In this document: one piece after another, positions 1 through 36,094 of the stretch
Position numbering within the stretch: position 1 is the stretch's first letter
Layout of the letters: each line of letters opens with the position of its first letter
Source of the DNA: Comamonadaceae bacterium CG_4_9_14_3_um_filter_60_33
Lineage (GTDB): Bacteria > Pseudomonadota > Gammaproteobacteria > Burkholderiales > Burkholderiaceae_C
Direction of reading: 5' to 3'
Assembly: GCA_002789915.1 (NCBI GenBank)
Contig: PFUD01000108.1
Coordinates: forward strand, 1-36,094
Length of the DNA: 36,094 nucleotides
The notes under the pieces: model-generated
The model's database searches: none
What the model saw: the letters and a program-made list of their open reading frames with translations, nothing else
Told to the model about the DNA's origin: nothing
Program-made: the position numbers and the translations under genes

Positions 1-197
1 GCGCGGCGCGGGCCAAGGTGCGCATGGACGGCGGTCAGCTTGAGGAAATTCCCGGCATCGGCCCGAAACGGCGTGCGCGCTTGCTACAGCGCTTTGGCGG
101 CGTGCGCGGCGTGGCGCTTGCGTCTGAGGCTGACATTGCGCAGGTGGACGGCATCTCCCACGAATTGGCAGCAGATATTTACCGCGCCCTGCATTGA
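1..197 (+). CDS. uvrC: UvrABC excinuclease subunit C, C-terminal end (partial)
   Basis: The frame that is open from base 3 and stops at 195-197 encodes the last part of UvrC, the dual-incision nuclease subunit of nucleotide excision repair. It shows the tandem helix-hairpin-helix DNA-binding domain that ends UvrC: '[15 protein letters not shown]' for the first hairpin and '[16 protein letters not shown]' for the second. The rest of the gene lies upstream of the window. pgsA follows 42 bp downstream, and uvrC-pgsA is a common order in betaproteobacteria. The ORF track lists only out-of-frame ORFs here. The assignment rests on the C-terminal domain and its neighbour, so it is good but not absolute. 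Confidence 0.85.
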
Positions 198-239
198 TGC
201 GTCAGCTTTTTGTGAAGTAACGCGTGCCACAATTGCTCT

Positions 240-806
240 ATGTTTTGGACCATTCCCACCCTCATGACCTGGGCGCGCATTGTGGCGATCCCGTTGATCG
301 TGGGCGTGTTTTATTTGCCGATCGAGCCGGCAACCAAAAATCTGGTCGCCACTGTGATGTTCGTGGTGTTTGCCGCCACCGACTGGCTCGACGGCTATCT
401 GGCGCGCAAGCTCAACCAAGTGTCGGCCTTTGGCGCCTTTCTGGACCCGGTGGCCGACAAGTTTCTGGTTTGCGCCTGTGTTCTGGTGCTGGTGCATCTG
501 GGGCGTGCTGATGTGTTCGTGGCGCTGATCATCATCGGGCGCGAAATCGCCATCTCCGCGCTGCGTGAATGGATGGCGCAGATTGGCGCCTCCAAGAGTG
601 TGGCCGTGCACATGATCGGCAAGCTCAAGACCACGGCGCAAATGGTGGCCATTCCGTTCCTGTTGTACGACGGCGTGTTGTTCGGCTACATCGACACCCA
701 TGTCTGGGGCGTCTGGCTGATCTGGATCGCCGCCGTCATGACGGTCTGGTCGATGGTCTATTACCTGCAAAAGGCATTGCCTGAAATCAGGTCGCGCGTG
801 AAGTGA
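240..806 (+). CDS. pgsA: CDP-diacylglycerol--glycerol-3-phosphate 3-phosphatidyltransferase
   Basis: This enzyme makes phosphatidylglycerophosphate from CDP-diacylglycerol and glycerol-3-phosphate, the committed step to phosphatidylglycerol and cardiolipin, in the inner membrane. The 188-residue product has the full CDP-alcohol phosphatidyltransferase signature D-x2-D-G-x2-A-R-x8-G-x3-D-x3-D: D48, D51, G52, A55-R56, G65, D69 and D73. Several hydrophobic segments fit a membrane protein of the usual length for PgsA. The ATG start gives the typical N-terminus 'MFWTIPTLMTWARI'. The stop overlaps the next start (GTGA), so translation of the transporter gene is probably coupled to it. Confidence 0.95.
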   Translation: MFWTIPTLMTWARIVAIPLIVGVFYLPIEPATKNLVATVMFVVFAATDWLDGYLARKLNQVSAFGAFLDPVADKFLVCACVLVLVHLGRADVFVALIIIGREIAISALREWMAQIGASKSVAVHMIGKLKTTAQMVAIPFLLYDGVLFGYIDTHVWGVWLIWIAAVMTVWSMVYYLQKALPEIRSRVK

Positions 807-1687
807 CGGTAGCCCTTGAGCGGCCCCTGATCCGGGCCATGCCGGCGGTGTTTGTGCTGATCTGGAGCACTGGGTTCATCGTGGCCCGTTTCGGCATGCC
901 GCATGCGCCGCCGTTCAAGTTCCTGATCATTCGCTACGCTTTGTCCATCGTGTGTTTTCTGCTCTGGATCACCTTGGCGCGAGTCAAGTGGCCAACGCAG
1001 CGCGACCAGTGGCTGCATCTGGCGGTCACCGGCGTCTTCATGCATGCGTTTTATCTGGGCGGCGTGTGGGCGGCGGTCAAGCTCGGCATGGGTTCTGGCT
1101 TGTCGTCCCTGATCGTGGGTTTGCAACCCGTGCTCACCGCGCTTTGGTTGGCTTCTACCGGCTACAGAATTGTGCCGCGTCAATGGTTGGGTCTGGTGCT
1201 TGGGTTCATCGGATTGGTGCTGGTGGTGTCGCGCAAGTTTGGCGCCGGTGGTGAGGCTAATTGGGTCAATCTGTCGCTGGCCGTGGGCGCCTTGCTCAGC
1301 ATAACCATCGGCACGCTGTACCAGAAACGCTTTGTCACGTCCTGTGATGTGCGCAGCGCCAACACGGTCCAGCTCGGTGCCGCCTTGTTGGTGACCTTGC
1401 CGCTGGCCGCGCTCGAACTCGAAGTCATCAGATGGAACGCCGAACTGGTCGGCGCCATCGCCTGGTCGGTTCTGGCCTTGACGCTAGGCGGCAGTTCCTT
1501 GCTGTACCTGCTGATTCAAAAAGGCGCGGCCGCATCAGTGACCAGCCTGATGTACCTGGTGCCGCCGGTAACGGCATTCATTGCCTGGATTTTGTTTGCC
1601 GAACCAATCACCCTGACCACGGTGTTGGGCACGCTGCTGACGGCGCTAGGTGTGGCGCTGGTGGTGCGTCAGCCCAAAATTGTCTGA
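803..1687 (+). CDS. DMT-superfamily transporter, EamA family
   Basis: A 294-residue, very hydrophobic protein made of two repeated EamA-type halves of about five membrane helices each, which is the layout of drug/metabolite transporters in the inner membrane. It begins with GTG inside the pgsA stop (GTGA overlap). Recognisable parts are 'FVLIWSTGFIVARFG' at the N-terminus and 'SVTSLMYLVPPVTAFIAWILF' in the second half, the conserved helix 9 region of the family. The substrate cannot be read from the sequence. The family exports metabolites such as amino acids, but no specific role is claimed here. Confidence 0.88.
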   Translation: MTVALERPLIRAMPAVFVLIWSTGFIVARFGMPHAPPFKFLIIRYALSIVCFLLWITLARVKWPTQRDQWLHLAVTGVFMHAFYLGGVWAAVKLGMGSGLSSLIVGLQPVLTALWLASTGYRIVPRQWLGLVLGFIGLVLVVSRKFGAGGEANWVNLSLAVGALLSITIGTLYQKRFVTSCDVRSANTVQLGAALLVTLPLAALELEVIRWNAELVGAIAWSVLALTLGGSSLLYLLIQKGAAASVTSLMYLVPPVTAFIAWILFAEPITLTTVLGTLLTALGVALVVRQPKIV

Positions 1688-1714
1688 TTTTTTACGCTTG
1701 AAGAGGAGTCTGTT

Positions 1715-2806
1715 GTGAACAAGAAAAGAATCGCCGTGATCGCCGGGGACGGCATTGGCAAGGAGGTGATGCCCGAGGGCATTCGCGTGCTCGAAGCCGT
1801 GGCCGACAGGTTCAACATCCCTTTGCAATTTGACCACTTCGATTTTTCTAGCTGGGACTATTTTGAGAAGCATGGCCAGATGTTGCCCGACAACTGGAAA
1901 GAGCAGATTGGTGGCCACGATGCCATCTATTTTGGTGCGGTCGGTTGGCCAGAGAAAATCCTGGATCACGTGTCGCTGTGGGGTTCGCTGCTGCAGTTTC
2001 GCCGGGAGTTTGACCAGTACATCAACCTGCGCCCGGCGCGGCTGATGCCCGGCATCATCGCTCCGGTGGTGCGGCGCGACGGCAGTGCGCGTCAGGCTGG
2101 CGAGATCGACATGATGATTGTGCGGGAAAACACCGAGGGCGAATACTCCAGCATCGGCGGGCGCATGTACGCCGGCACCGAGCGCGAGATCGTGCTGCAG
2201 GAAACCGTGATGTCGCGCACCGGCGTGGACCGGGTGCTGAAATTTGCCTTTGAGCTGGCGCAGTCGCGGCCCAAGAAACACCTCACCAGCGCCACCAAAA
2301 GCAACGGCATTGCCATCACCATGCCGTATTGGGACGAGCGCGTGCTTGAAATGGCCAAGCACTACCCCGACGTGAAAGTGGACAAGTTCCACATCGACAT
2401 CTTGACGGCGCACTTTGTCCAGCGGCCCGACTACTTTGACGTGGTGGTGGGCAGCAACCTGTTTGGCGACATCCTGAGCGACCTCGGCCCGGCCTGCACC
2501 GGCACCATCGCCATCGCACCGAGTGCCAACCTCAACCCGGAACGCAAGTTTCCGTCGCTGTTCGAGCCGGTGCATGGCTCGGCGCCCGACATCGCCGGGC
2601 AGCAAATAGCCAACCCGATCGGTCAAATCTGGAGCGGTGCCCTGATGCTCGACTTTTTGGGCTACAAGGCGGCGCATGACGCGGTGGTCAACGCCATTGA
2701 GCTCGTTTTGGCGCCGGGCAGCGCCGCGCCAATGACGCCTGATTTGGCTGGCAACGCCAGTACTTCCGATGTGGGGACAGCGATTGCGCGCCAAATCGGG
2801 CTCTGA
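1715..2806 (+). CDS. Tartrate dehydrogenase/decarboxylase or D-malate dehydrogenase (isopropylmalate dehydrogenase family)
   Basis: A 363-residue NAD- and metal-dependent beta-decarboxylating dehydrogenase. Family signatures include 'AVIAGDGIGKEVMPEG' at the N-terminus, 'IVRENTEGEYSSIGG' (phosphate-loop region of the substrate site) and 'FEPVHGSAPDIAGQ' near the C-terminus. The long insert with 'WDYFEKHGQMLPDNW' and 'FGAVGWPEKILDHVSLWG' points to the TtuC/DmlA branch (L-tartrate, meso-tartrate or D-malate) rather than LeuB, which normally sits in a leu operon that is absent here. The start is GTG at 1715, with GAGGAG a few bases upstream. Substrate choice within the branch cannot be settled from the sequence. 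Confidence 0.85.
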   Translation: MNKKRIAVIAGDGIGKEVMPEGIRVLEAVADRFNIPLQFDHFDFSSWDYFEKHGQMLPDNWKEQIGGHDAIYFGAVGWPEKILDHVSLWGSLLQFRREFDQYINLRPARLMPGIIAPVVRRDGSARQAGEIDMMIVRENTEGEYSSIGGRMYAGTEREIVLQETVMSRTGVDRVLKFAFELAQSRPKKHLTSATKSNGIAITMPYWDERVLEMAKHYPDVKVDKFHIDILTAHFVQRPDYFDVVVGSNLFGDILSDLGPACTGTIAIAPSANLNPERKFPSLFEPVHGSAPDIAGQQIANPIGQIWSGALMLDFLGYKAAHDAVVNAIELVLAPGSAAPMTPDLAGNASTSDVGTAIARQIGL

Positions 2807-2957
2807 AAATTTTGCCTGGTGTGAACCGGCATGTTGGGTAATCCCGTCTAGAATTACTTCCCGGTCTGGCGGGATGCGTTAGCAATCATGGCGTTTCGCC
2901 CGCCAAAAAGACGAACAAGACATTTGACCCATAGACAACTCCCGCGAGAGGTAAATT

Positions 2958-3230
2958 GTGAACAAGACAGAATTAGTTGATTTCATTGCCCAGGATGCAG
3001 ACATCACCAAAGCGGTTGCGGCGCGCGCCCTTGAGTCCACCATCGAAGCCATCAAAATCACACTTGGCAGAGGCGACTCGGTTTCCCTGGTGGGTTTTGG
3101 TACTTTTGCCGCGGGCAAGCGCGAGGCACGCACTGGCCGCAATCCGCGCACTGGCGCTTCGATTAAAATCGAAGCAGCCAAGGTTCCAAAGTTTCGTCCG
3201 GGCAAGGCATTGAAAGATGCTTTGAACTGA
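2958..3230 (+). CDS. hupB: HU family DNA-binding protein
   Basis: A small (90 aa) nucleoid protein that binds and bends DNA non-specifically as a dimer. The sequence is a full-length HU: helical N-terminus '[19 protein letters not shown]', the core '[20 protein letters not shown]' and the DNA-binding arm '[19 protein letters not shown]'. The start is GTG at 2958 behind GAGAGG. A 151-bp leader separates it from the dehydrogenase gene, with no ORF and only a weak -10-like TAGAAT near 2849. tRNA-Val begins only 14 bp after the stop, so the two may share a transcript. In many betaproteobacteria HU lies between lon and ppiD; lon is not here. Confidence 0.93.
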
Positions 3231-3244
3231 AACCGTTATCGGTG

Positions 3245-3320
3245 GGGTGATTAGCTCAGTTGGTAGAGCGGCGCCTTTACACGGCGTAGGTCGGCGGTTC
3301 GAGCCCGTCATCACCCACCA
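3245..3320 (+). tRNA. tRNA-Val (anticodon TAC)
   Basis: A complete 76-nt cloverleaf. The acceptor stem GGGTGAT pairs with ATCACCC, and the D arm is AGCTCAGTTGGTAGAGC. The anticodon stem GCGCC/GGCGT encloses loop TTTACAC with anticodon TAC, and the T arm contains GGTTCGAGCC. The 3' CCA is encoded. It starts 14 bp after the HU stop and is followed by a strong intrinsic terminator, so it is probably cut out of an HU-tRNA transcript. Confidence 0.96.
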
Positions 3321-3342
3321 CCTATTACCCACCAGATTTGGC

Positions 3343-3369
3343 AAGGCGAACACCGTGTTCGCCTTTTTT
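3343..3369 (+). terminator. Rho-independent terminator after tRNA-Val
   Basis: A perfect inverted repeat, AAGGCGAACAC and GTGTTCGCCTT, is followed directly by a run of Ts. In practice the top base pairs open to give a small loop. It lies 22 bp after tRNA-Val and 24 bp before the ppiD start, so it should end the HU/tRNA-Val transcript. Confidence 0.88.
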
Positions 3370-3393
3370 GTTGCCACACAGGAGAGTTAGCGC

Positions 3394-5304
3394 ATGTTCG
3401 ATATTTTCCGCAAGCACACCAAGTTCATGATGATGGTGTTGTTCTTGCTGGTCATCCCGTCGTTTGTTTTGTTTGGCATTGACGGCTACAACCGCATGAG
3501 CGAACCCGATCAGGCTGTGGCGCGTGTAGGCGGCAATGACATCACCAAATCCCAGTGGGATGCAGCCCATCGGGTGGAGGCAGACCGGATTCGCGCGTCA
3601 TTGCCCACGATGGATGCCAAATTACTTGACTCCGCCGAGGCGCGTTATGCCACGCTGGAACGTCTGGTGCGTGATCGTGTTGTGGCGCTGACTGCTGACC
3701 AGGCCAAACTTGCCACCAGCGACGCCAGATTAGCCCGGTTTTTGCAGGAAGACCCCACCATCGCCTCGCTGCGCAAGGCAGACGGCACGATCGACATGGA
3801 CCGTTATCGTCAACTGGCGGCCAACCAGGGTTTCACGCCCGAGGGGTTCGAAAATAATGTGCGCATCGATCTGGCCCGCCAGCAGGTTGAAATGGCTGTT
3901 CGTGCTTCCGGCTTTGCGTTGCCCGCCGTTGCTGATGTGGCCTTGAATGCCTTTTTTGAAAAGCGCGAAGTCCAGGTCATTAATTTCTTGGCCAGTGACT
4001 ATGCGGCCAAGGTCAGTCCGACCGATGCTGAACTTGAGGTTTTCTATCAAAAAAACCAGGCGCAGTTCCAGTCGCCTGAGCAAGTGCAGGTTGAATACGT
4101 GGTGCTTGACCTGGACGCTGTCAAAAAAGGCATCCAGATACCCGAGGCTGACCTGAAGGCTTACTACGAACAAAATGCCACACGCTTGAGCGGTGTCGAA
4201 GAGCGCCGCGCCAGCCACATCCTGATCAATGCGCCCAAGCAAGCCGCTGATGCCGATCGCCAAAAAGCCAGGCTCAAGGCCGAAGAACTACTGAAGGCTG
4301 CGCGCGCCAATCCCGCTGGCTTTGCCGATCTGGCCAGGAACAACTCGCAGGACCAAGGCTCCGCGGCCAAAGGGGGTGACCTGGACTTTTTTGCCCGAGG
4401 CGCCATGGTCAAGCCGTTTGAAGATGCTGCATTCGCCATGCAAAAGGGGGCAATAAGCGATGTGGTTGAGTCTGACTTTGGTTTTCACATCATTCAACTC
4501 ACCGACATCAAACTGCCCAAGCAGCGCTCTTTTGACGACCTGCGCCCCAGCCTTGAGGCTGACTTGATCAATCAACAGGCGCAACGTCATTTTGCCGAAG
4601 TGGCAGAGACTTTCACCAACACGGTTTACGAACAGTCAGACAGCCTCCAGCCTGTGGCCGACAAACTCAAACTTGAAATCAAAACGGCAGATAAACTCAC
4701 GCGTCAGCCCCAACCGGGCGTCACGGGCATCCTTGGCAACGAGAAATTCTTGGATAGGCTGTTTTCGTCCGACACCATTGCCAACAAGCGCAATACTGAG
4801 GCGATCGAAACGGCCGCCAATCAGTTGGTGGCGGGCCGTGTGGTGACGCATCAACCGGCACGCACCCTGGCGCTGGCCGAAGTCCAGGCTCAGGTTCGCA
4901 CGCAGGTGATTGCAGCGCGGGCCTCCGAACTGGCAAAAAAGGAAGCTGTTGAAAAACTGGCGCTCTGGAAAGCTGGCGGTGCGCCTGCCAGCCTGCCTGC
5001 TGCCCAGTTGGTTTCCCGTGACCAGCCGCTCAATCTGCCGATACCGGTCCTGACCGCTGCGCTGCGCGCTGATTCTGCCAAGTTGCCAGCCTGGGAAGGC
5101 GTCGATCTGGGCGCTCAGGGCTATGCTGCGGTTCGCGTCAATCGCGTGGTTGCGCGTGGTGATGCTGAGCAAGCCGCGCTGCGCCAAGCCCGGGAGCAAT
5201 ACGCACAATGGTGGACGGGCGCCGAGTCGCAAGCCTATTACGCGGAGTTGAAAGCGAAGCTGAAAGCCGAAATACTGGTGCCTAGCCCGCAGCCCACCAA
5301 GTAA
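3394..5304 (+). CDS. ppiD: Periplasmic peptidyl-prolyl cis-trans isomerase, PpiD type
   Basis: A 636-residue inner-membrane-anchored chaperone/isomerase that helps newly exported proteins fold at the periplasmic side of the Sec translocon. Residues of about 9-30 form one membrane anchor ('[19 protein letters not shown]'), followed by a SurA_N-like chaperone region. A parvulin rotamase domain spans roughly residues 265-375, from '[11 protein letters not shown]' through '[21 protein letters not shown]' to '[13 protein letters not shown]'. A long helical C-terminal region follows. Length and layout match PpiD (about 620-640 aa). The ATG has a GGAGAG ribosome site upstream. Confidence 0.92.
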
Positions 5305-5368
5305 CGCACTGATCTAGATTTGGTCGTTAACCTGGGCGGTTTTGAAGCCGGCTTGACGTTTCATCGGT

Positions 5369-5374
5369 TATAAT
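5369..5374 (+). promoter_or_regulatory. Probable -10 element of tRNA-His
   Basis: A perfect TATAAT lies 9 bp before the tRNA 5' end at 5384. The nearest -35-like hexamer, TTGACG at 5353-5358, is only 10 bp away, which is too short for a normal promoter, so the -35 is uncertain. Confidence 0.45.
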
Positions 5375-5383
5375 TTTTGCTAC

Positions 5384-5460
5384 GGTGGCTGTAGCTCAGT
5401 TGGTAGAGTCCAGGATTGTGATTCCTGTTGTCGTGGGTTCGAGCCCCATCAGCCACCCCA
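5384..5460 (+). tRNA. tRNA-His (anticodon GTG)
   Basis: A complete cloverleaf. The acceptor stem GTGGCTG pairs with CAGCCAC, with the extra histidine-specific G(-1) opposite the discriminator C. The D arm is AGCTCAGTTGGTAGAG. The anticodon stem CAGGA/TCCTG surrounds loop TTGTGAT with anticodon GTG, and the T arm contains GGTTCGAGCC. CCA is encoded. An integrase remnant starts about 110 bp downstream, so this gene is the likely attachment site for the island that follows. Confidence 0.96.
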
Positions 5461-5477
5461 GTTTGTTTTTATGTGTC

Positions 5478-5513
5478 GTAAGTCGTTGATTTCTTTATAA
5501 ATCAAGGACTTAC
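5478..5513. repeat. 15-bp inverted repeat between tRNA-His and the integrase remnant
   Basis: Arms GTAAGTCGTTGATTT (5478-5492) and AAATCAAGGACTTAC (5499-5513) are complementary at 14 of 15 positions across a 6-nt loop. It lies 17 bp after the tRNA CCA. It could terminate tRNA-His transcription, since a T-run flanks it on the left only, or belong to the integration site. The function is not determined. Confidence 0.6.
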
Positions 5514-5573
5514 ACCCGGATATAAAGTCTGGTTGATACACAGCCTGTTACACAACTACGTGATACAGGCAAC

Positions 5574-6070
5574 ATGAAAACCATCGTACCAAACCTCTAC
5601 GTTCGCGGCAAACACGGCAGCATTTACCTGCGTCGCCGCATTCCCCAAGCACTCAAAAGCGCCTACCATTTTTCTCACGGCGGTCTGCACCGCACTGGAC
5701 TTTCAAATTCAACGCCAACGTGGCGAAGTGGTTCAAACTGACAAAGTGGCGCCCCTCGCACCGACCCCCAGGGAGCTGGTCACTGCAAAAGCTGAAGGGG
5801 CCGCCCTGCTGGTCGGCTGGGATGAGGCCTTCGCAATTTGGCGGGACTACGTACCTGGACGCCCCAAGAGCACCGCGATTGCCACGCAGACACCGTATCT
5901 TGAGCTTAAACGCTTGGCCGCCGAAGACGACATCCATTCCCCCAGCGGTGTCACATCGGAACTGATGCGAAAGTTTGTTGACCGTATGAGCATTCGCCCA
6001 ATGGCCCTGACGATTTTTTTGATAAACGGCTGCACCTGCATTGGTCCGATGTTACGCAGTAACGCAGTAA
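5574..6070 (+). pseudogene. Tyrosine recombinase/integrase, degraded
   Basis: The ATG at 5574 opens a short frame (55 codons, stop at 5739-5741). Its start, 'YVRGKHGSIYLRRRIPQALK', looks like the N-terminal domain of a family of phage-type integrases (DUF6538-like). The homology then moves to another frame: from about 5695 to 6020, residues such as 'WDEAFAIWRDY' and 'SGVTSELMRKFVDRMS' fit the core-binding domain. A T7 run near 6013 marks a second shift, after which 'DKRLHLHWSDVTQ' can be read in a third frame. No catalytic R-H-R-Y domain is present. The gene therefore has at least one internal deletion, two frameshifts and a lost C-terminus. Naming the family is an inference; that it is broken is plain from the sequence. 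Confidence 0.7.
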
Positions 6071-6106
6071 CACCGCATCCTCATGAATCAACGTCGGCGT
6101 TGATGG

Positions 6107-6132
6107 GTTGGTGCATGGGTACATGCACCAAC
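6107..6132. repeat. Perfect 11-bp hairpin (GTTGGTGCATG/CATGCACCAAC)
   Basis: The arms at 6107-6117 and 6122-6132 are exactly complementary with a GGTA loop. A second, GC-rich imperfect dyad (GGCCTGCC ... GGCAGGGGCC) follows immediately. No T-run follows, so a simple intrinsic terminator is unlikely. It sits between the integrase wreck and the brxC-like fragment. Confidence 0.6.
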
Positions 6133-6177
6133 GGGGGGCCTGCCGGCGGCCCTGGCAGGGGCCTGAAGTCAATTTGA

Positions 6178-6308
6178 AAAATTCAGAAATTCCGCAGTCA
6201 AAGTCACAAGACCATTAACCCGCTTTGATCAACATCAGTGATGGATGCGCCAACTCGTTCATCACGCTTCTTGATCAATTCAGTTGATAACACCAGCACG
6301 ATTGCTGA
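6178..6308. other. Non-coding gap inside the island
   Basis: I see no gene here. The only structure is an interrupted dyad: TGATCAA-5 nt-GTGATG (6226-6243) facing CATCAC-5 nt-TTGATCA (6260-6277). A stop in the frame of the next fragment at 6306-6308 closes the gap. Confidence 0.5.
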
Positions 6309-6671
6309 TCGTACTCAGTTGTCCTCAAATCCACCGAGCGGCTGTTTAAACACTTGACGGATGCTCAGCGCACCAAGCTAACGCAAGACCATCACCTGGC
6401 ACCGCTTAAACCAATCAAGCTGGCCACGCCAGACCAACTGCAAGACGCGCTGGACGACTGCACGCTGGACCACTGGAGTTCCAAAACCCAAGCCCTGAGC
6501 AGCCGTTTTGATGCTGCCCGCCACGCCGCATTGCTACTGCTAAAACCCAATGTCATGCTCGTCAGAATTAAGAAGCGTACTCTCAATAACGAAGCAGAAC
6601 TGAAAGCCTGGCTGGCTGAAGATGAGCAGCTACTCGCTGATAAATTGAAAATTGGCGCGGTCGCATTTTGA
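6309..6671 (+). pseudogene. brxC: BREX P-loop protein BrxC (PglY-like), C-terminal fragment
   Basis: The frame is open from 6309 to the stop at 6669-6671, about 120 codons. It resembles my recollection of the extreme C-terminus of BrxC, the roughly 1200-residue ATPase of BREX phage-exclusion systems: 'LTDAQRTKLTQDHHLAP', a helical stretch 'RFDAARHAALLLLKP', and a final 'NNEAELKAWLAEDEQLLADKL'. The protein-like sequence continues upstream of the only usable start (TTG at 6354) without an ATG, as expected for a 3' remnant rather than a small gene. All ATPase and kinase-like parts are missing. The family call is inferred from pattern and is strengthened by the brxL fragment in the same orientation 0.8 kb downstream. 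Alternatively it is a fragment of another large defence ATPase. Confidence 0.55.
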
Positions 6672-6695
6672 ATTTTTGTATATCCTGTATATACT
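6668..6695 (+). promoter_or_regulatory. vapBC promoter with operator-like direct repeat
   Basis: A -35-like TTGAAT (6668-6673) and a -10-like TATACT (6690-6695) are spaced by 16 bp; the -35 overlaps the stop of the brxC-like fragment. Two tandem 9-mers, TGTATATCC (6677-6685) and TGTATATAC (6686-6694), cover the spacer and -10. That is where a VapB/VapBC autorepressor would be expected to bind. Confidence 0.6.
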
Positions 6696-6719
6696 TCAAT
6701 TTTTCAAGGAGATAAGCTC

Positions 6720-6977
6720 ATGTTGACCCGAGTTTTCAAAAGCGGCAATTCGCTGGCCGTGCGCATTCCCAAAGAGCTGGCTTTTGTCGACGGCGCGCAA
6801 GACGTTGAAGTCGAGCGGGTGGGCAACACGCTGGTGCTGCGCCCGGTGTTGCAGGAAACCATTGGCGACTTGACCCCTATCTTGTCCATGTTCAGCCCCG
6901 ACTTCATGGCCGGCGGGCGTGAGTTTCACGAAGAACGCGAGCGCGACTGGAGCGGCGCCGAAAAATCCCAGAAATAA
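6720..6977 (+). CDS. vapB: VapB-type antitoxin (SpoVT/AbrB-like)
   Basis: An 85-residue antitoxin. The N-terminal half is a swapped-hairpin AbrB/MazE-like DNA-binding domain ('RVFKSGNSLAVRIPKELAF' and 'DVEVERVGNTLVLRPV'). The C-terminal half is acidic and charged ('EFHEERERDWSG') and probably wraps the toxin active site. The ATG at 6720 has an AAGGAGA ribosome site. vapC starts 3 bp after its stop, so the two are made together. The complex should repress the promoter just upstream. It is the only intact operon within the island. Confidence 0.9.
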   Translation: MLTRVFKSGNSLAVRIPKELAFVDGAQDVEVERVGNTLVLRPVLQETIGDLTPILSMFSPDFMAGGREFHEERERDWSGAEKSQK

Positions 6978-6980
6978 GCC

Positions 6981-7385
6981 ATGCGTTACCTGCTTGACAC
7001 CAATATTTGCATTTACATCATCAAGCGCCAACCGCCTGAAGTGTTGCACCGGCTTGAATTTTTGCCCCAGGGCAGTGCCGTGATGTCGGTGGTGACCTAT
7101 GCCGAACTGCGCGCCGGGCTTGAAATACAAACCGCCAACCGTGCGCAAGACGAGCGTGTGCTGGCCCTATTTGTGCAGCGCATTCCAGTATTGCCATTTG
7201 TCGAATCTGATGCAATTAGTTTTGGTGTGCTGCGTGCTGCCGTGCGCGACCGTCAACGCGACACCATGGACCGTCTCATCGCCGCCCATGCGGTGAGCAC
7301 AGGCCTGACGCTAGTCACCAACAATGAGGCTGATTTCAGAGACTACCCCGGCTTGAAGGTAGAAAACTGGGTCAGCGCTGTGTGA
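6981..7385 (+). CDS. vapC: VapC-type PIN-domain ribonuclease toxin
   Basis: A 134-residue PIN-domain endoribonuclease. The acidic residues expected to bind metal are present: D6 in 'YLLDTNICIYIIK', E42 in 'TYAELRAG', D97 in 'TMDRLIAAHA' and D118 in 'NNEADF'. The N-terminus and length match the VapC subgroup that cuts initiator tRNA-fMet in the anticodon loop, though the target is inferred from that similarity. It follows vapB by 3 bp and appears intact. It may stabilise the remaining island by addiction. No other island gene seems functional. Confidence 0.92.
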   Translation: MRYLLDTNICIYIIKRQPPEVLHRLEFLPQGSAVMSVVTYAELRAGLEIQTANRAQDERVLALFVQRIPVLPFVESDAISFGVLRAAVRDRQRDTMDRLIAAHAVSTGLTLVTNNEADFRDYPGLKVENWVSAV

Positions 7386-7421
7386 ACAAGCCCTCAAAAC
7401 GGCAATCACGTTTTGTTGAGT

Positions 7422-7468
7422 AAATAGCCCTCTAAACACCGCCGGATAGGCGCAAGAAGCTATTAAAA
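7422..7468. repeat. Dispersed intergenic repeat of Comamonadaceae type
   Basis: The sequence AAATAGCCCTCTAAACACC... through GGCGCAAGAAGCTATT resembles a short repeat common between genes in Comamonadaceae genomes, whose reverse strand begins AATAGCTTCTTGCGC. The ends AATAGC and GCTATT form a short inverted repeat. The identification is from memory of the family pattern and needs a genome count. Confidence 0.4.
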
Positions 7469-7487
7469 ACATAACAAAACCTTATAA

Positions 7488-8234
7488 AAAAATCGAGTTT
7501 CCCCTGCCCCTGTCACACCCACACCCAACACACCGCTGCCCAAACCCCTGCGCACCCAGCTCGAGGCCACCCTTTACGCCAACCACTTCGGTCTGGTCGG
7601 CGATTTCCTGTCGAAGTGTTTCACCCAACTGCGCGAGCAGAGTAGGGTGGCAGCCTTGCAGGGGAGAGCGTTCTGGGGCGGAGCCCTTTCAGGTCGATAT
7701 CTGAATGGTGTCAACAAGACCGTCAGCGGCTTGCTCAAGCTGATTTACCCGGATGAGAGTGCCCAAGTCAGCGATGAAGACCTGGCATTGGAGGTGCGCC
7801 GCCGCGTGAAGGAGCAGCAAAAGCGCATCGGCGCGGCGGAGTTTCGCAATACCCACTTCAGCTACACGATTGGCACTGAGGGCGTGGAGAAGTTCGTTTC
7901 AACCCCAGAGCTGCAAAGCCAGAACGGCATTGGTGACGAGCCCCTGGAATGCGGTCAGATATGGACACTAAGTCCTGGTGGTCAGGATGAGCGCCCAGGC
8001 TTATTCCGCTTAGAAGTCACTGAGGGCCCGGGTTTCGGTGTGCGGGTGTTAAACAACCCGGTGCCAGCACCGTTCAGGGAGTTGATTCGCTGCGCAGAGC
8101 AAAACCTGTATGCACGTGCCGCCCAGCTTGTGGGTGCAGGCGAGGCCACAGTGCGCTGTACCAGCGGGTGCCCCGGCTGGGTGAAGCGTTACCCGTCACG
8201 TCCGTACCGGCCTTGCGGCTATAGGCTTTATTGA
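7488..8234 (+). pseudogene. brxL: BREX Lon-like ATPase/protease BrxL, internal fragment
   Basis: The frame is open from 7488 with no ATG or GTG until 7647. From about 7578 it matches the part of BrxL that follows the AAA+ core: 'HFGLVGDFLSK', then 'SGRYLNGVNKTVSGLLKL' (compare the conserved GxNKTxSGLxKxLxP of BrxL), 'RRRVKEQQKRIGAAEF' and 'FVSTPELQ'. The Walker A/B part is missing upstream, and the C-terminal Lon-type Ser/Lys protease domain is missing downstream. After 'YARAAQLVGAG' the sequence turns into unrelated residues and stops at 8234, only 51 bp before the dnaE2 stop on the other strand. It is therefore truncated at both ends and non-functional. Recognition of the family is fairly strong. 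Confidence 0.72.
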
Positions 8235-8285
8235 TCGAGGAAGCTGCTGTTCAAAGTCCGTGTGCGGTATCGGGCCAAATGGGTG

Positions 8286-11200
8286 TCAATGAAAGTCCCG
8301 GCTAGGCGCGGCGAGGCGCCCCAGCAAATGCGTCAAATCCACCAGGCACTGTGCGATCAAATTGCGGACCTCTCCTTCGCGCTGCCAAGTGCCGTAAACG
8401 CCCAGAAGTTTTGCGTTCATCAATTCCTGGCGCTGCTGCTCGCGCACACTTTTCCAGACGATCACCTGCACGCTGCCGTGTTCGTCTTCCAGCGATACAA
8501 AAACCACGCCCTTGGCGGTGCCCGGTTGCTGGCGTAGCGTCACGATGCCGCAGGCCCGCACCAGCCGACCATTAGGCAGGTCGCGCAAGGCTTTCGATGA
8601 TTTGAAACGCATGACGCTTAAGCGCTTGCGCAGCAGCGCCATGGGGTGCTGCCGGAGCGAGAGTCCGAGGGCGGCGTAGTCAAACACAATTTCTTCGCCC
8701 TCGGGCGCCTCGGGCAGTTCAAGCAGGTCTTCGTCGATGGGCGCGTCGCGCAGCAGCAGCGGCGGTGCATGTAAGGCCGCTGCGTCCCAGACCTGTTGCC
8801 GGCGGTGCCCGGACAAGCTGGCCAGGGCATCGGCTGCGGCCAGCAGTTTCATCTCGTGTTGTTCCAGTTGGGCACGGCGCGACAAGTCTTCGGCGCTCTC
8901 GAATGGCGCTTTGGCACGCGCGACCACAATGCGCTCGGCAGAGGTGCGCTGGAGCCCGTTAATTAGGCCCAGACCCAGGCGCACGGCCGGTGTGTGGGGC
9001 AAATCCTCCAGCGTGGCGTCGAGCGCGCTGAACATCACGTCCACCGAGCGCACCACCACGCCATGGCGTTGTGCGTCTTGTACCAACTGCCTGGGTGAGT
9101 AGAAACCCAGCGGTTGCGAATTGAGCATGGCGGCCAGAAAGGCGGCGGGCTCGGCGTGCTTGAGCCAGCAACTGGCGTACACCAGCAAGGCAAACGAGGC
9201 CGCGTGGGACTCCGGAAAGCCGTATTCGCTGAAGCCCTTGATCTGCTCAAAAATCTGCACGGCAAATTCTTTTTGGTAGCCGCGCGCCGTCATGCCGTCG
9301 ACGATGCGGTTGTAGTATTTCTCCAGTCCACCCTTGCGTTTCCAGGCCGCCATGGCGCGGCGCAGACCGTCGGCCTCGCCCGGGGTGAAACCGGCCGCCA
9401 AAATGCTGACCTGCATCACCTGTTCCTGAAAAACTGGCACCCCCAGCGTGCGGCCCAGGGCCTGTTCCAGCGCCGCGCTGGGGTAGCTCACCATTTCCTT
9501 GCCCTGGCGGCGGTTCAGGTAGGGGTGCACCATGCCGCCCTGAATCGGGCCTGGCCGCACCAGCGCCACCTCGATCACCAGGTCGTAAAAACACTGCGGG
9601 CGCAAGCGCGGCAACATGCTCATTTGCGCGCGCGACTCGATCTGGAAAACGCCCACCGTGTCAGCCAGGCAAATCATGGCGTAGGTGCTCGGGTCTTCGG
9701 CCGGGATGTCCTGCATCTCAAATTCAAAGCCGCGCCGCAGGCTGACGAGTGCCAGCGCTTTGCGAATGGCGGTGAGCATGCCTAAGCCCAGCACATCAAC
9801 CTTGAGCAAACCCATGGCGTCGAGGTCGTCCTTGTCCCACTCGATCACGGTGCGGTCTTCCATCGCGGCGGCTTCTATGGGCACCATGCGCGATAACGGC
9901 CCGCGGGTCAGCACAAAGCCGCCAGGGTGCTGTGACAGATGCCTTGGGAAGCCCATCAGTTGACGTGTCAGCTCCAACAACTGGCGCACCGCCAGGTCGT
10001 CCAGTGACAGGCCCAACTCTTGCAGGCGGTCGGTCTGCAACTCGCGGCCCTCCCAATGGCGGTGCGATTTGCCCAGCTTTTCCAGCAACGCCAGGTCAAA
10101 GCCCAGGGCTTTGCCAACGTCCCGAATAGCCGACTTGGGCCGGTAAGAAATCACCACCGCCGTCAGGGCGGCGCGCTCGCGACCGTATTTTTGGTACAGG
10201 TACTGGATGACTTCTTCACGGCGCTCGTGCTCGAAGTCGATGTCGATGTCGGGCGGCTCATTGCGCTCCTTGCTGATGAAGCGCTCAAACAGCACACTCA
10301 TGCGCGCCGGGTCAACCTCGGTCACGCCCAGGCAATAACACACGGCGCTGTTGGCGGCCGAGCCGCGCCCCTGGCACAGAATGTGGCGCGAGCGTGCGAA
10401 AGAAACAATGTCATAGACCGTGAGGAAATAAGGCTCGTAATGCAGCTCGCAAATGAGTGCCAACTCATGTTCGATCTGATGCTGCACTTTGGCTGTCATG
10501 CCGCCGGGCCAGCGCCGACCAGCGCCTTGGTAGGTGACCTTGCGCAAATACAACTCAGGCGTTTCGCCGGCGGGTACCACTTCTTGGGGGTACTGGTATT
10601 TCAGCTCGTCGAGGGAAAAGTCGCAGCGGTCCGCCACTTTGAGGGTCTCGGCCAAGAGCGCTTCCGGGAATATCCGGGCCAGCCGCAGCCGGCTGCGCAG
10701 GTGTTGTTCCGCGTTGACTTGCAGGTCCAGCCCGCACGCAGTTAATGGCTTGCCCACCCGGATGGCGGTCAGCACGTCCTGCAGGGGCTTGCGCGAACGC
10801 ACATGCATGTGCACATCGCCCACAGCCACCAGCGCAATGGCCGTGGCGTCGCTCAGCTGCCTTAAGTGGTGGCGCCAGATTTCATCGTCCAGGGTGAGCA
10901 ACTGCGTGACACCCAGCCAGCAGCGGCCGGTGAAATGCGTCAACAACCATTGGCCAAGCACCAGCAACTGCGCCGGGGTGTTGCTGCGCTCGGGGCAGGC
11001 CAGCACCAGGCAATCGGCCAGCACTGGCCCGTTGATGTCTTCCAGCCTAAGCCGGTAGCTGCCCTTTTTTTCAGCGCTGCGCCGCAAGCGTGTGATGAAT
11101 TCGCACAGGTTGCCGTAGCCGTTGAGATTGCAGGCCAGAACGACCAGATTGAAAGGCGTTTCACAACTGACCTGAAATTGCGAACCGACCAGCAGTTTGA

Positions 11201-11423
11201 TGCCGCAGACTTTGGCCACCCCATGGGCGCGCACCACACCGGCCAAGCTGCACTCGTCGGTGATGGCCAGCGCGGTGTAGCCCAACGCGTGGGCGCGCGT
11301 CACCAGTTCCTCGGGTTGGCTGGCCCCCTTCAGGAACGAAAAGTTGGACAGGCAGCGCAGCTCGGCGTAATTCGGTAGCTTGGGCTGCTGGGACGAAGGT
11401 GGGAACTGGGGCAGGGCGGCCAT
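8286..11423 (-). CDS. dnaE2: Error-prone DNA polymerase DnaE2 (ImuC)
   Basis: A 1045-residue C-family polymerase, the catalytic member of the ImuA-ImuB-DnaE2 mutasome that copies past DNA damage. In order: a PHP domain (about residues 18-280), the palm/fingers with catalytic aspartates in 'PPDIDIDFEHERRE' (around residue 400) and 'LLKVDVLGLGML', the helix-hairpin-helix region, and an OB fold near the C-terminus ('GVVFVSLEDEHGSVQVIVW'). The C-terminus '...SRDFH' is typical and intact although the island border is right beside it. The first PHP histidine usually found in 'YAELHC' is R23 here ('YAELRC'). It starts 9 bp after the imuB stop. Confidence 0.97.
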   Translation of the reverse strand: MAALPQFPPSSQQPKLPNYAELRCLSNFSFLKGASQPEELVTRAHALGYTALAITDECSLAGVVRAHGVAKVCGIKLLVGSQFQVSCETPFNLVVLACNLNGYGNLCEFITRLRRSAEKKGSYRLRLEDINGPVLADCLVLACPERSNTPAQLLVLGQWLLTHFTGRCWLGVTQLLTLDDEIWRHHLRQLSDATAIALVAVGDVHMHVRSRKPLQDVLTAIRVGKPLTACGLDLQVNAEQHLRSRLRLARIFPEALLAETLKVADRCDFSLDELKYQYPQEVVPAGETPELYLRKVTYQGAGRRWPGGMTAKVQHQIEHELALICELHYEPYFLTVYDIVSFARSRHILCQGRGSAANSAVCYCLGVTEVDPARMSVLFERFISKERNEPPDIDIDFEHERREEVIQYLYQKYGRERAALTAVVISYRPKSAIRDVGKALGFDLALLEKLGKSHRHWEGRELQTDRLQELGLSLDDLAVRQLLELTRQLMGFPRHLSQHPGGFVLTRGPLSRMVPIEAAAMEDRTVIEWDKDDLDAMGLLKVDVLGLGMLTAIRKALALVSLRRGFEFEMQDIPAEDPSTYAMICLADTVGVFQIESRAQMSMLPRLRPQCFYDLVIEVALVRPGPIQGGMVHPYLNRRQGKEMVSYPSAALEQALGRTLGVPVFQEQVMQVSILAAGFTPGEADGLRRAMAAWKRKGGLEKYYNRIVDGMTARGYQKEFAVQIFEQIKGFSEYGFPESHAASFALLVYASCWLKHAEPAAFLAAMLNSQPLGFYSPRQLVQDAQRHGVVVRSVDVMFSALDATLEDLPHTPAVRLGLGLINGLQRTSAERIVVARAKAPFESAEDLSRRAQLEQHEMKLLAAADALASLSGHRRQQVWDAAALHAPPLLLRDAPIDEDLLELPEAPEGEEIVFDYAALGLSLRQHPMALLRKRLSVMRFKSSKALRDLPNGRLVRACGIVTLRQQPGTAKGVVFVSLEDEHGSVQVIVWKSVREQQRQELMNAKLLGVYGTWQREGEVRNLIAQCLVDLTHLLGRLAAPSRDFH

Positions 11424-11432
11424 GGCGGGGCT

Positions 11433-12752
11433 TTAGGCAAAGATGCCATGCAAATACCAGCACGCTGCTTCGTTGCGGGGCAGGCGCTGCTGAAAAATCC
11501 AGAGCGCGCCGGCGTGCTGGCTCAGGGCAACCCAGTAGTCGCGCGCCACTTGCAGGCTGTGCTGGCCACCCTCGACATCCGTGACGCGGTGCCACCAGCC
11601 ACCTTCAACTCGCTCTGGGCCCAGCAGCAGTTGCAGCGGCCCTTGATACAGCGGGCAGTCGTCACGCACATCGAGTTTGAGCGGGTTTTTGAGAATCCAG
11701 GTCGGTTGTGGCCCCGGCACCTGGCGCACTTTGCTGGTGGATCTTTTGACGTTCATCGGCTGCCAATAGGCCATCCAGGCCATGCGGCTGTCCTCATTCA
11801 GCGTGGGCCGAAGCACACGATGTTGACCCAGCCGGGCATCGATGCGCTCCAGCACCAGGCCCACCGCCTCAAAGCTGGCGCGGTCATCGGGCAACAGGGA
11901 GCGACTGGTCTCAATGAAAGGGCTGACTTCGGTGGCGCTCAAGGCCAGTTCGCCCGCCGGGGCCAGCAAGTGCACCTTGGCCAGGTTTTCACCCAACAGC
12001 CGACACAGATGCTCGACGTTCTGGGTCGGCAGCGCCGTGCGCACAGTGAGGTTGCCACCCTCGCCGGCGTCCCGGGCGCGCATGGCATCGTGGCACCAGT
12101 GCAGCGTGAAAGCCGTCACGCCGCATTGCCGTGCCGACAACCAGCCACCCATCTGCAGCAGCAGACGCCGGGCGCCAAACATCAGCGCCGGGGCGGTGTC
12201 GACACGGCCGGGCATTTCCAGCTTGGCCGAGAAAGTCTCGGGCAACTTGACCCAGGGGTAGCCCTCGGGGCGCAGTCCGTAAGCCTGGTCCAGCGCCAGC
12301 AGCAGCTCGCTGTCAAAACGCCGGCTGATGCCGCCACGTGGCAGTTTGCGCACATCGGCCAGGGTTTGGCAGCCCAGGCGCGCCAAGGTGGCCTGATGGG
12401 CGTTGACTGCATCCATGGATTCAATGGGCAAGGGGTCGAGCACCTGAGCCAGCGGCATGGCAAAGCCGTCACGCAAGCCCATTCGCGCGCAGGCCAGGGC
12501 TGCCAGACTGGTCGGTGCCCAGGCCAGTGCCCTGATGCCCAGCTCGGCGGCACCGGCTTCCACCCGCTGGTGCAGCGGGTCTTCGCCGCCGAACAGCCGC
12601 ATGCTCTGCGCCACCTCCAGCCACACCGTTGCCCCCTTCTGTGCCACCCGGGGGGTGAACTGAAGCGCCCAAACGGCCACGCCCTGGGGGTCAATGCGCA
12701 GCGAGCTGTCGCTGACGGCGTCGGTCAATAGCGCGGCCCAATGCAGGGTCAT
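11433..12752 (-). CDS. imuB: ImuB, catalytically inactive Y-family polymerase-like mutasome protein
   Basis: About 439 residues from the ATG at 12752; the ORF track starts 21 bp earlier at an in-frame upstream codon, but 'MTLHWAALL' fits the family better. ImuB has a Y-family polymerase fold without the active-site acids and acts as the hub that binds DnaE2, ImuA and the beta clamp. Visible parts are 'GVAVWALQFTPRVA' at the N-terminus, the thumb/little-finger region, and a C-terminus 'DYWVALSQHAGALWIFQQRL' ending 'WYLHGIFA', characteristic of ImuB. It overlaps the imuA 3' end by 62 bp and is followed by dnaE2 after 9 bp, so the three genes form one operon. Confidence 0.93.
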   Translation of the reverse strand: MTLHWAALLTDAVSDSSLRIDPQGVAVWALQFTPRVAQKGATVWLEVAQSMRLFGGEDPLHQRVEAGAAELGIRALAWAPTSLAALACARMGLRDGFAMPLAQVLDPLPIESMDAVNAHQATLARLGCQTLADVRKLPRGGISRRFDSELLLALDQAYGLRPEGYPWVKLPETFSAKLEMPGRVDTAPALMFGARRLLLQMGGWLSARQCGVTAFTLHWCHDAMRARDAGEGGNLTVRTALPTQNVEHLCRLLGENLAKVHLLAPAGELALSATEVSPFIETSRSLLPDDRASFEAVGLVLERIDARLGQHRVLRPTLNEDSRMAWMAYWQPMNVKRSTSKVRQVPGPQPTWILKNPLKLDVRDDCPLYQGPLQLLLGPERVEGGWWHRVTDVEGGQHSLQVARDYWVALSQHAGALWIFQQRLPRNEAACWYLHGIFA

Positions 12753-13527
12753 TGGCAGCCTCCGTTTTGGCAAGCAACTGGCTGGGGCGCATCAGCCGGG
12801 GTGTCAGCACGCTGGCCAGCGTGCCGGGCACGGATGGCAGCACGATGGGGCCGTCCAACAAGGCGCCCTTGCGCTTGAGCAGGTGAACCTGTAGCGTCCA
12901 GTCGGGCCCTAGCGTGGCCAACACCCGCAGCGGTGCGGGTGAAGCGTCCAGCTGGGCTGCTTCGGGTCGGAACAAAAAGACCGGGCAATCGCAAGTTTGG
13001 GCATGTACTTGCAAGCGGCGCAATTGCTCGGCGCGGGCCTGGGGCAGCCAGGCCAAAATGGCGCCTCCGCGTGGGTTGGCCTTTACCAGCTGTTCGGTGC
13101 ACCAGAGCCGTTCGGCTGGTGTGTCAGCAGCAATCCAGACGACGCTTTTTTCGGTGATGCCAAGCTGGACCAGCCCCAGTGCGTGCGGTCGTTTGGGTGG
13201 ACCCACCAGCAGGATGTGGCCACCACCAGCGGCCAGCCCCGCCAGCGCAGGTGACAGCAAGCGCCACTCACACAGCGAGGGCTGGGGTTGCAGCAGTTCG
13301 GTCAGGGCATTGCAGGGCCAGCCGCCACCGGGAAGTTGCGCATCCAGCGCCGCCCAGCCGCTTGACACCACGGACTGGCCGGCCTGGCCCAAGTCGGTAC
13401 CGCGCCAGATAGCTTGGGCGACGCCGCCCGGGAGCTGCCCCAGGTCAAACGGCTGCCCAAACGGGTGCAGCGACGCCTCACCGGGCGGCGGGGTGGCGTT
13501 GACGATCCATTGCAGGGCGGCAGACAT
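12691..13527 (-). CDS. imuA: ImuA, RecA-like mutasome accessory protein
   Basis: A 278-residue protein related to SulA/RecA, first gene of the imuA-imuB-dnaE2 operon. Recognisable parts are 'SSGWAALDAQLPGGGWPCNALTELL', where the P-loop is degenerate compared with RecA, and 'GGGHILLVGPPKRPHALGL'. The C-terminus ends in a basic stretch 'RRRQRQLAAH'. The ATG at 13527 lies 21 bp downstream of a perfect LexA box. ImuA helps recruit the error-prone polymerase complex; the exact biochemical step is not fixed in the literature I know. Confidence 0.9.
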   Translation of the reverse strand: MSAALQWIVNATPPPGEASLHPFGQPFDLGQLPGGVAQAIWRGTDLGQAGQSVVSSGWAALDAQLPGGGWPCNALTELLQPQPSLCEWRLLSPALAGLAAGGGHILLVGPPKRPHALGLVQLGITEKSVVWIAADTPAERLWCTEQLVKANPRGGAILAWLPQARAEQLRRLQVHAQTCDCPVFLFRPEAAQLDASPAPLRVLATLGPDWTLQVHLLKRKGALLDGPIVLPSVPGTLASVLTPRLMRPSQLLAKTEAANDPALGRAIDRRRQRQLAAH

Positions 13528-13547
13528 GGCGATTGGGCTTGTTGTAA

Positions 13548-13569
13548 ATACTGTGTAAAAACACAGTAT
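13548..13569 (-). promoter_or_regulatory. LexA (SOS) box controlling imuA-imuB-dnaE2
   Basis: A 22-bp dyad made of ATACTGTGT, AAAA and ACACAGTAT; the two 9-bp arms are exact reverse complements. It contains the CTGT-N8-ACAG consensus at 13551-13566. A -10-like TATACT on the minus strand (13565-13570) overlaps the box. TTTGAT (13587-13592) lies 16 bp further upstream as a possible -35. LexA bound here would block the promoter directly. Confidence 0.93.
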
Positions 13570-13587
13570 AGCCGAATCGCCAAAAAA

Positions 13588-14589
13588 TCAAAGTGCGCAA
13601 ACTTCCGCGGCTATGTCCAGCGATTGCAAACGCAGCGTCGGGTCAAAAATATCGCACACCAGCATGAATTCATCAGCCTGCGTTTGCTGCGCCAAGGCCG
13701 TCAGCCCGGCGCGCACCTTGTCCGGGCCGCCGATGACCGCAGCACCCAGAAAGTCGTTGATGGCAGCGCGCTCCTGGGGGTGCAGCTGTTGCATGAAGTG
13801 CTTGACTGGCCGTTGCAGCGGCCTGCGGTCACCGGTCAGGATGCCGAGCACGCGCTGGTAGCTGCTGCTGGCCAGAAACTCGGCCTCGTCATCGCTGGCG
13901 GCTGCGATCAAGGGCACGCCGATCATCACGTAGGGCTGACTCAAAACCTTGGAAGGTTTGAACAAGCGCCGGTACAGGTCAATGGCCTGCAGCATCATGC
14001 GCGGCGCAAAGTGCGAGGCAAAGGCGTAGGGCAGGCCGCGTTTTGCCGCCAGTTGGGCCGAGAACAGGCTGGAGCCCAGTAGCCAGATCGGCACCTCGGT
14101 GCCCGCGCCCGGCATGGCCACAATGCGCTGGCCCGGTTGCACCGGCCCCAGCAGATGCTGTAGTTCGGCGACATCGCGCGGAAAGTCCTGCTCGGTCTCA
14201 ATGCGGTCGCGGCGCAGGGCCTGCATGGTGAGCCGGTCGGTGCCCGGTGCCCGGCCCAGCCCCAAGTCAATGCGCTTGGGGTACAACTCGGCCAGCGTGC
14301 CAAAGGCTTCGGCCACTACCAGCGGCGCATGGTTGGGCAACATGATGCCGCCCGAACCCACCCGAATGCGTTGCGTGCCCCCGGCCAGGTAGCCCACCAG
14401 CACGGCCGTGGCCGAACTGGCAATGCTGGCCATGTTGTGGTGCTCGGCCACCCAGTACCGGGTAAAGCCCAGCGCCTCGGCATGCTGCCCGGTGCGCAGG
14501 GAATTGGCCAAAGCGTCTGCCACCGTGGCGCCTTCGCGCAGATTGACCAGGTCCAGCATGGACAGGGCGGTTTTTTTCAGGGAATTCAT
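13588..14589 (-). CDS. LLM-class flavin-dependent oxidoreductase
   Basis: A 333-residue luciferase-like monooxygenase family protein. The N-terminal '[19 protein letters not shown]', the substrate/flavin region '[23 protein letters not shown]', and '[26 protein letters not shown]' are strong markers of the widespread YhbW-like (MsnO8-like) subgroup. Members use FMNH2 or F420-like flavins to oxidise unknown substrates. The start codon overlaps the stop of the nuclease gene upstream (ATGA), which suggests translational coupling. Its stop codon overlaps the -35 region of imuA, so read-through from this gene into the mutasome operon is possible. Confidence 0.88.
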
Positions 14590-16019
14590 GATGTTGTTTG
14601 TTCATGGGATGGCGCTGCGGGAAATTCCAGCAGCTTGAGCAGGCCTTTGCCCGGCCCCAGCAAGTGCTTGAGGGCCAAGCGGTAAGTGTCCAGGTTGAAG
14701 GCCAGCGGCTCGGTGCGGCTGTGCAAAGCGTCTTGCAGGTCCTCGTCCGAGTGCACTGTGGCCAGGTGACACCATTGGTCAAACAGGTGGATGTCGGTGC
14801 GCCCGCTGCGCGCGTTGTGTTCGCGCAAGCCCACTTTACCGGCAAAAGGCCAGACCTGCAGCTTGTTGCCAGCCAAGGCCATTTGCAGGCGCAGGTGGTG
14901 GCGCTCGGGCGCTTCCTGACCACAACACACACCCTTGCACTGACCGATCTGATGGCCAAAACAGCGGCCCTTGCCGGATTCCAGCCCCAGCGACTGCAGG
15001 CACAGCCCTTGTGCCTCGGCGAGTTCGCGCAGCTGGCTTTGGGCCTGACTTTTGGAGCGGTAGGGGCCGTACAGCGCACCAAATTGGTCTTGCGCCAGTT
15101 CGCTGCCACGCACCAGCGTCAGCAGCGGGCGGCTGTTGGGGTTGGGCTCAAGGCGCCATGCGCACAGATCGCCTTCGCGGCGCAACTGGCGGTTGTGAAT
15201 GGGTTGGCGCGCCTTGACCAGCCGTGCTTCGAGCAGCAGGGCGCCAAGCTCTCCGGCGGTCTCGACCCATTCAATGCGCCTGATTTCCTGGGCAATGCGC
15301 ATCTCGCGGGCGTTGCGGCTGGCCGCCTGAAAGTGCGACATCACCCGGCTGCGCAGCTTGACGCTTTTGCCGATGTACAGCGGCAGTGCGCTGTCGCCGT
15401 AAAAAAGGTAAACCCCGGGTGTGTCGGGGATGTCTGCGATGTTGGTATCGAGCTGCGGTGGCAGCGCCGCGCTGCCTTGCAACAAACTTTGCGCCTGGAC
15501 TGCCACATGGTCGGCACCCAGCTCGGCCTGCGCCAACTCAAGCCAGCTTTGCATCACCTCGACATCACCCATGGCACGGTGCCGGGCGCTGCTGGTCAGG
15601 CCGTGGCGCTGCATGATGGCGTCGAGTCCGTGGCCCTTGAACTGCGGGTACAACAGGCGCGACAGGCGCACCGTGCACAGGGTTTTGACGCGCAATGTCA
15701 CGTCCAGGCGGCTCAATTCATTGAGCAAAAAACCATGGTCAAAACGCACGTTGTGGGCCACCAGCACGGCACCGTCGAGCAGGGTCAGCAGTTCAGGGGC
15801 CACCTCGGAAAAACGCGGGGCGCTGGCCACCATGGCGTTGCTGATGCCGGTGAGGCGCTCGATGAAGCCCGACACGTGCATACCCGGATTCACCAGGGTG
15901 CTCCAGCGCGCCACTTCCACCCCGTGTTCCACCCGCACGGCGGCGATTTCGGTGATGCGGTCATGCACCGGGTTGCCACCGGTGGTTTCCAGGTCAAGCA
16001 GCAGGTAGCAGGGCAGCAT
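14586..16019 (-). CDS. DnaQ-like 3'-5' exonuclease fused to a UvrC/Cho-like GIY-YIG nuclease domain
   Basis: About 477 residues from the ATG at 16019; the ORF track start at 16037 is a TTG, and '[15 protein letters not shown]' is the usual N-terminus. Residues of about 5-165 form a DEDDh exonuclease: Exo I 'DLETTGG', Exo II '[10 protein letters not shown]', Exo III 'RHRAMGD'. Residues of about 205-290 form a GIY-YIG domain with 'GVYLFYGD' and '[13 protein letters not shown]'. Behind it is a UvrC-like tail with clustered cysteines ('[14 protein letters not shown]'). The architecture is known in proteobacteria as an epsilon-subunit/Cho-like protein. Its role is not firmly established; processing of damaged DNA is a reasonable inference. 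It lies in the minus-strand run that leads into the SOS mutasome. Confidence 0.88.
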
Positions 16020-16030
16020 GGGTTGTCGCC

Positions 16031-16144
16031 TCAACAAAACATCAGGGCCAGCCAGGCCGGGTCGTCCAGCACGTTGAGCAGCAGATAGCCGCCGACGCGG
16101 TAAAACCAGAATTCAAGGCTGGCGTGCAGATCAGGTGATGTCAA
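16031..16144 (-). CDS. Possible 37-residue small protein
   Basis: Too short for the ORF track. A TTG-started frame overlaps the last codons of the Nudix gene and ends 11 bp before the nuclease ATG. It would encode a hydrophobic peptide with 'SLEFWFYRVGGYLLLNVLDD' and 'WLALMFC', which reads like a real short helix pair. There is no ATG and no clear ribosome site, so translation would depend on coupling to the Nudix gene. I do not recognise the family; it may be only spacer sequence. Confidence 0.25.
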   Translation of the reverse strand: MTSPDLHASLEFWFYRVGGYLLLNVLDDPAWLALMFC

Positions 16145-16676
16145 AGACATGGATGGAAAAGTTGCCTTGACGGCGGTCGGCAAAAAAGCGCTTCAGGGTT
16201 TCGCACACCGTCCGGAAGGCGATCTCGTCCCAGGGGATTTCATGCTCGGCAAACAGGCGCGCTTCGAGCGTCTCATAACCTGGATCGAACTGGTCGCTGA
16301 GCAACTTGGCGCGGTAGAACAAGTGCACCTGGCCGACGCGCGGAATGTTCACCAGCGAGAAAAATTCGCCCATCTCAAACTGTGCGCCAGACTCTTCCAG
16401 GGTCTCGCGTGCCGCGCCTTCGCTCACGGTTTCGTTGAGCTCCATGAACCCGGCCGGCAACGTCCACTTGCCCCAGCGCGGCTCGATGTTGCGCTTGCAC
16501 AGCAGCACCTTGTCGCCCCAAACAGGAATGGTGCCGACCACGTTGAGCGGGTTCTCGTAATGCACGGTCTGGCAGGTCGGGCACACCGCACGGTGCTTGG
16601 TGTCGCCATCGTCCGGCAGCCGATACACCACGGCCGTGCCACAGTTTTTGCAATGTTTGATCGGGGGACGATGCAT
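16131..16676 (-). CDS. Nudix hydrolase with N-terminal zinc ribbon
   Basis: 181 residues. A zinc ribbon is formed by C9, C12, C32 and C35. The Nudix domain carries a complete box G-x5-E-x7-R-E-x2-E-E-x-G: G76, E82, R90-E91, E94-E95, G97. The combination resembles the NADH-pyrophosphatase/ADP-ribose pyrophosphatase side of the family, but the substrate cannot be told. The start is 4 bp from the stop of the FAH-family gene upstream, so they are cotranscribed. Confidence 0.9.
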   Translation of the reverse strand: MHRPPIKHCKNCGTAVVYRLPDDGDTKHRAVCPTCQTVHYENPLNVVGTIPVWGDKVLLCKRNIEPRWGKWTLPAGFMELNETVSEGAARETLEESGAQFEMGEFFSLVNIPRVGQVHLFYRAKLLSDQFDPGYETLEARLFAEHEIPWDEIAFRTVCETLKRFFADRRQGNFSIHVFDIT

Positions 16677-16680
16677 GAAC

Positions 16681-17376
16681 TTAAACCACCTTCAATGCAA
16701 TGTCTGTGAGGCCGCTGATGCAGCCTTTGAGCGTGTCGCCCGGCACCACAGCGCCCACGCCGGCCGGGGTGCCACTATAGATCAGATCACCGGGCTGCAG
16801 TTCCCAAGCGGCCGAGAGCTCAGCAATGGTTTCAGCCATGTTCCAGATGAGTTGTTCCACCGTGCTGTTTTGGCGCAGCACATTGTTCACCTGCAGGCTG
16901 ATGGCGGCGTGGCTGATGTCACCCGCTGCCTCTTTGGGGGTAATGAGGCCCATCGGGGCGGAGTGGTCAAAACCCTTGCCGATGCACCACGGGCGGCCCT
17001 GGGCCTTCATGTCGTTTTGCAGGTCACGCCGGGTCATGTCAAGACCGACGGCGTAGCCAAAGATATGGCTTTCAGCCTGCTTCACCGATATGTTTTTGCC
17101 ACCGGTGCCGATCGCCACCACCAGTTCAATTTCGTAGTGCAGGTTTTTGGTCAGGCCGGGGTAGGGCAGCGGGGTGACGCAGCCTGGCGCCGCCACCACC
17201 ACCGCGTCGGCTGGCTTCATGAAGAAAAAGGGCGGCTCACGTCCGGTATGGCCCATTTCCTGGGCGTGATCGACGTAATTGCGCCCCACGCAGTAGATGC
17301 GGTGCACCGGAAACTGGGCGTTGGTGCCGACCACTGGCACGGTCACGCTGGGCGCGGGAGGGAAAACAGTGTTCAT
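16681..17376 (-). CDS. Fumarylacetoacetate hydrolase family protein
   Basis: 231 residues from the ATG at 17376. The ORF track extends 63 codons further upstream, but that extension is low-complexity translation of the neighbouring gene's antisense strand and is not family-like. The FAH core is evident in 'HRIYCVGRNYVDHAQEMG', 'PPFFFMKPADAVV', 'LHYEIELVVAIG' (metal-binding glutamates) and 'AVGLDMTRRDLQ'. The C-terminus contains 'GDLIYSGTPAGVGAVVPGD'. Such proteins cleave or decarboxylate acylpyruvates and related compounds; the short form here fits acylpyruvase or oxaloacetate decarboxylase types. It lies 19 bp after the monooxygenase gene and 4 bp before the Nudix gene. Confidence 0.92.
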   Translation of the reverse strand: MNTVFPPAPSVTVPVVGTNAQFPVHRIYCVGRNYVDHAQEMGHTGREPPFFFMKPADAVVVAAPGCVTPLPYPGLTKNLHYEIELVVAIGTGGKNISVKQAESHIFGYAVGLDMTRRDLQNDMKAQGRPWCIGKGFDHSAPMGLITPKEAAGDISHAAISLQVNNVLRQNSTVEQLIWNMAETIAELSAAWELQPGDLIYSGTPAGVGAVVPGDTLKGCISGLTDIALKVV

Positions 17377-17395
17377 GGCGATCGTTGAGAATACA

Positions 17396-17698
17396 TCAAT
17401 CCGACTTGGCGACCAACTCAAAGTGCTCCACCACTGGCGGACTGGCGAAAAACGGCCCCACAATGGCGCGCCACTCGGCAAACGCCGGGGAACCCCGGAA
17501 ACCCACCGTGTGGTCCTCCAGCGTGCTCCAGAAAATTTGCAGAATGTAGCGCTGCGGGCTTTCAATGCAGTGATTCAGCTTGAAACCCTCGAAGCCTTGG
17601 GCATGGGCAATGACGGTTTGCAGGCCACCTTGCACGGCCTCTTCAAAGGCGGCGTTCTGGCCTGGCTGGATCGAAAAATCGGCGAGTTCGAGAATCAT
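17396..17698 (-). CDS. Putative quinol monooxygenase, ABM-domain protein
   Basis: 100 residues from the ATG at 17698 ('MILELADFSIQPGQN'); the annotated ORF begins 33 bp earlier without support. It is a single antibiotic-biosynthesis-monooxygenase fold, a ferredoxin-like dimer that oxidises small aromatic compounds without cofactor or acts as a scavenger. Family features are 'FEEAVQGGLQTVIAHAQGFEGFKL', 'RYILQIFWSTLEDHTVGFRGSPAF' and a terminal 'PPVVEHFELV'. It is the first gene of the minus-strand run and is divergent from ycaO, with a 103-bp gap that should hold both promoters. Confidence 0.85.
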   Translation of the reverse strand: MILELADFSIQPGQNAAFEEAVQGGLQTVIAHAQGFEGFKLNHCIESPQRYILQIFWSTLEDHTVGFRGSPAFAEWRAIVGPFFASPPVVEHFELVAKSD

Positions 17699-17801
17699 AA
17701 AAGTCTCCACAGGGGTTAGGTTTATTAACAAGCGATCGAGTCTAGCGTTTTCATTGCGCCCACCAAGTTGGACGGTGATAGGACTGAGTTATGCTGGGGA
17801 T

Positions 17802-19538
17802 ATGAACCACACCACCTTTATTCCTGGCAAAGATGCCGCCCTTGAATCCACCATCAGCACCCTGCAAGGCAAGCTGCAAGCCCTGGGTTTCCACATTGAA
17901 GAGCGCAGCTGGCTCAATCCGGTGGACGGCATCTGGTCGCTCCACATTCGCGACCGCGACTGCCCGCTGTTGTTCGCCAACGGCAAGGGCGCCAGTCGCC
18001 TGGCCTGCCTGGCCAGCGCCCTGGGTGAGTTTTTCGAGCGCCTGTCCACCCACTATTTCTGGACCCATTTCTACCTTGGTCCCGACGTCACCGGGCGTGC
18101 CCATGTGCATTTCCCGCAAGAGCGCTGGTTCGAGGTACCGGCCGACGAGCTGTGGCCCACCGAGCTGCTCACGCCCGAATTGCACGCGCTGTACAACCCG
18201 CAGGGCAACATCGACGCCAGCAGCTTGGTCGATTTCAACTCGGGCGCCACTGAGCGCGGCATCTGCACTTTGCCTTACGTGCGCCAGAGCGACGGCAAAA
18301 CCGTCTATTTTCCAGTCAACATCATCGGCAACCTGTATGTCAGCAACGGCATGTCGGCTGGCAACACCCAGAAGGAGGCCCGTACCCAGGCGCTGTCCGA
18401 AATTTTTGAGCGCGCCATCAAGGCCCGCATCATCAGCCAGGGCCTGTGCCTGCCCGACGTGCCCGAGGCTGTGATTGCCCGCTACCCGCGCATTGCGCGT
18501 GGCATTGCCGCGCTGCGCGAAGCCGGTTTTGGCATTCTGGTCAAGGACGCGTCGCTGGGCGGCCAGTACCCGGTGATGAATGTCACGCTGCTGAACCCGT
18601 TGGATCAGGGCTGTTTTGCCAGCTTTGGCGCGCACCCGCGCTTTGAAGTAGCGCTGGAGCGCGCGCTCACCGAACTACTGCAAGGCCGCGCGCTCGATGC
18701 GCTGTCAGGTTTTCCGACCCCCGGCTTTGACCTGGAAGAAGCGGCCAGCTCGACCAACATCGAGATCCATTTTGTCGACTCCAGCGGTGTCATCCACTGG
18801 AAGTTTCTGGGCGATGTGCCTGACTTCGAGTTTGTCGAATGGAACTTCAGCAACTTCAGCAGCACCACGGCCGAAGACTACGCCTGGAGCCTGGCGCGCC
18901 TGCACCAGGACGGCCATCAGGTCTACATCGCCGACTTCGAGCAACTCGGGGTTTACGCCTGCCGGATTCTGGTGCCGGGTTTGTCCGAGATTTACCCCAT
19001 TGACGACCTGGAGTTCGAGAACAACAGCATCGCCAACAATTTCCGTGAAGCCGTGTTGAACCTGCCTGACCTTGATGACGAAGAATGCGCCGACCTGCTG
19101 GAAACCCTGAATGAATCCAACATGGCCGATCACCGCCCGGTGGCGGGGCTGATCGGCCTGGCCGCCGATGCTGGCTCGTTCTGGAGCGACCTGCGCCTGG
19201 GCGAACTCAAAACCCTGCTGGCGCTGGCCGTGGGCGACGAAGCCGCCACGCTCGAAGGTTGCGAATGGATTCTGAACTTTGACCAGATCAACCCGCAACG
19301 CAAACGGGTCTATGCCTGCATCAAGAACCTGATCAACCTGGCCGATATGGGCGATAGCGGCCCTTACCTGGACACCTTGGCGCTGCTCTATGGCGCCGGT
19401 CCGCTGGCACAAGCGCACGCGCTCATCATGCAGGAAGACCGCTTTATGGGCTTGGGCGCCCCCGGCTTGGCGCTGGACGGCTGCGAGATGCACCACAAGT
19501 TGCTGGTTGCCTACGACAAGATTCATGCAGCGGTTTGA
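17802..19538 (+). CDS. ycaO: YcaO, ATP-dependent accessory protein for ribosomal protein S12 methylthiolation
   Basis: 578 residues from the ATG at 17802 (GGGGA just upstream); the longer ORF start at 17580 is an antisense shadow of the ABM gene. It is close to E. coli YcaO over its length: 'TFIPGKDAALE', 'WLNPVDGIWSLHIRD', the ATP-binding 'NGKGASRLACLASALGEFFERL', 'NIIGNLYVSNGMSAGNTQKEA', 'SLGGQYPV' and 'FASFGAHPRFEVALERALTELL'. In E. coli the protein acts with RimO in beta-methylthiolation of S12 Asp. It is the non-azoline type, has a helical C-terminal domain, and there is no RiPP precursor gene nearby. rimO itself is not in the window. Confidence 0.93.
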   Translation: MNHTTFIPGKDAALESTISTLQGKLQALGFHIEERSWLNPVDGIWSLHIRDRDCPLLFANGKGASRLACLASALGEFFERLSTHYFWTHFYLGPDVTGRAHVHFPQERWFEVPADELWPTELLTPELHALYNPQGNIDASSLVDFNSGATERGICTLPYVRQSDGKTVYFPVNIIGNLYVSNGMSAGNTQKEARTQALSEIFERAIKARIISQGLCLPDVPEAVIARYPRIARGIAALREAGFGILVKDASLGGQYPVMNVTLLNPLDQGCFASFGAHPRFEVALERALTELLQGRALDALSGFPTPGFDLEEAASSTNIEIHFVDSSGVIHWKFLGDVPDFEFVEWNFSNFSSTTAEDYAWSLARLHQDGHQVYIADFEQLGVYACRILVPGLSEIYPIDDLEFENNSIANNFREAVLNLPDLDDEECADLLETLNESNMADHRPVAGLIGLAADAGSFWSDLRLGELKTLLALAVGDEAATLEGCEWILNFDQINPQRKRVYACIKNLINLADMGDSGPYLDTLALLYGAGPLAQAHALIMQEDRFMGLGAPGLALDGCEMHHKLLVAYDKIHAAV

Positions 19539-19555
19539 AGTCATCGATGCCATCG

Positions 19556-19654
19556 CATGGATTGCCGCGCTACGCTCGCAATGACGGTAAAGAGGCATGG
19601 CGTCATGGACAAAAGCTTGTCCTTGCGAGGAGCGCAGGGACGCGGTAATCCATG
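19556..19654. repeat. Inverted-repeat element between ycaO and pgeF
   Basis: The left arm begins CATGGATTGCCGCG...CGCTCGCAATGAC (19556-19585). The right arm GTCCTTGCGAGGAGCGCAG...CGCGGTAATCCATG (19619-19654) is its imperfect complement, so the whole folds into a long hairpin. The 'cattgcgaggagcgcagcgacgcggcaatccatg' type is a widespread bacterial intergenic repeat. The outer end supplies the ATG of pgeF. Confidence 0.8.
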
Positions 19655-20416
19655 TGGTTAACTCCTGACTGGCCGGCGCCAGCTGGCGTCCACGCCATTT
19701 GCACTACGCGCTCGGGTGGGGTGTCGGTTGCGCCCTATGACAGCCTGAACCTTGGTGACCATGTGGGCGATGACCCTGCTCACGTGGTCACCAACCAGGC
19801 CATTTTTGAGCAGGCCATCGGTGCTCATCCGGTATTTTTGAACCAGGTCCACGGCATCCATGTGGTGACGCTGGATGCAACCACCCCGGGCGGCCCGACG
19901 GCCGACGCCAGCCTGACCAAACTGCCCGGCCTGGCCTGCACGGTGATGGTGGCAGACTGCCTGCCTGTGCTGTTTGCTACTGACGATGGTCGGCGGGTGG
20001 CAGCTGCCCACGCCGGCTGGCGCGGTCTTGCGGGGCAGGGCGGTGTGGGCATTCTTGAGGCAACGGTCAAGCACTTGCTGACCACAGACATGCAGACCAA
20101 AGGCATCCTTGCCTGGCTGGGGCCGTGCATTGGCCCGCAGGCGTTCGAGGTGGGTGATGAGGTGCGCGCCGCTTTCACCGCAAGCGATCCGCGGGCAGCT
20201 GATTGTTTCAAACCACTGGCGCTGACATCGGGCAAATGGCTGGCTGACCTGGCCGCGCTGGCGCATCTGCGGCTACGCGCCATGGGCGTCAGCCAGATTT
20301 ACGGCAATGACAGCAGTGCTGCCTGGTGCACGGTCGGCAATGTCTCACACTTCTTTTCGTACCGGCGCGACCGCGTCACTGGCCGCTTCTGCGCCAGCGT
20401 CTGGTGCCATGACTGA
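19652..20416 (+). CDS. pgeF: Peptidoglycan editing factor PgeF (YfiH/laccase domain)
   Basis: A 254-residue protein of the YfiH family, which removes wrongly incorporated residues (L-Ser in place of L-Ala) from peptidoglycan precursors; older names are polyphenol oxidase or multicopper laccase domain. Conserved parts are 'CTTRSGGVSVAPYDSLNLG', 'LNQVHG', 'MVADCLPVLFA', 'AAHAGWRGLAGQGGVGILEA', 'WLGPCIGPQAFEVGDEV' and 'CTVGNVSHFFSYRRDRVTGRF'. The ATG at 19652 is the first possible start because a stop sits in frame at 19646, and it lies inside the end of the inverted repeat with no Shine-Dalgarno visible. The 3' end overlaps a convergent small gene by 72 bp. Confidence 0.92.
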   Translation: MWLTPDWPAPAGVHAICTTRSGGVSVAPYDSLNLGDHVGDDPAHVVTNQAIFEQAIGAHPVFLNQVHGIHVVTLDATTPGGPTADASLTKLPGLACTVMVADCLPVLFATDDGRRVAAAHAGWRGLAGQGGVGILEATVKHLLTTDMQTKGILAWLGPCIGPQAFEVGDEVRAAFTASDPRAADCFKPLALTSGKWLADLAALAHLRLRAMGVSQIYGNDSSAAWCTVGNVSHFFSYRRDRVTGRFCASVWCHD

Positions 20417-20632
20417 GGCTCTCTGCGCAGCCTGCAACTCGGCGGTTTCTCGCGCCTTAATGGCACGCCTGCGGGCCGGTGTTCCCATCACATACAACAC
20501 CAGCGCCAACGGCAGCACGCCATACAAAACAAAAGTGATAATGCCGCCCAGCAGCGTGCCAGTGCTGTGGGTAGCTTCGGCTACGGCCATGAGAATGGCT
20601 ACGTAGAACCAGGCGATTGCAACGATGTACAT
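20345..20632 (-). CDS. Small predicted membrane protein
   Basis: 95 residues with two strong hydrophobic helices ('MYIVAIAWFYVAILMAVAEA' and 'LLGGIITFVLYGVLPLALVLYVMG') and a charged, alanine-rich cytoplasmic tail ('ARRRAIKARETAELQAAQRA'). This layout recurs in short hypothetical proteins of Burkholderiales, but I do not know a function. It ends within the 3' end of pgeF on the opposite strand (72-bp convergent overlap) and is divergent from phaC. Its hydrophobic pattern is too regular to be a chance antisense frame, and most of it lies outside pgeF. Confidence 0.72.
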   Translation of the reverse strand: MYIVAIAWFYVAILMAVAEATHSTGTLLGGIITFVLYGVLPLALVLYVMGTPARRRAIKARETAELQAAQRASVMAPDAGAEAASDAVAPVRKEV

Positions 20633-20741
20633 GATGGTGAAGTAATTTTTTTAAGACAATCGGACCGAGTCAGGGTTTCGACGGGCTCGGTAGGCGATAC
20701 TATTGGATTTTGATAATTGACCAACTTAGATAAGGATACGC

Positions 20742-22466
20742 ATGAAGGAAGACGTTCAGGAGCTTTGGCTCCAATCGGCCAAAAATTTTCAGCAAACCAT
20801 GGCAGAGAGCATGACCAAGGCTTTTGAGTCGTTCCAGAACATGGATTTGGGAGGTGCCAGTACCAAGCTGATGAATCCGGTCAGCAAGCACCCCAAAATC
20901 AAGTTTTCGCCGGAAAAATTGCAGGCGCTGCAACATCAATACATGCGCGAGGCAGCCGATTTATGGGCTGACAGCGTTCAAGGCAAGCTGACTGTCACCG
21001 ATCGCCGTTTTGCCGACGATGCCTGGTCTGCCAGCCCTACGGCTACCTTTACTGCCGCCGCCTATTTGCTCAACGCCAAAACGCTGATCCAACTGGCCGA
21101 TGCCGTCGATACTGATGCCAAAACACGCGCCCGCATTCGCTTTGCTGTTGAACAGATCAACGCTGCCACCGCCCCCAGCAATTTCATGGCCCTGAACGCC
21201 GAGGCGCAACAAAAAGCCATTGAAACCCAGGGCAAAAGTATCGCCCAAGGCATTCAGAATCTGCTGCACGACATCCAGCAGGGCCATGTGTCGATGACCG
21301 ACGAAAGCATTTTCGAAGTCGGCAAAAACGTGGCCACCACAGAAGGTGCCGTGGTGTTCGAGAATGAGTTGATTCAACTCATTGAATACAAGCCGCTGAC
21401 CGACAAAGTCTATGAAAAGCCATTTTTGCTGGTGCCGCCGAGCATCAACAAGTTTTATATCCTTGATTTGCAGCCCGAGAACTCGCTGATCCGCTACGCC
21501 GTGGCGCAAGGCCATCGCACTTTTGTGGTGAGCTGGCGCAACCCTGATGCCTCGCTGGCCAAGGCGACCTGGGACGACTTTATCGAAGATGCGGTCATCA
21601 AGGCGATCCACGTCACACAAGACATCACGGGTGAAAAAACCATCAATGCGCTGGGCTTCTGCGTCGGTGGCACCATGTTGGGCACCGCCCTGGCAGTTCT
21701 GGCTGCGCGTGGCGAAAAGCCGGTGGCCAGTGCCACCTTCCTGACCTCCATGCTTGACTTTTCCGACACCGGTGTGCTCGACGTCTTCATCGACGAAGGT
21801 TTTGTCAAGTACCGCGAGCAGGAAATGGGCAAGGGCGGCCTGATGAAGGGCAAAGACCTGGCCAGCACGTTCAGCTTTTTGCGCCCCAACGAACTGGTCT
21901 GGAACTATGTGGTGGGCAACTACCTCAAGGGCGAAAACCCGCCGCCCTTTGACCTGCTGTACTGGAATAGCGATTCCACCAATCTGCCAGGCCCGTTCTA
22001 CGCCTGGTACTTGCGCAACACCTACCTTGAAAACAACCTGACCAAGCCGGGCAAGGCCACCGTCTGCGGCGAAAAGATCGACCTCGGCCTGGTTGACATG
22101 CCGGTTTACATCTACGGCTCGCGTGAAGACCATATTGTGCCGATTGGCGGCGCTTATGCCTCCACGCAGTATTTGGCAGGCAAAAAACGCTTCGTCATGG
22201 GGGCATCTGGCCACATTGCCGGTGTCATCAACCCGCCAGCCAAAGGCAAGCGCAGCCACTGGATTCGAGAAGACGGCAAGCTGCCCAAGTCAGCTGATGA
22301 ATGGCTGACCGGCGCCACCGAACACAAGGGCAGTTGGTGGACCGACTGGTCGAACTGGCTGGCCACTCAGGCGGGCAAAGAAATTGCCGCGCCCAAGACC
22401 TATGGTAAAGGCAAATACAAGGCCATCGAGCCTGCGCCAGGCCGTTACGTCAAGGCCAAAGCATAA
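20742..22466 (+). CDS. phaC: Class I poly(3-hydroxyalkanoate) polymerase (PHB synthase)
   Basis: 574 residues. PhaC polymerises (R)-3-hydroxybutyryl-CoA into polyhydroxybutyrate granules. It has the class I N-terminal domain followed by an alpha/beta-hydrolase core. The lipase-like box is 'GFCVGGT' with C307 as the nucleophile; D463 in 'YGSREDHIVP' and H491 in 'GASGHIAGVINP' complete the triad. The length fits class I (about 560-600 aa, no PhaE needed). The ATG has TAAGGA just upstream. phaA follows 39 bp later and phaB after that, the classic phaCAB order. Confidence 0.97.
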   Translation: MKEDVQELWLQSAKNFQQTMAESMTKAFESFQNMDLGGASTKLMNPVSKHPKIKFSPEKLQALQHQYMREAADLWADSVQGKLTVTDRRFADDAWSASPTATFTAAAYLLNAKTLIQLADAVDTDAKTRARIRFAVEQINAATAPSNFMALNAEAQQKAIETQGKSIAQGIQNLLHDIQQGHVSMTDESIFEVGKNVATTEGAVVFENELIQLIEYKPLTDKVYEKPFLLVPPSINKFYILDLQPENSLIRYAVAQGHRTFVVSWRNPDASLAKATWDDFIEDAVIKAIHVTQDITGEKTINALGFCVGGTMLGTALAVLAARGEKPVASATFLTSMLDFSDTGVLDVFIDEGFVKYREQEMGKGGLMKGKDLASTFSFLRPNELVWNYVVGNYLKGENPPPFDLLYWNSDSTNLPGPFYAWYLRNTYLENNLTKPGKATVCGEKIDLGLVDMPVYIYGSREDHIVPIGGAYASTQYLAGKKRFVMGASGHIAGVINPPAKGKRSHWIREDGKLPKSADEWLTGATEHKGSWWTDWSNWLATQAGKEIAAPKTYGKGKYKAIEPAPGRYVKAKA

Positions 22467-22505
22467 TTATTTCGTTTGATTTTTAACTCAACCTCAGGAG
22501 ACTTC

Positions 22506-23684
22506 ATGGAAGACATCGTTATCGTTTCAGCAGCACGCACCGCCGTGGGTAAATTTGGTGGTTCTTTGGCCAATATTCCGGCGCCTGACCTGGGTGCTAT
22601 CGTCATCAAGGCCATTTTGGCCAAGACTGGCGTGGGCGCAGATCAAATCGGTGAGGTCATCCTGGGCAACGTGCTCACTGCCGGCCTTGGACAAAACCCG
22701 GCACGCCAGGCACTGCTGAAAAGTGGTATTCCAAAAGAAGCGCCCGCCCTTACCATCAACTGCGTCTGCGGCTCCGGCCTGAAGGCCGTTGCCTTGGCTT
22801 ACCAGGCCGTCGCCACCGGTGACAGCGACATCGTCATTGCCGGCGGTCAGGAAAACATGAGCGCTGCACCTCACGTGTTGCCCAATTCGCGCAACGGCCA
22901 GCGCATGGGTGACTGGAAGATGATCGACACCATGATCTTTGACGGTCTGTGGGACATCTACAACAATTACCACATGGGTATCACTGCCGAAAACGTGGCA
23001 CGTACCTGCTGCATCAGCCGCGACATGCAAGACGCCATGGCGTTGTCCAGCCAGCTGAAAGCCGCCGCCGCGCAAGATGCGGGCAGGTTCAAGGACGAAA
23101 TTGTTGACGTGCTGATTCCTCAGCGCAAGGGTGATCCCTTGGTGTTCAACGTTGATGAATTTTTAAACCGCAAAACCAACGCTGACGCTTTGGCTGGTTT
23201 GCGCCCGGCCTTCGACAAGACGGGTAGTGTCACCGCAGGCAACGCATCCGGTATCAACGACGGTGCCGCTGCCGTGATGGTGATGACGGCCAAAAAAGCT
23301 GCAGCTCTTGGACTGACGCCGTTGGGGCGCATTGCGTCTTTTGGCACCACGGGGGTTGACCCGGCCCACATGGGCTTGGGACCGATTGCGGCTTCGCGCA
23401 AGGCGCTGGCTCGCGCTGGCTGGAGCGTGGGCGATGTCGATTTGTTTGAATTGAATGAGGCCTTTGCGGCACAGGCTTGCGCGGTCAACCAGGAACTGGA
23501 AGTGGATACGACCAGAGTGAACGTCAACGGCGGCGCCATTGCCATTGGTCATCCGATCGGCGCGTCCGGCTGCCGCATTTTGGTGACGCTGTTGCACGAA
23601 ATGCAGCGCCGCGATGCCAAAAAGGGTCTTGCCAGCCTGTGTATCGGTGGCGGCATGGGGGTTGCCCTCACCATTGAACGCTGA
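22506..23684 (+). CDS. phaA: Acetyl-CoA acetyltransferase (beta-ketothiolase)
   Basis: 392 residues from the ATG at 22506, preceded by AGGAG; the ORF track starts 30 bp earlier at a TTG that is not needed. PhaA condenses two acetyl-CoA to acetoacetyl-CoA, the first step of PHB synthesis. Thiolase signatures are 'VIVSAARTAVGKFGG' at the N-terminus, the nucleophilic cysteine C88 in 'NCVCGSGLKAV', 'NEAFAAQACAV' and the C-terminal 'GGAIAIGHPIGASGCRI' and 'CIGGGMG' with the general-acid/base His and Cys. Confidence 0.96.
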   Translation: MEDIVIVSAARTAVGKFGGSLANIPAPDLGAIVIKAILAKTGVGADQIGEVILGNVLTAGLGQNPARQALLKSGIPKEAPALTINCVCGSGLKAVALAYQAVATGDSDIVIAGGQENMSAAPHVLPNSRNGQRMGDWKMIDTMIFDGLWDIYNNYHMGITAENVARTCCISRDMQDAMALSSQLKAAAAQDAGRFKDEIVDVLIPQRKGDPLVFNVDEFLNRKTNADALAGLRPAFDKTGSVTAGNASGINDGAAAVMVMTAKKAAALGLTPLGRIASFGTTGVDPAHMGLGPIAASRKALARAGWSVGDVDLFELNEAFAAQACAVNQELEVDTTRVNVNGGAIAIGHPIGASGCRILVTLLHEMQRRDAKKGLASLCIGGGMGVALTIER

Positions 23685-23734
23685 TGATTTAATTTAATTC
23701 AGTCTGTTTTCAATTTAACAAAGAGGAGAAGTTC

Positions 23735-24472
23735 ATGAGTAAAAAAGTAGCATACGTTACCGGTGGCATGGGTGGCATCGGTACCGCAATCTGCCAGCGC
23801 CTGAGCAAAGAAGGTTTCACGGTCATTGCCGGCTGTGGCCCGACGCGTGACTATGGCAAGTGGCTGGCTGAACAGGCCGCACTGGGCTTCACGTTTTATG
23901 CGTCTGCCGGCAATGTGGGTGACTGGGATTCCACCGTGGAAGCCTTTTCTAAAGCCAAGGCTGAGCACGGCAGCATCGACGTGCTGATCAACAACGCCGG
24001 CATCACCCGTGACCGCATGTTTGTAAAAATGTCGCGTGAAGACTGGGATGCGGTGATCGAAACCAACCTTAATTCCATGTTCAACGTGACCAAGCAAGTG
24101 GTTGGTGACATGGTTGAAAAGAGCTGGGGTCGCATCATCAACATCTCCAGCGTGAACGGCGTCAAGGGGCAGGCGGGTCAGACCAACTACTCGGCTGCCA
24201 AGGCCGGCATGCACGGTTTCAGCATGGCCCTGGCGCAAGAGTTGGCCACCAAAGGTGTGACGGTCAACACCGTGAGCCCAGGCTACATCGGCACCGACAT
24301 GGTCAAGGCGATCCGCCAAGAAGTGCTCGACAAGATCATCGCCACGGTGCCGGTCAAGCGCCTGGGCGAGCCCTCTGAGATCGCTTCCATCATTGCCTGG
24401 CTGGCGTCTGACGAAGGCGGCTACGCTACCGGCGCCGAGTTCTCGGTGAACGGCGGCTTGCACATGGGCTAA
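23735..24472 (+). CDS. phaB: Acetoacetyl-CoA reductase
   Basis: 245 residues. PhaB reduces acetoacetyl-CoA to (R)-3-hydroxybutyryl-CoA with NADPH. It is a short-chain dehydrogenase: nucleotide-binding 'YVTGGMGGIGTAICQRL', 'LINNAGITRD', catalytic Ser in 'IINISSVNG' and Tyr-x3-Lys in 'NYSAAKAGMHGFS'. A strong GAGGAGA ribosome site precedes the ATG at 23735. The 50-bp AT-rich gap after phaA could also hold a weak internal promoter. Confidence 0.96.
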   Translation: MSKKVAYVTGGMGGIGTAICQRLSKEGFTVIAGCGPTRDYGKWLAEQAALGFTFYASAGNVGDWDSTVEAFSKAKAEHGSIDVLINNAGITRDRMFVKMSREDWDAVIETNLNSMFNVTKQVVGDMVEKSWGRIINISSVNGVKGQAGQTNYSAAKAGMHGFSMALAQELATKGVTVNTVSPGYIGTDMVKAIRQEVLDKIIATVPVKRLGEPSEIASIIAWLASDEGGYATGAEFSVNGGLHMG

Positions 24473-24535
24473 ATGCCGCGTAAAGCAGGCGTGTTGTAGC
24501 TGCAGGTCTGAAATTTGTCTCGTACACTAAAGATC

Positions 24536-25171
24536 ATGACACGCTACAACACTCCTTTTGAAATCCACGTGCATGGCCAGGTGAGCCTGCGTGGTGATGT
24601 GACGTTTGAGCATCTGCAAGATGCGCTCAAGCCACTCTGGAAATACGCCGGCAGTCGCTCACTGGCTGATGCGGCGGGCAGTTTTTACGAAGACGAGCCC
24701 GGCATTCAATTCGACGCCAAAGACCATTTACTGCAAATGTGCTGGACCGTCGAGGGCGATGACGATTTTCGCCAAGCCTTGGACGAAATGTGCATGAACC
24801 TCAACGAAGTGGCCCTGACCGGCGCTGCCATTGAGGTGACTTTTTATGACACCGATTTTGAAGACGAGGACGAGGACGCCGACCCCGAAGCCGAGTCGCG
24901 TGACGACTTCATCATGCTCTTTGTCGGCCCAGATCCGGCTGCCATCATGCAGGTGCAGCGCGATTTGCTGGTGCAAGACGTGATCAGCCTGATGGAGCGT
25001 CATTTTGATGGCGCCGAGCTCGGTGGCGTGGTGGCTGCGGTCGATCAGCTGTTTGGTCAGCGCTTCAACGACCTGGTCAATTCACTGCAATTGGGCAAAC
25101 CGCCGCGCGGCACCGGCGGCGGCTCCGGTGGCATGGGTCATGGCGGGCGCAAGCCGCGCCATTTGCATTAA
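24536..25171 (+). CDS. Conserved protein of unknown function downstream of phaB (DUF6806-like)
   Basis: 211 residues from the ATG at 24536 ('MTRYNTPFEIHVHGQVSL'); the ORF track adds seven codons. The middle contains a highly acidic run ('DFEDEDEDADPEAES') and the end is Gly/Arg-rich ('GTGGGSGGMGHGGRKPR'). The first third looks folded ('HLQDALKPLWKYAG', 'GIQFDAKDHLLQMCWTVEGD'). I believe it corresponds to a DUF family seen in Comamonadaceae, but I am not sure of the number and no function is known to me. It follows phaB by 63 bp on the same strand, which may or may not mean a link to PHB metabolism. Confidence 0.75.
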   Translation: MTRYNTPFEIHVHGQVSLRGDVTFEHLQDALKPLWKYAGSRSLADAAGSFYEDEPGIQFDAKDHLLQMCWTVEGDDDFRQALDEMCMNLNEVALTGAAIEVTFYDTDFEDEDEDADPEAESRDDFIMLFVGPDPAAIMQVQRDLLVQDVISLMERHFDGAELGGVVAAVDQLFGQRFNDLVNSLQLGKPPRGTGGGSGGMGHGGRKPRHLH

Positions 25172-25178
25172 GGTCGTT

Positions 25179-25227
25179 TTGTAGGGTCGAATTCATTCGA
25201 CCATGGCGGACTGAAGTCCGCCCCACA
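25179..25227. repeat. Double-hairpin REP-like element between convergent genes
   Basis: There are two perfect small hairpins side by side: GGTCGAA-TTCA-TTCGACC (25185-25202) and GGCGGACT-GA-AGTCCGCC (25205-25222). They are framed by TGTAGGG and CCCCACA-like ends. The element fills the gap between a plus-strand gene and the minus-strand acyl-CoA dehydrogenase gene and could act as a two-way terminator. The pattern resembles known mobile palindromic repeats. Confidence 0.7.
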
Positions 25228-25238
25228 AGCAACCAACA

Positions 25239-26471
25239 TCAAGCGTATTTGCGCAATTCCTGCTTGGCAATGGCATTGCGGTGCACCTCATCAGGGCCAT
25301 CGGCAAAGCGCAGCGTGCGCGCGCAGGTGTAGGCATAGGCCAGTGGAAAGTCGTCGCACATGCCGGCACCACCAAAGACCTGCATGGCCCAGTCGATCAC
25401 CTCGCAGGCCATCTTTGGCGCCACTACCTTGATCATGGCAATCTCGTTTTTGGCCAGCTTGTTGCCGCCCACGTCCATCATCCAGGCGGCCTTGAGCGTC
25501 AACAGGCGCGCCATGTCGATCTTGCAGCGCGCGTCGGCAATGCGCTCCTGAGTCACCGTTTGCGCCGCCAGCGGCTTGCCGAAGGCAATGCGTTGGCTGC
25601 TGCGTCGGCACATCAGTTCCAGCGCCCGTTCGGCCAGCCCGATGAGCCGCATGCAATGGTGAATACGCCCCGGCCCGAGGCGCCCCTGAGCGATTTCAAA
25701 GCCGCGGCCTTCGCCCAGCAGGATGTTGCTTACCGGCACGCGCACGTCTTTGAATGAAATTTCCATGTGGCCGTGGGGCGCGTCGTCGTAGCCCATGATG
25801 TTGAGTGGGCGCAGGACCTGCACGCCAGGCGTGTTGACGGGCACAAGGACCATACTTTGCTGTACGTGGCGCTCAGCCGAAGGGTCGGTTTTTCCCATCA
25901 CGATGTAGATCACGCAGCGCGGGTCGCCGGCGCCACTGATCCACCACTTGCGGCCATTGATCACGTAGTCATCGCCATCACGCACCATGCTGGTCTCGAT
26001 GTTGGTGGCATCGCTGGAGGCGACGTCGGGCTCGGTCATGGCAAAGGCCGAGCGGATGGTGCCGTCCAGCAAGGGCTTGAGCCAGCGCATCTTGTGTTCA
26101 GCTGAACCGTAGCGGGCGATGGTTTCCATGTTGCCGGTATCGGGCGCCGAGCAGTTGAAGACTTCACTCGCCCAAGGCACACGGCCCATGATTTCCGCCA
26201 GTGGCGCGTATTCCTGGTTGGTCAGACCGGCGCCGTCAAAGCCGGCCGCCTGCGCGCTGTCCACAGGCAAGAATAGGTTCCATAGGCCCTGCTCTCGGGC
26301 CTTGAGCTTGAGATTTTCAATGGTTTGCAGGGGCGTCCAGCGCTTGCCCAACGCGGTGTTGGCTTCGACTTCGGCGTGGTGCGCGCCCTCCGCAGGGTAA
26401 ATGTGGTCGGCCATGAACTGTAGCAGCCGGGCTTGGAGTTCTTTGGTTTTGGGTGAGTAGTCAAAGTCCAT
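25239..26471 (-). CDS. Acyl-CoA dehydrogenase family protein
   Basis: 410 residues of the FAD-dependent acyl-CoA dehydrogenase fold, in the branch related to ACAD10/11 (C-terminal half). Signatures are '[16 protein letters not shown]' (FAD/substrate loop), '[14 protein letters not shown]', '[21 protein letters not shown]' and '[18 protein letters not shown]'. The C-terminal '[17 protein letters not shown]' contains the usual R-x-x-D-G-P-D-E-V-H motif. It is preceded by the phosphotransferase gene with a 28-bp gap. In ACAD10/11 proteins the same two activities are fused and help degrade 4-hydroxy acids; a similar partnership is inferred here. Confidence 0.93.
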
Positions 26472-26499
26472 AGGATGCTTTCAAAAAGATGTTCATGTG

Positions 26500-27558
26500 T
26501 CAGGCGCGCTGGGCGAACTGCCAGGCCAGCTCGGCCAGCGGGCGGGCGCCTGCGGCAGCACTGACAGCTTGTGCGCTGGCTGCCGTGCCGGCTTCCACCC
26601 GTTTGCCGATGCCTTGCAGAATGGCGGCCATGCGAAACAGGTTGTAGGCCAGGTAAAAGTTCCAGTCCTGCGCCAGTCGCTCGGGCGTCGTCAGGTGAGT
26701 TTGCTCGCAATAGCGGCGGATGTAATCTTCTTCCGACGGAATGCCGAGGCTCGCCCAGTCGAGCCCGCCAATGCCGCGAAAGGCGCCGGGCGGGATGTGC
26801 CAAGCCATGCAGTGGTAACTGAAGTCGGCCAGTGGATGGCCCAGCGTGGAGAGTTCCCAGTCCAGCACGGCGATGATGCGCATCTCGGTGGGGTGGAACA
26901 TCAGGTTATCGAGCCGGTAGTCGCCATGCACGATGCTGACCATGGCCGGGTCGCGCGCCATCTCGGGAATGTGATTGGGTAGCCACGCCATGAGGCTGTC
27001 CATCTGCGCGATGGGCTGCGTGATTGAGGCCACATATTGCCGACTCCAGCGGCCAATCTGGCGCTCGAAATAATTGCCGGGTTTGCCGAAGCTTGCCAAA
27101 CCGCATTGCGCGTAGTCCACGCTGTGCAGCGCCGCCAACACGCGATTCATCTCATGGTAGATGGCGGTGCGCTCTGGCGGGGTCATGCCGGGCAGCGACT
27201 GGTCCCAGAAAATGCGCCCTTCCATGAATGCCATGATGTAAAAAGCGCGGCCAATGACCGACTCGTCTTCACACAGGCACAGCATGCGCGGCACCGGGAC
27301 TGCAGTGCCAGCCAGGCCCGACATCACGGCAAACTCGCGCTCAATGGCGTGCGCCGACGGCAGCAGCTTGGCGGCAGGCCCGGGCTTGCCGCGCATCACA
27401 TAGGTTTGCGAGGGCGTGATGAGCTTGAAGGTGGGGTTGGACTGCCCGCCCTCGAAAGCTTCGAGCGTCAAAGGACCTGCAAAACCGGGTAAATGGGTTT
27501 GCAGCCAGGCGGCCAGCGCGGCGGTATCGAAGGGTAGGGGGTGAATCAGTTGGGACAT
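26500..27558 (-). CDS. Phosphotransferase family protein (aminoglycoside phosphotransferase fold)
   Basis: 352 residues of the kinase-like APH fold. ATP-site region: 'FEGGQSNPTFKLI'. Catalytic loop: 'VHGDYRLDNLMFHP'. Metal-binding 'AVLDWELSTLGHPLADF'. This branch is not an antibiotic-resistance enzyme; it resembles the N-terminal kinase part of ACAD10/11, which phosphorylates hydroxyacyl-CoA compounds before the dehydrogenase removes phosphate. The acyl-CoA dehydrogenase gene directly downstream supports this reading. It follows the Crp-like regulator gene by 39 bp. Confidence 0.9.
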   Translation of the reverse strand: MSQLIHPLPFDTAALAAWLQTHLPGFAGPLTLEAFEGGQSNPTFKLITPSQTYVMRGKPGPAAKLLPSAHAIEREFAVMSGLAGTAVPVPRMLCLCEDESVIGRAFYIMAFMEGRIFWDQSLPGMTPPERTAIYHEMNRVLAALHSVDYAQCGLASFGKPGNYFERQIGRWSRQYVASITQPIAQMDSLMAWLPNHIPEMARDPAMVSIVHGDYRLDNLMFHPTEMRIIAVLDWELSTLGHPLADFSYHCMAWHIPPGAFRGIGGLDWASLGIPSEEDYIRRYCEQTHLTTPERLAQDWNFYLAYNLFRMAAILQGIGKRVEAGTAASAQAVSAAAGARPLAELAWQFAQRA

Positions 27559-27597
27559 TGTGATGTTGAGTGAAGCGAAGTCATCCGGGTAAATCTA

Positions 27598-28317
27598 TCA
27601 GGGGCTTGACGCTGCGATGCGCGTCAAGGCTTCGCGATCCCGCACCACCAGGCCACCCGGTTCGATGCGGATGGCGTCTTCGCGCTCCATGGTCTTGAGC
27701 TCTTGGTTGACGCGCTGGCGCGAAGCGCCGAGCAGTTGAGCCAGTTCCTCTTGCGCCAACTGCAAGCCAATGCGCATTTCTGCGCCATTGCTTAGCGAGG
27801 GCACACCGTAGCTGCGTACCAGGTGCAGCAACTGCTTGGCCAACCGCGCCCGCAAGGGTAGGGTGTTGAGGTCCTCCACCAGGCCATACAGTTGGCGGAT
27901 GCGCCGGGCGTGCAGACGCAACAGGGCTTCGTAAAGTTCGGCATGCTGCGCCAGAATCTTGTTGAAATCGGCGCGCGCCACGCACAGCAGGGTGCTGTCG
28001 CCGTGGGCATATACATCGTGGGTGCGGCGGTCGCCATCGAACATCGCCACATCGCCAAACCAGATGCCGGGCTCGACATAGGTCAACGTGATCAGCTTGC
28101 CCGAAATGGTGGTCGAGCTGACACGCACCGCCCCTTTTGCGCAGGCGATCCACTCCAGGGCCTGCTCGCCGCGGGCAGTGATCAGGTCGCCGTCTTGGTA
28201 GCGTCGAACGTAGGCACATCGCAATATATCGTGTCGAAGAGAGGGGGAAAGACCAGAAAACCAGCGCCCTGCGTTGATGGCTGAGCGCTCTTCGATGGTA
28301 AGGATAGGTTCATTCAT
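27598..28317 (-). CDS. Crp/Fnr family transcriptional regulator
   Basis: 239 residues: an N-terminal cyclic-nucleotide-binding beta-roll ('GDLITARGEQALEWIACAKGAVRV', 'PGIWFGDVAMFDG'), a long dimer helix, and a C-terminal winged helix ('LAQEELAQLLGASRQRVNQELKTMERE'). It has no N-terminal cysteines for an Fnr-type cluster, and the cAMP-contacting residues are not convincingly present, so the ligand is unknown. It is the first gene of a tight trio with the phosphotransferase and acyl-CoA dehydrogenase and may control it. Confidence 0.9.
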   Translation of the reverse strand: MNEPILTIEERSAINAGRWFSGLSPSLRHDILRCAYVRRYQDGDLITARGEQALEWIACAKGAVRVSSTTISGKLITLTYVEPGIWFGDVAMFDGDRRTHDVYAHGDSTLLCVARADFNKILAQHAELYEALLRLHARRIRQLYGLVEDLNTLPLRARLAKQLLHLVRSYGVPSLSNGAEMRIGLQLAQEELAQLLGASRQRVNQELKTMEREDAIRIEPGGLVVRDREALTRIAASSP

Positions 28318-28383
28318 GCGCTGTCTTGTGGGTGACTTGAAACGGCTATGTAGTCACTTCGGCGACTTGTCAGGCGTCAAAAA

Positions 28384-29391
28384 CTAGCGCCGTACCTGCA
28401 AGGCGCCAGGATTGACGATGTTGGTGGGCCGGCCCTTGATGAAGTTGACGACATTGTCAAAGGCTGCGCTGAAATACATCTCGTAGCTGTCTTGCTCGAC
28501 GTAACCGATGTGCGGTGTGCAAATGCAGTTTTCCAGACGCAGCAGCGCGTGACCCTGCAAAATGGGCTCGCTTTCATACACGTCAACCGCGCCCAGGCCC
28601 GGTCGACCCCGGTTGAGCGCGCTGATGAGCGCATCGTGCTCAATCAGCTCAGCCCGTGAGGTGTTGACCAGCAGGGCGGTGGGCTTCATGCGCGACAGGT
28701 CATCCAGGCGCACGATGCCTTCGGTTTGCTCGTTCAGCCGCAGATGCAGTGACAGCACATCAGACTCTTCAAAAAATGAATCGCGACTCAACGCTGCCTC
28801 ATAGCCCAGCTGTATGGCCAGTTCCCGGCTGGGGGCGCGACCCCACACCAAAATCCGCATGCCAAAAGCCTTGCCATACCCGGCCACCAATTGGCCGATG
28901 CGGCCAAAGCCCCAAATTCCCAGAGTGCGCCCCTTGAGCACGGTGCCAAGGCCAAAATTAGCTGGCATGGCGCCCGATTTCAGTCCGGACTGCTGCCATG
29001 CGCCATGCTTGAGGTTGCCGATGTATTGGGGTAGCCGTCGGGTGGCGGCCATGATCAGCGCCCAGGTTAACTCTGCCGGTGCCACCGGTGAGCCTGTGCC
29101 TTCGGCGACAGCAATGCCACGCTCGGTACAGGCGTTGACATCAACATGCTCGCCGACCCGGCCGGTTTGCGAAATCAACTTGAGTTTGGGGAGTTTTTCG
29201 ATCAGCGCGCGTGGCAGATGGGTGCGCTCGCGGTTGAGCACAATCACGTCAGCGTCCTTGAGTCGCACTGACAGCTGTCCCAAGCCCTTGACAGTGTTGG
29301 TATAGACCTTGGCTTGGTAAGACTCCAGCTTGGCCGAGCAAGCCAGTTTGCGCACCGCATCCTGGTAATCGTCAAGAATCACTATGTTCAT
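28384..29391 (-). CDS. D-2-hydroxyacid dehydrogenase family protein
   Basis: 335 residues from the ATG at 29391 ('MNIVILDDYQDAVRKL'); the ORF track extends 22 codons too far upstream. NAD-binding 'LGIWGFGRIGQLVAGYGKAFG', catalytic Arg in 'LLVNTSRAELIEH', Glu in 'GAVDVYESEPI' and His in 'CTPHIGYVE' are all present. The group includes phosphoglycerate and glyoxylate/hydroxypyruvate dehydrogenases; the substrate here is not determinable. It lies 66 bp upstream of the Crp-like gene on the same strand. Confidence 0.92.
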   Translation of the reverse strand: MNIVILDDYQDAVRKLACSAKLESYQAKVYTNTVKGLGQLSVRLKDADVIVLNRERTHLPRALIEKLPKLKLISQTGRVGEHVDVNACTERGIAVAEGTGSPVAPAELTWALIMAATRRLPQYIGNLKHGAWQQSGLKSGAMPANFGLGTVLKGRTLGIWGFGRIGQLVAGYGKAFGMRILVWGRAPSRELAIQLGYEAALSRDSFFEESDVLSLHLRLNEQTEGIVRLDDLSRMKPTALLVNTSRAELIEHDALISALNRGRPGLGAVDVYESEPILQGHALLRLENCICTPHIGYVEQDSYEMYFSAAFDNVVNFIKGRPTNIVNPGALQVRR

Positions 29392-29462
29392 GACACGGAT
29401 TGTGCCTTGATGGCTGGCACTGTCGGCAAAACTCGTCCAAAAATAGGGACGAGACAAACGAT

Positions 29463-29696
29463 TTAGTGACTGTGTTCGATCGCTGCCAAACGGTCCAACT
29501 CAGCACAGACATCGGCCATACGCCCTGAAATCACCAGACGTCCGGCCTGAGAAGATGGTTGACCTGCCTCTACCACGCGCAGCACGCGCAAGGGCCGCAA
29601 GGTGACGGCATTGCCGCGGGTGCAGGCCCTGGGGTGGGGTGGCTTAAAGTGAACCACGTTTGAAAACAGAATGGGGGGTGAGTGTGCAATGTTCAT
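29463..29696 (-). CDS. Small conserved hypothetical protein downstream of lexA
   Basis: 77 residues from the ATG at 29696; the track's start 12 codons earlier looks too long. The N-terminus 'MNIAHSPPILFSNVVHFK' is followed by a variable region and a C-terminal block 'GRLVISGRMADVCAELDRLAAIE' that I associate with short conserved proteins of Comamonadaceae. It has no transmembrane segment or known domain. It sits 55 bp after lexA on the same strand and so may be SOS co-regulated. Function unknown. Confidence 0.65.
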   Translation of the reverse strand: MNIAHSPPILFSNVVHFKPPHPRACTRGNAVTLRPLRVLRVVEAGQPSSQAGRLVISGRMADVCAELDRLAAIEHSH

Positions 29697-29751
29697 TTTT
29701 TGGTGGCTTTGGCTGGGTGGTACGGCAAGCAAGGTCAGGGTCAGATGTGGC

Positions 29752-30429
29752 TTACATCAGCATGGTGTTGCGGATCAGGCCGACCGCCAGCCCCTCAATT
29801 TCAAAGGCTTCGCCAGGCTCGACCACGATGGTCTGGTAGTCCGGGTTTTCGGGGTGGAGCTCGATCAAGTTGTCGTGGCGCATGAAACGCTTGACGGTGA
29901 CCTCGTCGCCAAGCCGGGCCACCACAATCTGTCCGTTTTTCGCCTCACGGGTGCTTTGCACCGCAAGCAGGTCGCCGTCCATGATGCCGGCGTCACGCAT
30001 CGACATGCCGCGCACTTTGAGCAGGTAGTCGGGTTTGCGCTGGAACAGGCTGTCTTCCACGTAATAGGTTTTGTCGATGTGTTCCTGCGCCAAAATGGGG
30101 GAACCGGCCGCCACGCGCCCGATCAGTGGCAGAGCCAGTTGGCCCGCAAAGTCTGCCACCGACTGCACCAGCGACTTGTTGCGTGAGGCGTTGATGGCCT
30201 GCAACGCGTCGTTTTTCAGGCGGATGCCGCGCGAGGTGCCGCTGACCAGCTCTATGGCACCCTTGCGGGCCAGCGCCTGCAAATGCTCTTCGGCGGCGTT
30301 GGCTGATTTGAACCCGAGCTCGGCGGCAATTTCGGCGCGTGTGGGTGGCGCCCCGGTGCTGGCAATGGCGCGCTGGATAAGATCGAGGATCTGTTGCTGG
30401 CGATCAGTCAGTTTGGGTCTGATGAGCAT
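29752..30429 (-). CDS. lexA: LexA repressor (SOS regulator)
   Basis: 225 residues. The N-terminal winged helix ('[16 protein letters not shown]', recognition helix region '[21 protein letters not shown]') binds SOS boxes. The C-terminal S24 peptidase domain self-cleaves at A108-G109 ('RVAAGSP') when stimulated by RecA; catalytic S143 is in '[10 protein letters not shown]' and K180 in 'DEVTVKRF'. All key residues are present. Two LexA-like boxes lie just upstream, which implies autoregulation, and a strong box precedes imuA in the same window. Confidence 0.97.
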
Positions 30430-30459
30430 GACGACTCCTGGGTGTAATGAGATAAGGCA

Positions 30460-30475
30460 CTGGGTTCTTATCCAG
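30460..30475 (-). promoter_or_regulatory. LexA-like box 1 upstream of lexA
   Basis: CTGG-N8-CCAG, inside the longer dyad ACTGG...CCAGT, 30 bp upstream of the lexA start. It differs from CTGT-N8-ACAG by one symmetric base in each half. Confidence 0.75.
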
Positions 30476-30478
30476 TGA

Positions 30479-30494
30479 CTGTATTTTTAACCAG
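30479..30494 (-). promoter_or_regulatory. LexA-like box 2 upstream of lexA
   Basis: CTGT-ATTTTTAA-CCAG, one mismatch from CTGT-N8-ACAG, placed 3 bp from box 1 and 17 bp before the divergent asparaginase start. Tandem boxes in front of lexA are common, and this one could also affect the asparaginase promoter. Confidence 0.75.
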
Positions 30495-30511
30495 TTTTTG
30501 AAAGACTGCAA

Positions 30512-31498
30512 GTGGTGAATCGAAAAAACTTGAAATCGGTTGTGGTGCTGGGCACGGGTGGCACCATCGCCGGGAAAGCGGCCAGTGCCACTGACAACCT
30601 TGGCTATAGCGCTGCCCAGGTGGGCGTGGCCGATTTGCTAACGGGCGTACCAGGCTTGGCGGAGGTGCTTCATGGGGACGCACTGGTTTCGGAACAAGTG
30701 GCCCAAATCGACAGCAAGGACATGAGCTTTGCGATCTGGACACAACTGGCGCTGCGCGTCCAGCATCACTTGGCGCAAGACGAGGTGAGCAGCGTGGTCA
30801 TCACACACGGCACCGACACGCTCGAAGAGACCGCTTTTTTCCTGCATGCCGTGCTACCTGCCGCGCTGCAGTTGCATAAGCCCGTGGTGCTGACCTGCGC
30901 CATGCGGCCGGCCTCGAGCCACAACCCTGATGGCCCGCAAAATTTGCTTGATGCAGTGGCGCTGGCACGCACCGGCGGCGCCTGCGGTGTGATGGTGGTG
31001 TGTGCCGGCGTGGTGCACAGCGCCCTGGCGGTGCAGAAAGTGCATGTGTACCGCCTCGACGCCTTCAGTTCGGGCGACACCGGGCCGCTCGGATATGTGG
31101 AGGAAGGGCGCTTGCGCCTGGTCAAAAACTGGCCGCTCACGCTGAGCCATCAAGCGGCGATTTCACCCGAAAAAATTGCCGCGATCACGGCCTGGCCACG
31201 GGTCGAGATTGTCATGAACTACGCCGGCGGCAGTGCTGCTGTGGTGGATGCGTTACTGCAATCCTCGCCATCGACACCAGCGCTGCAAGGTTTGATAGTG
31301 GCGGGTACCGGCAACGGCACGCTGCATGTTGAACTCTTCAAAGCCCTGCAGCGTGCCGAGCGGGCCAGCGTGCGGGTGATACGCACCAGTCGCTGTGGCG
31401 AGGGACGCGTGTTGCCGGTGGCAGGCAGCGCGTTCCCCGAAAGTAACGGGCTCTCGCCTGTCAAGGCCCGCGTGGCCCTGATGCTTGATTTGATGTAG
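30512..31498 (+). CDS. Asparaginase (L-asparaginase/glutaminase family)
   Basis: 328 residues. It hydrolyses L-asparagine to aspartate and ammonia. The two catalytic threonine motifs are present: 'VLGTGGTIAGKA' at the N-terminus and 'VITHGTDTLEETAFFL' around residue 90; 'KPVVLTCAMRP' and 'GLIVAGTGNGTLH' are further family marks. There is no signal peptide, so it is likely cytoplasmic (type I-like). The start is GTG at 30512 or 30515. It is divergent from lexA and shares the short regulatory gap. Confidence 0.92.
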   Translation: MVNRKNLKSVVVLGTGGTIAGKAASATDNLGYSAAQVGVADLLTGVPGLAEVLHGDALVSEQVAQIDSKDMSFAIWTQLALRVQHHLAQDEVSSVVITHGTDTLEETAFFLHAVLPAALQLHKPVVLTCAMRPASSHNPDGPQNLLDAVALARTGGACGVMVVCAGVVHSALAVQKVHVYRLDAFSSGDTGPLGYVEEGRLRLVKNWPLTLSHQAAISPEKIAAITAWPRVEIVMNYAGGSAAVVDALLQSSPSTPALQGLIVAGTGNGTLHVELFKALQRAERASVRVIRTSRCGEGRVLPVAGSAFPESNGLSPVKARVALMLDLM

Positions 31499-31523
31499 GA
31501 GGCTCGCACCGGGCCGATGGTTT

Positions 31524-31559
31524 TGGCGGCAATGGCGGTGATGGCGTCAATGGCGCCGC
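31524..31559. repeat. Four-copy 9-bp tandem repeat (TGGCGnnnn)
   Basis: TGGCGGCAA, TGGCGGTGA, TGGCGTCAA and TGGCGCCGC follow one another without a gap, in the space between the convergent asparaginase and adk genes. No gene is evident here. Confidence 0.6.
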
Positions 31560-31583
31560 TCCTTCAAGAGCTGGCCCTGGCGT

Positions 31584-32315
<732 letters not shown>

Positions 32316-32340
32316 TTACACGTTTTCCCCTATCTGTGCT

Positions 32341-33084
32341 TTAACCGCCCAGCAAACGCCTCACCCGCTCCAGGTCTGCGAGGGTGTCCACACCGGGGCC
32401 GGGCGCGTGTTCGGTGATGTGCACGGCAATGCGATGCCCGTGCCACAAGGCGCGCAATTGCTCAAGCGATTCGGTGCGCTCCAGTGGCGCTTGCGCCAGT
32501 TTGGGAAACAGGCGCAAAAAGCTGACCCGGTAGGCGTAAATGCCGATGTGCCGCAACGGTGCCGGGGTGGGCAACTGGTCGGGCGCATCGCGCGGGAAGG
32601 CAATCGGCGCGCGGCTGAAATACAGCGCCATGTGCTGGGCGTCGAGCACCACCTTGACCACGTTGGGGTTGTGAAAATCTGCCACATTGTCAAGCGCATG
32701 GGCCGCCGTGCTCATGGCAGCTTGCGGCCGCCGGGCCAGCAGGTGGGCGACATCGGTGATGAGTTGCGGGTCGATGAGTGGTTCGTCGCCCTGCACATTG
32801 ACCACAATGGCGTCATCGGGCAAGGCCAGCAGGTCGCAAGCCTCGGCCAGCCGGTCGCTGCCCGAGGGGTGGTCGGCACGGGTCAGCACGGCCGTGATGC
32901 CGTAGGCCTGGCAAGCGGTGAATATCTCGAGGCTGTCGCCGGCCACTGCCACGCTTTGGGCGCCGGAGCGCAGCGCCTGCTGCGCCACCCGCACCACCAT
33001 CGGCACGCCGGCCAGGTCGGCGAGCGGTTTGTTGGGCAGACGGGTGGAGGCCAGCCGTGCTGGAATCAAAACAGTGAAGGTCAA
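32341..33084 (-). CDS. kdsB: 3-deoxy-manno-octulosonate cytidylyltransferase (CMP-KDO synthetase)
   Basis: 247 residues. It activates KDO with CTP for lipopolysaccharide core synthesis. Characteristic parts are '[20 protein letters not shown]', '[12 protein letters not shown]', '[14 protein letters not shown]' and '[12 protein letters not shown]'. It overlaps the trm112 gene by 4 bp (ATGA) and shares an operon with lpxK, so two lipid A/core steps are expressed together. Confidence 0.96.
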
Positions 33085-33275
33085 GGCTTACGCCCTTCCT
33101 CAATCTCGGTGTCGGTCAAGGCTCTGGCCTCGTTTTCGAGCAACACCGGAATGCCGTCGCGCACCGGGTAAGCCAGGCGGGCGCTGAGCGAGACCAGTTC
33201 CTCGGCGTCGTGCTTGTAGATAAGCGGCCCCTTGGTGACGGGGCAAACCAGTAATTCAAGTAGTCGTGTGTCCAT
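33081..33275 (-). CDS. Trm112 family protein (YcaR-like)
   Basis: 64 residues. A short Trm112/UPF0434 protein: '[20 protein letters not shown]', '[27 protein letters not shown]'. It sits between lpxK and kdsB with a 4-bp overlap to kdsB, the same place as ycaR in E. coli. The molecular role is unclear in bacteria; relatives activate methyltransferases. Confidence 0.93.
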
Positions 33276-33314
33276 GCGGCAATGATAGCGTTCTGGCGGC
33301 AGCGTTCGAATAGC

Positions 33315-34319
33315 TCAATGCATTAAAAGTGGCTCAAGCCGCATGTCCAGGGCCTGCCAGAAAGCGGCTTCGGGTTCAAATACAAGGGGAACGGCCAGTG
33401 CATCAGGCTCCATGGCCCACAATTTGACCGCATCTTTTTCGGTGCACAGCACGGTGCAGGCGCCGTCAGCGTTGCCGGCCCAGCCACTGAAATCAGCGTG
33501 ATCAGGCAGTGCGATCGTTTTGGCCAGCGGCAGGCCCCGGGCGCGCAACATGGCAAAAAATGCCTCCGGTTTGGCAATGGCAGCGACTGCCAACAGCGGT
33601 TTGCCCGCCACCAGATCGGCCAGGGCCACGCGGCTATCGTCAGCGCGCAAGGCGTGGCTTGCCAACTGGCGGCTGGCGCGAAAACCGTCGGCAAAAGCGG
33701 GTTGCTGGCCGGTGTGCAGCAGCATGTCGAGCGCACGAGGCCAGGGTTCCCGCAAGGGGCCGGCGGGTAGCAAAAAGCCGTTGCCCACGCCCCTGTCGTC
33801 AAAGACGCCAATCTCCAGATCGCGTTGCAGCTGTGTATGTTGCAGGCCATCGTCACACACGATCAGCTGGATGCGCGGGTGCTCGTCCAGTAAGGCGCGC
33901 CCGGCCTGCGCCCGACTGGCCGCCACAAACACCGGAGCCGAAGTACGGCGGCGGATTAGCACCGGCTCGTCGCCCACGTCTTGTACCGCGCTGTCGACAA
34001 AAACCTCCAGGCATTCCTGGCTGCGGCGGCCATAGCCACGTGAGACCACGCCCACCTGAAAGCCGCGCGCCCGCAAATGTTGCACCAGCGCTATCACCAC
34101 AGGAGTTTTGCCGGCGCCGCCCGCCACCACGTTGCCGACCACAATCACTGGCACCGGCAGCCGTTCTGACGTTAACCAGCCCTCACGGTACAGCGCCCGG
34201 CGCAGGCGCACCAGCAGCCCATACAGCAAGGACAGCGGCCACAGCAGCCAGGCCAGCCAACCGCGATGCTGCCAGGCATCGGTCAAGCGGTGGCCGTGCA
34301 CAGGCGCTGCCTCAGTCAT
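33315..34319 (-). CDS. lpxK: Tetraacyldisaccharide 4'-kinase
   Basis: 334 residues. It phosphorylates the 4' position of the lipid A precursor at the inner membrane. An N-terminal membrane-associated helix ('[21 protein letters not shown]') precedes the P-loop '[18 protein letters not shown]'. '[13 protein letters not shown]', '[25 protein letters not shown]' and '[11 protein letters not shown]' complete the family pattern. It is followed by trm112 after 39 bp and preceded by exbD. Confidence 0.96.
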
Positions 34320-34363
34320 GGTTTAAAGCGTGCCATATGCACAGCTTGTTCATGAACAAACCG

Positions 34364-34795
34364 TCAGGGCGCGCGACCGGGGGTGGACGACACCGAGGCA
34401 AAAGTGATTTGCGTCAGGCCGACGCGGCGCGCGGCTTCCATCACGCTGATGACTGCCTGGTGCCGGGCGTTGGCGTCAGCGTGGATGATGACCACCGACT
34501 CGGGGCCCGCTTTGGCGCCGGCCTGCAAGGCGCTGGCCAGGTCGTCCACGCTGCGGCCGTTCACCACCTGCTTGTTGACGCTGTACTGGCCCTCGGCGCT
34601 GACCGAAACCAGCACTTCACGGGCGTAGTCGCGCTGCGCATCAGCATCGGCCACCGGCAGTTGGAGCTGCATTTCGGTGAATTTGCTGTAGGTGGTGGTG
34701 AGCATCAGAAAAATCAGGATCACGAGCAGCACGTCAATGAACGGGATCAGGTTGATCTCGGGCTCTTCTTTGGGGCGCACCCGGAAATTCATCAT
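34364..34795 (-). CDS. exbD: ExbD/TolR family biopolymer transport protein
   Basis: 143 residues with one N-terminal membrane helix ('INLIPFIDVLLVILIFLMLTTTY') that carries the functional aspartate, and a periplasmic domain. With ExbB it uses the proton gradient to energise outer-membrane transport through TonB or a Tol-like partner. No tonB or tol genes are in the window, so the partner is not known. It lies 24 bp after exbB. Confidence 0.92.
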   Translation of the reverse strand: MMNFRVRPKEEPEINLIPFIDVLLVILIFLMLTTTYSKFTEMQLQLPVADADAQRDYAREVLVSVSAEGQYSVNKQVVNGRSVDDLASALQAGAKAGPESVVIIHADANARHQAVISVMEAARRVGLTQITFASVSSTPGRAP

Positions 34796-34819
34796 GCTGG
34801 ATTGCTCGCTTGGATGCGC

Positions 34820-35446
34820 CTACTTGCGCAAGGTGAAAAGATGGCGTGCCAGGCGCTCGGAGGCCAGTTCCAGCGTCAGCAGGTATTCATCGACGCGGGC
34901 GCGAAAGTAGCGCCAGAAAATCAGCGACGGAATGGCCACGATCAAGCCGAAAGCGGTGTTGTACAGCGCCACAGAAATGCCGTGCGCCAGTTGTGCCGGG
35001 TTGCCGCCCATGTTGACGCCCGTGGGTTGCGAGCCAAAGATCTCAATCATGCCGACCACGGTGCCAAACAGGCCCATCAGCGGCGCCACCGAGGCAATGG
35101 TCGCCAGCGCGCTGAGGTAGCGCTCCAGCCGGTGTGCCACTTGGCGGCCAGTGGCTTCCATGCTGGCGCGTAGCTCGTCTTCGGTGCATTTGGGGTTGGT
35201 GTTGAGCGAGCGCAGGCCGGCGGCCAGCACTTCGCCCAGGGCCGAGTTTTGTTCGAGCTTGGTCACTACATCAGGGCCGGGCACGCTCAGGCGGGTCACA
35301 GTCAGCACTTCTTCGAGCAGCCGGGGTGGCGCCACTTTGATGGTTTGCAGGTTGATAAAGCGCTCGATGATCAGCGCCATGGCCAGTATCGAGCAGGCCA
35401 CCAAGGGCCAGATCGGCCAGCCTGCGGCTTGTAGGATGGAAAACAA
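34820..35446 (-). CDS. exbB: ExbB/TolQ/MotA family proton channel protein
   Basis: 208 residues with three membrane helices, the first at residues 5-28 ('AAGWPIWPLVACSILAMALIIER') and the others in the conserved MotA/TolQ/ExbB block ('LATIASVAPLMGLFGTVVGMIEIF', 'AFGLIVAIPSLIFWRYF'). It forms the proton-conducting pentamer with ExbD. It is first in the order exbB-exbD-lpxK-trm112-kdsB-adk, all on the minus strand. Confidence 0.93.
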   Translation of the reverse strand: MFSILQAAGWPIWPLVACSILAMALIIERFINLQTIKVAPPRLLEEVLTVTRLSVPGPDVVTKLEQNSALGEVLAAGLRSLNTNPKCTEDELRASMEATGRQVAHRLERYLSALATIASVAPLMGLFGTVVGMIEIFGSQPTGVNMGGNPAQLAHGISVALYNTAFGLIVAIPSLIFWRYFRARVDEYLLTLELASERLARHLFTLRK

Positions 35447-35536
35447 ATTTAAACTCCGCTGAAAGATTAAGCTGCTGAATTATGGCGCAGGGGGCAGGTG
35501 CGGCGGACGCCTTTACTCGTAACCCGGGCTGCGGAC

Positions 35537-35596
35537 GGGGCGGACGCCGGGGGCTCATACGCTTCGCTTTTTAAAATCGCCCCCGACATCCGCCCC
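35537..35596 (-). repeat. 18-bp inverted repeat in the gap before exbB
   Basis: The arms at 35537-35554 (GGGGCGGACGCCGGGGGC) and 35579-35596 (GCCCCCGACATCCGCCCC) flank a 24-nt loop. As minus-strand RNA all 18 positions pair if two G-U pairs are counted. The 10-mer GGCGGACGCC in the left arm occurs again at 35502-35511. It lies between the pseudouridine synthase stop and exbB, and may end the upstream transcript or be a leader structure for exbB. Confidence 0.65.
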
Positions 35597-35643
35597 ATCC
35601 ACATCGCTGGAGACTGTTCGAGTGCGACTGCACTGCGTGCTGG

Positions 35644-36094
35644 TCAGATATCAGTTTTCCATCCATCCAGCATCCTTTCACTTTCGAACTGCCTGGATTC
35701 GCCTTGGATCGGGTCGATGAATTCAAGGCGTTTGGCCAGCAATTGCAGCGGCTTGGCGTAGTCCACCTGACCTTCGGGCGTGAGGGTGGGGTAGAGACCG
35801 TCGTTCAGAATCGGCAGGCCCAAGCCCAGCATGTGCACGCGCAATTGGTGGCGTTGGCCGGTGACTGGTTTGAGCTGGTAACGCGCCAGTGCGCCGCGCA
35901 CCTCAAGCACATCTATGTGCGTGATGGCGTTGGGCTCGCCTGGCACCTCGTGCTGTAGCATGAAGTGGCCCGCTTCGCGGATGCGGCTGGTGCGTGTTTG
36001 TGGCCAAGTCAGGTCAGGTCGCCACGGCGCAATCGCTTGGTAGGTTTTGTGCACCTGGTGCTGGCTGAATAGCGCGCAGTAGGCGGCGCGGCTG
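35644..36094 (-). CDS. RluA-family pseudouridine synthase (partial, 5' end outside window)
   Basis: The frame runs to the window edge; the ORF track's GTG start at 36054 is artificial because 'AAYCALFSQHQVHKTYQAI' continues upstream. The C-terminal half of an RluA-type enzyme is seen: 'RYQLKPVTGQRHQLRVHMLGLGLPILND'. The catalytic aspartate region (HRLD) lies outside the window, so the substrate (tRNA or 23S rRNA) cannot be named. Confidence 0.88.
   Translation of the reverse strand, partial: SRAAYCALFSQHQVHKTYQAIAPWRPDLTWPQTRTSRIREAGHFMLQHEVPGEPNAITHIDVLEVRGALARYQLKPVTGQRHQLRVHMLGLGLPILNDGLYPTLTPEGQVDYAKPLQLLAKRLEFIDPIQGESRQFESERMLDGWKTDI

Follow-up and report, generated by a model that had tools for sequence, protein, structure and literature searches.

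Remnants of a type I BREX phage-defence locus around an intact vapBC pair, between tRNA-His and dnaE2 of a Comamonadaceae bacterium

Accessory genes are known from the slot between brxC and pglX of type I BREX loci, as is the case for the type IV enzyme BrxU, encoded at this position in pEFER (PMC8565348), and PIN endoRNases are listed among the auxiliary BREX effectors, where they are less common than HEPN and Schlafen proteins (PMC12839542). The locus considered here resembles the pEFER system in that an accessory defence gene occupies this slot of a type I BREX, and the surveyed loci in that a PIN-domain RNase is encoded inside a BREX locus. However, BrxU is an intact and tested type IV restriction enzyme rather than a toxin-antitoxin pair, and the survey covers BREX effectors at large, whereas here the host BREX is destroyed. 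No paper on a vapBC pair inside a BREX wreck was found in the limited open-access literature searched.

The window, that is, the whole analyzed stretch of 36,094 nt, is contig PFUD01000108.1 (positions 1–36,094, forward strand) of assembly GCA_002789915.1, a draft genome of Comamonadaceae bacterium CG_4_9_14_3_um_filter_60_33 (196 contigs, ~92% complete). It was compared with 90 genomes of the genus (genomes and loci of the comparison carry labels in G and L, respectively) using profiles from PADLOC, NCBIfam, and Pfam, tRNA calls by ARAGORN, and fragment searches by tblastn. The best BrxL matches in these genomes (90% amino acid identity) are full-length genes of two intact loci, in uncultured beta proteobacterium Ja_bin-4054 (CAIYNH010000046, G080:C46; L103/L024) and in Comamonadaceae bacterium CG12 (PCUV01000106, G013:C36; L104/L110). 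Both relatives have the order brxC-vapBC-pglX-cargo-pglZ-brxL, with brxA and brxB seen in one of them. Unlike the wreck, the CG12 locus is complete (brxA, brxB, brxC, vapBC, pglX, an ATPase, a Schlafen AlbA_2 protein, pglZ, and brxL), all six type I genes being recognized by PADLOC. The Ja_bin-4054 contig ends within brxC; this locus differs from the window in that additional genes, ParE-like (by eye) and nucleotidyltransferase, surround vapBC and in that it does not lie beside tRNA-His.

The first-pass annotation had proposed a brxC 3′ end (6309–6671) and an internal part of brxL (7488–8234) on the same strand, in type I gene order, and profile searches with BrxC and BrxL models, including TIGR02688, bore out both identifications. 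The first frame matches BrxC (PADLOC PDLC02489, E = 2.7e-24, profile positions 1036–1143 of 1146; NCBIfam BREX_BrxC, E = 1e-6), and the second matches BrxL (PADLOC PDLC02506, E = 5e-59, profile positions 366–563 of 680; NCBIfam TIGR02653, E = 1.8e-26, and TIGR02688, E = 1.7e-12; Pfam BrxL_ATPase, E = 1.2e-20). DNA alignment to the relatives trimmed both frames, assigning 6317–6354 to a dispersed repeat, 7491–7564 to pglX, and 8135–8278 to mobile-element and repeat debris; because of these flanking scraps and repeats, the first ~15 residues of the former frame and the last ~30 of the latter are not BREX. What remains of brxC is its 3′ end at 6355–6671 (plus strand; approximately the last 104 codons and the stop), about 90% of the gene being missing at the locus. 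The internal brxL piece (7555–8136, plus strand) contains an 18-nt in-frame deletion, and brxL homology stops at 8136. It is fused to a third remnant, the 5′ end of pglX (7491–7564, plus strand; ~24 codons, start codon lost), recognized by tblastn and by alignment to the pglX starts of both relatives, the matching intact gene of a relative being PglX by PDLC02528. The fusion joins pglX codon ~24 to brxL codon ~366 across a near-homology of ~10 bp, in a stretch where both genes are nearly identical (CCCAGCTC in the window), and the DNA missing at this junction amounts to ~10.9 kb relative to CG12 and 12.6 kb relative to Ja_bin-4054.

All these remnants align in the same order as the complete CG12 locus, which identifies them as of type I descent. 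From the brxC tail through vapBC to the pglX start, the window is co-linear with CG12 in one run (75% DNA identity over 1257 columns) and with Ja_bin-4054 in pieces, whereas brxL lies 11–12.6 kb downstream in both. The DNA identity of the brxC and brxL pieces to the two relatives is 82–84% (brxL, 82% to CG12; brxC, 84%, and brxL, 83%, to Ja_bin-4054), and vapBC is 91% identical to that of Ja_bin-4054. A working type I BREX comprises brxA, brxB, brxC, pglX, pglZ, and brxL; with only pieces of brxC, pglX, and brxL left, no BREX function is possible at the locus. Profile searches of the ~92% complete draft genome found no other brxC, brxL, or pglZ; therefore, the organism is probably devoid of a working BREX, with some room left for a further copy given the draft state of the assembly (196 contigs). 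Two further brxL-profile matches cover the C-terminal part only and lie in frames of 816–846 amino acids that look like ordinary Lon proteases, and the single weak pglX match (contig C82, E = 3e-6, a 584-amino-acid frame) looks like another methyltransferase.

Both BREX pieces lie in open frames without stops (6354–6671 and 7488–8234), and decay was thus recent relative to the divergence from the relatives. The brxL piece shows 18 amino-acid-changing differences from the intact relatives, which differ mutually by 2, and the brxC piece shows 18–20, against 3 between the relatives. The excess of amino acid changes on the window branch is supported by a pooled Fisher test over brxL and brxC (p = 0.0007), a value that is indicative only, as the pairs share a branch. 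The locus is clearly a fairly recent fossil of a known type I BREX kind, and its decay is ordinary but well documented.

The left border is formed by a tRNA-His gene (GTG; 5385–5460, plus strand, ARAGORN), the integration target, followed by the attachment arm and integrase leader of an island (5461–5573, plus strand, by DNA match to relatives) and by the N-terminal half of a DUF6538 tyrosine recombinase (5574–6009, plus strand), so that the tRNA neighbor and the integrase remnant of the first-pass annotation are both confirmed. Searched by tblastn with the intact 608-amino-acid enzyme of L185, in which Pfam finds both DUF6538 and Phage_integrase, the remnant consists of residues 1–31 and, after a frame change and a loss of ~130–140 codons, residues ~164–286 (71 and 66% identity, E = 6e-9 and 3e-47, respectively). 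The 3′ half of tRNA-His (5412–5460) is likely the attachment core, because copies of only this half adjoin related integrase arms elsewhere. Such half copies are present in G002, G074, G061, and G050, which also have the attachment arm in common; the segment 5474–5649 matches G002 (81% DNA identity) next to its half copy, which the intact 608-amino-acid recombinase adjoins as well. In G002:C2:531585-599815 (in part in L185), a tRNA-His gene and a 3′-half copy are separated by ~68 kb; an integrase adjoins the half copy, and the arrangement looks like tandem islands.

The right border is dnaE2, encoding an error-prone DNA polymerase (8286–11423, minus strand; by ORF and empty-site comparison). 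Comparison of the tRNA-His–dnaE2 interval across relatives, suggested by the first-pass annotation, revealed the empty site in close relatives, where the tRNA and the dnaE2 stop are separated by ~78 bp (G022) and ~57 bp (G048) with a terminator-like hairpin between them. In the window the interval spans 2.8 kb, and the sequence matches the empty site again from the dnaE2 stop codon onward. The locus shows two marks of a tRNA island, a tyrosine recombinase remnant by the tRNA 3′ end and an empty site in close relatives; no second copy of the tRNA-His 3′ end was found in the window (search with up to three mismatches), and since this far-border direct repeat is absent, the locus is claimed only as an island remnant. 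Its absence would be accounted for if the right end had been lost as far as dnaE2. Another insertion, of ~2 kb and with small toxin-antitoxin-like genes (by eye), occupies the same interval in L144 (G028:C330).

At either outer edge, the BREX debris is bordered by scraps of mobile elements and by dispersed repeats. On the left, a transposable-element end (6105–6317; an 83% copy at G000:C23:781-995 of the same genome and an 80% copy in G082), other copies of which adjoin DUF6431-like ORFs (named by eye, and giving no Pfam match), is followed by a dispersed repeat (6317–6361) that overlaps the brxC remnant by 7 bases and recurs at the ends of contigs of G073 and, in G001, close to a transposase-like ORF. 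On the right, a scrap of an IS21-type istB (CRRGHSALYQRVPRLGE; 8135–8197, plus strand) was detected by tblastn with IstB of L190 (81%, E = 2.9e-7), Pfam assigning IstB_IS21 in relative L189, and overlaps a dispersed repeat (8186–8278) with several copies in the genome, e.g., at G000:C49:521-611, and in the genus. Within the latter, positions 8247–8277 form a repeat with GTCCGTGTGCGGTATCGG, of which G028, G014, and G070 have many copies, frequently at the ends of contigs. A further dispersed repeat of ~30 bases (GCGCAAGAAGCTATTAAAA), located within 7422–7479 just before pglX, is present in many genomes of the family and occurs twice around vapBC in Ja_bin-4054. Misassembly across the several repeats in 5461–8285 is possible, yet the reading frames and the flanks on either side give a consistent picture.

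We put the probability at about 93% that an island with a DUF6538 recombinase and a type I BREX cluster integrated at tRNA-His and was then dismantled. Insertion of the island into the tRNA-His 3′ end, with dnaE2 on its other side, is shown by the tRNA, the arm, the integrase half, and the empty site in relatives. Within the island sat the cluster brxABC-vapBC-pglX-pglZ-brxL, as documented by the pieces of brxC, vapBC, pglX, and brxL, with brxA, brxB, and pglZ supplied from the relatives. Mobile elements may have landed at or near both flanks of the BREX; deletions would have removed everything to the left of the brxC tail, one of ~11–12.6 kb would have joined pglX to brxL at the short near-homology, and another, extending to the stop codon of dnaE2, would have taken the 3′ part of brxL together with the right attachment site and the native terminator. 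The order and number of these events are our reconstruction. The earlier proposal of a complete BREX island that was integrated and lost by deletion thus holds as to the island, supported by the relatives and the empty site, but several deletions and mobile-element scraps are seen rather than a single loss. The result is a clean example of the piecewise loss of a large phage-defence island, with breakpoints readable at the base level.

Delivery of the BREX by the tRNA-His integrase is the conjectural part of this account, because no examined relative has both together: no intact BREX was found on a tRNA-His island, and no integrase or tRNA-His half in the available flanks of 90 BREX-related loci. 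This observation would suit separate arrival of the BREX pieces, e.g., by a transposon or by mobile-element recombination, into an island with other cargo, as would the scraps at both ends of the debris and the location of intact relatives at other sites (in Ja_bin-4054, the gene after brxL looks mraZ-like by eye). However, the edge scraps equally fit later insertions, and the debris lies wholly within an interval that is empty in close relatives; we consider separate arrival possible but the less probable course.

Between the brxC and pglX remnants lie intact genes for a vapB antitoxin (6720–6977, plus strand; NCBIfam NF040493, above cutoff) and a vapC PIN ribonuclease toxin (6981–7385, plus strand; Pfam PIN, E = 2.7e-17), spaced by 3 bp in the type II layout of VapB followed by a PIN-domain VapC. 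VapC also matches NF047863 (E = 8.4e-33, below the cutoff of that model) and is closest to the tRNA-fMet VapC models. The proteins are 96% (VapB) and 94% (VapC) identical to the BREX-embedded copies of Ja_bin-4054, whereas the VapC of CG12 is only 62% identical. Given the brxC-vapBC-pglX order in the intact relatives, vapBC counts as original cargo of this BREX lineage; in uncultured Thiodictyon (L060), a VapC end directly precedes pglX. The claim that everything between brxC and brxL is gone except vapBC therefore stands for the intact pair, itself part of the BREX cargo, and fails for the surviving pglX start. The pair looks functional, presumably with a predicted VapC ribonuclease held in check by VapB, an activity that we infer.

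No gene pair of the wreck other than vapBC is intact; its survival, at the same position as in two intact relatives and in keeping with the L060 arrangement, is suggestive of selection, and dN/dS relative to Ja_bin-4054 is low (0.09 for vapB and 0.07 for vapC). It is conceivable, though rather unlikely in our view, that selection retained the pair as an addiction module beyond the loss of a BREX formerly held in place with its help. Intactness is no proof of selection because the brxL piece is likewise stop-free, over 188 codons, so decay was perhaps too recent for intactness to count, and the dN/dS values mostly record the time before decay. The broader idea that the brxC-pglX gap of type I BREX in Burkholderiales is a slot for toxin-antitoxin addiction or backup modules, the pair of the wreck having outlived the BREX it guarded, is speculative and still less probable; modules met in this gap are vapBC, hipBA-like, and nucleotidyltransferase-HEPN-like. 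The wreck shows which part stays whole last, namely the toxin-antitoxin pair, and a collection of wrecks of this sort from many genomes could be used to ask whether defence islands are held in place by the toxin-antitoxin genes embedded in them.

A regulatory remnant or functional small genes instead of debris, the latter already raised in the first-pass annotation, would agree with the stop-free frames but is highly improbable, as the pieces are segments cut arbitrarily out of large proteins, the fused frame lacks the pglX start codon and runs at its end into istB and a repeat, and small functional genes are ruled out by the full-length brxC and brxL of the relatives.

Among the compared BREX loci, the brxC-pglX gap contains hipBA-like pairs (by eye) in L059:334-1947 and L080:1613-3222, and nucleotidyltransferase, HEPN-like, and Abi-like genes (by eye) in L112:6479-8713. 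In Ja_bin-4054 (L103:1923-3904), it holds a ParE-like toxin (by eye), vapBC, and a nucleotidyltransferase, the last corresponding to PADLOC PDC-M05A.
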